From Cyclobacteriaceae bacterium (GTDB taxonomy: Bacteria; Bacteroidota; Bacteroidia; Cytophagales; Cyclobacteriaceae), in the NCBI GenBank assembly GCA_947458475.1, contig CANGZP010000011.1:1-48044 (forward strand): a stretch of 48,044 nucleotides of DNA, given 5' to 3'. Both the position numbers and the translations under genes were made by a program. Below are positions 1 through 48,044 of the stretch, piece after piece; the stretch's first letter is position 1, and each line of letters opens with the position of its first letter. The notes under the pieces were generated by a model that was given only the letters and a program-made list of their open reading frames with translations, did no database searches and was not told the origin of the DNA.

Positions 1-644
1 CGCTCCTCCGTGGTGTAGGCGGTGTATTCGATGAGTGCTTCCTGTGTAGAGAAGGGGAGCGTATAGATAAAATCAAATCCATTGGAACTGCGGGTTTCAA
101 AATCCATCAAGCCCCATTTTTTGGGATCAAATAGCGGCTCTGAAACCTTAATACGGATTCCTATAAAAACTTGATTTAAAATAGCTTGATCTAATTCTGT
201 TGATGCTAAGCGTGAATCAAATACAAAGGAAGAATTGAAGGTGCCCGAATCCTTTGTGGCAACATACATTTCGGTACCTGCTGGGGTAAGTGCTACCACC
301 TCTTCCTTTAAAAAATGAACATTGGGAAACTGTCTAATTTTCTCAAGCACATGGGTATAAAAGTCATGTGAGTTGAGGTGATGGTAAGACAATTCATTTA
401 AGGGTTGGGTAAGCTGCTGGTTTGCGTCTTTGAGGTAGAACGAATTCCAAGAGAAGCGTGCAGCTTGGGGATGTATGGATAAGGCCTCTTTGCTCCAGTA
501 GCACCAGGTTTTGTTGGGAATCTCCCCCTGGTTTGGATCAATGATGAGAATTTGGGAATCTTTCAAACTACTTTCTAGCAGATGATAGACCAGGCTCAAA
601 CCTGCGCATCCTCCTCCAGCTAGTATGTAGTCGTATTTTTTCAT
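1..644 (-). CDS. crtY: Lycopene beta-cyclase CrtY (N-terminal part, runs off the window)
   Basis: This flavoprotein cyclises the ends of lycopene to beta-carotene, the precursor of retinal and of xanthophylls. Only the first 214 or so residues are inside the window; the family is usually near 390 residues. Translation from the ATG at 644 begins MKKYDYILAGGGCAGLSL, a dinucleotide-binding beta-alpha-beta fold with GGGCAG, followed by IPNKTWCYW, the Asn-(Lys/Arg)-Thr-Trp-Cys-(Tyr/Phe)-Trp signature of CrtY-type cyclases. Further on, LMDFET and ALIEYTAYT match the conserved central motifs. It lies 49 nt downstream of the rhodopsin gene on the same strand, but a strong terminator separates them, so it is either read through or has its own promoter. 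The linkage suggests the carotenoid supply for the rhodopsin. The retinal-forming dioxygenase (Blh) is not in the window. Confidence 0.93.
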   Translation of the reverse strand, partial: MKKYDYILAGGGCAGLSLVYHLLESSLKDSQILIIDPNQGEIPNKTWCYWSKEALSIHPQAARFSWNSFYLKDANQQLTQPLNELSYHHLNSHDFYTHVLEKIRQFPNVHFLKEEVVALTPAGTEMYVATKDSGTFNSSFVFDSRLASTELDQAILNQVFIGIRIKVSEPLFDPKKWGLMDFETRSSNGFDFIYTLPFSTQEALIEYTAYTTEE

Positions 645-650
645 AGGTAC

Positions 651-684
651 AAAAAAGCTGCCTGCACTTTCGTACAGGCAGCTT
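651..684 (-). terminator. Rho-independent terminator after the rhodopsin gene
   Basis: Read on the minus strand, a perfect 10-bp stem AAGCTGCCTG / CAGGCAGCTT with a 10-nt loop is followed by a run of six T. It starts 9 nt after the rhodopsin stop codon and ends just before crtY, so it should limit read-through from the highly expressed rhodopsin into crtY. Confidence 0.85.
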
Positions 685-693
685 CTAGTTTAA

Positions 694-1428
694 TTATTTC
701 TTGTTGCTTTCAGCTACTGCTACTGAGTAAACTACCAAACCAAAACCGATTTTGTTAATCGCATCAGCCAAGTTGTAGAACAAGTCAATAGAGCTTACTT
801 CAAACATACCAGAAAGAAGGTTTCCTGGAAGAACCATGTAACCGATAGGGTAGATAGACCAACCCAAAGTGATGAAGATTTTCAACAAGAACATTGCTCT
901 TCCAAGCGATGCACTGTTAGAGCTGCTAGCCAATTTGGCGATGTCTCCAGCAAATACTTCATACACAATGTACAAGTAACCTAGAGTTGAAAGGATACCC
1001 CACATGATGTTGTTGTCAAGACCGGAAGTTTCTCCGATGTAACCAGTCACTAGCATCACGATTGAAGCGACGATCAACTTGAAAAGGGTACCACCTTTTG
1101 CACCAAAAGGCTTAGTCAATAGGTAAAACTCAACGCACATCAAAGGTACAGTCAAGGTCCAGTCTACATAACGGAAAGCCGTAGGGCTAGCTCCAGTCTG
1201 TAGATAGAAATCTCTCATGTAATAGTAATGTACTGCTGCGATACCGGTGATAAGTCCGGATACCAACAGGGAAAGCTTCCACTTTCCATCTACTGAGGAA
1301 CGCTCTGCAAAGAAGAATACTGCAGAAGCGAACATAGCCATGTACCCAATGAAGAAGGTAATGGCTACGGGATCTGAATTGATGATCTTGTCAAGTCCGA
1401 CTAGATCCGCCAATAAGGTGTAATTCAT
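694..1428 (-). CDS. Light-driven proton-pumping rhodopsin (proteorhodopsin/xanthorhodopsin clade)
   Basis: A seven-helix retinal protein of 244 residues in the inner membrane that pumps protons outward in light. Helix C reads RYVDWTLTVPLMCVEF, giving the DTE proton-pump triad: Asp89 (counter-ion), Thr93 and Glu100 (proton donor). His67 in helix B matches the histidine that partners the counter-ion in proteorhodopsin. Lys226 in helix G (DAINKIGFG) is the retinal Schiff-base lysine. The tuning position of helix C (residue 105 in proteorhodopsin) is Met97, which in this family goes with green absorption. On helix E, WGILST aligns with WWAIST of bacteriorhodopsin, so Gly144 takes the place of Trp138; xanthorhodopsin has glycine there, where it opens a slot for a carotenoid antenna. 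Neighbour: lycopene cyclase. Family and pump type are clear; antenna binding is inference. Confidence 0.97.
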   Translation of the reverse strand: MNYTLLADLVGLDKIINSDPVAITFFIGYMAMFASAVFFFAERSSVDGKWKLSLLVSGLITGIAAVHYYYMRDFYLQTGASPTAFRYVDWTLTVPLMCVEFYLLTKPFGAKGGTLFKLIVASIVMLVTGYIGETSGLDNNIMWGILSTLGYLYIVYEVFAGDIAKLASSSNSASLGRAMFLLKIFITLGWSIYPIGYMVLPGNLLSGMFEVSSIDLFYNLADAINKIGFGLVVYSVAVAESNKK

Positions 1429-3731
<2,303 letters not shown>

Positions 3732-3736
3732 TCTTT

Positions 3737-3761
3737 GGGGGCTTTTTAGCCCCCTTTTTTT
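3737..3761 (+). terminator. Rho-independent terminator after gyrB
   Basis: Stem GGGGGCT / AGCCCCC with a 4-nt T-rich loop is followed by seven T, starting 5 nt after the gyrB stop codon. Confidence 0.9.
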
Positions 3762-3832
3762 AACGAAAATTTAATGCTAAAAATCCTGGAATTCCTGAGA
3801 TTAACGTAACATCACGTTGAATTTGCAACACT

Positions 3833-5986
3833 ATGAAACTTTCAGTAGGAGATAAGTACGAGTCAATTATCCAAAAAAGTGACCTGATCAGCAGAGACTT
3901 AAGCTGGGTAAAATTTAACGAGCGTGTGCTGGATCAATCCAAAAAATCCTTTCGCTCAATCTTCGAAAAACTCAAATTTCTAGCCATTACCGCATCCAAT
4001 ATGGATGAATTTTTTATGATTCGGGTAGGCTCTCTCTACAATTACCTGGATTACGAGAAAGAACGAGTGGACTATTCTGGACTTCGAGAGGAGCCGTTCA
4101 AAGAGAAGTTGATGAAAGAATGCCAGCGCTTTCATGGAGAGCAGGAACAACATTTTATCCAAACGATTCTTCCCGAATTGCACCTGGAAGGAATATCCTT
4201 GATCAATGTATCCAAACTTACTCCAGAGGAGCAGGAAAAGGTGAGGCAATACTTCTTAAAGGCTATTTATCCCATGCTTACTCCTATGGTGTACGATGGC
4301 TACCGGACCTTTCCGATCTTGATGAACAAGCTGCTCGTATTTGGGGTAGTGACCACTAGCCCCGGGGAGCGTAAGGACATGCGCAAGATGAGTTTTGTGC
4401 AAATCCCTGCCAATATTCCTCGATTTTTTGAGATTGAGCGGGAGGATTCCTTGACTCTCATTCCGATTGAAGAAGTCATTCGTGAGAATTTGATTTCACT
4501 CTTTAGAAATGTGGAAATTGAATCGGTTAGCCTTTTCCGAATCACCAGAAACGGGGATTTTACACTTGAAGAAAGTGAGGACATGGACGCCAACTTTCTG
4601 GAGGAGGTGAAGCGCAAGCTCATGGAGCGAAAGACCGGCCGAGTCGTGCGGATTGACATAGAGGAGGGCTATTCCAAGTGGATGCTCAATTCCCTGTTGG
4701 AGCGATGGAACCTACGGCCTGATTCAGTTTTTCTGGTCAAAAGAGCGAGCATGCTTGATTTTACTGGGTTATGGCAAATCGTTGGAAACAAACGATTTAA
4801 GGAGAGATTGCCTCAGATACCAGATCCGGTAAAGCCACTTTCCTATCCTGAAGAGGGGAGAGCAGATATTTTTGAAGTGCTCAAAGAGCGTGATATTCTG
4901 CTGCACCATCCCTACAACAATATTGATTCTATTCTCGATTTGATTGAGAATGCTGCGGAAGACCCCAATGTGATGGCCATCAAAATGACCATTTATAGAT
5001 TGGCGAAGGATAGTCGAATTACCAAAGCCCTGCTTCGCGCTGCTGAAAATGGCAAGCACGTTTCGGTGCTTTTTGAAGTAAAAGCGCGCTTTGACGAGGA
5101 AAATAACATTTTGGAAGCCAAGAAACTCCAAAAAGCTGGTTGCTTCGTCATCTATGGCATCTCTAACTTGAAGACGCATACCAAGTTGCTTCTCATTGTC
5201 AAAAAGGATGACCAGGAGATCACGCGCTACGTACATCTAGGTTCGGGTAACTACAATGAAGATACGGCGAGACTCTACACAGATATCGGCTTGCTAACAA
5301 CCAATGAGGTGTTGGCCAATGATGTATCCGAATTCTTTAATGTAATCACGGGCCACTCGCTGCCAAGTGACTACCGCAACTTGATTACTGCTCCTCGAGA
5401 CATGCGCCACCAGCTCATCTCTTTTATTGAGCAGGAGGCTATCAATTCAAAAAATGGACTTCCAAGCGGTGTTTTCATCAAGGTAAACTCGCTGGAGGAC
5501 TCAGAAATTATTTATGCCCTCTACCGTGCATCACAACAGGGAGTGCAGATCAAACTCATTGTTCGTGGTATTTGCTGCCTCCGACCTGGAAGAAAGGGAC
5601 TGAGCGAAAATATTGAGGTACTTTCCATTGTAGGCGACTTTCTAGAGCATAGCCGCATCTACCATTTCCATAACAATGGCGATACGCGTACCTACTCAGG
5701 TAGTGCTGACATGATGGTCCGCAGTTTTGACAAACGCCTCGAATCTTTGTTTAAAGTGGAAGCTCCCTTGCTGGAAAAACAGCTGATGAATATCTTATCC
5801 TATAACCTGAGAGATAATGCCAATTCCTACACCATGCAAGAAGACGGAACCTATGTAGCCAAGTCTCCAAAGGAGGGAGAGGCCAAGTTTAACATTCACC
5901 AGGAGTTTTTTAGGTTGAATGCAAATGAGGTATTTAAAGTGAAATTGGTAGATGAACTACCAGCAGTTCCTTCCGCTGAAGAATAG
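3833..5986 (+). CDS. ppk1: Polyphosphate kinase 1
   Basis: Makes inorganic polyphosphate from the gamma-phosphate of ATP, and can run in reverse. The 717-residue protein has the normal length and domain order: N-terminal domain with RDLSWVKFNERVL (residues 21-33) and ITASNMDEFFMIRVG, head domain, then two phospholipase-D-like domains. The histidine that becomes phosphorylated is His449 in LKTHTKLLL, and the second catalytic histidine is His606 in FLEHSRIYHF; the ATP-binding region HLGSGNYNEDTARLYTD is intact. It stands alone between two terminators. A near-consensus -7 box (TGAATTTG at 3818-3825) lies just before the start. No ppx gene is next to it, unlike in many proteobacteria. Confidence 0.96.
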   Translation: MKLSVGDKYESIIQKSDLISRDLSWVKFNERVLDQSKKSFRSIFEKLKFLAITASNMDEFFMIRVGSLYNYLDYEKERVDYSGLREEPFKEKLMKECQRFHGEQEQHFIQTILPELHLEGISLINVSKLTPEEQEKVRQYFLKAIYPMLTPMVYDGYRTFPILMNKLLVFGVVTTSPGERKDMRKMSFVQIPANIPRFFEIEREDSLTLIPIEEVIRENLISLFRNVEIESVSLFRITRNGDFTLEESEDMDANFLEEVKRKLMERKTGRVVRIDIEEGYSKWMLNSLLERWNLRPDSVFLVKRASMLDFTGLWQIVGNKRFKERLPQIPDPVKPLSYPEEGRADIFEVLKERDILLHHPYNNIDSILDLIENAAEDPNVMAIKMTIYRLAKDSRITKALLRAAENGKHVSVLFEVKARFDEENNILEAKKLQKAGCFVIYGISNLKTHTKLLLIVKKDDQEITRYVHLGSGNYNEDTARLYTDIGLLTTNEVLANDVSEFFNVITGHSLPSDYRNLITAPRDMRHQLISFIEQEAINSKNGLPSGVFIKVNSLEDSEIIYALYRASQQGVQIKLIVRGICCLRPGRKGLSENIEVLSIVGDFLEHSRIYHFHNNGDTRTYSGSADMMVRSFDKRLESLFKVEAPLLEKQLMNILSYNLRDNANSYTMQEDGTYVAKSPKEGEAKFNIHQEFFRLNANEVFKVKLVDELPAVPSAEE

Positions 5987-6143
5987 TAAATTCTAGGATT
6001 CCAAAAGATTCTGCAGCAATCCGAAAACAAACAGAATCAAGTGAGGGATAAACTGCAGATTGTAACTTTTTTATGCTGAATTGAAATTATCTAGGGTGGA
6101 ATGAATTGGAAAAAATAAAAAAATTCAATTTTTTCTATTGAAT

Positions 6144-6173
6144 TTTGATTTATTGATAATTGTGGTATTTTTG
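6144..6173 (+). promoter_or_regulatory. Bacteroidota-type promoter of an orphan short transcript
   Basis: TTTG at 6144-6147 and TATTTTTG at 6166-6173 (a perfect match to TAnnTTTG) are 18 nt apart, within the usual range for the Bacteroidota primary sigma factor. Transcription would begin near 6180, and no gene follows before the terminator at 6223-6247. Confidence 0.6.
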
Positions 6174-6179
6174 AATCTA

Positions 6180-6247
6180 TTGTGGTAGTTAAATAATAGT
6201 TGGTTTAGTTTTCAAATAAAGGGCAGGAGATTTTCTCCTGCTTTTTT
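6180..6247 (+). ncRNA. Putative small RNA of about 65-70 nt
   Basis: The stretch between a perfect -7 box (6166-6173) and a strong intrinsic terminator holds no open reading frame of useful size. Its 3' end is the terminator hairpin and its 5' part is A/U rich. The unit sits in the gap between ppk1 and the tRNA-Arg gene, which is on the other strand. It does not look like tmRNA, SRP RNA or RNase P RNA, and it is too short for 6S RNA. Existence of a transcript is inferred; no function can be read from sequence. Confidence 0.4.
6223..6247 (+). terminator. Rho-independent terminator (end of the putative small RNA)
   Basis: Stem GCAGGAGA / TCTCCTGC with a 3-nt loop, then six T. It lies 236 nt after the ppk1 stop codon; it could also end ppk1 transcripts, but the promoter box just upstream suggests a separate short unit. 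Confidence 0.8.
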
Positions 6248-6293
6248 AGTTTAATCCCGTTCCGACTTTTTTATTGAATCAATGCTTTAGGCA

Positions 6294-6322
6294 TAAAAAA
6301 AGCCCAAACTTTCGTTTGAGCT
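6294..6322 (-). terminator. Rho-independent terminator after tRNA-Arg
   Basis: Read on the minus strand: AGCTCAAAC, a GAAA tetraloop, GTTTGGGCT (9 bp with one G-T pair), then seven T. It ends the sucC/tRNA-Arg transcript. Confidence 0.85.
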
Positions 6323-6328
6323 TTAGAG

Positions 6329-6402
6329 TACAGACGGAAGGATTCGAACCCTCAACCCTCGGAGCCGAAATCCGATATTCTATCCAGTTGAACTACGTCT
6401 GC
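6329..6402 (-). tRNA. tRNA-Arg (anticodon TCG)
   Basis: A 74-nt cloverleaf: acceptor GCAGACG with CGTCTGT (one G-T pair), D arm containing GTTCAACTGGATAGAAT, anticodon stem TCGGA/TCCGA around loop TTTCGGC giving anticodon TCG (CGN arginine codons), and T arm with GGTTCGAATCC. The 3' CCA is not encoded. The gene starts 9 nt after the sucC stop codon on the same strand and is followed by a terminator, so the two may share a transcript. Confidence 0.93.
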
Positions 6403-6411
6403 GTACTAAAT

Positions 6412-7620
6412 TTATAGCGCTGCTTTCACTCGTTCAGCGGCTTCCTTCAAGGTGATCGCCGAGAATACTTTCAAACCAGAATCGTCAATAATTTTTGCGC
6501 CTTCTGCAGCATTGGTGCCTTGAAGACGAACAATGATCGGAACGCGAATGTCACCGATGGATTTGTAAGCTTCAACCACGCCATTGGCGATGCGGTCGCA
6601 ACGAACGATACCACCAAAGACGTTGATTAAGATTGCTTTTACGTTAGGATCTTTCAAGATGATCCGGAATCCTGCCTCTACCGTAGTGGCATTGGCTCCT
6701 CCTCCTACGTCAAGGAAGTTGGCAGGCTCACCACCAGAAAGCTTGATCATGTCCATGGTAGCCATAGCAAGACCTGCACCGTTGACCATACAGCCTACGT
6801 TACCATCTAGTTTCACATAGTTGAGTCCTGATTCACCCGCTTCCACTTCCAAAGGATCTTCTTCTGCTAGGTCTCTCAATTCAGCGAGCTTAGGCTGACG
6901 GTAGAGTGCATTGTCATCCACATTTACTTTGGCATCTACTGCCAAAATCTTATCATCGGAAGTTTTTAGAACTGGGTTAATTTCAAATTGAGAAGAGTCG
7001 GTACCTACATATGCTGCATACAATGCGCCGATGAACTTCACCATTTCTTTGTGAGCAGTTCCGCTTAAACCCAACTTAAAAGCTACTTTTCGAGCCTGGA
7101 AACCTTGAAGACCTACTTTAGGATCAATCCACTCCTTGATTATTTTCTCGGGATGGTGCTCGGCTACTTCTTCGATATCCATACCTCCTTCGGTAGAAGC
7201 CATGATCACGTTGGAACCAGTGGCTCTGTCTAGAAGGATAGACATGTAATATTCTTTCGGTTCAGATGCACCAGGATAATAGACATCCTCAGCGATCAAT
7301 ACCTTATTTACTTTTTTTCCTTCAGCACCAGTTTGGATAGTTACCAGCGTACCTCCCAAAATTGCTGCAGCTTTTTCTTTAACGTCATCCAATTTTTTGG
7401 CTAGCACTACCCCTCTGGAGCCGGTTTCAATGACTTCTCCTTTTCCTCTACCTCCTGCGTGAATCTGTGCTTTGATCACGAACCATGAAGTACCTGTTTG
7501 TGCATTGAGCTTCACCGCTGCTTCATGTGCCTCTTCTGGAGTACTGGCTACAATACCCTCTTGGATACGAACTCCGTACCCTTTTATTACTTCTTTCGCC
7601 TGATATTCGTGAATATTCAT
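6412..7620 (-). CDS. sucC: Succinyl-CoA synthetase (ADP-forming) beta subunit
   Basis: Beta subunit of the TCA-cycle enzyme that interconverts succinyl-CoA and succinate with nucleotide phosphorylation. The 402-residue protein begins [16 protein letters not shown] as usual. It has an N-terminal ATP-grasp domain ([34 protein letters not shown]) and a C-terminal CoA-ligase domain ([39 protein letters not shown]). The alpha subunit gene sucD is not next to it, which is common in this phylum. tRNA-Arg follows after 9 nt. The start is divergent from the lolD-like gene, with 137 nt between. Confidence 0.96.
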
Positions 7621-7757
7621 CTATAGAAAATTTTGCCCGAAGATAAGGTTGTGTGAGCAATATAGCAAACTGGAATCTGTGAATTTTAGTAAAATAGCGG
7701 GTTAATTCCTGGATTAGAAGGATTTGTTTTACATTTAAAAAATCAAAAACAGGTAGC

Positions 7758-8414
7758 ATGCTGATTGCCAAAGGTATTCATAAATCGTACGGTTCATTAG
7801 AGGTTCTTAAAGGCGTAGATTTGGAAATTTCCAAGGGGGAAGTTGTTTCAATTGTAGGGGCTTCTGGTGCAGGTAAAAGTACATTGCTACATATTTTGGG
7901 AACCTTGGATCAACCCGATCAAGGTGAATTAGTGTTGAATGGGCATAATTTAATGCAGCTTAAGGGAGATGCCTTAGCTGAATTCCGAAATTCTCGAATT
8001 GGCTTTGTTTTTCAATTTCATAACCTGCTGCCTGAGTTTACAGCCTTAGAGAACATTTGTATTCCCGGTTTTATTCAAGGAAGAGAAGAGCAGGAGTTAA
8101 AAAAGCGGGCAGAAGAACTGGCTGAAATCCTCGGTATTCGCCATCGCTTGGATCACAAGCCTTCTGAACTTTCAGGAGGAGAGCAGCAGCGGGTAGCCGT
8201 AGCTCGTGCACTTATCAATAATCCCGACTTGGTCTTTGCAGATGAGCCGAGCGGCAATCTCGACACCAGCAATGCAAGAGCCTTACATGAGTTATTTTTT
8301 AAGTTACGGGATACCTATCAACTTTCTTTTGTGATCGTCACACACAACGAAGAGTTGGCCGCTAAGGCTGACCGGAAGGTGGTCATGAAGGATGGACGCA
8401 TCGAAGGAGTTTGA
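7758..8414 (+). CDS. lolD: ABC transporter ATP-binding protein, LolD-like
   Basis: ATPase of the MacB/LolD family, which in the inner membrane drives lipoprotein release to the outer membrane or MacB-type export. The 218 residues hold a complete nucleotide-binding domain: Walker [10 protein letters not shown] (34-42), Q-loop Gln86 in [12 protein letters not shown], signature LSGGEQQR (138-145), Walker B LVFADEP (158-164) and H-loop His196. [15 protein letters not shown] is typical of LolD. The permease (LolC/E) is encoded elsewhere, which is usual in Bacteroidota. Its stop codon ends exactly one base before the stop of the convergent bcp gene. LolD is the best call; a MacB-type partner cannot be excluded. 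Confidence 0.85.
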
Positions 8415-8864
8415 TTATCCCTGCAGCTGCTTGATCATCGCTGCTACATGGGCTTTATTTTCAAACAATCCTTGAAAAACTCCTGCAATTCGGTGGTTGC
8501 TATCCAATAGGTACGTGACACGAGTGGGCATTTTGATCAAGGGGAGGAGCGCATTGTAGGCTTTGCACACCTTTCCTGATTCATCTGCTAAGAGTTCAAA
8601 GGGCAAGCGATGCGTCTTTTTAAATTTCTCATGCGTTGCCAAACTGTCTCTACTGATGCCAAATACAGGGATATCTAGATCCCTAAATGCAGCAAACTGA
8701 TCTCGAAATTCGCAGGCTTCGGTGGTACAGCCTGGGGTAAAGTCCTTTGGATAAAAATAAAGGATTACGGATTTTTCAGCCAGGTCTTTGGAAAGAGTAA
8801 TGCTGCCTAGGCTCGTGGCGGCAAGGGTAAAATCTGGTGCTTGAGTTCCTACAGGTAAGGCCAT
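8415..8864 (-). CDS. bcp: Thioredoxin-dependent peroxiredoxin, Bcp/PrxQ type
   Basis: Cytoplasmic thiol peroxidase that reduces hydrogen peroxide and alkyl hydroperoxides with thioredoxin. The protein is 149 residues, as usual. DFTPGCTTEACEFRD contains the peroxidatic Cys46 and the resolving Cys51 five residues later, the hallmark of the Bcp/PrxQ class; Pro and Thr before Cys46 complete the active-site motif. It is convergent with the lolD-like gene with no bases between the two stop codons, so the 3' ends must overlap as transcripts. Confidence 0.95.
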   Translation of the reverse strand: MALPVGTQAPDFTLAATSLGSITLSKDLAEKSVILYFYPKDFTPGCTTEACEFRDQFAAFRDLDIPVFGISRDSLATHEKFKKTHRLPFELLADESGKVCKAYNALLPLIKMPTRVTYLLDSNHRIAGVFQGLFENKAHVAAMIKQLQG

Positions 8865-8948
8865 TCTTTTTTTGATTTAAAACAGATTTAGAAGCCAGAA
8901 GGTTTTTAGATCGTCCCGATTCCATTACTCAAGCTAAGTAGAATCTTT

Positions 8949-8956
8949 TAGCTTTG
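8949..8956 (+). promoter_or_regulatory. -7 promoter box of the EamA transporter gene
   Basis: TAGCTTTG is a perfect TAnnTTTG match. It would put the transcription start near 8963, about 20 nt before the TTG codon at 8982. No clear TTTG -33 box is seen. Confidence 0.5.
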
Positions 8957-8981
8957 TGTATCAAATCACCTCTCTAGCACT

Positions 8982-9815
8982 TTGTTATTGAAAATCAGCC
9001 CTGTACAATCCATGCTTTTGGCGAGCGTATTTTTTGCATTGATGAATGTGTCGGTCAAATTTATCCCCCACATTCCTGCAATTGAGATTGTGTGGTTTCG
9101 GTCTGTTTTCAGTGCGGTATTTACGGTGATTGTGCTGAGAAACAAGGGTATTCCACTTTTTGGCAACAATAAATTGAGTTTGGTAGCTAGAGGAGTGGTA
9201 GGGTCTATCAGTTTGATCTTATTTTTCTATACCCTGCAGCGCATACCATTGGCCAGTGCAGTGACGATGCAGTACCTATCCCCCATATTTACCACCATCT
9301 TGGGTATTTTTATCCTGAAGGAAAAAGTTAGGGCAAGGCAGTTTATTTACTTTGGACTGGCCTTTTCAGGTGTCCTATTAATTCAAGGGGTAGATCCTCG
9401 TGTAGATGGCTTGAGTGCTATGCTAGGATTGATTTCTGCATTGGCTTCTGGGATAGCCTACAATCTGATTCGGAAGCTGAAAGGCAAGGAACATCCCATG
9501 GTAATTATTTTTTATTTTCCCCTAGTCACTTTACCCATTGCTTCTATGCTCATGTATTTTGACTGGGTGACTCCGGTAGGATGGGATTGGTTGATTCTAC
9601 TTTGGATTGGGTTTTGCACTCAAAACGCGCAATACTTCATGACCTTGGCCTACCAGTCTGGCAATGTGTCCCGAATTTCTAGTTTGAGTTACCTTGGCGT
9701 AGTGTATGCCTTGATTTTCGGATTTTTGCTATTCGGAGAAACCTTCCCCATACCCGCTTACCTTGGAATGGCTTTGGTTTTCATTGGCATCCTTTTGAAT
9801 TTACGGGTAAAATAG
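8982..9815 (+). CDS. DMT-superfamily permease (EamA family)
   Basis: Inner-membrane transporter of the drug/metabolite superfamily. The 277-residue product is almost entirely hydrophobic, with about ten membrane segments in two EamA repeats; the first contains SVFFALMNVSVKFIPHIPAIEIVWFRS and ends near LQRIPLASAVTMQYLSPIFTTILG, the second ends GEPFP-like in LLFGETFPIPAYLGMALVFIGIL. The substrate cannot be told. The start is a non-ATG codon: TTG at 8982 (or the TTG at 8988), supported by the promoter box at 8949-8956; the first ATG, at 9012, would remove part of the leading segment. It precedes the pncB operon by 35 nt but that operon has its own promoter box. Confidence 0.85.
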   Translation: MLLKISPVQSMLLASVFFALMNVSVKFIPHIPAIEIVWFRSVFSAVFTVIVLRNKGIPLFGNNKLSLVARGVVGSISLILFFYTLQRIPLASAVTMQYLSPIFTTILGIFILKEKVRARQFIYFGLAFSGVLLIQGVDPRVDGLSAMLGLISALASGIAYNLIRKLKGKEHPMVIIFYFPLVTLPIASMLMYFDWVTPVGWDWLILLWIGFCTQNAQYFMTLAYQSGNVSRISSLSYLGVVYALIFGFLLFGETFPIPAYLGMALVFIGILLNLRVK

Positions 9816-9827
9816 TTTGTAGTTTTG
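9794..9827 (+). promoter_or_regulatory. Promoter of the pncB-pncA-thioesterase operon
   Basis: TTTG at 9794-9797 and TAGTTTTG at 9820-9827 (a perfect TAnnTTTG) are 22 nt apart. The -33 box lies inside the end of the upstream permease gene. Start of transcription would be near 9834, giving a leader under 20 nt. Confidence 0.6.
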
Positions 9828-9850
9828 CAGTTCATTATTCATTCTAGCTG

Positions 9851-11338
9851 ATGAAGATTACCAAAGATTTGTACCAAAGTAACCTTGCCCTGCTGACAGA
9901 TTTTTACCAGTTGACAATGGCCTATGCCTATTGGAAGTCGGGAAAAGGAGAGCAGGAAGCAGTTTTTAATCTATTTTTTCGAAAAAACCCCTTTGAAGGA
10001 GGCTTCACCCTAGCAGCAGGTTTGGACTATGTGGTGGACTATTGCAAAAACTTGCAATTTGAGCAGGGCGAGTTGGAGTACTTGCGAAAGATGAAGCAAA
10101 AAGATGGCTCCGCGATGTTTGAAGCCGCATTTTTGGATTACTTGAAGGATTTGCGATTTACCTGCGATATCGATGCAGTGGAGGAGGGCACCGTGGTCTT
10201 TCCCAATGCGCCGATGGTACAGGTGAAGGGGAGTTTGATTCAGTGTCAACTCTTGGAAACCCCCTTGTTGAATATACTTAATTTTCAAACCCTAATTGCC
10301 ACGAAGGCTGCACGAATCAATTTGGCGGCGCAAGGAGCACCCGTTTTGGAGTTTGGTCTGCGCAGGGCTCAAGGCATTGATGGAGCACTCGCGGCCAGCA
10401 GGGCTTCCTACATTGGAGGCTGTACTTCTACCAGCAATGTGATGGCGGGCAAACTTTTTGATATTCCTGTATCGGGAACGCATGCACACAGCTGGATACT
10501 TTCCTTTGATTCTGAGTTGGAGGCTTTTTATGCCTATGCAGAAGCTTTTCCAGATCACTGTGTATTTCTGGTAGATACCTACGACACCTTGGCTGGTGTG
10601 AAAAATGCCATCCAAGTTGGATTGAGCCTGCGTAAAAAGGGCAAGGAGATGCTAGGAATCCGTATTGACTCAGGGGACCTGGCCTATTTCTCGATTCAGG
10701 CAAGACAATTACTCGATGAGGCAGGCTTTCCCGATGCCAAAATCTACGCTTCCAATGACCTAGATGAGTACATCATTACTTCTTTAAAGTCTCAGGATGC
10801 AGCCATCGACGTGTGGGGTGTAGGCACCAAATTGGTCACGGCCTTTGATCAGCCTGCTTTGGGGGCGGTATACAAACTTTCAGCCATCAAGAATACAGCT
10901 GGAAATTGGGAGCCAAAAGTGAAAGTGTCTCAACAATCCTTAAAAATTAATGTTCCAGGCATCCATAAGGTGCGTCGTTATTTTAGCAAAGACAAGGCAG
11001 TAGCAGACATGATATACCTTGAGGGGCAGGAGATAGATTCCAAGGGAGTAATGATTATTGATCCCAATGATGCAACACAGCGGAAGCGATTGATGCCTGC
11101 ATTTTATGAGTCGGAAGAGCTGCTCAAGCCTATTTTTAGAAAAGGGGAGCTGGTATACTCCTTGCCAAGTTTACAGGCGATTCGAGAGCGTACCCAAGTT
11201 CAATTGTCGGCATTTGATAAAACGCACAAACGTTTGACCAATCCGCACGTATATCCGGTGGGTTTGGAGGAACGCCTCCATCAACTCCGAATGGAATTAG
11301 TAATTGCAGCAAAAACGAATCAACATGAAGACAATTAA
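9851..11338 (+). CDS. pncB: Nicotinate phosphoribosyltransferase
   Basis: Makes nicotinate mononucleotide from nicotinate and PRPP with ATP hydrolysis, the second step of the deamidating NAD salvage route. The 495-residue protein belongs to the longer NAPRT subgroup. It opens with the substrate-binding region LLTDFYQLTMAYAYW (15-29); VSGTHAHSW (207-215) holds His213, the residue phosphorylated during catalysis in the family; IRIDSGDL and NDLDEY are phosphate and ribose binding motifs. Its 3' end overlaps the start of pncA by 14 nt, so the two salvage enzymes are translationally coupled. Confidence 0.96.
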   Translation: MKITKDLYQSNLALLTDFYQLTMAYAYWKSGKGEQEAVFNLFFRKNPFEGGFTLAAGLDYVVDYCKNLQFEQGELEYLRKMKQKDGSAMFEAAFLDYLKDLRFTCDIDAVEEGTVVFPNAPMVQVKGSLIQCQLLETPLLNILNFQTLIATKAARINLAAQGAPVLEFGLRRAQGIDGALAASRASYIGGCTSTSNVMAGKLFDIPVSGTHAHSWILSFDSELEAFYAYAEAFPDHCVFLVDTYDTLAGVKNAIQVGLSLRKKGKEMLGIRIDSGDLAYFSIQARQLLDEAGFPDAKIYASNDLDEYIITSLKSQDAAIDVWGVGTKLVTAFDQPALGAVYKLSAIKNTAGNWEPKVKVSQQSLKINVPGIHKVRRYFSKDKAVADMIYLEGQEIDSKGVMIIDPNDATQRKRLMPAFYESEELLKPIFRKGELVYSLPSLQAIRERTQVQLSAFDKTHKRLTNPHVYPVGLEERLHQLRMELVIAAKTNQHEDN

Positions 11339-11966
11339 TTCAGATACCGCCTTGATCTTGGTGGATGTTCAGCATGATTTTCTACCTGGTGGAGCTCTTG
11401 CTGTACCACAGGGTGATGAGATCCTACCCATCATTGCAGCGCTTCAGCCTCAATTTGATCACATTGTAGCCACCCAGGATTGGCATCCCGCGGATCACGG
11501 CAGCTTTGCTGCAAACCATCCTGGTACCCAGCCGGGTCAGCAAATCAAACTGGATGGCTTGTCTCAAATTCTTTGGCCAGTACATTGTGTGGAGGGTACA
11601 TCCGGTGCTGATTTCCCAACTACCTTTGACCGAAGTCAATGGAAGCGGGTGTTCCAAAAAGGTAGAAATCCACTGGTAGATTCGTATTCTGGGTTTTTTG
11701 ACAATGCACGAAAAGGGGATACAGGACTCAGGTCTTACCTATTGTTGCAAGGTGTGCGTCGGGTCTGTATTGTGGGCCTTGCCTTAGATTATTGTGTAAA
11801 GTACACCGCCTTGGATGCAAAAAGTTTGGGTTTTGAAACCGTAGTACTTCTGGATGCAACTCGTGCAGTCAACCTTCAGCCGGAAGATGGAAATCGTGCA
11901 ATTGAAGAACTGAAAGCTGCTGGAGTGATTTGTATGGAAAGTAAATTTCTGAGAACCTATGTTTAA
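11325..11966 (+). CDS. pncA: Nicotinamidase
   Basis: Hydrolyses nicotinamide to nicotinate, feeding the preceding PncB. The ATG at 11325 gives 213 residues starting MKTINSDTALILVDVQHDFLPGG; an in-frame extension upstream is possible but lies inside pncB. The isochorismatase-fold triad is visible: Asp14, Lys112 (FQKGRNP) and Cys157 (GLALDYCVKY). Metal ligands are Asp52 and His54 in QDWHPADHGSF and His87 in LWPVHC. It overlaps pncB by 14 nt and the following thioesterase gene by 8 nt, a compact three-gene unit. Confidence 0.96.
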   Translation: MKTINSDTALILVDVQHDFLPGGALAVPQGDEILPIIAALQPQFDHIVATQDWHPADHGSFAANHPGTQPGQQIKLDGLSQILWPVHCVEGTSGADFPTTFDRSQWKRVFQKGRNPLVDSYSGFFDNARKGDTGLRSYLLLQGVRRVCIVGLALDYCVKYTALDAKSLGFETVVLLDATRAVNLQPEDGNRAIEELKAAGVICMESKFLRTYV

Positions 11967-12477
11967 CTACGATCCACAGAAGCAGTACCCCAAGGAAACG
12001 GAAAGCCGTGTAGTGATCCGTTTTCAGGACTGTGATCCCCTTCGTCACCTCAACAATGCGAAGTATTTCGATTACTTTTTTAATGCCCGAGAAGACCAAG
12101 TTCCCAAGTTGTATGGATTGGAGATCATTGACTTGATTCGGGTGTACAAAGCTGCCTGGGTGGTGTACAATCACAACATCAGCTATGTCAAGCCGGCCAT
12201 GGTTGGGGAGTGGGTGCGGATTTTCAGCCGAATCCTCTGGTACAATGCCAATACCATTTTGGTGGAATACTACATGACCGATGATTCCAAAACGCAATTG
12301 AAGACTGTCCTTTGGTCGACCATGCGCTATGTGACCATGGAAGAAGGCAAGTCCAGTGATCATACTGGGGCAGTAGTTGACTTTTTGAAGGCCACTTCGC
12401 TGCACCTTGATCCCAGCAGCCTCGACATTCGGGATCGGGTCAAGCAGCTCAAGCGTGAGTTGGAACTAGGGGGCTGA
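11959..12477 (+). CDS. Acyl-CoA thioesterase, 4HBT hotdog fold
   Basis: A 172-residue protein with a single hotdog domain. RFQDCDPLRHLNNAKYFDYF (21-40) matches the catalytic region of YbgC/FadM-like thioesterases, with Asp26, His30 and Asn32/Asn33 in the expected places, and SYVKPAMVGEWVRI follows as the family's central strand region. It probably hydrolyses acyl-CoA esters; the substrate is not known. It overlaps pncA by 8 nt and so belongs to the NAD salvage transcript, although no metabolic link is obvious. The C-terminal tail (SSLDIRDRVKQLKRELE) looks helical. Confidence 0.85.
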   Translation: MFNYDPQKQYPKETESRVVIRFQDCDPLRHLNNAKYFDYFFNAREDQVPKLYGLEIIDLIRVYKAAWVVYNHNISYVKPAMVGEWVRIFSRILWYNANTILVEYYMTDDSKTQLKTVLWSTMRYVTMEEGKSSDHTGAVVDFLKATSLHLDPSSLDIRDRVKQLKRELELGG

Positions 12478-12485
12478 CTTTTGCC

Positions 12486-12803
12486 TTAGAGAATCATTTC
12501 ATAGTCTCGTTCCACGAGGGCAATCCGAGTTTTGTAGGAGGTATACCACTTTTCGCGTCCCTGTTTTTGGGCGATTTGGTGATCAGATTGTGCTTTCCAT
12601 GCTTTGATAGCCTCCAAACTCTTCCAATAGGAGATCGTAATTCCTAGTTCATTTCGTGCACTTTCGTGGCCTAGGTAGCCGGGTTGTAAGGCAGCAAGTC
12701 GAACCATTTCCTTAGCCATTTCTTCGTAGCCGGCTTTGATGTCTGTTCGAATGCTGGTGAAAATTACTGCGTAGTAGGGCGGAGCTGGGGTGTTAGCGTG
12801 CAT
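12486..12803 (-). CDS. Antibiotic-biosynthesis-monooxygenase (ABM) domain protein
   Basis: Small dimeric alpha-beta barrel protein of 105 residues from the ATG at 12803. The domain shows the usual pattern YYAVIFTSIRTD near the N terminus, then AALQPGYLGHESAR and GITISYWKSLEAIKAWK, ending with a Trp-Tyr pair (EKWYTSYKTRIALVERDY). This matches the ABM family member sometimes annotated as a heme-degrading or quinol monooxygenase, though no heme ligand can be identified here. It overlaps the end of the DJ-1 family gene by 11 nt and is thus translationally coupled to it. A longer start at 12848 is open but would lie deep inside the upstream gene. Confidence 0.8.
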   Translation of the reverse strand: MHANTPAPPYYAVIFTSIRTDIKAGYEEMAKEMVRLAALQPGYLGHESARNELGITISYWKSLEAIKAWKAQSDHQIAQKQGREKWYTSYKTRIALVERDYEMIL

Positions 12804-13392
12804 GTTGATCGAGGTAGGGAAGGTATTCCATGTAGGTAGCGGTGGCAAGTGCTAGTTCTTTGCCAAATGTGAGTTCGGTCAGATGTAGGGCCAGGTCTAT
12901 GCCTGCAGAAATCCCTGCGGCGGTCCAGATGCGGTCATCGCTCTGTATAAATCGAAGGCTGGGCTGAGGAATGCCGGTAGGAACAATTTCCTGCATGCTG
13001 TCAAATACTTCGTGGTGGGTGCAATAGGGTTTGTGCTCCAGAAAACCTGCTTTTCCAAGGATTCTAGATCCCGAACACACCGACATAGACCAGCTAGCCT
13101 GCTGTATTTGAGTTTGAAGTAAGGCCATGCCTGGTTGATTTTGAATGACCATTTTGCTGCCATCGCCACCGGGGAGTACCAGGTAGTTCAACTGATCCAC
13201 TTGGTCCAGGCGGTAATCGGCTAGGAGGTGGAGTCCGTTTTTGGCTCGGATCTCAAGCGCGTCTAGGCTCAGGGTATGTACTTGGAGGATTTTGTAATCG
13301 GCAAGCTGGTTGGCCACCGAAAAAACCTCGAAGGGTCCTGCAAAATCAAGTACTTCTACTTCGTCAAAAATGAGGATGCCCAGTTGTTTCAT
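12793..13392 (-). CDS. DJ-1/PfpI family protein (isocyanide-hydratase-like)
   Basis: A 199-residue class-I glutamine-amidotransferase-like protein. It begins KQLGILIFDEVEVLDFAGPFEVF, with Asp16 placed like the acidic residue of isonitrile hydratase, and the nucleophile elbow is SVCSGSRILGKAGFLE with Cys106. The length and the LDFAGP motif fit the subgroup related to InhA (isocyanide hydratase) and to the N-terminal domain of GATase1-like AraC regulators; no AraC domain is attached here. It is paired with an overlapping ABM-domain gene. The actual reaction is unknown. Confidence 0.85.
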   Translation of the reverse strand: MKQLGILIFDEVEVLDFAGPFEVFSVANQLADYKILQVHTLSLDALEIRAKNGLHLLADYRLDQVDQLNYLVLPGGDGSKMVIQNQPGMALLQTQIQQASWSMSVCSGSRILGKAGFLEHKPYCTHHEVFDSMQEIVPTGIPQPSLRFIQSDDRIWTAAGISAGIDLALHLTELTFGKELALATATYMEYLPYLDQHAR

Positions 13393-13472
13393 GGAATTTG
13401 GATTAAGCCCGAAATTGAGAAAAATTCCACGGAAAACAGAATGGCAGCTGGTTTTTGTTCATCCTCTGTGAT

Positions 13473-14074
13473 TGTTCAATTCGCCGTGGTAGTTCAACCT
13501 GCCTTCGGCAGGCAGGCCCGTTCCGGCGGGTTGGGATTCCCTATCCTCGGGTTTAGCTGTCTTCGGTAGGTTCACCTACCTTCCGCAGGTTTACCTGCCG
13601 AGGCAGGGTCCACCTACCTTCCCCAGGTTTCACCTAGGGTTATTCAAGGTTTGACCCGCGGTGGCGGGTCTTACAGTAAAAATGGATAACATGGGTAGAT
13701 AGAATTGAGAACTCTTCCCCAAAGCGGTAATTCCAATTTTGATTATGCAGGATCCGCCGTGGAGGATCCAACTTATGAATAACCCTGGTTGAACCCGCGG
13801 TGGCGGGTCTTTTCGATAGGAGGGATCTGATTATGCATGACCCGCCCGGCGGGTCGAGCCATGAATCGCGGCGGGTTTACCTACCCATTCTGTTCAATCT
13901 ACCGCGGTAGTTCAACCCGCGGTGGCGGGTCTTTTCGAGTGAACGGATTTGATTATGCATGACCCGCTCGGCGGGTCGAACCATGAATCGCCCCGGGTTG
14001 ATCCGGCACAGCGGATCAACCCGGGGAATATGGACTACTAATGGAATTCCCGACCCGCCGTGGCGGGTCGAACT
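13473..14074. repeat. Palindrome array A, upstream of the HUH transposase
   Basis: About 600 nt of GC-rich imperfect palindromes. Stems include GACCCGCGGTGGCGGGTC (13653-13670), GACCCGCCCGGCGGGTC (13839-13855), GACCCGCTCGGCGGGTC (13961-13977), GGATCCGCCGTGGAGGATCC (13750-13769) and a nested GTTGATCCG/CGGATCAAC flanked by CCCCGG/CCGGGG (13991-14026). Fixed linkers recur between them: GATTATGCA (13741, 13829, 13951), ATGAAT, TCTTTTCGA and TATGGACTACTAATGG (14029-14044). No coding potential is credible. It ends 76 nt before the transposase start. The same module order occurs in arrays B and C. Confidence 0.85.
13498..13516. repeat. Short hairpin repeat CCTGCCTTCGGCAGGCAGG
   Basis: A compact palindrome, CTGCC-TTC-GGCAG followed by an extra GCAGG, inside array A. 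Relatives are at 25043-25061, 26129-26147, 26391-26410 and 28492-28510. Confidence 0.6.
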
Positions 14075-14150
14075 TGACGCCATCTCTTGCAACTGTGGCT
14101 TAATTTTTTTTAATTGAATTAACTTAATTTTTTCAACTAAATATTTTTTT
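14075..14150 (+). promoter_or_regulatory. AT-rich leader of the transposase gene
   Basis: A sharp change from GC-rich palindromes to AT-rich sequence (TTAATTTTTTTTAATTGAATTAAC region at 14100-14150) directly before the transposase ATG. It probably carries the promoter, but no perfect -7 box is seen. Confidence 0.35.
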
Positions 14151-14603
14151 ATGCCTACCCATACCCATACCCAGCTAATTTATCACATCGTCTTTTCAAC
14201 AAAATATAGAGAACCCACGATTGAGAGGGACCAGAAAAAGAGATTGTTTGCTTTTATTTATCAGTTGCTCATCAATAAAAAATGCCATCTCTATCGGATT
14301 AATGGGGTTGAAGATCATATTCATATTGTAACCCATATTCCTCCCTCTCTTACAATTTCATCCTTAGTAAAAGATATCAAGGTTTCGAGCGGGCTTTTTA
14401 TACAGAGAGAAGCAATCTTCAAAAATTTTAAGGGATGGCAAAATGGATATGGAGCTTTTACTGCAAATTTTGCCACGAAAGATCGACTTATCAATTATGT
14501 GAAAAATCAGGAAGTGCATCATCAAAAGAAATCGTTTTTTGATGAATACAAAGGGCTTCTTGAGGAACATGGGATTGCATTCGATGAAAAATTCTTACGC
14601 TAA
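14151..14603 (+). mobile_element. tnpA: IS200/RAYT-like HUH (Y1) transposase flanked by palindrome arrays
   Basis: A 150-residue Y1 single-strand DNA transposase. The HUH motif is His56-Ile-His58 in VEDHIHIVTH, and the nucleophilic tyrosine is Tyr116 in LINYVKNQEVHHQKK; Gln120 four residues later is the usual metal ligand. The N terminus (THTQLIYHIVFSTKYREP) is typical of the IS200/IS605 and REP-associated (RAYT) families. All catalytic residues are present, so it could be active. The gene is noticeably AT richer than its flanks. It lies between palindrome arrays A and B; array B begins at the base after the stop codon. No TnpB or IscB gene accompanies it. RAYT is favoured over a simple IS200 because of the dispersed palindromes elsewhere in the window. 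Confidence 0.9.
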
Positions 14604-14998
14604 GTTCAACCTGCCTAGGTGGTTCAACCCGCGGTGGCGGGTTGGTGGATTCCTGTCCTCGGGTTTAGCTCTCATCCCCAGGTTCACCTACCTTCCCCAG
14701 GTTTCACCTGTCTTCGGTAGGTTTCGCCTACCTTCCCCAGGCTTCACCTGGGGTTATTCAAGGTTTGACCCGCGGTGGCGGGTCTTTTAGAGAACTTATT
14801 TGATTATGCATGACCCGCCCGGCGGGTCAAACGCATGAATATCCATGGGTGCAACCCATGGAAAAGGACTACTAATGATGCTCAGGACCCGCTATTCGGG
14901 TCCAACCATGAATCGCCACAGGTTGACCCGTCACAGCGGATCAACCCGTGGACTATGGACTACTATGCGATATCCCGACCCGCGCGGGTCTAACCTGC
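14604..14998. repeat. Palindrome array B, downstream of the HUH transposase
   Basis: About 395 nt in the same module order as arrays A and C: GTTCAACCCGCGG hairpin, TCCTCGGGTTTAGCT, a series of AGGTTCACCTACCTTCCCC units, TTATTCAAGGTTTGACCCGC hairpin (14766-14783), GATTATGCA (14802-14810), GACCCGCCCGGCGGGTC, ATGAAT, CCATGGG/CCCATGG hairpin (14843-14861), GGACTACTAATG, then further hairpins ending with GACCCGCGCGGGTC. It starts immediately after the transposase stop codon. Short open frames inside are chance products of the repeats. Confidence 0.85.
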
Positions 14999-15158
14999 TG
15001 TATCTGATTAATCCTCATCATTGGATGAACTAATCAAAATAATTTGGAACCTACATCGAACCGTATTCAACAAATTTTAACCGGTATTGTAAATACCCTA
15101 ATAAACAGATACATATTTTAAAAATTAACTCTAGCTTGCGATCGTTTTTTGCAATAAC

Positions 15159-15539
15159 ATGATTTTAATAACCAGTTTGTTCACCCTTCTCCTTCGCCTG
15201 TCCCTATTGGGTCAGGGACCAGGGGAAGAAGTGCCACTTGACTGGCCTTCAATTTTAGCTGCAGCATCACCTGTTTCCCCCTCTGTAAATGGAGAACATC
15301 TAGAACCTGTTTATGGATCGTTTAATGGGATTGGTACCTTAGTTCCTTGTATTGAAGTAGAGGAAAAAGTAGAAGTTGAATCCGAGAGCATCACCTCCTT
15401 TTTACTACTTCATTCTTCCAAGTTTGTTCGAAAAGAACAATTGGCTGGATTCCTTTCCATTTTTGGAAATAAGGCCATTCGGGGTAGTCTTTTGCCTCTT
15501 TATGATTTTTTTCATACCTGGAAAATTCACCTGAGCTAA
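15159..15539 (+). CDS. Hypothetical small protein upstream of dabA
   Basis: A 126-residue product I do not recognise. The N terminus (ILITSLFTLLLRLSLLG) is hydrophobic and could be a signal peptide or single membrane anchor; the middle is acidic (VEEKVEVESES) and the C-terminal third is basic and helical in character (FVRKEQLAGFLSIFGNKAIRG...FFHTWKIHLS). It lies 86 nt before dabA on the same strand, and that gap holds a perfect 20-bp palindrome. It may be part of the carbon-uptake transcript, but coding status rests only on length, composition and position. The sequence before it (14999-15158) is AT rich and without clear features. Confidence 0.5.
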   Translation: MILITSLFTLLLRLSLLGQGPGEEVPLDWPSILAAASPVSPSVNGEHLEPVYGSFNGIGTLVPCIEVEEKVEVESESITSFLLLHSSKFVRKEQLAGFLSIFGNKAIRGSLLPLYDFFHTWKIHLS

Positions 15540-15559
15540 TTTTTTTTGCCCATTAAGGC

Positions 15560-15579
15560 TATTCCTGAATTCAGGAATA
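15560..15579. promoter_or_regulatory. Perfect 20-bp palindrome before dabA, possible operator
   Basis: TATTCCTGAATTCAGGAATA is perfectly self-complementary and lies 46 nt before the dabA start. There is no T run after it and no loop, so it is a better candidate for a dimeric regulator site than for a terminator. No regulator gene is adjacent. Confidence 0.45.
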
Positions 15580-15625
15580 AAACTGCCGTTGTCTAGACGG
15601 AATTTCTCACTCAGAATTTTATACC

Positions 15626-18118
15626 ATGCATCATCATTCCACGCATCAGGGGATGGCTGTGGAGGACATACTTCCTTTGTTGAAGCATTTCCTTCCTGCT
15701 CAGGCTCCATTGAAGGACTTTGTCCATCACAATACGCTACATGCTTTTCAGCATCTCCCTTTTTTTCAAGCACTTAAACAAGCAAGTGCACAGTTTGGAT
15801 ACAGAGGATTTTTGCCTCTGGAGCAGTACCGGAACTTGTACGGAGAAGGAAAAATTAAAGGCCAGGTTCTCCAACGAATTTTGGAAGAGCAATTCGGAGA
15901 CCAAGCCAATGGTTGGCTGGTCAAACTCTTAGACGAATCCCAAGAAAGCCCTTCTGCTTCCAAAATAGGCCAATTTAGAGGGCTTTGGAAGCAGGAATAC
16001 CATTACAATCTCGATAAAGTCACCCATCCATTTTTATTTCGCTTGCTCGCGGCCTATTTGGACCAAGGGATCTCTATTTGGTCCTTTCCTCTGGAATCCA
16101 AGGGATTTTTGGAGGCGATACGTGGCCTACAGCGAGACAGCTTTTCGGCTATTTTCACCTCGAAAAGAGCCATCTCCTTACTTCAGAAGCGAGACCTTGG
16201 TTTGGAAGATGTCTTGCAGGTGCTGGTCGGCCATTCGGACAGCTATGCCTGGTATCTTTTGGATCAGCAGTTTGCGCATCCAGGCTGGTCGGGAATGGTG
16301 TCTGTGCTCGAATCTCAGCCAGAATCCTTGTTGGACACCAAGCCAATCGCATTGGAGGACTTCATTCTTGTGGAGTGCCTGTTGGAAATTGATGCCCTAG
16401 ACAAAAAGTTTGGAGATTCATGGGTGCCTTTGGGTATTCAATTTCCTTTTTCAAGTCAGGAATGGTTGGAAATTAGCTTGTTCAGTAGCTCAGATTTGGT
16501 TCTGCAAACTTGGCAAGAGGCCTACGAATGGAGTTACTACGACGAAGTATTGGCAGGAATCAAATCGGTGGAACCTTTGCCATCTTTGGGTTCGGTTCCC
16601 AGCTTTCAAGCTCTCTTTTGTATTGACGACCGAGAATGCAGCACGCGTAGGCATTTGGAGTACATCGACCCTCATTGTGCAACCTATGGGACACCAGGGT
16701 TTTTCAACGTAGAGTTTTACTTTCAGCCAGAGTATGGGAAATTCCATACCAAATCTTGTCCCGCACCGGTTACCCCCAAATTTCTAATCAAGGAGACGGC
16801 CAAGCATAAAAAGCTGGCTTCGGATGTCCACTTTCACCAGCGAAGCCATTCCCTAGTTCGTGGATGGTTGAGTGCCCAAACGCTTGGATTTTGGTCTGCT
16901 TTACGTCTTATAGGCAATGTATTCCGGCCTAGTTCCTCCGTCTTGGAAGTGTCGAGCATGCACCACATGGACCCCAAGGGAAGCCTCTCCATCCTGTACC
17001 AAGGCGAAGAAAATGGCTTACAAGTAGGTTTTAAGGTAGAAGAAATGGCAGACCGCATCGAAGGATTGCTGCGAAGCATTGGTTTGGTGGATGGATTTTC
17101 TCCGCTGGTCTACTTGATTGGCCACGGTGCTTCAAGTATCAACAATACGCACTATGCAGGATACGACTGCGGTGCTTGCTGTGGTCGGCCTGGTTCGGTC
17201 AATGCGAGAGTGGCTGCCTTTATGGCCAATCAACCTGGAGTGAGGCAACTTCTTCTGCAAAGAGAAATTGACATTCCAGCCTCCACTCAATTTTTGGGAG
17301 GCCTACACGACACCACAAAGGATGAATTGCTGTTTTTTGATGAAGACATCCTGAATTTTGAAAACCTGAAGTTGCATCTTGAAAATCAAAGGAAGTTTGT
17401 ACGTGTCTTGGATATTAATTCACTAGAGCGATCGCGTCGATTCGACACCTTGGATAAAAATAAATCCATTGGTGGACTTCACGAAGCGGTTAAAAAACGA
17501 GCGTTTTCCCTCTTTGAACCGCGTCCAGAATACAATCATGCTACCAATGCGCTTTGTATTGTGTCTCGAAAATCCACGATCAAAGGATTGTTTTTTGACC
17601 GAAGGGCTTTTCTCAACTCCTATGACTACCGCCAAGATCCAGACGGTGTATCCTTAACCAAAATTCTATCTGCCGCCATCCCGGTTTGTGGTGGGATCAA
17701 TCTGGAGTATTATTTCTCTCGAATGGATCCAGACAAGTTGGGCGCAGGAACCAAGCTTTCTCACAACGTGATGGGCCTCATCGGTGTAGCGAATGGAGCA
17801 GATGGGGATTTGCGAACAGGGCTTCCGTACCAGATGGTAGAAATACACGACCCTATTCGTTTGCTGATGGTGGTAGAGCAGGATCCGGCTTTGGTGGCAA
17901 AGGTGCTCGAATCTAATCCAGGAATTCATGAGTGGGTGAAAAATACTTGGGTTCATTTCGTGGTCATTGATCCTAGTACAGGGGAATTGCTTCGAAGAGT
18001 AGATGAAAAATTCATTCCATATCTCCCACTCACCGAAGTCGAGCATTTGGATCATCTCCAAGACAAGCTCTTAAGTACGCAACAAAACCTTCCCGTGTAC
18101 CTAATCGATTCGCTCTGA
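15626..18118 (+). CDS. dabA: Inorganic carbon accumulation protein DabA (DUF2309)
   Basis: Cytoplasmic, membrane-associated subunit of the DAB bicarbonate/CO2 accumulation system; it resembles beta-carbonic anhydrases and is thought to hydrate CO2 one way, powered by the ion flux through DabB. The 830-residue protein carries the expected zinc site: Cys332 and Asp334 in FCIDDREC, His500 in LIGHGAS and Cys515 in GYDCGACCGRPGS; the spacing (2 between the first pair, 15 between the last pair) equals that of the characterised Halothiobacillus protein. The N-terminal part LKDFVHHNTLHAFQHLPF is also a family hallmark. Its TGA overlaps the ATG of dabB by one base, so the pair is translationally coupled. 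Confidence 0.95.
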   Translation: MHHHSTHQGMAVEDILPLLKHFLPAQAPLKDFVHHNTLHAFQHLPFFQALKQASAQFGYRGFLPLEQYRNLYGEGKIKGQVLQRILEEQFGDQANGWLVKLLDESQESPSASKIGQFRGLWKQEYHYNLDKVTHPFLFRLLAAYLDQGISIWSFPLESKGFLEAIRGLQRDSFSAIFTSKRAISLLQKRDLGLEDVLQVLVGHSDSYAWYLLDQQFAHPGWSGMVSVLESQPESLLDTKPIALEDFILVECLLEIDALDKKFGDSWVPLGIQFPFSSQEWLEISLFSSSDLVLQTWQEAYEWSYYDEVLAGIKSVEPLPSLGSVPSFQALFCIDDRECSTRRHLEYIDPHCATYGTPGFFNVEFYFQPEYGKFHTKSCPAPVTPKFLIKETAKHKKLASDVHFHQRSHSLVRGWLSAQTLGFWSALRLIGNVFRPSSSVLEVSSMHHMDPKGSLSILYQGEENGLQVGFKVEEMADRIEGLLRSIGLVDGFSPLVYLIGHGASSINNTHYAGYDCGACCGRPGSVNARVAAFMANQPGVRQLLLQREIDIPASTQFLGGLHDTTKDELLFFDEDILNFENLKLHLENQRKFVRVLDINSLERSRRFDTLDKNKSIGGLHEAVKKRAFSLFEPRPEYNHATNALCIVSRKSTIKGLFFDRRAFLNSYDYRQDPDGVSLTKILSAAIPVCGGINLEYYFSRMDPDKLGAGTKLSHNVMGLIGVANGADGDLRTGLPYQMVEIHDPIRLLMVVEQDPALVAKVLESNPGIHEWVKNTWVHFVVIDPSTGELLRRVDEKFIPYLPLTEVEHLDHLQDKLLSTQQNLPVYLIDSL

Positions 18119-20019
18119 TGGAACTATCAAATTGGATTCAGCTGATGATTGGGATACCTCTCCTCGGCTTTTTGATTAGTTTGGCTATCCCTGAAAGTAA
18201 GGAAACCTGGCTTTCTCGTGTGGCATTTTACACCGCAGGAATTAACCTCTTGAGTACCTTGGTTTTCCTTTGGTTCTGGGTTTTGCAAGGAGGGATGGAC
18301 CTCAATTTCAAAGAAATTGTACTTTTCAAAAATGAGCATTTCGAGTTTTTGGTAGACTTTTTCTTTGACAGGGTCAGTGCAGTATACCTCATTGTAGGGG
18401 CAATACTCACCTTCCTAATCACCTTTTACAGTAGGTATTACCTACATCGCGAGCCAGGATACAAGCGGTTTTTCAATACAGTCCTTTTCTTTTATTTGGG
18501 TCTCAACCTGACTATCCTGGCAGGAAATTTTGAAACGCTCTTCATCGGATGGGAAGTATTGGGTCTGTCCTCCTTTTTGTTGGTGGCCTTTTACCGCAAA
18601 AATCTCCTTCCGTCTCGTAATGCGATCAAAGTATTTTCCATTTACAGAATTGGGGACGTGGGATTGATTTTGGCCATGTGGGCGAGCCACCACCTTTGGC
18701 ATGCGAATGTTACCTTTTTGGATTTGACAGATGTACAGCGGGTTGTCGATCAGCAGCTCGGTCATTCAGGTATTGCGCTTTTTATTGGATTGATGCTGCT
18801 TCTGGCGGCTGCTGCCAAATCTGCGCAATTTCCTTTTTCCTCCTGGTTGCCAAGGGCGATGGAAGGCCCTACGCCTTCATCAGCCATCTTTTATGGATCG
18901 CTTTCGGTGCATTTGGGCGTTTTCTTGCTCCTACGAACCTATCCTTTCTGGGAAAATCAGTTAGTTGTTCGAATCCTGATTGGGGCTATTGGACTGATTA
19001 CGGCAGTAGTATCTACGATGATTGCTCGGGTGCAAACCTCTGTAAAAACGCAAATTGGCTATGCTTCGCTAACTCAAATTGGGATTATGTTTATTGAAGT
19101 TGCGGCAGGTTTGGAACTGTTGGCCTTGATCCACTTTGCTGGAAATGCATTCCTTAGAACCTATCAATTGCTTGTTTCCCCTTCAGTAGTCAGCTACTTG
19201 ATCCGGGAACAGTTTTATGGATTTGTTCCCAAACAAAAGAAGGTAGTGCGCACTTGGTGGAATCGACTTTACCTTTCCATTTATGTTTGGAGTTTGAAAG
19301 AGTGGAACCTGGACCGTTTCATTCAAGGAAGGGTTTTTAGTCCCTTAAAGAAGTTGGGACATCGCCTTGATTTTCTGAGGTATCGTACCTTGCTCTTGTA
19401 TTTTATCCCCAGTTATGCAGTTGGGGTATACTTACTCGTTGAAGGCTACGAACTTCCTACTTGGCTACACCAAATTTTACCCGTTGTATTTGCATTTCTA
19501 GCCCTATTGATGGTATTGAAATCTTTTACCGAGCGTAGGTCCATTCGTTTGGCCTGGACGTTGTTGTGGATGAACCATTTTTGGATGGTACTGGCTATTG
19601 CTGAGAATGAAAATTTTGCAGCAACTGAAATTGCAATTTACCTCAGTGGCGTTGTCTTCTTCGGTACACTGGGCTGGGGGTTAATTATTTGGATGACCAA
19701 GAAACATGGAGATCTTGGCCTGTATGGCTACCAAGGCTATGTTCGGCAACATCCATTGGTAGCTTTTCTATTCCTATTGGCAGTGTTGGGACTCATTGGG
19801 TTCCCGATATCCCCTACGTTCATCGGGGAAGATTTGCTTTTCAGCCACATCCATGAAGATCAGTTTGTGCTCGCATTTCTAGCGGCTTTGGCCTTCGTGA
19901 TGGAGGGGGTTGCTGCGATACGCATCTATGCACGTCTCTTTTTGGGGACTGTACCTGATCTCAATATTGGGTCTCATTCTACCACTTTGCCAACGGCAAA
20001 CACAAAAAAGATTGCCTAA
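18118..20019 (+). CDS. dabB: DabB, NuoL/MrpA-like ion-translocating subunit
   Basis: Polytopic inner-membrane protein of 633 residues from the proton-conducting antiporter family of complex I and Mrp. It is the partner of DabA and is thought to let protons (or sodium) in to energise CO2 hydration. Family motifs are visible: LFIGWEVLGLSSFLLVAFYR with the membrane glutamate, LLLLAAAAKSAQFPFSSWLPRAMEGPTPSSAIFYGSLSVHLGVFLL with the functional lysine region, and TQIGYASLTQIGIMFIEVAAG. The length is closer to NuoL than to the shorter DabB proteins, with extra C-terminal membrane segments (after residue 400). It overlaps dabA by one base and is followed after 46 nt by the SulP gene. Confidence 0.92.
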   Translation: MELSNWIQLMIGIPLLGFLISLAIPESKETWLSRVAFYTAGINLLSTLVFLWFWVLQGGMDLNFKEIVLFKNEHFEFLVDFFFDRVSAVYLIVGAILTFLITFYSRYYLHREPGYKRFFNTVLFFYLGLNLTILAGNFETLFIGWEVLGLSSFLLVAFYRKNLLPSRNAIKVFSIYRIGDVGLILAMWASHHLWHANVTFLDLTDVQRVVDQQLGHSGIALFIGLMLLLAAAAKSAQFPFSSWLPRAMEGPTPSSAIFYGSLSVHLGVFLLLRTYPFWENQLVVRILIGAIGLITAVVSTMIARVQTSVKTQIGYASLTQIGIMFIEVAAGLELLALIHFAGNAFLRTYQLLVSPSVVSYLIREQFYGFVPKQKKVVRTWWNRLYLSIYVWSLKEWNLDRFIQGRVFSPLKKLGHRLDFLRYRTLLLYFIPSYAVGVYLLVEGYELPTWLHQILPVVFAFLALLMVLKSFTERRSIRLAWTLLWMNHFWMVLAIAENENFAATEIAIYLSGVVFFGTLGWGLIIWMTKKHGDLGLYGYQGYVRQHPLVAFLFLLAVLGLIGFPISPTFIGEDLLFSHIHEDQFVLAFLAALAFVMEGVAAIRIYARLFLGTVPDLNIGSHSTTLPTANTKKIA

Positions 20020-20065
20020 CTAACTAATTAAAGACTTTAAAAGAGGGCGTAGGTCCTAAAATAAT

Positions 20066-21661
20066 ATGAAAATAACAGCAAAAACGCAGGTGCCCAAAGA
20101 CGGTTGGGCTGGGTTAAAAGAAAATTTCGCTGCGGATGCCACCGCAGGGTTTGTGGTATTCTTGTTGGCCATGCCCTTGAGTTTGGGGATTGCCAAAGCC
20201 TCAGATTTTCCGCCCATAATGGGTTTGGTTACTGCCATCATTGGCGGTATTTTAGTTAGTGTCATTTCTGGTTCACGCTTGACGATCAAGGGACCTGCTG
20301 CAGGACTTATTGTGGTCGTTGCCGGAGCAGTAGCTGCTTTTGGAGGTGGAGAGACCGGTTGGAAGTTCGCCTTAGGAGCCATGATCGTTGCTGGATTAGT
20401 TCAGGTGTTATTCGGCCTGTTCAAGTTTGGGAAGTTGGTGGATGTGTTTCCACTTTCTGCCATTCATGGGATGCTAGCTGCCATAGGGATCATTATCATT
20501 GTGAAGCAGATACCCGTATTTTTGGATGTCAATCCCGAGCTATACAAAGGGATGAGTACAGTGGCTATGATCAAGGCAATCCCGACCTTTTTCGCCAATT
20601 TTGATCCTAGAGCCACGCTTATCGGGGTTTACAGTCTGTCCATCATGCTTGGCTGGCCTTACCTTAAGGACTTTACCTTAGGTAAAATTCCAGCGCCATT
20701 GATGGTTTTGCTGGTGGCAATTCCTTCGGAGTTGGCCATGGATTTTGCGCATACCGAGCCTCCCTATGCCTTGTTGCATATTGGTAATTTGATGGACAGT
20801 ATTTCCTTGCACACTGATTTTTCTGGAGTTTTTCAGACCGGAACCTTTGTAAAGTATGTGATCATGTTTGCCCTTGTGGGTTCGCTTGAGTCCTTGTTGA
20901 CCGTGAAAGCTATTGACCTTGCAGATCCTTACCGAAGAAAGTCCAATACGAACAAGGACTTGATTGCTGTCGGTGTGGGAAATACAGTAAGCGCATTTTT
21001 GGGTGGATTGCCGATGATTTCTGAGGTGGCTCGTAGTTCTGCGAATGTCAACCAAGGTGCCAAAACCCGATGGGCCAATTTCTTCCATGGGATATTTTTG
21101 CTTGTGTTTGTGCTTGTTGCCACACCAGTAATCGAGATGATCCCGAATGCTGCCCTTGCGGCCATGCTTATTTCTGTGGGTATCAAATTGGCCCACCCAA
21201 AGGAATTCATCCATACCTTCCATATTGGGAAGGAACAGTTGGCTATTTTCTTGGTCACCATCTTTTTTACCCTCGTCGAAGATTTGCTCATCGGTATTGC
21301 AGCAGGGGTCCTGTTGAAAATGATCCTGCACCTAGCCAAAGGCACTCCGATTTCCTCCTTCTTCAAGGCACCTACTGTGGTGTCCTTTAACAATAATCAG
21401 TATTTGGTTGAAATAGATAAGGCGGCTATTTTTTCCAACTATTTGGGAATCAAACGAAAATTGGAAGAAATTCCAGCGGGATTTAATGTTACCATTGATT
21501 TAAAAAACACCAAATTGGTGGACCATTCGGTCATGGAGAATCTACATCGTTTTCAGGAGGACTACAAAGAAAATGGTGGAACCGTAAAAATCATCGGATT
21601 GGAAAAGCACCAACCTGTTTCGGATCATGCGCTTGCCGCTCGAAAGGTAATCGCGAGTTAA
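20066..21661 (+). CDS. SulP-family inorganic anion (probably bicarbonate) transporter
   Basis: A 531-residue SLC26/SulP permease: about twelve membrane segments beginning with the family region ADATAGFVVFLLAMPLSLGIAKASDFPPIMGLVTAIIGG (residues 23-61), SGSRLTIKGPAAGL, and a C-terminal STAS domain from about residue 435 (DLKNTKLVDHSVMENLHRF). SulP proteins carry sulfate, bicarbonate or dicarboxylates. Position directly behind dabA-dabB points to bicarbonate, as in BicA-like systems; this is inference from context. Gap to dabB is 46 nt without a terminator, so it is probably in the same operon. The following DUF2490 gene starts 33 nt later. Confidence 0.92.
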   Translation: MKITAKTQVPKDGWAGLKENFAADATAGFVVFLLAMPLSLGIAKASDFPPIMGLVTAIIGGILVSVISGSRLTIKGPAAGLIVVVAGAVAAFGGGETGWKFALGAMIVAGLVQVLFGLFKFGKLVDVFPLSAIHGMLAAIGIIIIVKQIPVFLDVNPELYKGMSTVAMIKAIPTFFANFDPRATLIGVYSLSIMLGWPYLKDFTLGKIPAPLMVLLVAIPSELAMDFAHTEPPYALLHIGNLMDSISLHTDFSGVFQTGTFVKYVIMFALVGSLESLLTVKAIDLADPYRRKSNTNKDLIAVGVGNTVSAFLGGLPMISEVARSSANVNQGAKTRWANFFHGIFLLVFVLVATPVIEMIPNAALAAMLISVGIKLAHPKEFIHTFHIGKEQLAIFLVTIFFTLVEDLLIGIAAGVLLKMILHLAKGTPISSFFKAPTVVSFNNNQYLVEIDKAAIFSNYLGIKRKLEEIPAGFNVTIDLKNTKLVDHSVMENLHRFQEDYKENGGTVKIIGLEKHQPVSDHALAARKVIAS

Positions 21662-21694
21662 CCCGATCAGGTGAAATTCTAAATCGCACGAACC

Positions 21695-22477
21695 ATGAAT
21701 GCAAGGCGCTCAATTTTCTGCACGATCGTCGTGCTAGGCCTATTTTTCAATCCATCATTTGGGCAAAACAATCGGCTGAACACTTCCAATCAAATTGGTT
21801 GGTATACCTATTTTGGAACCTTCAAGCTCTCCAATAAACTAGGTTTGCATACGGAATATCAATTTCGGAGAACTCCGGCAATCACCGATTGGCAGCAGAG
21901 TTTGTTGCGTCTAGGATTGAACTACCAGCTTCATCCTGCTATCCAAGTAAGGGTAGGCTATGGCTGGATAGAAACCTTTCCTTATGGAGAATTTCCATTG
22001 AATGGGTTTGGGAAGCAATTTACCGAGCACCGGATTTTCCAGATGGCGCAGCTTTCCCAAAAAGTAGGCAAGGTGGACTTTTCACACCGATTTATGCTCG
22101 AACAGCGTTTCGTGGGGAGGTATGCCTCCGCCAATGCGACACGGGAAGTCGATTTTCCATTGCTTCACCGAATGCGGTACATGGTTCGGATGCAAGTGCC
22201 CTTGAAAGGAAATGAGATCCAAGATAAAACTCCGTATCTGGCTGTCTACGATGAGGTATTTGTCGGTTTTGGGGAAAATGTAAACGTTAATGTGTTTGAC
22301 CAAAATCGAATAGGCGTTTTACTAGGATTTCGCTTTTCTAAAAAATTCAGATTGGAAGGCGGTTACCTTAACCAGACCCTGCAGTACGGAAGGCTGATCA
22401 ATGGGAAAAATGGTTTTCAATACAATAATGGGTTGATTATCAATTCAAATTTCACGCTGGATTTGACGAAAAAGTAG
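21695..22477 (+). CDS. DUF2490 outer-membrane beta-barrel protein
   Basis: A 260-residue secreted protein: signal peptide MNARRSIFCTIVVLGLFFNPSFGQ with cleavage probably after the Gly or Gln, then alternating amphipathic strands (LGLHTEYQFRRTPAITDWQQSLLRLGLNYQL, IQVRVGYGWIETFPYGEFP, TEHRIFQMAQLSQKVG) ending with an aromatic-rich strand, as in DUF2490 barrels. It is likely in the outer membrane. It is the last gene of the dab-sulP group, 33 nt after the transporter, so it might be an outer-membrane accessory of inorganic-carbon uptake; the function of the family is not known. Palindrome array C starts 17 nt after its stop codon. Confidence 0.8.
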   Translation: MNARRSIFCTIVVLGLFFNPSFGQNNRLNTSNQIGWYTYFGTFKLSNKLGLHTEYQFRRTPAITDWQQSLLRLGLNYQLHPAIQVRVGYGWIETFPYGEFPLNGFGKQFTEHRIFQMAQLSQKVGKVDFSHRFMLEQRFVGRYASANATREVDFPLLHRMRYMVRMQVPLKGNEIQDKTPYLAVYDEVFVGFGENVNVNVFDQNRIGVLLGFRFSKKFRLEGGYLNQTLQYGRLINGKNGFQYNNGLIINSNFTLDLTKK

Positions 22478-22494
22478 TTTTAGGTTTGCCTATT

Positions 22495-22783
22495 GCGGCG
22501 GGTTTACCTACTGGTTCTGTTCAACACGCCTTGGCGGGTTGGGATTCCTTTCCTCGGGTTTAGCTGTCTTCGGTAGGTTCACCTGCCGCGGTAGGGTTCA
22601 CCTACCTTCCCCAGGTTTCACCTAGGGTTATTCAAGGTTTGATCCGCCGCGGCGGATCTTTTCGAGAGAATGGATTTGATTATTCAGGACCCGCTCGTCG
22701 GGTCAAACTTATGAATAACCATGGGAGAATCCCATGGTATATGGACTACTAATGGTCCTCAGGACCCGCTCGGCGGGTCCAAC
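22495..22783. repeat. Palindrome array C
   Basis: A 289-nt array in the same module order as A and B. It shares GCGGCGGGTTTACCTAC...TTCTGTTCAA with 13868-13896 of array A. The central hairpin is GATCCGCCGCGGCGGATC (22640-22657) where A and B have GACCCGCGGTGGCGGGTC: both arms changed together. It continues with TCTTTTCGAGAGA, GATTATTCA, GACCCGCTCGTCGGGTC, CCATGGG/CCCATGG, TATGGACTACTAATGG (22740-22755) and GGACCCGCTCGGCGGGTCC. No gene or transposase is next to it. Confidence 0.85.
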
Positions 22784-22901
22784 ATACCTCCAACAATTAA
22801 CTAATTCACTATCAAATCCGTTAAGGAGTAGTGATTACCGATGTAATCCATTTTAACTAAATCTTAAGAATTCACTAAGGGGCTGAAAAGAGTGCCCACT
22901 C

Positions 22902-22909
22902 TATTTTTG
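22902..22909 (+). promoter_or_regulatory. -7 promoter box of the Rieske operon
   Basis: TATTTTTG is a perfect TAnnTTTG match, 25 nt before the ATG of the Rieske gene. No good -33 box is seen. The stretch 22784-22901 is otherwise featureless. Confidence 0.5.
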
Positions 22910-22934
22910 AATTGTATTTTAACCAACTACCCTA

Positions 22935-23381
22935 ATGAACGAAAAAATGAACCGCATGGAGTTTCTGAAAAGGCTAGGGCTAAAAGGAGCTTCCCTTTTT
23001 GCTGTCTACTGTGCTGCTTCTGGATTGAGCAGCTGCGTCAACGAAAGCATGGACCCAACCACAACTACAGGGGGTACTGGTAATGAGTTGATCCTAGATC
23101 TGAATTCAGCTGCCTATTCCAAACTCAATACTGTAGGAAATTACGTGGTTGTAAGTGGCGTTGTAATAGCTCGAGTTAGTGCAACCGCTTTTGCTGCTGT
23201 AACCCAAGTATGTTCCCATGAAGGCCAGCGAAAAGTAGTATTTAACGCAGGTGAATTTTATTGTCCTGCTCATGGTGCGCGATTTGATACCGCCGGAAAG
23301 GGACTCAACTCTACGGGTTCAAGAGGACTGAAAACCTACGTGACTACCCTGGATGGCACGACCTTAAAAGTGACTGTATGA
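22935..23381 (+). CDS. Rieske [2Fe-2S] lipoprotein
   Basis: A 148-residue exported Rieske protein. The N terminus MNEKMNRMEFLKRLGLKGASLFAVYCAASGLSSC looks like a signal with a lipobox (LSSC, lipid attachment at Cys34), followed by a Thr/Gly-rich linker. The cluster ligands are Cys93 and His95 (CSHEGQ) and Cys110 and His113 (CPAHGARFD), the standard C-x-H and C-x-x-H boxes. It is too short for a bc1/b6f Rieske subunit with its own membrane helix and has no cytochrome b neighbour, so it is probably an independent periplasmic electron carrier. Its TGA overlaps the next gene's ATG (ATGA). Confidence 0.9.
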   Translation: MNEKMNRMEFLKRLGLKGASLFAVYCAASGLSSCVNESMDPTTTTGGTGNELILDLNSAAYSKLNTVGNYVVVSGVVIARVSATAFAAVTQVCSHEGQRKVVFNAGEFYCPAHGARFDTAGKGLNSTGSRGLKTYVTTLDGTTLKVTV

Positions 23382-24370
23382 TGATTAGGCCAATCTTTAC
23401 CCAGCGACTGCTTCCTGCAGGGTTTCTTTTCCTCTTCCTTTTCCTTGGGTCTAGCCCTTGGAAGGGCGCTTTGGCACAAGATGACCTGCTGAGCCTGCTT
23501 GATGCAGAGCAATCCAAAGAGCCCACCTACACGATGGCGACCTTTAAGGCTTCTCGCCTCATCAATGGGCAGACTATCGAAACCATCTCCAAAAACCACC
23601 TCAATTTTTGGATTTCCCACCGTTTTGGCGCCGTAAATTCTGGGTTTATAGCTAATTTTTTCGGTCTCGACGAAGCCAAAATCCGACTGGGTTTGGAGTA
23701 TGGTTTGACTGACCGTTGGCTCGTAGGAGCAGGAAGGAGCTCCCTGGAAAAAACCTACGACCTATATACCAAGTACAAGGTCCTGCGCCAATCTAACCTA
23801 GTTCCTGTCACCGTAACTGCCATGGCGGGCTGGGGAATCAACACCATGCCTTCGGGATACATCATGGAGTCGGGTTCCCCTATGAAGTTTAACAACAATA
23901 TCGAGCGCTATTCCTACTGGAGTCAGGTGCTGGTAGCGCGCAAGTTTACCGAAAAGCTTTCCCTACAGCTCATGCCTACACTCATCCACGTCAACAAGGT
24001 TGAGGATCCCAGCATCCCCAACCAGGTGCTTGCACTTGGGGCAGGAGGGCGGTACAAACTCAGCCAGCGGGTGACGCTTTCTGCGGAGTACTACTATACC
24101 TTGCGTGAACTAGAGGAGGATGAGGACGACGATGATGGCGGAGGAACTGGAGGCATTCCTTATCCCTACCGTAATGCACTCTCATTAGGTGTGGACATTG
24201 AAACGGGTGGTCACGTGTTCCAATTTCACCTCACCAATGCCCGTGGCATGGTAGAAAAGCAATTTATCGGGCAAAATGTGGGTTCATGGGGTAAAGGAGA
24301 CATTTTCTATGGATTCAACATCGCTAGAACCTTCAGTTTGGACAAAGCCGCTAGAAACGCACACAAATGA
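23378..24370 (+). CDS. DUF5777 family beta-barrel protein
   Basis: A 330-residue secreted protein with signal peptide ending PWKGALAQ and a beta-strand-rich body typical of the DUF5777 outer-membrane barrels (SKNHLNFWISHRFGAVNSG, LGLEYGLTDRWLVGAGRSS, ending NIARTFSL). A strongly acidic loop, EEDEDDDDGGG, sits near residue 250 and could bind cations. The gene overlaps both neighbours by ATGA, so the three products are likely made in equal amounts: a Rieske lipoprotein, this barrel and a YceI protein. The barrel's function is not known. Confidence 0.85.
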   Translation: MMIRPIFTQRLLPAGFLFLFLFLGSSPWKGALAQDDLLSLLDAEQSKEPTYTMATFKASRLINGQTIETISKNHLNFWISHRFGAVNSGFIANFFGLDEAKIRLGLEYGLTDRWLVGAGRSSLEKTYDLYTKYKVLRQSNLVPVTVTAMAGWGINTMPSGYIMESGSPMKFNNNIERYSYWSQVLVARKFTEKLSLQLMPTLIHVNKVEDPSIPNQVLALGAGGRYKLSQRVTLSAEYYYTLRELEEDEDDDDGGGTGGIPYPYRNALSLGVDIETGGHVFQFHLTNARGMVEKQFIGQNVGSWGKGDIFYGFNIARTFSLDKAARNAHK

Positions 24371-24912
24371 AAAAATCGGTCCTCTTCTTTTCCTTTTTCC
24401 TACTGCTAGGAAGCGGTTTGTCTTTTGGTCAAACCTTGTACAGAACTTCCGTGGGGGAGGTATCCTTTTTTTCCAAGACCCCTGCGCTAGACATCGAAGC
24501 ACTCAACAAAAAGGCCGGTGCCATTCTCAATGCAGGTACACGTGACTTGGCGATACAGATGAAAATCACTGATTTTCAGTTTCCCAACAAGCTGATGCAG
24601 GAGCACTTCAATGAGAATTATATGGAGAGCGAGCGCTTTCCTACGGCTAAGTTTGCTGGGAAAATCGCCGAAGAAATTGATCTAAGCAAGCCAGGTACTT
24701 ATTTGGTAACCGCAGCAGGCAACATGACTATTCACGGGGTCACCAAACCTGTGACGGTCAAGGGCTCGATTGTGGCTACCGCCAATGAGATGAGAGTTAC
24801 TTTCGCCTTTACCGTGCGCACGGAAGACTACAAGATTGAGGTGCCCACGCTGGTATTCAACAAGATTGCTGAGGTGATTGAAGTCAGCGGAAAGTTGAAT
24901 TTGGTGAAGTAG
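24367..24912 (+). CDS. YceI family lipid-binding periplasmic protein
   Basis: A 181-residue protein with signal peptide MKKSVLFFSFFLLLGSGLSFGQ. The mature part has the YceI lipocalin-like barrel: IEALNKKAGAILNAGTRDLAIQMKITDFQFPNKLMQEHFNENYMESERFPTAKFAGKI contains the family hallmark of a strand, HFNENYMESERFPTA, and GNMTIHGVTKPV follows. YceI proteins bind polyisoprenoids or similar hydrophobic molecules such as quinone precursors. It ends the ATGA-linked Rieske/DUF5777 operon, which hints at a lipid or quinone-linked redox role in the periplasm. Confidence 0.92.
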   Translation: MKKSVLFFSFFLLLGSGLSFGQTLYRTSVGEVSFFSKTPALDIEALNKKAGAILNAGTRDLAIQMKITDFQFPNKLMQEHFNENYMESERFPTAKFAGKIAEEIDLSKPGTYLVTAAGNMTIHGVTKPVTVKGSIVATANEMRVTFAFTVRTEDYKIEVPTLVFNKIAEVIEVSGKLNLVK

Positions 24913-25097
24913 TAACGGATATTCTTTACTCGATTTCCTAATAGGGTTTTTTCTTTTTCTCGTAAAGACTTAGAGCCGCAATGGGGTTTATTCTTGGTTC
25001 CTTCCAACTGAAAGTAGTTCGCCAAGGGGTTAATTCTTTGCGCCTGCCCTCCGTGGCGGGTCCTTCCGAGAAAAAGAAGAATAAAAATTTAAGCTAC
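24913..25097. repeat. Degenerate intergenic repeat (TTCTTTGCGCC family)
   Basis: The gap between yceI and the toxin-antitoxin pair holds a decayed copy of the repeat at 26122-26432: TTCTTTACTC, CTCGTAAAGACT, TTCGCCAAGGGGTTAATTCTTTGCGCCT (25020-25047 area) and the short hairpin CCTGCCCTCCGTGGCGGGT at 25043-25061. No gene is seen. Confidence 0.5.
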
Positions 25098-25406
25098 TTA
25101 TTTAAACTCAACTTTAAAGTTTAGAAAGCCTCCAAGCCCGTCTTGGATGATACGCATCAATGTGGATAGCCGGATGTCACTGGCATTGTTCTCTATTCGA
25201 GAAATGTAATTTTTTGTGGTTCCACACTTCTCTGCCAATTGCTCTTGTGTAAGCCCTTTCTCTTTTCGAAGTTCCTGAAGCATGACCCCAAGTTTGAAGG
25301 CCTCAAATTCCTGTTCATACCGCTCTCGTCCCAAGCTCCCAGGAGTGCCATATTGACTATCCAAGTGATCTGAAAATGAAGTGATCTTAGTTTTTTCTGT
25401 TTTCAT
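25098..25406 (-). CDS. XRE-type antitoxin (HigA-like)
   Basis: A 102-residue DNA-binding protein. The Cro/CI helix-turn-helix occupies about residues 38-93: [49 protein letters not shown]. The first 35 residues are polar and probably form the toxin-neutralising arm. It follows the toxin gene, with 20 nt overlap, the inverted order typical of HigBA. It is expected to bind and repress the shared promoter upstream of 25740. Confidence 0.88.
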
Positions 25407-25740
25407 CGAAGTAGTGTTTTTTTAGTTTTTCGGCGAGTTCAATTTCTTTTTTTGGAGTCTTTTGGGTCTTTTTTTGGAAACCATTGATGAGAATAATCAG
25501 GTTGCCTTTGTCAAAGAATGCAAACACCCGGTAAATGTCAGATCCCTGTTCTACCCGTATTTCATTGAGTCCGTCTGATTGACTCAAATGCTTGAAATAC
25601 TTTATGGGTACCTTAGCTATGGAGGCGATTAGTTGCAGCGTCCAGTTAAACCTTTTCTTGACTTCAGGTTTCAGGGTTTCGAAAAATTCCAGATAATAGG
25701 TTCCGTAATACAGGATTTCGCGAAAATTCTTGGTATTCAT
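25387..25740 (-). CDS. RelE/HigB-like toxin (Gp49 family)
   Basis: A 117-residue basic protein of the RelE/ParE fold, Gp49-like group. Diagnostic stretches are [10 protein letters not shown]-like [17 protein letters not shown], then [61 protein letters not shown]; the last part ([10 protein letters not shown]...E.A) is the conserved C-terminal helix region of HigB-type mRNA interferases. It probably cleaves mRNA on the ribosome. It is the first gene of the pair, and the pair sits between two blocks of intergenic repeats, suggesting mobility or recent acquisition. Confidence 0.88.
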
Positions 25741-25899
25741 GTTGCCGTTAGCTAATGCAAAGTTACCTAAATAGGTAACATTTTGCGAATTTTAAAAAAT
25801 AATTTGAGTACTTAATTACTGGTAATAGATTGAAAAAATTCCAATTAGATGTTTAGGATAGAGTTTATCAATTTTTGGAATAAAATTTTAGCTCTTAAT

Positions 25900-26015
25900 G
25901 ACCCGCTGGGGCGGGTCAAACTTTGAATTGCCCTGGGTTGCACCCGCCTTGGTGGGTGTAATCCGGGGGATGGAATAAATAGTTGTTTTGGAAGACCCGC
26001 TAGGGCGGGTCTAAC
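25900..26015. repeat. Palindrome array D (short, partly decayed)
   Basis: Two outer hairpins, GACCCGCTGGGGCGGGTC (25900-25917) and GACCCGCTAGGGCGGGTC (25994-26011), enclose a long nested hairpin CCCTGGGTTGCACCC / GGGTGTAATCCGGGGG whose mismatches are all G-T type. It shares the stem class and flanking AAAC/TAAC and TTGAAT pieces with arrays A-C but lacks the TATGGACTACTAATGG linker. Confidence 0.7.
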
Positions 26016-26121
26016 CCTACACCACAAAAAAATAATTTCGGATACCAAAGACCTGTTGCAGTTCAATAGTCTGCATTGATTTTTTTTATTTTTAGTTTTG
26101 CGCCACGGCGGGGAATCATCC

Positions 26122-26432
26122 CTTTGTGCCTGCCCTCCGTGGAGGGTCTTTGCGAGAATAAATATTTTAAAAAGCTATAATGCGCGCAAAGGCGCCAAGC
26201 CGCAAAGGAGTATATTCTTTACTCCTCCCCATGTAAGGTAGGCCGCCAAGGAATTAATTCTTTGCGCCTCTGCGCCTTTGCGAGAATACATATTTCAAAA
26301 GTTATAATGCGCGCTAAGCCACCAAGGAGTTTATTCTTTGCGCCTTCCCACGGAAAGTAGGACGCTAAGGAGTTAAGTTTATTCTTTGCGCCTGCCTACC
26401 GCAGGCAGGTCTCTGCGCCTTGGCGAGCTAAT
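26122..26432. repeat. Three tandem copies of a ~130-bp TTTGCGCCT repeat
   Basis: Copies begin at about 26122, 26260 and 26384. The consensus is CTTTGCGCCTCTGCGCCTTT, then GCGAGAATAnATATTT, AAAAGnTATAATGCGCGC, then CCAAGGAGTTTATTCTTTG. The first and third copies have a 16-17 nt GC-rich hairpin inserted right after CTTTG(C/T)GCCT (26129-26147 and 26391-26410); the second does not. Repeats made of CGCAAAG-like words are common between genes in Bacteroidota. Confidence 0.7.
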
Positions 26433-26437
26433 AAAAC

Positions 26438-26466
26438 AAAAAAAACCTTCAAAATTGATTTGAAGG
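26438..26466 (-). terminator. Rho-independent terminator after the CAT tRNA
   Basis: Read on the minus strand: CCTTCAAA, a short loop, TTTGAAGG, then eight T. It begins 12 nt after the tRNA 3' end. Confidence 0.8.
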
Positions 26467-26477
26467 GGCTTTTTAAG

Positions 26478-26551
26478 TGGGCCCACTTGGAATCGAACCA
26501 AGCACCTACTGATTATGAGTCAGTTGCTCTAACCGAATGAGCTATAGGCCC
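26478..26551 (-). tRNA. tRNA with CAT anticodon (elongator Met or Ile2)
   Basis: A 74-nt cloverleaf: acceptor GGGCCTA with TGGGCCC, D arm AGCTCATTCGGTTAGAGC, anticodon stem ACTGA/TCAGT around loop CTCATAA giving CAT, T arm CTTGGTTCGATTCCAAG, discriminator A, no encoded CCA. The acceptor starts with a normal G-C pair, so it is not initiator tRNA. Elongator methionine and lysidine-modified isoleucine tRNAs cannot be separated by eye. Confidence 0.9.
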
Positions 26552-26660
26552 TAAAAACTAGATTTTTCCGCTCTTAAAAGGTCCTCAAAAGAGCCGAACA
26601 CCTTGGTTTTGGGACTGCAATGTTACATATTTGAGTTGAATTAATCAACCTTCATCCCCC

Positions 26661-27290
26661 ATGAAAAATAGGCCTGATGTGGATTTTGTCATCTTTGACC
26701 TAGGCAATGTCCTGATAGACATTGACTATACGCATGCCATGGACCTGATGAAGTCAGCCCTACCCAGTACCCTACACAATCGGGTGGATCACTGCTACAC
26801 CGCAGACTTTCACAAAGCTTACGAAAAAGGACAAATCAGCTCGGCTGAGTTTCGCCAAGAGTTTCGAAGCTATTTCCAAACCAACTGGTCGGATGCCGAG
26901 GTGGACTACTACTGGAATAGCCTGCTGGGCACGATTCCAGCCTACCGTCTAGAACTGGTACGCAAACTCAAAGTTCAGTACCAAGTGGGTATCCTCAGCA
27001 ATACGAACGAAATCCATATCGAAGCAGTATACGCTCAATTGCAAACCCAGCACGGGATGGACAATTTTGATCCGTTATTCGATTGGGTATTCTATAGTCA
27101 CGAGATGGGGCTCGCCAAACCGAATCAAGACATTTACCAACAGTTGCTGCTGGAACTAGGAACTACCGCGAATCGGGTGCTTTTTTTTGATGATTTAAAA
27201 GCCAATGTGGACGGTGCTGCTTCCCTGGGTATTCAGGCCATTCAAGTAGTTGGGCCTGAGACCTTGCTTAATTTTTTTGGTGATGTATAA
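26661..27290 (+). CDS. HAD-family phosphatase (YihX-like)
   Basis: A 209-residue haloacid dehalogenase superfamily protein. Motif I is VIFDLGNVLIDID with the nucleophile Asp13; the usual second Asp is a Gly, as in the YihX/epoxide-hydrolase-like subgroup. Motif II is GILSNTN, motif III and IV are in GLAKPNQDIYQ and VLFFDDLKANVDGA. A helical cap follows motif I. By analogy it may hydrolyse a sugar phosphate such as alpha-glucose 1-phosphate. It overlaps the following protease gene by 8 nt, so the two are co-translated, though no functional link is evident. Confidence 0.9.
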   Translation: MKNRPDVDFVIFDLGNVLIDIDYTHAMDLMKSALPSTLHNRVDHCYTADFHKAYEKGQISSAEFRQEFRSYFQTNWSDAEVDYYWNSLLGTIPAYRLELVRKLKVQYQVGILSNTNEIHIEAVYAQLQTQHGMDNFDPLFDWVFYSHEMGLAKPNQDIYQQLLLELGTTANRVLFFDDLKANVDGAASLGIQAIQVVGPETLLNFFGDV

Positions 27291-28392
27291 ACCCAAAGAA
27301 TACCTCATTCATGGTGTATTGTTCCTGCTTACCCTCGTGACCACCACACTCGCTGGTGGAGAGTGGATTTACGGTAAGTCCATTCTGGCCTCAGGTGAAT
27401 CTTCATTGACCTGGCCTTTTTTTGTGCGTTCCCTAGAATTTTCAATCCCATTTATTGGTATCCTTCTTGTTCACGAGTTGGGACATCTATTCACTTCCAT
27501 CTTCCACAAAGTACGCTGTAGCCTTCCTTATTTTATTCCCGCTTGGCTGGGATTTTTGGGGAGCCCCTCTTTGGGTACCTTTGGCGCAGTGATCCAGATG
27601 AAGGGGAGGGTCAACAGCCGTAAAAAATACTTTGATATCGGTATCGCTGGTCCTTTGGCGGGATTTGTCCTTGCGCTAGGGGTTTTGATGTATGGATTTG
27701 TGACCTTGCCTCCGGCAACTTATCTCTATGAAATTCATCCTGAGTATGCAGATCCCAATTTCCAAGGCTATGGAGATGAAGTGATGGAGTTTGAACTCGG
27801 AAACAACTTGTTATTCTGGGGTTTGGGCGAATTGCTCGCTGATCCAGGGCGTCTGCCCGCTATGTCGGAATTGATTCACTATCCCTATTTATTTGCGGGG
27901 TACCTGGCGCTCTTTTTTACGGCGCTCAACCTTTTACCCATCGGGCAATTGGATGGGGGACACGTACTTTTTGGCTTGTTTCCAAAACGACATGCATTGA
28001 TTTCCCTTGTGGTGTTTGTAACATTCCTCGCCTATGCAGGCATGGGAGTGATTCGCCCTTCTTTACCCTTGGAGGAACTCGTAATTCGTATTCCCCTTTA
28101 CCTCGGATTTTTATACCTCTGCTTATCTAAGTCTGACCTTTCGCAGCTCAACCGAGTTACCCTAGTGCTCCTCCTTGCTGCAAGCCAATACTTAATCTCC
28201 TTCTTTCAGCCCAACTGGGAAGGCTATCAGGGCTGGTTGTTTTTTGCCTTTTTACTCGGTAGGGTCATGGGGATCCGCCATCCAGAAGTGACAGGCGGCA
28301 TCCCTGTGGATACCAAAAGAAAGGTGTTGGGATGGATAGCACTCCTAATTTTTGTACTCTGCTTCTCGCCTCAGCCCTTTCAGACGAATTAA
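27283..28392 (+). CDS. Site-2-type intramembrane metalloprotease (M50 family)
   Basis: A polytopic membrane protein of 369 residues from the ATG at 27283. The zinc site is His64-Glu65-x-x-His68 (LLVHELGHLF), and the third ligand is Asp224 in NLLPIGQLDGGHVLFGL, the standard arrangement of M50 proteases. About eight hydrophobic segments are present; the C-terminal third (after residue 235) adds membrane helices absent from minimal S2P proteases. No PDZ domain is seen. An upstream start at 27250 would need a further 11 residues inside the HAD gene and is less likely. Such proteases release membrane-bound regulators; the substrate is not known. Confidence 0.9.
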   Translation: MYKPKEYLIHGVLFLLTLVTTTLAGGEWIYGKSILASGESSLTWPFFVRSLEFSIPFIGILLVHELGHLFTSIFHKVRCSLPYFIPAWLGFLGSPSLGTFGAVIQMKGRVNSRKKYFDIGIAGPLAGFVLALGVLMYGFVTLPPATYLYEIHPEYADPNFQGYGDEVMEFELGNNLLFWGLGELLADPGRLPAMSELIHYPYLFAGYLALFFTALNLLPIGQLDGGHVLFGLFPKRHALISLVVFVTFLAYAGMGVIRPSLPLEELVIRIPLYLGFLYLCLSKSDLSQLNRVTLVLLLAASQYLISFFQPNWEGYQGWLFFAFLLGRVMGIRHPEVTGGIPVDTKRKVLGWIALLIFVLCFSPQPFQTN

Positions 28393-28398
28393 ATTCAT

Positions 28399-28654
28399 AG
28401 TACAATGTACTAAGTACTAAGTACCAAGTACAAAGTACGAAGCATGGGATTGTGCTAGTAGGGTAATTCTACATTTTATAGTAGAAAGTACCCTGTCTGC
28501 GGCTGGCAGGCGAAATACGGACTAAAAACTAATGTCGAACACCGATCGTCGATTGAAGAATGTTGAAGTAGTTCTCTGCCAACCCATTTAAAAATCCAAT
28601 TTTCATTTTTAAGGTACTTTGTACTTCGTACTTAGTACATTGTACTTAGTACAA
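28399..28654. repeat. MITE-like element with AAGTAC inverted repeats
   Basis: Two inverted arms, 28399-28442 and 28613-28654, are built from AAGTAC/GTACTT words. The left arm AGTACAATGTACTAAGTAC is found exactly as reverse complement in the right arm; after it the left arm has one additional TAAGTAC, then both continue with AAGTACAAAGTAC. The 170-nt centre carries a CTGTCTGCGGCTGGCAGG hairpin (28492-28510) and a GTCGAACACCGATCGTCGATTG stretch (28533 on). It fills the gap between convergent genes. No transposase is inside. Confidence 0.7.
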
Positions 28655-28665
28655 TTGCCTAGTCA

Positions 28666-28968
28666 CTATTCAGGCAAAGCGCGAAATGCAAGAATACCAC
28701 CTAGGACATTTCGCACCTTGGTAAAGCCTTTCGTCTCCATGTACTTCTTAGCATTTCCACTTCGAGCACCAGAGCGGCAGTGAACCACAATTTCCTCGTG
28801 CTTGATGTTTTCGTATTGCTCCAGTTGGTGCGCAAGTTCTCCTAATGGTATGTTTTCGGCACCGAGGTTATCCTCCTCGTACTCCCATTCTTCGCGCACA
28901 TCGAAAAAGTGAAATTTTTCTCCTTTTGCTAACCTTTCTTTCAGTTCGTTTACGGTAATGTCTTCCAT
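28666..28968 (-). CDS. Rhodanese-like sulfurtransferase
   Basis: A 100-residue single rhodanese domain in the cytoplasm. DVREEWEYEEDNLGAENIPLGEL holds the CH2A-like region, and the active loop is HCRSGARSG with catalytic Cys64. The seven-residue CRSGARS loop fits sulfur transferases rather than phosphatases. It starts one base after the T9SS protein gene ends, so both are read from one transcript. Confidence 0.93.
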   Translation of the reverse strand: MEDITVNELKERLAKGEKFHFFDVREEWEYEEDNLGAENIPLGELAHQLEQYENIKHEEIVVHCRSGARSGNAKKYMETKGFTKVRNVLGGILAFRALPE

Positions 28969-28969
28969 A

Positions 28970-30805
28970 TTATTTTTTCACTAAGATTCGATACGATTGT
29001 GGACCGGAGTTACCCTGAACATAAATCAGGTATAATCCAGGATTTTGGTCTTTAAAATTAAGGGTTTCTCCCTTAGCAGAAGGCACCCGTATTGGGAATA
29101 CTTCTCTACCAAAGGTATCTACTACCCGCAAGGAAGAAAATTCGCCTTCTACAAGTACTTCGTCGACCGTGGGATTGGGATAAATGCGAAGTGAGGTCGT
29201 GGGTTCAATGGTACCGGTTGATTTTCCCGTCAAGCTGACATGTGGACGAATTAGCAAGGATCCGCTGACCTCGGTATTTTGCACCCATCCACCGCCAACA
29301 TTGTAAAAGATACGATCACCAAAGTTAGTGTTCTTGTCAAGACCTACCTGTAGGAAGTCGTTGGTGAATTGAGTAAATCCCACATAGAAGGTTCCTGAAA
29401 TAGGGATGGCTTCCTCCAAAGCGAAATAATGGATCTCTTGTCCAGGGCCCTTCGCTGGGATGACAACTTCCTTGGAATAAAGAGGCTTCTTGTCAAGTGC
29501 AGACCATACCACCAAATCCAGTACTTGATTTACTTGTCGGGCATTGGTAAAGTCGATGGAAATCCCCTTCAAAAAGACTGGTTCTGGTGTCGTATACTTC
29601 AGCGCGAGTTGACCCGAGCGCTGATTAATTCCTGCAGTATAGTCAGCCACGCCCTGATCGTAGGCAAAGTAATCTCGAAGTGCGAAGCGGGTGCTTACTT
29701 TATCATTGTCTCGGAAATCTACCTGTACATAGCGAGTGGTGTCATTCCCATTGATAGCAGTGAGTAGCCCGTCTCCTGTGACTAATGCTATTTCAAAATT
29801 CACCTCACCTGGTTTGGAAGGGATGGGTATCTCTGTGAAGGTTCTGCTTACAATCGTCCTTCTTTCCAAGGCATTTGGTACAGGATTGAAAGGGGTGGTA
29901 CTATTGATTGGGAGTAGGGCCAATCCACTACTGTCACGAAGCGTAATAGAGTACTCCATGGCCTTAAACCGATTCTCTAGATTCTGAAATTCACTCTTGG
30001 CGGTAGACCATTTTCCTTTTTGATTTTTTTGCAATAGCTCCCATGGATAGGCACCAAAGTCACCAAGACGAACGGTCGTTCCTTGGGTAAGGGCTCGGTC
30101 GGGATAGGAGAGGTCTGTGCTGCTTCGCTTCGAATTCAAGAACACGTAGTCCAAAAGCCAGGAATCAAAAGGTCCGCTTTGTCTTCCATTTGAAAAAAAG
30201 CGAAACTGAAAATTGGCATGCTGCCATTCGGGCCGAATCAATAGCGATTCTTGGAAAAAACGCGTTCGATCTAGGGTAGGTCCGCCCCTTTTTTCCCAAA
30301 TCGTAAGCCAGGTATTGTCAGGTCTTAAGATTTGTAAGCTGAGACGATCATTGCTATCTGGAACTTCAGCTTTGCCTCCTGCTTGCCAAAAAAAGCTAAG
30401 GTATACTGTGGATTGCTGACCAGCCGGTATTCCGCTTAAATCAATAGGAATACTGCTTAGGTAATCTCCCTCACCTTGGTCTTTTTCCTGCAAAGAGTAG
30501 GATTTGCCAGCTTCGTCCACTCCATTGAAGAGCACCATGCCGATGGAAGGGGCTTTATTTCCTATGGTCTCGGTGTAGGATGCTCCTTTTGCATCCCATT
30601 TATTGGATTGGATGCCATTCGAAAAATCGTCCCAGAAAGGGAGGGAACTTGAATTTGCCTGCCTTGATAGGACAGCAATATCCTCCGCTGTGCTTTTTTT
30701 TGGCTGCTGTATTGGGCCAAATGTAACAAACTGAGCTAAGCTAGGCCCTCCTTGAGTCAACAAAGAGAAGAACAGTAGAGAGGTGAATAACCTGCTTGGC
30801 TTCAA
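28970..30805 (-). CDS. T9SS-secreted protein with C-terminal type A sorting domain
   Basis: A large exported protein of 611 residues. The C terminus SLRIYPNPTVDEVLVEGE...GLYLIYVQGNSGPQSYRILVKK is a type IX secretion type A sorting domain, so the protein should cross the outer membrane and be anchored or released. The rest is beta-rich without a recognised enzyme motif; WDDFSNG and SFFWQAGGKAEVPDSNDRLSLQIL recall jelly-roll (choice-of-anchor) domains. No ATG is available near the 5' end; the TTG at 30805 gives a good signal peptide (MKPSRLFTSLLFFSLL...LAQ) and starts 4 nt after the PASTA stop codon. A TTG at 30835 is also open. Confidence 0.85.
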   Translation of the reverse strand: MKPSRLFTSLLFFSLLTQGGPSLAQFVTFGPIQQPKKSTAEDIAVLSRQANSSSLPFWDDFSNGIQSNKWDAKGASYTETIGNKAPSIGMVLFNGVDEAGKSYSLQEKDQGEGDYLSSIPIDLSGIPAGQQSTVYLSFFWQAGGKAEVPDSNDRLSLQILRPDNTWLTIWEKRGGPTLDRTRFFQESLLIRPEWQHANFQFRFFSNGRQSGPFDSWLLDYVFLNSKRSSTDLSYPDRALTQGTTVRLGDFGAYPWELLQKNQKGKWSTAKSEFQNLENRFKAMEYSITLRDSSGLALLPINSTTPFNPVPNALERRTIVSRTFTEIPIPSKPGEVNFEIALVTGDGLLTAINGNDTTRYVQVDFRDNDKVSTRFALRDYFAYDQGVADYTAGINQRSGQLALKYTTPEPVFLKGISIDFTNARQVNQVLDLVVWSALDKKPLYSKEVVIPAKGPGQEIHYFALEEAIPISGTFYVGFTQFTNDFLQVGLDKNTNFGDRIFYNVGGGWVQNTEVSGSLLIRPHVSLTGKSTGTIEPTTSLRIYPNPTVDEVLVEGEFSSLRVVDTFGREVFPIRVPSAKGETLNFKDQNPGLYLIYVQGNSGPQSYRILVKK

Positions 30806-30809
30806 TGTT

Positions 30810-31565
30810 TTAATTTTTGGAAATCCAAAGATCAATCACATCACCCGATTTCAGACCAGAGCCTACGGCGGGGCTTTGCAAATACACTCTTCCAGGAGCT
30901 ACGGAGTCGGTTTTGTTGTAGATTTTTCTGCCCAACCGTAATCCCGAGCCGATTGCCAAAAATTCAGCTTCTTCTTCTTCCAAACCGACAAAATTAGGTG
31001 CACTTAGCAATTGATTGCCCATGCCATCACCTACCACCAAATCAATTTTTGATCCTTTGGCAATTTCGGCTCCTTCACGGATAGGAGCTCCTTTGTAGCG
31101 TTGTTCCAAGACAACATTTATTCCGATATCAGGAACATAGATAATATCTCCTCGCTGCAGTCCGATGTTGGCCAAGATTTCCTGCACATTCTTCAAGGGC
31201 ATATTGAGTAAGCTTGGCATCTTAAGAATAGGGGCGTTTCGGGCATTTAGCGTCAAAAATATCTTTCGATCTTTTTTGACCAATGCATTGGCTTCAGGGA
31301 GCTGCTTTAAAATAGAGAGCGGATCCTTTTCCCCACTAAATCCAGAATCTGGAGAGATCTCATACTGCAATGAAGCACTATTCAATAGCTCCTCCGCTTG
31401 TTCATACGTCATTCCTGTGAGATCTGGAACGGATACAGTCTCTCCATGGTTGGTGTAAAAGGGCAGGTAGATTTTTAAAAAAATAAAGCCGAGCGTAACT
31501 GAAATCCCTGCAATCAAGAGCAGGTGAAGCCCGACTTTTTTCAGTTGTGGAAGGAGTGATTGCAT
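30810..31565 (-). CDS. Membrane-anchored protein with three PASTA domains
   Basis: A 251-residue protein: a membrane segment at about residues 12-32, then three extracytoplasmic PASTA repeats (about 43-110 with VSVPDLTGMTYEQAEELL, 112-180 with LKMPSLLNMPLKNVQEIL, 190-251 with LSAPNFVGLEEEEAEFL). Each shows the (V/L)P(D/S)L.GM...A...L pattern. PASTA domains bind peptidoglycan fragments. There is no kinase or transpeptidase domain, which is usual for these proteins in Bacteroidota, where they often sit near cell-wall genes; here the neighbours are T9SS proteins. Confidence 0.9.
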   Translation of the reverse strand: MQSLLPQLKKVGLHLLLIAGISVTLGFIFLKIYLPFYTNHGETVSVPDLTGMTYEQAEELLNSASLQYEISPDSGFSGEKDPLSILKQLPEANALVKKDRKIFLTLNARNAPILKMPSLLNMPLKNVQEILANIGLQRGDIIYVPDIGINVVLEQRYKGAPIREGAEIAKGSKIDLVVGDGMGNQLLSAPNFVGLEEEEAEFLAIGSGLRLGRKIYNKTDSVAPGRVYLQSPAVGSGLKSGDVIDLWISKN

Positions 31566-31641
31566 GGTGTAAATATAGCGCCGAGCAAAGTTTTGAGTTC
31601 TTGATTCCTAAAACTAAATTCAGGAAAACAGCTGAATTGAG

Positions 31642-31677
31642 AAAAGTAAGCCGAAAGACAGCTTTCGGCTTACTTTT
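31642..31677 (-). terminator. Terminator hairpin after the M43 protease gene
   Basis: A perfect 16-bp stem AAAAGTAAGCCGAAAG / CTTTCGGCTTACTTTT with a 4-nt loop starts 2 nt after the stop codon. It is symmetric in its A/T ends and may work on both strands. It separates the Mrp-Nfu-protease unit from the PASTA-T9SS-rhodanese unit. Confidence 0.8.
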
Positions 31678-31679
31678 CA

Positions 31680-34600
31680 TTACTGGATTAGCACACGCTT
31701 AATCTCTTGTAAGCTTGAGCTATTGATTTTGAAAACATAAAGGCCTGCAGTAAACATCTCCCTACTAAACGTATAAGTTTGGTTCAAAGTATTTGGAAAA
31801 GTTAGTTCCCGAACCAAGGCTCCAGTAGATGAGATGATCTGTATGGTTACATTTTCCCGTCTTGGGAGATTGAACGCTACATTGACAAACTCAGTAGCAG
31901 GATTTGGATAGATAATCGTGTTTCGCTCCGCAGGAATTACTGGGTCAGGATTTGCGCTTAAGAAAAGCTCCAAATTGTCCAAGTAAATTGGGGCATTCTG
32001 CGTTCCAAATACATCCAATGCAAAGGCTAAACGAATCTCCTTTTTACCTTCTCCTGCATATTCAGTCAGATTGACATATTTCCGTTCGTAATCCCCCGCG
32101 GAAGATGGGTTTGCATTCCCTGTGCTTACTGTAGAAAGGGCTGTTCCTGCTTCAGACCAGATCACCTTGTAGGATTCTCCTTGATTTGTACTTGCGAGTA
32201 AGTAAAGAGTAGTACCTGGATTAACAGTTCCTGCGGCCACATCAAAGAAAACACTGGCTTGACGACTTACGGACAAGTCGAAAATAGGGGTCGCCATCCA
32301 ATAGGAGTTTCCATTGCTCACCCCTTCAAGGCGAGCTACATTATTTGGACCTGTTGCACCCGTCACCGCAGTTACCTGCCATGCATTTTGATCACTTTCT
32401 GGGTTGATACTTAGCCAAGGGCTTAGTTCGGTGCTGCTATTGAAATTTTGTCTCCATGGCACTTCCAGTCTTCCAACATTCTCAATGGATGACCAATTGA
32501 TTTGAGGAGCGGTTGCAATGTTTTGATCAAAATTCGGTTCAGCTACCCCAAACTTCAAGTTATTCTTTCCAATAGCAGTGGATTTGGCCAAGGTAAGATT
32601 TATGGATTGGCCAGGAGGCAGATTTGCAATAGAGCCTAAGAAAACTCGGTTTCCCGTATTATTTGTATTTCGTGAAAACAAGAATTTGGAAATCGGAAGG
32701 TTACCCGTATTGGTAACGCGAACTATTTCTTGAGTATGCGTTCCAGCACTGATAGGGCTAGGAGCAATCACGTCATCGATTTTCAAATCGTATTTGAATT
32801 CTTCAGTAGGTACCACTCGAATGTTTCGAAGGAAAATATTGTTGCCAAAAGCATTTTTGGTCACCAAGGCTACCCGTACTTTTCCTAAGTCTTTGAATTT
32901 ACTTAGGTTGACGATTTCAGTTCTGAATTGAGAGTTGCTCGTAGGAATAAACTCGTTGACAGTTGGATCTGCTGTTTGCAAGCGAGTTCCACTCTTTTTG
33001 TAAGGCGGAGTGATGATGTCAAAATCTAAGCTACAATCTGGCGCGATGGCAACCAGCAATTCATCTTGGAATCCTGCTTGGTTGTAAGGGCCATGCGCCA
33101 CTTCAAATACCAATTGGGCATTTGGATACTTGGTTAGATCAATTTGCGGAGAAATAAAATAGTCCAGCTGTCCTTGCGCCTCATATTCGTAATGACGAAT
33201 GAATAGGGCCGGTTGAGCACTTCCATCGATGGTTAAATTGGTTTTTTCCCAGGTCAAGGATTGGTCAGGATTGCCAATGATCCAAGTGGCAGGAAGTGTA
33301 CTTAACGAAACAGTGTACGGCAAGGTCAATTGGCCTTGCTGCAGAGGACGTGAGGTCTGGGTATTGTTGGAAGGAACCAAGTCCGCTTGGTCATTTACCT
33401 GAACTACTGTAAATGAAAATTCATTTACCTCTCCTCTGGTGTCTAAGTTGCCAAAAGTCAGCGTTACTTTTTCAGTGGTTCTAAGTTCTGTTGTAAATCT
33501 TTTGCTTTCGATTAAGTTGCCATTCCATCTAAATTCGATGCGAACAGATGAAACTAATTCATTGCCAACGTTTTGAATTTCTACTTGAGGAGCGACGTTG
33601 GTTTGACACAAGGCATCTGCAGGATTCACCACTTTGAGTAGAGATATATCTCGAGTAGGAAGAATCGGATCTTTAGTTCCGCGGCCGTTTACCAGCGAGG
33701 CTCTTCGAGGGCTATTGGCAAGCACGACATCGAATCGATCCACTTGACCTTTGGTAAACAGGTTCATGCAGCGATCTGGCGTGTAATCCATGTAATTTTG
33801 GATCATATTGCTGTTGCCGCACGAAAACCGGCTTGGGTTGTCATTGCAAATGGTATTGTTGGGATTATCTTGACTAGGAGTATCCAAGACAAAATCATCC
33901 AATTCACAACCCGCTTCATCACCCCAAATGTGACGCAAACCCAGGTAATGTCCTACCTCATGGGTCGCAGTTCTTCCAGTGGTATTGGCAGCTGTGCCGG
34001 GTCCAGTTCCAAAAAAGAGGTAGTCTACAGTTATCCCATCACGAATTGCGGCTGTTGGGGTAAAATTTAGTCCGGGTAGGTTGGAGGTTGGGAAAGTAGC
34101 ATAACCTAGGTAAGGAGATACCAAAGGTACGACCCACATATTGAGGTATTCTTCAGGATTCCATTGGGAGGTCTGACCGATTAGGGTTGCGTCTTCTGGC
34201 GCATAAATGGTTTTAGGTCCTTGCTTCCGCACAATTCCTGTGGTGGGAAGCCCGTTCGGGTCTTGTTTGGCAAGCACAAATTCGATGTTTGCATCTGCTG
34301 CTACTGGAAGAAATTCCGCGGGGGTGCGGATGGCATCTGCATTTTTTCTTCGAAAGTCCTCATTGAGTATCCGAATTTGCGAAAGAATCTGCGCATCCGA
34401 GATATTGGCCTCAACACCTACGGCTGTTCCATTGTGAAGGACATGGACTACCACTGGGATCACGCGTGGTTCAGCCTGAACCTTCATAATCTGTGGCTTG
34501 CTATTTTTCTCAACGATCTTTTTGGTAATCCAATCTTCAAAAAAGGGCTTGGAGCCAAAAACGCCGAGTTCTTTTTCTTGTTGGATTTCAAGAAATGTAT

Positions 34601-34757
34601 GTCCGCATTTTTCGTTGTGACCAGCACCTTGGTGACTACTGCCACCTGAAGAAAATTCTTGAAGTGTAACCCCCTGCCCAAAAGCAGTGAATGAACACAC
34701 AAAAAATAAGACTGCAAATAGCAGTTGTTTCCAGTTGAGTTGGTTTTGGTTTTTCAT
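31680..34757 (-). CDS. Secreted M43 (pappalysin-type) metalloprotease with T9SS sorting domain
   Basis: A 1025-residue extracellular protease. Order: signal peptide ending FTAFGQ, a propeptide-like stretch, the catalytic domain with HEVGHYLGLRHIWGD (zinc ligands His266, His270 and His276; Glu267 catalytic) and a Met-turn at QNYMDYTPDRC, then beta-sandwich domains including WSSIENVGRLEVPWRQNFNSS...YWMATPIFDLS (choice-of-anchor J/MAM-like), and a C-terminal type A sorting domain (IIYPNPATEFVNVAF...GLYVFKINSSSLQEIKRVLIQ). Cysteines flanking the active site (GCELDDF, TICND, RFSCGN, DRCMN) fit the disulfides of the family. It follows nfu by 11 nt. Confidence 0.94.
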   Translation of the reverse strand: MKNQNQLNWKQLLFAVLFFVCSFTAFGQGVTLQEFSSGGSSHQGAGHNEKCGHTFLEIQQEKELGVFGSKPFFEDWITKKIVEKNSKPQIMKVQAEPRVIPVVVHVLHNGTAVGVEANISDAQILSQIRILNEDFRRKNADAIRTPAEFLPVAADANIEFVLAKQDPNGLPTTGIVRKQGPKTIYAPEDATLIGQTSQWNPEEYLNMWVVPLVSPYLGYATFPTSNLPGLNFTPTAAIRDGITVDYLFFGTGPGTAANTTGRTATHEVGHYLGLRHIWGDEAGCELDDFVLDTPSQDNPNNTICNDNPSRFSCGNSNMIQNYMDYTPDRCMNLFTKGQVDRFDVVLANSPRRASLVNGRGTKDPILPTRDISLLKVVNPADALCQTNVAPQVEIQNVGNELVSSVRIEFRWNGNLIESKRFTTELRTTEKVTLTFGNLDTRGEVNEFSFTVVQVNDQADLVPSNNTQTSRPLQQGQLTLPYTVSLSTLPATWIIGNPDQSLTWEKTNLTIDGSAQPALFIRHYEYEAQGQLDYFISPQIDLTKYPNAQLVFEVAHGPYNQAGFQDELLVAIAPDCSLDFDIITPPYKKSGTRLQTADPTVNEFIPTSNSQFRTEIVNLSKFKDLGKVRVALVTKNAFGNNIFLRNIRVVPTEEFKYDLKIDDVIAPSPISAGTHTQEIVRVTNTGNLPISKFLFSRNTNNTGNRVFLGSIANLPPGQSINLTLAKSTAIGKNNLKFGVAEPNFDQNIATAPQINWSSIENVGRLEVPWRQNFNSSTELSPWLSINPESDQNAWQVTAVTGATGPNNVARLEGVSNGNSYWMATPIFDLSVSRQASVFFDVAAGTVNPGTTLYLLASTNQGESYKVIWSEAGTALSTVSTGNANPSSAGDYERKYVNLTEYAGEGKKEIRLAFALDVFGTQNAPIYLDNLELFLSANPDPVIPAERNTIIYPNPATEFVNVAFNLPRRENVTIQIISSTGALVRELTFPNTLNQTYTFSREMFTAGLYVFKINSSSLQEIKRVLIQ

Positions 34758-34768
34758 TCAGTAGGTGG

Positions 34769-35017
34769 TCAAGCCACGGTTAGGTTTACAGCTTCCACTC
34801 GTTTGATTTCAGGAATTGCTCTTAATATCGCTTCTTCTACGCCCGCTTTTAGCGTCATGGAGGACATTGGGCAGGAGCCACAATTGCCCAGCATTTCAAT
34901 TTTTAAAACAAAATCTTCAGTGAGCTCTACAACACGTACATTTCCTCCATCCGCTTCCAAATAGGGGCGGATCGTATCCAATGCAAATTCAATTTTCTCT
35001 CTCAGTACAGCTTCCAT
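34769..35017 (-). CDS. nfu: NifU C-terminal-domain Fe-S scaffold protein
   Basis: An 82-residue protein that is just the NifU C-terminal domain, which holds and delivers Fe-S clusters. The cluster cysteines are Cys46 and Cys49 in GNCGSCPMSSMTLKAGVE; the N-terminal part IRPYLEADGGNV is characteristic. It lies 9 nt after mrp in the same direction; the pairing of the two Fe-S maturation factors is frequent in Bacteroidota. Confidence 0.95.
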   Translation of the reverse strand: MEAVLREKIEFALDTIRPYLEADGGNVRVVELTEDFVLKIEMLGNCGSCPMSSMTLKAGVEEAILRAIPEIKRVEAVNLTVA

Positions 35018-35026
35018 GCGCGTTGC

Positions 35027-36121
35027 TTAAAGTTTAATTTCTACTAGTTCTGTTTTCTCGAAAGAAGAGTTGCGAATCGCAATCTGACGAGCTACTTCTT
35101 CTGCGAGCTTTAGGTAAGCTTCCTGAGTGGGACCCGATTTCAATACCGCCGGATAGCCAGAATCCCCGCTTTCTCGGATGCTTTGAACAATTGGAATCTC
35201 TCCTAGGAAAGGAACCTCGTATTTTTCCGCCAACTTCTTGCCTCCATCCTTGCCAAACAAATGGTATTTGTGGTTTGGCAGTTCTTCAGGCGTAAAATAA
35301 GCCATATTTTCTACAACACCTAAGATGGGGACATTAATTTGAGCCTGTCGAAACATGCTCAATCCCTTCGTTGCATCTGCAAGTGCTACTTTTTGCGGGG
35401 TAGTGACGATGACTGCACCAGTGACAGGGACGGTTTGAACTAGCGTCAGATGGATATCCGAGGTCCCTGGAGGTAGGTCAATAAGCAAGTAATCCAGTTC
35501 TCCCCATTCCACATCCGCAATGAATTGGCGCAAAGCAGAACTTGCCATCGGTCCTCTCCACACGACAGCGCTATCTGTGGGCGTCAAAAAGCCAATGGAC
35601 ATCATCTTTACTCCATACTGCGTGATGGGCACAATGATGTTCTTTTCGCCCTCTTTTTTGACAGCAGGCTGCTCTCCTTCCACGTTAAACATGGTAGGGA
35701 TCGAAGGGCCTGAAATATCCGCATCAATCAACCCTACCTTCGCGCCAAGCTCTGCGAGCGCAACCGCTAGGTTTACCGAGGTAGTGGATTTGCCTACGCC
35801 ACCCTTTCCAGACGCGATGGCAATGATGTTTTTTACTTGTGGTAAAACGGGTGCTGCATCACGTACAGTAGTTACGGTAGCAGTCATGGTGATGTCCCAT
35901 TTCCAATCCGTTCCAAAATCTTCAGTCAATACTTCCAAGCAATTATTTTTGATGACTTCCTTCAAGGGACAAGCAGGAGTTGTGAGCACCACCGTAAATC
36001 GTACCTTATTGCCTTCTATTTCGATCCCTTGAATCATTCCTAAAGAAACCAAGTCCCGCTTGATGTCTGGGTCTTGGACTTTGGAAAGGGATTTTTTCAA
36101 CAATTCTGGAGTCAATTGCAT
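35027..36121 (-). CDS. mrp: Mrp/ApbC-type P-loop Fe-S cluster carrier ATPase
   Basis: A 364-residue protein from the ATG at 36121: an N-terminal MIP18/DUF59 domain (about 1-95, with TTPACPLK) and a MinD-like ATPase domain with deviant Walker A IASGKGGVGKSTTSVNLA and DADISGPSIP. Mrp proteins bind and pass on Fe-S clusters. Unlike the E. coli protein it lacks a C-x-x-C pair in the region after VVENMAYFTPEELPNHKYHLFGKDGG; the only cysteines are in the DUF59 domain. It heads a unit with nfu and is divergent from dnaG. A longer start at 36190 is open but does not match the family. Confidence 0.93.
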   Translation of the reverse strand: MQLTPELLKKSLSKVQDPDIKRDLVSLGMIQGIEIEGNKVRFTVVLTTPACPLKEVIKNNCLEVLTEDFGTDWKWDITMTATVTTVRDAAPVLPQVKNIIAIASGKGGVGKSTTSVNLAVALAELGAKVGLIDADISGPSIPTMFNVEGEQPAVKKEGEKNIIVPITQYGVKMMSIGFLTPTDSAVVWRGPMASSALRQFIADVEWGELDYLLIDLPPGTSDIHLTLVQTVPVTGAVIVTTPQKVALADATKGLSMFRQAQINVPILGVVENMAYFTPEELPNHKYHLFGKDGGKKLAEKYEVPFLGEIPIVQSIRESGDSGYPAVLKSGPTQEAYLKLAEEVARQIAIRNSSFEKTELVEIKL

Positions 36122-36248
36122 TGCTTTTGGAATTTTTTTGCAAGTTAGGTCAAGAATGCGTCTTAGAAAAACCTGAGCGATCATTTTCACCGCCTCAAAC
36201 CACTGATTTTCTTCTGGTGTTGGAGGTATCGATTTCCCGTCGGTTCCT

Positions 36249-36256
36249 TACCTTTG
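36249..36256 (+). promoter_or_regulatory. -7 promoter box of dnaG
   Basis: TACCTTTG is a perfect TAnnTTTG match 17 nt before the dnaG ATG; a TTGG at 36220-36223 is a weak, rather distant -33 candidate. It supports the start at 36274 rather than an upstream one. Confidence 0.5.
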
Positions 36257-36273
36257 TATCCCTAATCCTTCCT

Positions 36274-38211
36274 ATGTCCATCAGTAAATTCACCACCGAC
36301 AAAGTAAAAGAACGCGTTGACATCGTCGAGGTGATTGGAGATTACGTGCCCTTGAAGAAAAAAGGACAAAACATGTGGGCTTGTTGCCCTTTCCACGGGG
36401 AAAAAACACCCTCTTTTTCTCTCTCACCGGCCAAACAAATTTACAAGTGCTTTGGCTGCGGAAAAGCAGGAGATCCCATCCAATTCGTCATGGACATCGA
36501 AGGCATCGGTTTTCAAGAAGCCATTCGCCAGCTCGCTGGCAAGTACGGTATTGAGGTCGAAGAGGAGGCAAACCTCAGTCCTGAGCAAAATCTGGAGCAG
36601 AATGAACGGGAAAGCCTATTTATCGCGGTAAATTTTGCCAAGGATTTTTTTGTAAAAAACTTAGAAACCGACGAAGGAAAGTCCATCGGGCTGAGTTATT
36701 TTAAAGAACGAGGATTTACCCCTCAGATCATCCAAAAATTTGATTTGGGCTATGCCTTGGATGGCTGGGATCAGTTCTTGAAAGCTGCCAAAGCTTCAGG
36801 ATACCAAGAAGAAATCCTGCTAAAGGCTGGTTTGATTTTGCAGAAAGAGGGAGATACAGAGCGACTCTACGACCGCTTTCGAAATCGCGTCACCTTCACC
36901 ATCCATAATGTCAGCGGCAAGGCCATCGGTTTTGGCGCCCGAATCCTGACTAAAGACAAAAACCAGCCCAAATACATCAATTCCCCCGAAACCCCCATCT
37001 ACCACAAGAGTGATGTGCTCTACGGGATGTTTCAGGCCAAAAAAGCGATTCGAGATCAGGATAACTGCTTTTTGGTCGAAGGCTACACCGATGTCGTTTC
37101 ATTACACCTGTCGGGAATTGAAAATGTCGTGGCCTCTTCAGGAACTTCCCTTACCGATGGACAGATCAAGTTGATCCGAAGATTTACGAATCAAGTGACG
37201 GTCCTATACGACGGCGATTCGGCAGGTATCAAAGCTTCCTTACGAGGGATAGATCTTTTGTTGGAAGGAGGCCTCAATGTCAAGGCTGTCGTATTCCCAG
37301 ATGGGGAGGATCCTGATAGCTACTCCAGAAAGGTAGGAACTCAAGCATTCCAGGACTATCTAAAAGCGAATAGCCGGGATTTTATCGGATTCAAAATTGG
37401 CCTCTACCAAGAAGAAATCGATAAGGATCCCATCCGCAAGGCAGGAATCATCCGCGAGGTGGTGCAGAGTATCAGTAAGATCCCAGATCCAATCATCCGA
37501 TCAGTGTATGCCAAAGAAGCCTCGGGGCTTTTGAGTATTGAAGAGGAAATTTTACACGCTGAACTCAATAAGATTCTTCTAAAAACTCAAAAGGAACAGT
37601 TTGAGCGAGCCAAGGAGGAAAAGGCGATAGAAGATAGTATCGATCAACTTTTGCCAGCGCCAGAAGAGGCAAGTGCTGAAGACAACCTGCTGCTCCAGGA
37701 GCGGGAGATGCTTCGGCTACTGCTGAACTATGGTGGACAGAAATTGGATGTGCAGGAACTTCACTTTTGCCAATACATCCTTTCTGAAATTGAGGAAGTG
37801 AGTTTCCAGACTCCTGTTTACCAAAAAATGATTCAAGTCTACCGAGAGCAGATTTCCTTGGGTCAGGTGCCAAAAGATGACCTGTTTTTGAGCCATCCAG
37901 ATGCAGAAATTCGGCAGGAATCCATCGCAATGATTACGCAAAGGCATGAGGTTTCAGCCCATTGGAAAGATAAGTTTCAGATTTTTATTGCCTTAGAATC
38001 CGATGATTTGGCCGACACGGCATTCAAATCGATTTTACGGCTCAAGCGGCGGCTTCTCCAAAAAATGATGGAAGAGGCAATGGCCAAGATTAAAGAAGCT
38101 GAGCAGCTTCAACTGGCGGAAGATAAGGTGAGTGAATTGCTTGAGGTGTACCTAGAGCTCAAGAAATTAAAACTTAAGATTGACAAGGAGCTAGGAATTG
38201 TGATTGGTTAA
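36274..38211 (+). CDS. dnaG: DNA primase
   Basis: Makes RNA primers at the replication fork. The ATG at 36274 gives 645 residues. The CHC2 zinc finger is Cys38-x2-His41...Cys59-x2-Cys62 (CCPFHGEKTPSF...YKCFGCG). The catalytic core has the RNA-polymerase basic region and a TOPRIM domain (FLVEGYTDVVSLHLSG, VLYDGDSAGIKASLRGIDLLLEGG, FPDGEDPDSY). The C-terminal 200 residues are mostly helical and would bind the DnaB helicase. The frame is open 51 codons upstream but that part overlaps the divergent mrp start and is not primase-like. Confidence 0.96.
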   Translation: MSISKFTTDKVKERVDIVEVIGDYVPLKKKGQNMWACCPFHGEKTPSFSLSPAKQIYKCFGCGKAGDPIQFVMDIEGIGFQEAIRQLAGKYGIEVEEEANLSPEQNLEQNERESLFIAVNFAKDFFVKNLETDEGKSIGLSYFKERGFTPQIIQKFDLGYALDGWDQFLKAAKASGYQEEILLKAGLILQKEGDTERLYDRFRNRVTFTIHNVSGKAIGFGARILTKDKNQPKYINSPETPIYHKSDVLYGMFQAKKAIRDQDNCFLVEGYTDVVSLHLSGIENVVASSGTSLTDGQIKLIRRFTNQVTVLYDGDSAGIKASLRGIDLLLEGGLNVKAVVFPDGEDPDSYSRKVGTQAFQDYLKANSRDFIGFKIGLYQEEIDKDPIRKAGIIREVVQSISKIPDPIIRSVYAKEASGLLSIEEEILHAELNKILLKTQKEQFERAKEEKAIEDSIDQLLPAPEEASAEDNLLLQEREMLRLLLNYGGQKLDVQELHFCQYILSEIEEVSFQTPVYQKMIQVYREQISLGQVPKDDLFLSHPDAEIRQESIAMITQRHEVSAHWKDKFQIFIALESDDLADTAFKSILRLKRRLLQKMMEEAMAKIKEAEQLQLAEDKVSELLEVYLELKKLKLKIDKELGIVIG

Positions 38212-38256
38212 TTCCAAACTTTCTTTGGTTGCTTCCGGTTTTGTAGACAAACAGGC

Positions 38257-38264
38257 TACATTTG
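38257..38264 (+). promoter_or_regulatory. -7 promoter box of ribBA
   Basis: TACATTTG is a perfect TAnnTTTG match 32 nt before the GTG start. The 85-nt gap is too short for an FMN riboswitch, so none controls this copy. Confidence 0.5.
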
Positions 38265-38296
38265 TATTCTAAACCTTCTTTTTAACACCCCAACTT

Positions 38297-39508
38297 GTGG
38301 AAAATTACACCCTGGATCCCATTGAAGATGCCATTGAGGCGATAAAAAACGGTGATGTCATCATCGTGGTAGACGACGAGGATCGTGAAAATGAAGGTGA
38401 TTTTGTGTGCGCAGCGGAAAAAGTCACGCCCGAAATCATCAACTTCATGGCTACCCATGGCCGAGGTTTGATCTGTGCTCCCCTGATTGAAGATCGCTGC
38501 GAGCAGCTAGGGTTAGACCTGATGGTTGGAAGCAACACTGCAGTATTTGAAACTCCCTTTACCGTGTCTGTGGATTTGATTGGACATGGCTGTACCACGG
38601 GAATATCTGCCTCCGACCGTGCAAAAACCATCCAAGCCCTAGTCGACGACCGAATTCATCCCAATGAGTTGGGCAAGCCAGGTCATATTTTTCCACTCAA
38701 AGCCAAAAGAGGCGGGGTCCTACGAAGAGCCGGCCATACTGAAGCGGCAATCGATTTTTCAAGACTAGCAGGACTTCAGCCGGCAGGGGTATTGGTAGAG
38801 ATCATGAATGAAGATGGTACAATGGCACGTCTAGATGACTTGTTCAAGGTGCGTGAAAAGTTCCAGTTGAAGTTGGTGTCCATCAAGGATTTGATTGCTT
38901 ATCGCCTGAAAAACGAGTCTTTAATTACCAGAGAGATTGGTGTAGACATGCCCACGGCTTGGGGAAATTTTGATTTGATTGCCTACCGACAAACCAATAC
39001 CCAAGAGATTCATTTGGCCTTGATCAAAGGAACTTGGGAAAAAGATGAGCCTATCCTTGTTCGTGTTCATTCCTCTTGTGCTACTGGAGATATTTTTGGT
39101 TCCTGCAGATGCGACTGTGGACCGCAATTGCATGCTGCCATGGAGCTTGTTGAACAAGAAGGCAAGGGCGTTGTTTTATATATGAATCAGGAAGGAAGAG
39201 GCATTGGCTTAATTAATAAGTTGAAAGCCTACAAGCTTCAAGAAGAGGGCATGGATACGGTGCAAGCCAACCTTGCCTTGGGATTGCCCATGGATGGACG
39301 GGATTATGGAGTGGGCGCTCAAATTCTTCGGGATTTGAATATCTCTAAGATTCGCTTGATTTCTAATAATCCTCAAAAACGAGTGGGGCTACTTGGCTAT
39401 GGTCTAGAAATTATCGAGCAAGTTCCCATTGAGATTCAACCGAACCCCCACAATGAAAAATACCTGCAAACCAAGCGGGATAAAATGGGGCATACTATTC
39501 TAAAATAA
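38297..39508 (+). CDS. ribBA: Bifunctional DHBP synthase / GTP cyclohydrolase II
   Basis: Provides both starting compounds of riboflavin synthesis. The N-terminal domain (about 1-200) is 3,4-dihydroxy-2-butanone 4-phosphate synthase, with [18 protein letters not shown] and [12 protein letters not shown]. The C-terminal domain is GTP cyclohydrolase II, with the zinc cysteines in [21 protein letters not shown] and the catalytic region [33 protein letters not shown]; it looks intact. The start is a GTG at 38297, since no in-frame ATG exists near the beginning. Riboflavin genes are otherwise absent here. Confidence 0.95.
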
Positions 39509-39514
39509 ACAAGT

Positions 39515-39562
39515 CGGGGAGGAACCGTAGGTTTTGAAAACCTACAGACAAGCCTCCCGTTT
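39515..39562 (+). terminator. Two-tier hairpin after ribBA
   Basis: An inner stem GTAGGTTT/AAACCTAC with a 3-nt loop (39527-39545) is enclosed by an outer stem CGGG(G)AGG/CCTCCCG with one bulged G. It begins 6 nt after the stop codon. The T tail (TTTGT) is weak, so it may act as a terminator or as a 3'-end stabiliser. Confidence 0.5.
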
Positions 39563-39571
39563 GTATACCTT

Positions 39572-40225
39572 ATGCTACGATTGAAACTCTATTTATTCTT
39601 GATGCTATTTGGTTTGACTGCCCAAAGTTGGGGCCAAACTAGAAATCAATTTCCCTCTCAAATTTGGCACAAAGGCACCTTGTATTTGACAGACGGAAGT
39701 TCGGTAAATGGCTTAGTCAAATACGATTTAGAAACCAACCTCGTGCAACTCCAAGAGGAGACGGTAATCACTTTTACGGCCTCCAATGTTACGAGTTTCG
39801 ACATCTTTGATGAGACTTATAAAGGAATTAGGAAGTTCTACAGCCTTCCCTATGCATTGAATGGTAATTACGAGACCCCCGTGTTTTTTGAGGTACTTAC
39901 TCAAGGGGAGCACATTGCTTTGCTTTGCAGAGAATTTATTGCTACTGACACTCGGGGAATGAATAACTGGACGGGCATGGGTATGGGCATGAATCCATTT
40001 TGGGGCCCTCAAAATGTATCCGGATTCAGATTGGCATTTACCTATTATTTTTTAAAAAATGGCCGTATGGAACGTTACAGTGGCAAGAAAAAGGAATTGT
40101 TTGATATGCTACCAGGATACAATGAAGAGCTAGACTTGTACATGCGTAAAAATCGCTTGGAACACGATCAACGCGGAGATTTACTTCGGATCACTGCCTA
40201 TTACAACGAATTAAAAAACAACTAA
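39572..40225 (+). CDS. Secreted hypothetical protein upstream of surE
   Basis: A 217-residue protein with signal peptide MLRLKLYLFLMLFGLTAQSWGQ. The mature part begins with a strand-rich segment (WHKGTLYLTDGSSVNGLVKYDLETNLVQLQEETVITFTASNVTSFDIFD) that resembles the short LTDG...G.V.YD...V.... pattern of small periplasmic beta proteins in this phylum, and a Met/Gly/Asn-rich turn (NNWTGMGMGMNPFWGP) near residue 135. The C terminus is charged and helical. I recognise no function. It is 2 nt from surE and so shares its transcript. Confidence 0.75.
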   Translation: MLRLKLYLFLMLFGLTAQSWGQTRNQFPSQIWHKGTLYLTDGSSVNGLVKYDLETNLVQLQEETVITFTASNVTSFDIFDETYKGIRKFYSLPYALNGNYETPVFFEVLTQGEHIALLCREFIATDTRGMNNWTGMGMGMNPFWGPQNVSGFRLAFTYYFLKNGRMERYSGKKKELFDMLPGYNEELDLYMRKNRLEHDQRGDLLRITAYYNELKNN

Positions 40226-40227
40226 GC

Positions 40228-41013
40228 ATGTCAAGACCCTTGATTCTCGTCTCGAACGACGATGGCATTACCTCCAAAGGAATTCGCGTATTGGTAGCTG
40301 CCATGAAAAAATTGGGAGACGTGGTGGTGGTAGCCCCCGATAGTCCTCAGTCTGGAATGGGACATGCCATTACCATTGGCCAAACCTTGCGGTTGGTTGA
40401 AGAGGATATTTTTGAGGATGTTTTGGCCTACAAGTCTAGTGGTACTCCTGCTGACTGTGTCAAACTTGCCAAGCACCATGTGCTCAAGGACCGTAAACCG
40501 GATTTGGTGGTGAGTGGAATCAATCACGGTTCCAACACCTCTATTTCTGTGCTCTATTCTGGTACAATGTCTGCAGCCATAGAGGGAGCTTTAGAAGGGT
40601 ATCCATCGATTGGGTTTAGTCTTTGCGATTTTTCATCCAAGGCGGACTTCTCTCATGTGGAACAATGGGTTGAGAAAATTGCCCGTCAAGTCTTGGAAAA
40701 TGGCATTCCCAAAGGAATAGCATTGAATGTTAATTTTCCACCCAAGCGAAACGAAGAAATTCGTGGTGTGAAGATTTGCAGACAGGCAGATGCCAAGTGG
40801 CAGGAAGAATTTGTGGAGCGCTTTGATCCTACAGGTAGAAAATACTTCTGGCTAGCGGGAAACTTCGTGAATTTTGACAAGGGAGAAGACAATGACGAAT
40901 GGGCAATCGCCAACAATTACATCTCCATCGTGCCCTGTCAATACGACCTCACAGCTCACCATGCCATCTCCCATATCAATAAGGAATGGGACTGGACCAG
41001 GCTAGGGGATTAA
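40228..41013 (+). CDS. surE: 5'/3'-nucleotidase SurE
   Basis: Metal-dependent survival protein that dephosphorylates nucleoside monophosphates. The 261-residue protein starts MSRPLILVSNDDGITSKG, with the metal ligands Asp11 and Asp12; SPQSGMGHAITI and VVSGINHGSNTSISVLYSGTMSAA hold the remaining ligands (Ser and Asn) of the family. It begins 2 nt after the secreted hypothetical. A terminator at 41066-41103 follows. Confidence 0.95.
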   Translation: MSRPLILVSNDDGITSKGIRVLVAAMKKLGDVVVVAPDSPQSGMGHAITIGQTLRLVEEDIFEDVLAYKSSGTPADCVKLAKHHVLKDRKPDLVVSGINHGSNTSISVLYSGTMSAAIEGALEGYPSIGFSLCDFSSKADFSHVEQWVEKIARQVLENGIPKGIALNVNFPPKRNEEIRGVKICRQADAKWQEEFVERFDPTGRKYFWLAGNFVNFDKGEDNDEWAIANNYISIVPCQYDLTAHHAISHINKEWDWTRLGD

Positions 41014-41065
41014 CATTGATTCTTGTTTTGCCTACGGAAGACAAACTTCTTGAGATAAAGGCCAT

Positions 41066-41103
41066 AAAAAAATCCGGTTAGTGCAAGTGCTTACCGGATT
41101 TTT
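41066..41103. terminator. Bidirectional terminator between surE and the MFS gene
   Basis: An 11-bp stem AAAAATCCGGT / ACCGGATTTTT around a 14-nt loop has A and T runs on both sides, as expected for convergent genes. Confidence 0.8.
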
Positions 41104-41120
41104 GATTTTTAGCCTGTAAA

Positions 41121-42446
41121 TCAGTCGTGAGTGGCCCTTTTGTTTGTAATCAGCAGGTTGGAAAGTCCTGCAATAATCAGGAGCGTACCTGCCAGCAACA
41201 TGGTATTGATGACTGCTTCGCCAAATAACAGTTTGTATAGGAAGTTGACCCCGCCCAAAGCAGCTACAATTTGGGGAATCACAATAAACATGTTGAAAAT
41301 CCCCATGTAAACCCCCATTTTTTGAGGTTCTACCGATCCGGAAAGCATGGCATAGGGCATGGAAAGGATGCTTGCCCAAGCAATGCCTACCAAAGCAAAG
41401 CAGATATGCAGCATCCAGGGTTCAGTCACAAAATAAATTGAAATAAATCCTATTCCACCAGCAATTAAACTGACTAAGTGAAGTAGCCTTCGGTTGATTT
41501 TGACTTTTGAGGCAACGAAGGAGAGGATCAAGGCAAAAAACATGGACACTAGTCCGTAGGTGCCGAGGTAATTTCCTACTCGGTCCGCAGCGGTATTGTA
41601 TGCGGCCGAACTGGTGTCAGTTGCTCCGAAAACATGCTCCGTGATGGCAGGAGTAGCAAAGCTCCACATGGTAAAAAAAGCAAACCAGGAAAAAAACTGG
41701 ACTAGACCCAACTGCTTCATCACCGTTGGCATGTTGACAATCAGCTGAAAAACCTCTTTCAGTCCAGAGAAAAAGCCTTTTTTACTTTCTTTTTCTCGTC
41801 TAAAAGCATCTAGGTCTTCAGGAGGGTATTCTTCTGTCTTGAGGATGGTAAAGAGAATGGAGGTAAATAAAACGAAGGCACCGATTCCGAAAGCGTACTT
41901 GACTGAATCCGGAACTACCCCTGGAGCAGCCGTATTGGAGGCCCCGAGCTCCGTCATCAGCCAGGGAAGGTTGGAGGCCACCCAGGTACCAATGCCAATG
42001 ATGAGGGTTTGCACCACAAAGCCAAAGGAGCGCTGCGATTCAGGGAGCTTATCGGCTACCAAGGCTCGGAAAGGCTCCATCGACACATTGATGGAAGCAT
42101 CCAAAATCCAAAGGGCACCTGCAGCCATCCAGAGTGCTGAGGAGTAAGGGGCCAAAAATAGGGCAATGGTACTCATCACAGCACCAAAGAAAAAGAAAGG
42201 CTTTCTTCTTCCGAATCTAGGATGCCAGGTGCGGTCACTCAAATACCCGACAATGGGCTGAACCAATAGCCCGGTCAGTGGGGCAGCAATCCAGAGAAAA
42301 GGGATGGCATCCTTTTCAGCGCCTAGGGTCTGGAAGATACGAGACATAAATCCACCTTGGAGGGCGAATCCAAATTGAATTCCTAGAAATCCGAAACTCA
42401 TGTTCCAGATCTGCCAGAAACTCAACTTCTTTTTTTCTTGGGTCAT
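41121..42446 (-). CDS. MFS sugar transporter (SLC45/GPH-like, probably maltose or maltodextrin)
   Basis: A 441-residue inner-membrane permease with about twelve membrane segments. The stretch IAAPLTGLLVQPIVGYLSDRTWHPRFGRRKPFFFFGA between helices 2 and 3, with the RFGRRKPF motif, is typical of the SLC45/GPH-like sugar:proton symporters. Its 3'-most partner in the cluster is the GH31 alpha-glucosidase, whose gene ends 30 nt upstream, so they form one operon. Sugar is inferred from neighbours: maltose or short maltodextrins. Confidence 0.88.
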   Translation of the reverse strand: MTQEKKKLSFWQIWNMSFGFLGIQFGFALQGGFMSRIFQTLGAEKDAIPFLWIAAPLTGLLVQPIVGYLSDRTWHPRFGRRKPFFFFGAVMSTIALFLAPYSSALWMAAGALWILDASINVSMEPFRALVADKLPESQRSFGFVVQTLIIGIGTWVASNLPWLMTELGASNTAAPGVVPDSVKYAFGIGAFVLFTSILFTILKTEEYPPEDLDAFRREKESKKGFFSGLKEVFQLIVNMPTVMKQLGLVQFFSWFAFFTMWSFATPAITEHVFGATDTSSAAYNTAADRVGNYLGTYGLVSMFFALILSFVASKVKINRRLLHLVSLIAGGIGFISIYFVTEPWMLHICFALVGIAWASILSMPYAMLSGSVEPQKMGVYMGIFNMFIVIPQIVAALGGVNFLYKLLFGEAVINTMLLAGTLLIIAGLSNLLITNKRATHD

Positions 42447-42476
42447 TGTTGGGTTGGTAAAAATGTGGGTGGGGGA

Positions 42477-44915
42477 TCAATTCAGCCCCTTAATTTCCAA
42501 TTCCTCCGAAGAGTGTTGGAATTGAATGTAAGGCAACTGCTTGATTTGAAGGTAAGGGTGCGTTTGATCGGGTAGGGGATCAAACTCCGTGAGCTTTCCT
42601 AAAAAGCCAAAGTCACTGGAGTTGAGTGCTTGAGCTGTTCCATCAATTTCTGGCCTAAGCGCTTCAAAACCATGGAAATAAAGCCGAATGCTGTGGTATT
42701 TACTGGCAAACTGACCTGCTGACCTTCTAAATGTCAAAGTGCTTGCTTCAGGTAGGTACTGAATTTCCTGGCTGAAATATTCACCTTCTAGGTAGTCTAA
42801 TCCTTCTCCTGCATCCTCGTAATGTACATAGGTTGATCCTGTCTTTCCTTTGTATAGGTGTAGGCTTAGGATTCCATCGTGCTGCTGTCCTGTATGCTGG
42901 ATTTTGGATTGCTGCGCAAATATTTTCCCAGCCTGTACGTATGCTGGTAGATAATTGAGTGGAGAATCTTGATAAATGGTTTGATTCCCCTGGTGTTTTT
43001 GATCCGTATACAAATAGTACCATTCTCCTTGCGGGAGATAAACCTTGCTGATTTCTCGGAAACTTTCTACAGGAGCAACCAAGAAAGTATTGCAAAACAA
43101 ATATTCGTTCTGAAAAGCGGTTTGGTAAATGGTCTCGTCTTGGGGATAATGGATCGCTAAGGATGCCGATAGTGGCAAGCCATTTTGCGTGCTTTGGTGA
43201 AAAGCACTGTAAATAGTAGGGAGTAGTGAGTATCTAAAATTCAAATAGTTACGACTGATCTCTTCCACTTCTTCTCCAAATGCCCAAGGTTCTGCGTCCT
43301 TGGTATTGATCATGGAATGGGCTCGGTACAAAGGTGAAAATGCAGCGATGCTCATCCATCGGGCAAATAGATTTTTGCTTGCTTCTCCAGCAAATCCACC
43401 TACATCGTAGCCAGCAAAAGCAACCCCGCTCATGCCGAGACTATTCACTAAGCGAATTCCAGCCAACATGTGTTCCTCTGAGGCTACGTTGTCTCCTGTC
43501 CAGGCTGCTGCAAAGCGTTGAATCCCTGCGAAACCGGAACGAGAAAGAACAAAAGGTCGTTTTTCTGGATTCTGTTTGCCTGCACCCGCTTGCGTACTTC
43601 GTGCAACTTGCAATCCATAAATGTTTCTTGCTTTGCGATGAGAGGCTTTTTCGCCCTCAAAATCAAACTCCAATAAGTTGGGCGTGCATTGACCCCAGGA
43701 AGCTGGCTCATTCATATCTGTCCAAAATCCATCCACACCTGCTTCGGTATAAAAGGCCATTTTTTCTTCCCACCAAGACCGGGTAGCTTCTTTGGTGAAA
43801 TCTGGGAAGGCACACCAACCCGGCCACACCTGTGCTTCGTAGGTTTGCCCGTCAGGGTAGTTGACAAATAGCCCGTGTTCCAACCCTTCTCGGTAGGGGG
43901 CGTAGCTCGATTCTACTTTTATGCCTGGGTCGAGGATCACCACTACCTTAAATCCTTTTTCCTTTAAGCGAGCAATCATTGCTTTGGGGTTGCTGAACTT
44001 TTCGCCGTCAAAGGTGAACACTTTATAGGCTTCCATGTGGTGGATGTCTAAATAGATGACATCGGCAGGCATTTTTTTGTCACGAAAAGCCTGAGCTACT
44101 GCATTGACTTCAGATTCTGGGTAGTAGGAATAGCGACATTGCTGAAAGCCCAAGGCCCACTTGGGAGGCATCTGCATGCGTCCAGTGAGCCAAGTGTAGG
44201 CCGTGATAATTTCTGAAATACTTGGGTAATGGAAAAAGTAATAATCCATGTCCCCATCTTCAGCGCTGAAGGAGGCAAATCGATTGTTGGATGCACCAAA
44301 GTTGAACAACGTCTTATGGGTGTTGTCCATGAATATGCCGTAGTGCCCTTGATCATGCACGCCTAGGTAAAATGGGATACTCAAGTAGAGTGGATCATCG
44401 CCAACACCATAGGCAAAGTAGTCTGTGTTCCAATTGGTGTAGGCATTTCCAAAACGGTTGAGGTTTCCGGTTTTTTCGCCCAATCCAAGAAATTTTTCGT
44501 TAGGCTGCAGTATTTTGTAGGCCGCTACCTCAGTTCCAATCCAGGAAACTCCAAAGGAATCATCCTGGTTGAGGAGCTTTCCATGGGTATCAAAAAATGT
44601 CAAAGCGAAGGAGGCAAGGTTTATTTCTACGCGAAGGAGCTGGGTGGTTAGAATCAATTGATCTCCAAAATCTTCAAGATCAAAATTCACCCCCTTTGGT
44701 TGACCAATGACTGAATAAGGGTTGGATTCAAAGGACTCAAATCGGCTCGTTTGTACTCGGACGATTCCTGTATCGAATACGGTGAGATTGAAGGATGCAA
44801 AGGTACTTTTTCCTGTAAGGCCAAGGGCGGTTGTCTTCCACTCCAAAACCTTTCCAAAGGCTTGATTGCGAAAAGAATTTCGTGAAATCTTGGTGGCTAT
44901 ATTACTCTCATTCAT
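42477..44915 (-). CDS. GH31 family alpha-glucosidase
   Basis: An 812-residue glycoside hydrolase family 31 enzyme that removes alpha-linked glucose from oligosaccharides. The catalytic nucleophile is Asp400 in GVDGFWTDMNEPASWG; the acid/base aspartate lies in the WTGDNVASEEHM region. The N-terminal beta-sandwich contains KFLGLGEKTGNLNRFGNAYTNWNTDYFAYG, typical of the family. There is no signal peptide, so it acts in the cytoplasm on imported maltodextrin. It is in one operon with the MFS transporter, and the LacI gene lies upstream in the same orientation. Confidence 0.95.
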   Translation of the reverse strand: MNESNIATKISRNSFRNQAFGKVLEWKTTALGLTGKSTFASFNLTVFDTGIVRVQTSRFESFESNPYSVIGQPKGVNFDLEDFGDQLILTTQLLRVEINLASFALTFFDTHGKLLNQDDSFGVSWIGTEVAAYKILQPNEKFLGLGEKTGNLNRFGNAYTNWNTDYFAYGVGDDPLYLSIPFYLGVHDQGHYGIFMDNTHKTLFNFGASNNRFASFSAEDGDMDYYFFHYPSISEIITAYTWLTGRMQMPPKWALGFQQCRYSYYPESEVNAVAQAFRDKKMPADVIYLDIHHMEAYKVFTFDGEKFSNPKAMIARLKEKGFKVVVILDPGIKVESSYAPYREGLEHGLFVNYPDGQTYEAQVWPGWCAFPDFTKEATRSWWEEKMAFYTEAGVDGFWTDMNEPASWGQCTPNLLEFDFEGEKASHRKARNIYGLQVARSTQAGAGKQNPEKRPFVLSRSGFAGIQRFAAAWTGDNVASEEHMLAGIRLVNSLGMSGVAFAGYDVGGFAGEASKNLFARWMSIAAFSPLYRAHSMINTKDAEPWAFGEEVEEISRNYLNFRYSLLPTIYSAFHQSTQNGLPLSASLAIHYPQDETIYQTAFQNEYLFCNTFLVAPVESFREISKVYLPQGEWYYLYTDQKHQGNQTIYQDSPLNYLPAYVQAGKIFAQQSKIQHTGQQHDGILSLHLYKGKTGSTYVHYEDAGEGLDYLEGEYFSQEIQYLPEASTLTFRRSAGQFASKYHSIRLYFHGFEALRPEIDGTAQALNSSDFGFLGKLTEFDPLPDQTHPYLQIKQLPYIQFQHSSEELEIKGLN

Positions 44916-44958
44916 TCGTCAAAAGGGATATGTCCAGGTTAGGGACTTTGCTAATTTA

Positions 44959-44970
44959 GAAACGATTAAT
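44959..44970. promoter_or_regulatory. Possible LacI-family operator before the GH31 gene
   Basis: GAAACGATTAAT, with a central CG flanked by AA and TT-rich halves, lies 44 nt before the GH31 start and resembles the CAATCGTTTG box at 45060. Confidence 0.35.
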
Positions 44971-45059
44971 TAGGATAAAAATCCGTTTAGGTGAAGTTGA
45001 GGGCCTTTTTTCGGGTTGAAAAAAAGTAAATCCCCTTTCATTTAAAATTTTGACCTATT

Positions 45060-45074
45060 CAATCGTTTGCAATG
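45060..45074. promoter_or_regulatory. Possible LacI-family operator between lacI and GH31 genes
   Basis: CAATCGTTTGCAATG contains the near-palindrome CAATCGTTTG (seven of eight outer bases symmetric). It lies after the regulator stop codon and upstream of GH31, and similar boxes occur before the SusE-like gene. Confidence 0.4.
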
Positions 45075-45097
45075 AAAAGTGAAGAAATTTCAAAAAT

Positions 45098-46138
45098 TTA
45101 AGTGTTTTGAATTCGCACTGAAGATTTTCGAACCAATAATTCAGTGGCTAGGACCACAGAGGTTTGGATATCCTCTAGATTAATTTTTTTCTCAATCCAA
45201 TCCAAAAGGATTTCTGTGGCAGTGGCGCCGATGCGAAATCCATTTTGTGCAACGGAAGATAAACTTGGGTCTACAATGGAACAAAACTGCCAATTGCTAA
45301 ATCCCACAACCCCAATTTCATTCGGGACAGCATAGCCTGCAGCCTTACAGGCCATCATCGCGCCCACAGCCGCCAAGTCATTATTTGCAAAAAAAGCATC
45401 AGGTCGAGGAGAAAGGGATTGTAGAAGTTTTGTGGTTATTTTGTGCGCTTCTTCATCAGTTCCTTGGGTACATTCTACTAGGAGCTCAGGTAGAAAAGGG
45501 ATTCCATGGTCGCGCAAGGCATCGCTATAGCCTCTGCTTCTTTCTTTGGAAATCTTGAGGTTGGAGGGACCAGCTAAGTGAACGATTCGCGAAAAACCTT
45601 GCTGGATTAGATGCTTGGTTGCCTCGTAGGCTCCAGCATAGTCGTCTACAATCACATGAATCGCATTTTGGATTTCTGGTACGCGATCAAAAAACACGAT
45701 TGGATATCCCTGATCCAGGAGTTTGGAAAAATGACTGAATTCGGTCGTTTCTTTGGAATAGCTCACCAAGAACCCATCAATCTGGTTGGAAAGCATGGTG
45801 TCGATGCTGGACTTTTCTCGGGTAAGCTTTTCGTTTGTTTGGGTGAGGATCACATTGTAGCCGCGGGAAAAAGCGACTTCTTCAATCCCACTGATGACCG
45901 TTGAAAAAAAGAAATGAACTACCTCAGGGATAATCACACCTATTGTGAAAGATCGGCTTTTCCGCAGCGATAGGGCGATGGCATTGGGACGGTAGTTTAG
46001 TTTCTCCGCCATCTCCTTGACTTTCCGCTTGGTCTCATCACTGATGCCTGGATAATCCTTCAAGGCTCGAGATACCGTGGAGGAAGATACCTGGAGTTCC
46101 CGAGCAATGTCTTTGATGGTAGCTTGTTCCAGTTTCAT
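45098..46138 (-). CDS. LacI-family transcriptional regulator
   Basis: A 346-residue regulator. The N-terminal helix-turn-helix and hinge are clear: TIKDIARELQVSSSTVSRALKDYPGISDETKRKVKEMAEKLNYRPNAIALSLR. The rest is a periplasmic-binding-protein-like effector domain (IGVIIPEVVHFFFSTVISGIEEVA, DGFLVSYSKE, IVFFDRVPE, PDAFFANNDLAAVGAM). From its place between GH31/MFS and the SusE-like gene it probably senses a maltose-type sugar and controls both flanks; CAATCG-type boxes before each flank support this. The effector is inferred only. Confidence 0.93.
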   Translation of the reverse strand: MKLEQATIKDIARELQVSSSTVSRALKDYPGISDETKRKVKEMAEKLNYRPNAIALSLRKSRSFTIGVIIPEVVHFFFSTVISGIEEVAFSRGYNVILTQTNEKLTREKSSIDTMLSNQIDGFLVSYSKETTEFSHFSKLLDQGYPIVFFDRVPEIQNAIHVIVDDYAGAYEATKHLIQQGFSRIVHLAGPSNLKISKERSRGYSDALRDHGIPFLPELLVECTQGTDEEAHKITTKLLQSLSPRPDAFFANNDLAAVGAMMACKAAGYAVPNEIGVVGFSNWQFCSIVDPSLSSVAQNGFRIGATATEILLDWIEKKINLEDIQTSVVLATELLVRKSSVRIQNT

Positions 46139-46482
46139 TGAAAATTATACTATTCTTAGATTTTACTTACTTCATTTTTTAGACAGAAGCCTACAATGCT
46201 TGATGGACAAGTTAAGTGAAAATTTTGATTCGATTAAAAAAAAATAAAGCGGTTGTGTGAATAAAATCCAATGCAATCGTTACCGCAATCGTGTGCATAA
46301 ATTTTTTCACCTCTTTTTTTGACAAGAAACTTGCGCTGCTTCAAATCAGGGTTTAAGTTAATCGAAACATTAAATCATCCTCAATTAACTCGATTTTCGT
46401 CAATTGTTGATTTTTTAATAAAAGCAATAAAAAATATAATAAAACCCAGCAACAAAATTTAATCAATCTAAACTCAAACACC
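46139..46482 (+). promoter_or_regulatory. Divergent control region of lacI and the SusE-like gene
   Basis: A 344-nt gap without a gene. It contains two tandem CAATCG boxes (46272-46298), long A/T tracts, and a leader ending AAACTCAAACACC before the ATG. No trace of susC or susD coding sequence and no perfect -7 box were found. Confidence 0.5.
46272..46298. promoter_or_regulatory. Tandem putative LacI-family operator
   Basis: TGCAATCGTTAC and CGCAATCGTGTGCAT lie side by side with a 14-bp period between the GCAATCGT words. Each has the central CG typical of LacI-family sites, and the same word occurs at 45060. Confidence 0.4.
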
Positions 46483-47517
46483 ATGAAAATTTTAAAGAAA
46501 ATCGGTTTGGCTTTGGCAATGTTTCCGGCGCTTTTCGCCTGCGAAACCTATGAAATGCCTCCGATCATCCCTCAAACGGGAGCAAATGTGTCGCTACCTG
46601 CTACCACGACTTTCACACTTGTGAAAGCAAATGCAGACAAGAGCACAGTAGACTTTACCATTACCGCAGCTGATTTTGGTACTTCGGGTACCATCAAGTA
46701 CGAACTACAGATGGACCTTCCAGGTGCAAAATTCGCTGCTCCTGCTAAATTGGGAGAGTCTGAATCCAATGTGATCAAAGTGAATGTTGCTGAGTTTAAC
46801 AAGGCACTTCTCGCTAAGAAATTGCCTTTTGGAGTAGCTGCCAACGTGGAATTCCGCGTGAAAGCAACGATCAACCAACCACTTTCTCCAATTTTTGGTG
46901 CGACTGCTGTGTATAAAGTAACTCCATTTGATGCGACTGTCGAGATGCCAATTCTTAGAGTCCCTGGTGATTACCAAGGTTGGGATCCATCCAACTCAAA
47001 AACAGTTTTGTATTCTGAAAACATTGATACTAAGTATAAAGGCTTTATTCATGTTATTGGAGGCTCAAGAGCTTTCAAATTTACTGAAGGACCAAACTGG
47101 GATAAGAACTGGGGTGATTCCAATGATGACAAAGTCTTGGAAGCAGGCGGAGGAGATATCAAAGTAGCAGCTGATGGAACTTATGAAATCAACGTAGATC
47201 TAGGTCCAAAAACATACACCGTTGGTCCAGTAAGACGTTGGGGTATTGTAGGTGATGCTACTGCAGGTGGATGGGATACAGATACGCCAATGAATGTATT
47301 TGACAAGACTACCAACTCTTTGAGAATTACTACTGACCTAAAGGCTGGAAAATTCAAATTCAGAGCAAATAACTCTTGGGACTTCAACTACGGTGGTAGC
47401 GGTGGAAACTTGACTGCCGGCGGAGCCGACATTGTTGTCGCTGCAGCAGGTAACTACACCATCACCTTCTTCCTAGGACCAAAAGGTGAAGCCAAGTACA
47501 CACTTGTTAAAAATTAA
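46483..47517 (+). CDS. susE: SusE/SusF-like starch-binding outer-membrane lipoprotein
   Basis: A 344-residue surface lipoprotein. The signal ends in lipobox LFAC (Cys20). The SusE domain follows (TTFTLVKANADKSTVDFTITAADFGTSGTIKYELQMDLPGAKF), and then two starch-binding-like repeats, VPGDYQGWDPSNSKTVLYS and WGIVGDATAGGWDTDTPM, each with the aromatic Trp-Asp pattern of SusE/SusF carbohydrate-binding modules. Normally it comes after susC and susD; here it follows the regulator gap directly. A terminator follows, then a probable amylase gene. Confidence 0.92.
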   Translation: MKILKKIGLALAMFPALFACETYEMPPIIPQTGANVSLPATTTFTLVKANADKSTVDFTITAADFGTSGTIKYELQMDLPGAKFAAPAKLGESESNVIKVNVAEFNKALLAKKLPFGVAANVEFRVKATINQPLSPIFGATAVYKVTPFDATVEMPILRVPGDYQGWDPSNSKTVLYSENIDTKYKGFIHVIGGSRAFKFTEGPNWDKNWGDSNDDKVLEAGGGDIKVAADGTYEINVDLGPKTYTVGPVRRWGIVGDATAGGWDTDTPMNVFDKTTNSLRITTDLKAGKFKFRANNSWDFNYGGSGGNLTAGGADIVVAAAGNYTITFFLGPKGEAKYTLVKN

Positions 47518-47558
47518 GGATCTAATCCTACTTAAATTAGTTTCATTCCAGTAGTTTT

Positions 47559-47597
47559 AACCGGCATTCGAGCGTGATTCGGATGCCGGTTATTTAT
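47559..47597 (+). terminator. Terminator after the SusE-like gene
   Basis: Stem AACCGGCAT / ATGCCGGTT with a 15-nt loop, followed by a T-rich stretch (ATTTATT). It lies between the SusE-like gene and the next start. Confidence 0.65.
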
Positions 47598-47612
47598 TCA
47601 ACCCCATTCTTC

Positions 47613-48044
47613 ATGACCGCATCTTTAAGAATCCTATTTTTTTTAAGTTTTAGTCTCTTTTTTGGAGTTCAGGCGATAGCTCAAGTGACTACTGAGCCAG
47701 CCATTCCAAATGCAGGGGCACCCGTAAAGATCATTTACGATGCTTCCAAAGGAACCACAGGATTGAAGGATTGCAATTGTGATGTTTACATCCACATTGG
47801 AGCAGTGACGGCAGGCCCTGCATCGACTACCTGGAATATTGTGCCCTTTCAGTGGGGAACGGCTGCTTCGGCGGCCAAAATGACCAAAGTAACTGGTCAA
47901 CCCAATATTTATACCTACGAGCTAACACCCAACTCGTTTTTCACCAACCCCAACAACCTCACCATTTACCGTCTGGGTCTAGTATTCCGAAATGCGGACG
48001 GAACCAAAGAAGGGAAGACCAGTTCCAATACTGATTTTTTCGTA
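47613..48044 (+). CDS. Secreted protein, probably alpha-amylase family (N-terminal part)
   Basis: The first 144 residues of a gene that leaves the window. The signal peptide is TASLRILFFLSFSLFFGVQAIAQ, followed by TTEPAIPNAGAPVKIIYDASKGTTGLKDCNCDVYIHIGA, a beta-sandwich start seen in T9SS-exported amylases of Bacteroidota, where an N-terminal domain precedes the GH13 barrel. The catalytic part is not visible, so the amylase call rests on this domain and on the position behind a SusE-like gene. Confidence 0.65.
   Translation, partial: MTASLRILFFLSFSLFFGVQAIAQVTTEPAIPNAGAPVKIIYDASKGTTGLKDCNCDVYIHIGAVTAGPASTTWNIVPFQWGTAASAAKMTKVTGQPNIYTYELTPNSFFTNPNNLTIYRLGLVFRNADGTKEGKTSSNTDFFV

Follow-up and report, generated by a model that had tools for sequence, protein, structure and literature searches.

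The stretch of Cyclobacteriaceae DNA analysed here (the window, 48,044 nt, which is contig 11 of a 2.77-Mb, 188-contig source genome that is about 79% complete) carries what we take, with a probability of about 0.7, to be a REPtron-like system, in which a low-copy TnpA with the motifs of TnpA_Y1 subclass 1.2 is enclosed by its own composite REP and acts on it, and in which the repeat units spread while the gene rarely moves. Four arrays, A to D, are all built from one half-unit of about 90-100 nt, called the arm; two of them enclose the transposase gene (Table 1), and long direct repeats are common to arrays A, B and C. Arrays C and D both match the arm model R1, C as a full unit and D as a single arm, in agreement with the first-pass annotation, which had described them as transposase-free copies. 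The arrays outlined there proved to be real, while their borders were shifted: array A opens with the GTTC at 13474, array B ends at about 14994, and array C is best placed at 22519-22783. The extra internal hairpin copies of array A lie at about 13738-13999. The neighbours of array C are presumably a DUF2490-like gene on one side and a Rieske-like gene on the other. A further repeat family, rich in 'TTTGCGCCT' (D4, D10, D12, D16), was observed at 24961-26420 and by eye is unrelated to the arms; a pair of genes that we take to be HigBA-like is located at 25098-25740, inside this 'TTTGCGCCT'-rich region.

Table 1. Positions of tnpA and of the arrays in the window (R1, arm model; z, DNA fold score against n dinucleotide shuffles)
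Feature	Position	Strand	Content	Basis
Array A, upstream unit	13474-14073	+	left arm, right arm, extra internal hairpin copies between	R1 matches 13570-13672(+) and 13959-14073(-), weak match 13748-13859(-) at E 0.005; fold z -7.7 (n=20)
Leader	14074-14150	+	AT-rich, from array A to tnpA start codon	sequence
tnpA	14151-14603	+	Y1 HUH transposase, TnpA_Y1 subclass 1.2 motifs	150-aa intact ORF
Array B, downstream unit	14604-14994	+	left arm, right arm, possible extra half arm	R1 matches 14622-14786(+) and 14809-14906(-), 14907-14994(-) at E 0.28, not significant; fold z -8.7 (n=100)
Array C	22519-22783	+	complete unit without transposase	R1 matches 22558-22660(+) and 22685-22783(-); fold z -6.7 (n=200)
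Array D	25898-26015	-	single three-hairpin arm	R1 match, E 4e-5; fold z -5.85 (n=200)

A complete Y1 transposase had been proposed to lie between arrays A and B, and this was confirmed by the intact 150-aa reading frame, by matches of its product to Pfam (Y1_Tnp, E 2.9e-24) and NCBIfam (IS200 NF033573, E 2.5e-21), and by an alignment of 11 proteins, the window TnpA and relatives, in which H56, H58, Y116 and Q120 are invariant. The catalytic residues align by sequence with those of the ISHp608 transposase (PDB 2a6m). Array B begins, as also stated in the first pass, at the base after the stop codon (14601-14603), namely 14604, and opens with GTTCAACC; in several relatives an arm likewise starts right after the tnpA stop codon. 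The motifs of the window TnpA are D55-H56-I-H58, W96-Q97 and Y116---Q120--H123-H124 (Y116VKNQ). In the accessible text of the published classification, subclass 1.2 enzymes are characterised by DH[IV]H, WQ and Y---Q--HH, a length of about 148 aa and low copy number, are found mostly in Cyanobacteria and Bacteroidetes, are entered as 'REP: no' and are generally without terminal structures (PMC6006769). The window TnpA has the same three motifs and shares with that description the length (~148-150 aa), the occurrence in Bacteroidota and the low copy number, the gene of its clade (clade A) being present once or twice per genome in 23 of 72 genus genomes; where a genus genome holds two clade-A genes, the two are clearly unlike, either in how closely they match the query or in how complete they are. 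It departs from the description, as far as the accessible text goes, in that three-hairpin arms flank most of the close relatives tested (76 of the 79 best listed TnpA loci) and in that further phyla are included (PMC6006769). We read the presence of arms as an omission in the published description rather than as evidence against a motif-based placement, and by its motifs the window TnpA would fall into TnpA_Y1 subclass 1.2. According to the same text, the automatic search targeted GTAG/GTGG-tagged single hairpins, with some classes also inspected by hand, and it is plausibly for this reason that the DNA partner of subclass 1.2 was missed (PMC6006769). Identity with a class 2 RAYT was rejected, since the Y---NP motif is absent and Y116VKNQ is found instead; the class 2 repeat type was rejected as well, as there is no GT[AG]G tag at a single hairpin but a GTTC tag and a three-hairpin arm. 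The proposal of a RAYT/REP-like system therefore holds for the pairing of a transposase with multi-hairpin repeats, for their REP-like behaviour and for the repeats away from the gene, but not for the enzyme, whose motifs are those of subclass 1.2.

At E<=1e-25, five Y1 genes of the TnpA kind are present in the window's genome, and a sixth match is distant. The C124 gene is 76% identical to the window TnpA and has the same arm type, making it a second clade-A copy, and the C83 gene, of sister clade B, has three-hairpin arms with the tag GTTTC and a different linker, while the palindromes flanking the C28 and C49 genes are other, simpler ones. One transposase clade thus corresponds to one repeat family. 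Two Y1 genes of this genome other than tnpA (L004 and L005) were observed to be flanked by dense single-hairpin repeats, of the GCTCCGGAGC type and the CACCCCTTCGGGGTTTT type, which are mutually different.

The anatomy of the arm was derived from the DNA on either side of the clade-A TnpA genes of the genus. From 5' to 3', the arm consists of a GTTC[A/G]AC-hairpin 1, a spacer of ~25 nt, hairpin 2, the sequence [C/T]TATT[C/G]A with a short linker that usually ends GTT[C/T]GA, and hairpin 3. A unit is an arm, a spacer and a second, inverted arm, so that the unit itself is a six-hairpin palindrome. The earlier description of several hairpins in a fixed order was therefore sound: there are three per arm, and their stems covary in both the genus and the cross-phylum alignments. 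In the genus alignment A1 (n=40, comprising 37 of 39 genus arms, two disturbed ones having been dropped, and three from the window's genome), 93.4% of cells pair in the three stems, with a covariation of 0.355, which falls to 0.155 after shuffling and to no more than 0.095 after sliding. In hairpin 2, whole stems are swapped (for example CCCTAGGT/ACCTAGGG, CCCCCGGT/ACCGGGGG and CCATGGGT/ACCCATGG). The cross-phylum alignment A3, which was fitted to the model and contains the best 150 of 250 matches, from 54 of the 79 best listed loci, showed pairing in 95.6% of cells, 526 double-change cells compared to 144 when shuffled, and a covariation of 0.567 (0.180 shuffled, at most 0.097 slid). DNA folding of arms at five loci (L158, L199, L207, L218 and L221) yielded three hairpins each.

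The outer edge was located in 50 arms from 20 loci, where the conserved part opens at GTTC (G in 48/50, TT in 50/50 and C in 48/50), position -1 before it is A in 37/50, and the flanks outside are mostly unrelated. A motif like GGAATTTGTAATTCC was found at most 50 nt outside the edge in 8 of 28 arms with a GTTCA tag and in 0 of 22 with a GTTCG tag (shuffled flanks expect 0.05 per 50 arms), so the unit edge is not wholly sharp. The loci with this GGAATTTGTAATTCC-like motif are L058-L063, L067, L073 and L075, and the motif may be a further part of the unit, a preferred target or another repeat. Used as a genome-wide marker, GGACTACTAATG gave 8 matches, below the 15 of its reversed control.

We then looked beyond the genus at the 79 best TnpA loci kept from a scan of genome contigs (40-74% identity). 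The first-pass annotation had named a transposase found elsewhere with unrelated flanks as the observation that would speak against the pairing; model R1 matched at E<=0.01 within 1.5 kb of the gene at all but three of these best listed relatives (L197, L210 and L222), L158 (Algoriphagus boritolerans, NZ_FNVR01000016), L159 and L164 having also supplied arms to the model. A (-) arm ends at most 250 nt upstream of tnpA at at least 62 of the 79 best listed loci and a (+) arm starts at most 150 nt downstream at at least 52, with both present at at least 44 and either at at least 70. With a stricter motif (hairpin 2, TATT[C/G]A and hairpin 3), 41 of the 79 best listed loci had at least one positive flank, and 55 flanks were positive compared to 0.7 expected in shuffled flanks. 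Matches at E<=0.1 occurred in 2 of 30 control loci, one being array D itself (L024) and the other a weak match at L005, which belongs to another Y1 clade of the same genome. Titles of records among the 79 name Balneola, Calditrichia, Melioribacteraceae, Verrucomicrobia, Pontiellaceae, Phycisphaerae, Hydrogenedentes, Acidobacteria and Deltaproteobacteria; the pairing is thus present in records of many other phyla and not, as first supposed, a matter of Bacteroidota alone.

Model R2 gave matches in all 20 genomes behind loci picked from the 79, a set that was our own choice and includes the congener G008 again. In fourteen of the 20, the arms numbered 7 to 85, and this group includes Saprospiraceae, Balneolaceae, Siphonobacter, Calditrichia, Melioribacteraceae, Phycisphaerae, Hydrogenedentes, Acidobacteria and Deltaproteobacteria records; the other six, including all three Verrucomicrobia-titled ones, contained only 2-6, which may all surround tnpA. 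The listed arms of the Phycisphaerae and Hydrogenedentes MAGs lie on many contigs, so that one misbinned contig is no explanation for these two MAGs. The 18 top-scoring arms of the Phycisphaerae MAG, on 13 contigs, differ at few positions; two of them (L287 and L288) share flanks and may be one duplicated stretch. Short tandem repeats in variable number adjoin the Phycisphaerae arms (L276-L293) on both sides, indicating that the units there carry minisatellite-like spacers.

The gene itself often occurs in a (-)tnpA(+) arrangement, and the (-) arm upstream and (+) arm downstream at those 44 or more of the 79 best listed loci would fit an IS200-like insertion sequence with elaborate ends, whose mobile entity is (-)arm-tnpA-(+)arm and whose MITE-like deletion derivatives are the inverted pairs without tnpA. 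Such tags-inward (-)(+) pairs were indeed found, 11 in six genomes (G287, G145, G324, G183, G332 and partly G113), with gaps of at most 20 nt and three pairs overlapping. We nevertheless consider this explanation unlikely, since tnpA is low in copy number and two genes in one genus genome clearly differ, and since tnpA of Algoriphagus is flanked on both sides by (+)(-) units with tags outward, of the same type as elsewhere in the genome. Multiple near-identical tnpA copies, a trait of IS200/IS605 elements, were not found in the 72 genus genomes, where the clade-A gene reaches one or two copies per genome. The HUH-Y1 core, judged from the protein sequence, and the DNA hairpins flanking the gene are shared with IS200/IS605 elements (IS608 and others, subclass 1.1), whereas the present system differs in not being multi-copy, in having three-hairpin inverted arms in place of small subterminal hairpins, and in having gene-free units. 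Most isolated arm pairs in Algoriphagus are (+)(-) with tags outward (exceptions are L069 and L074), as are L250, L252 and L254 from the same set as the tags-inward genomes; the mobile ends may differ between lineages, or one polarity may be a by-product. The tags-inward unit at L243, and less clearly that at L251, sits within longer flanking inverted repeats, as if inserted in a palindrome.

Within the genus, 72 genomes were sampled, one per species, several of which share their loci with named Algoriphagus records (G008 with A. boritolerans, for instance), and clade-A TnpA was scored as present at E<=1e-48, together with the contig-split gene of G060. At E<=0.001, R1 found arms in 63 of the 72 genomes, the counts per genome being lower bounds (part of the candidates was scored) and the model E-values rough. 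Genomes with clade-A TnpA (n=23) contained 3-56 arms, with a median of 20, and those without it (n=49) contained 0-37, with a median of 5 (Mann-Whitney p 5e-6, species not independent); for genomes at least 99% complete, 18 with and 31 without, the medians were 18.5 and 5 (p 0.006, species again not independent). An even draw of 296 genomes of the same class, with arms called at E<=1e-4 and 14 candidates scored per genome, showed arms in 45: 15 of the 16 genomes with TnpA at E<=1e-42, a cut-off picked after seeing the data, compared to 30 of the 280 others (Fisher p 8e-13). The one close-TnpA genome of the 16 that yielded no arm was G152. With a looser cut-off of E<=1e-15, the fractions were 40/139 and 5/157 (p 3e-10). 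Some of the 30 arm-bearing others hold related genes with internal stop codons (G183, G206 and G357). Equal abundance of arrays without the transposase, which the first pass had put forward as the outcome that would undo the association, was therefore not observed at either level. Its suggestion that array-bearing genomes always carry the transposase failed, and strict co-occurrence is ruled out: at least 17 arms were found in 10 of the 49 congeners without clade-A TnpA. A TnpA of sister clade B, 40-43% identical, is present in four of these ten; in G067, with 31 arms, no related Y1 gene was found at E<=0.01, which indicates that the transposase is not needed for the arms to persist.

Persistence in transposase-less genomes also speaks for passive structural repeats, that is, for arms that are an intergenic element used by the host (in transcription termination, at mRNA ends or in DNA architecture) beside which tnpA inserts or survives, as do the many old copies, one of which is at the same site in G067 and G033. 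This is quite improbable given the tnpA adjacency at at least 70 of the 79 best listed relatives in many phyla, the strong association of arms with TnpA across the class, the near-identical copies at separate places, and the Y1 genes of different clades that, in one genome, each have their own palindromes. Copies at least 92% identical at distinct loci of the same genome were found for 8 of 40 arms (3 of 8 genomes) with TnpA and for 0 of 27 without (Fisher p 0.018), the 92% line having been set after seeing the data. All comparisons of copy identity used the highest-scoring arms and not a random draw. When genomes with and without TnpA were compared, the best same-genome arm identity gave p 0.07, and the best same-genome minus the best other-genome identity gave p 0.008. 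A copy in the own genome was closer than that of any other species for 11/40 arms in TnpA genomes and 2/27 in TnpA-less ones; in a separate clustering of TnpA-less genomes, the best same-genome match beat other genomes in 5/43 arms. For most genus arms, copies in other species are thus at least as similar as those in their own genome, indicating that most are old. When the G067 and G033 pair was used to read insertion boundaries, its flanks were not alignable.

Sites with and without units were compared between genomes of the genus. At the cassette site of the window, G064, G066 and G058 have an empty allele, G045 and G060 have a unit but no tnpA (only one arm of G060 matching the model), and G000 and G065 have unit-tnpA-unit; G044 and G056, with no arm match, were left out of the allele assignment. 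The empty alleles keep GTTCA, so they may be either pre-insertion targets or deletion scars. The site of array C is occupied in G000, G066, G045 and G060 and without arms in G064, G058, G044, G042 and G040, with debris seen by eye in G065 and perhaps in G034. Arrays B and C form direct repeats on either side of a four-gene block at 15159-22477, the genes of which we take to be dabA, dabB, sulP and a DUF2490-like gene. This block is absent in G055, G061 and G062, where the DJ-1 and Rieske genes adjoin. The block-less junction has the left flank of the cassette site and the right flank of array C, and between them lies array sequence (G061 and G062) or debris recognised by eye (G055). The simplest reading is that the block was likely lost by recombination between arrays, and the arrays probably help to delete the dabAB-sulP operon.

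That the arms act as structured RNA, regulatory or as a guide for the transposase, is highly improbable. The fixed hairpin order and conserved single-stranded linkers do resemble ncRNA, and an arm directly follows the tnpA stop codon in the window and several relatives, but no credible Rfam match covers the arrays, the arms are inverted and lie on both strands, and of 2259 paired cells only 23 are G-T, even though a transcript of the opposite strand would have G-U at 64 cells that are A-C here. Over the arrays, Rfam gave no match at gathering, and for ten loci only an implausible miRNA (E 0.017); a known RNA family was rejected. A-C mismatches outnumber G-T mismatches whichever way the arm is oriented (22 to 9 and 42 to 14), so no strand can be named from them.

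For the REPtron-like reading, we propose that the DNA recognised would be the arm of three hairpins (the tag with hairpin 1, hairpin 2 with unpaired CTATTCA, and hairpin 3) rather than one hairpin, and that two inverted arms would make up a REPIN-like mobile unit. When the unit is single-stranded, for instance on the lagging-strand template, each arm would fold into its three hairpins, leaving the tag and CTATTCA linker exposed. The pair of arms would be bound by a dimer of TnpA, Tyr116 would nick near the foot of the tagged hairpin, and the single-stranded unit would be excised or copied and then joined into another single-stranded site. TnpA would in this way spread the units and seldom its own gene, and units may later persist as relics, even after the gene is lost.

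Class 2 REPtrons, in the accessible part of their description, are the closest working analogue (PMC8266576). As far as the accessible texts go, the two systems have in common a low-copy Y1 gene with palindromes on both sides, clade-specific repeat families, inverted doublets, copies elsewhere without tnpA, and a tag at the 5' foot of a hairpin (PMC8266576, PMC6006769); inverted repeat doublets away from the gene, as in REPINs and BIMEs, were found here. By the same partial account, they differ in the enzyme (Y---Q--HH here, Y---NP in the REPtron; PMC6006769), in the tag (GTTC here, with ATTC, GTAC and GTTTC in other lineages, compared to GT[AG]G), in the REP itself (a ~90-100 nt three-hairpin arm compared to one hairpin of 21-65 nt) and in copy number, which is lower here, though our counts are lower bounds. 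Class 3 TnpA_Y1 of Planctomycetes, Acidobacteria and Proteobacteria differs, in the accessible text, by NHVH, YV[VI][AENY]EQ and the tag CnGA, and no three-hairpin arm was found described for it there (PMC6006769). The accessible portions of two further papers deal with GTAG and CGTC families and their dimers, with no three-hairpin arm (PMC3733652), and with a RayT gene near abeS, with no mention of palindromes (PMC11194056). The open literature searched contained no recognisable description of the three-hairpin repeat, which may still be described elsewhere.

On balance, and with some reserve, we also favour a wider reading, in which HUH enzymes with subclass 1.2 motifs would be a REPtron lineage of their own, independent of the class 2 RAYTs and distributed across many phyla, with a conserved three-hairpin arm and its unpaired TATTCA linker as substrate, a composite recognition signal. 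If this is true, it would be a second way in which an IS200-type transposase becomes a genome-resident repeat system. The finding gives a DNA partner to enzymes whose subclass, in the accessible text, was published as having none (PMC6006769), provides a defined, covariation-backed three-hairpin candidate substrate, and shows REP-type organisation in a further, second branch of the Y1 family and in many phyla. Overall, the occurrence of the pairing in many distant groups points to a family of probably mobile repeats that had been overlooked.
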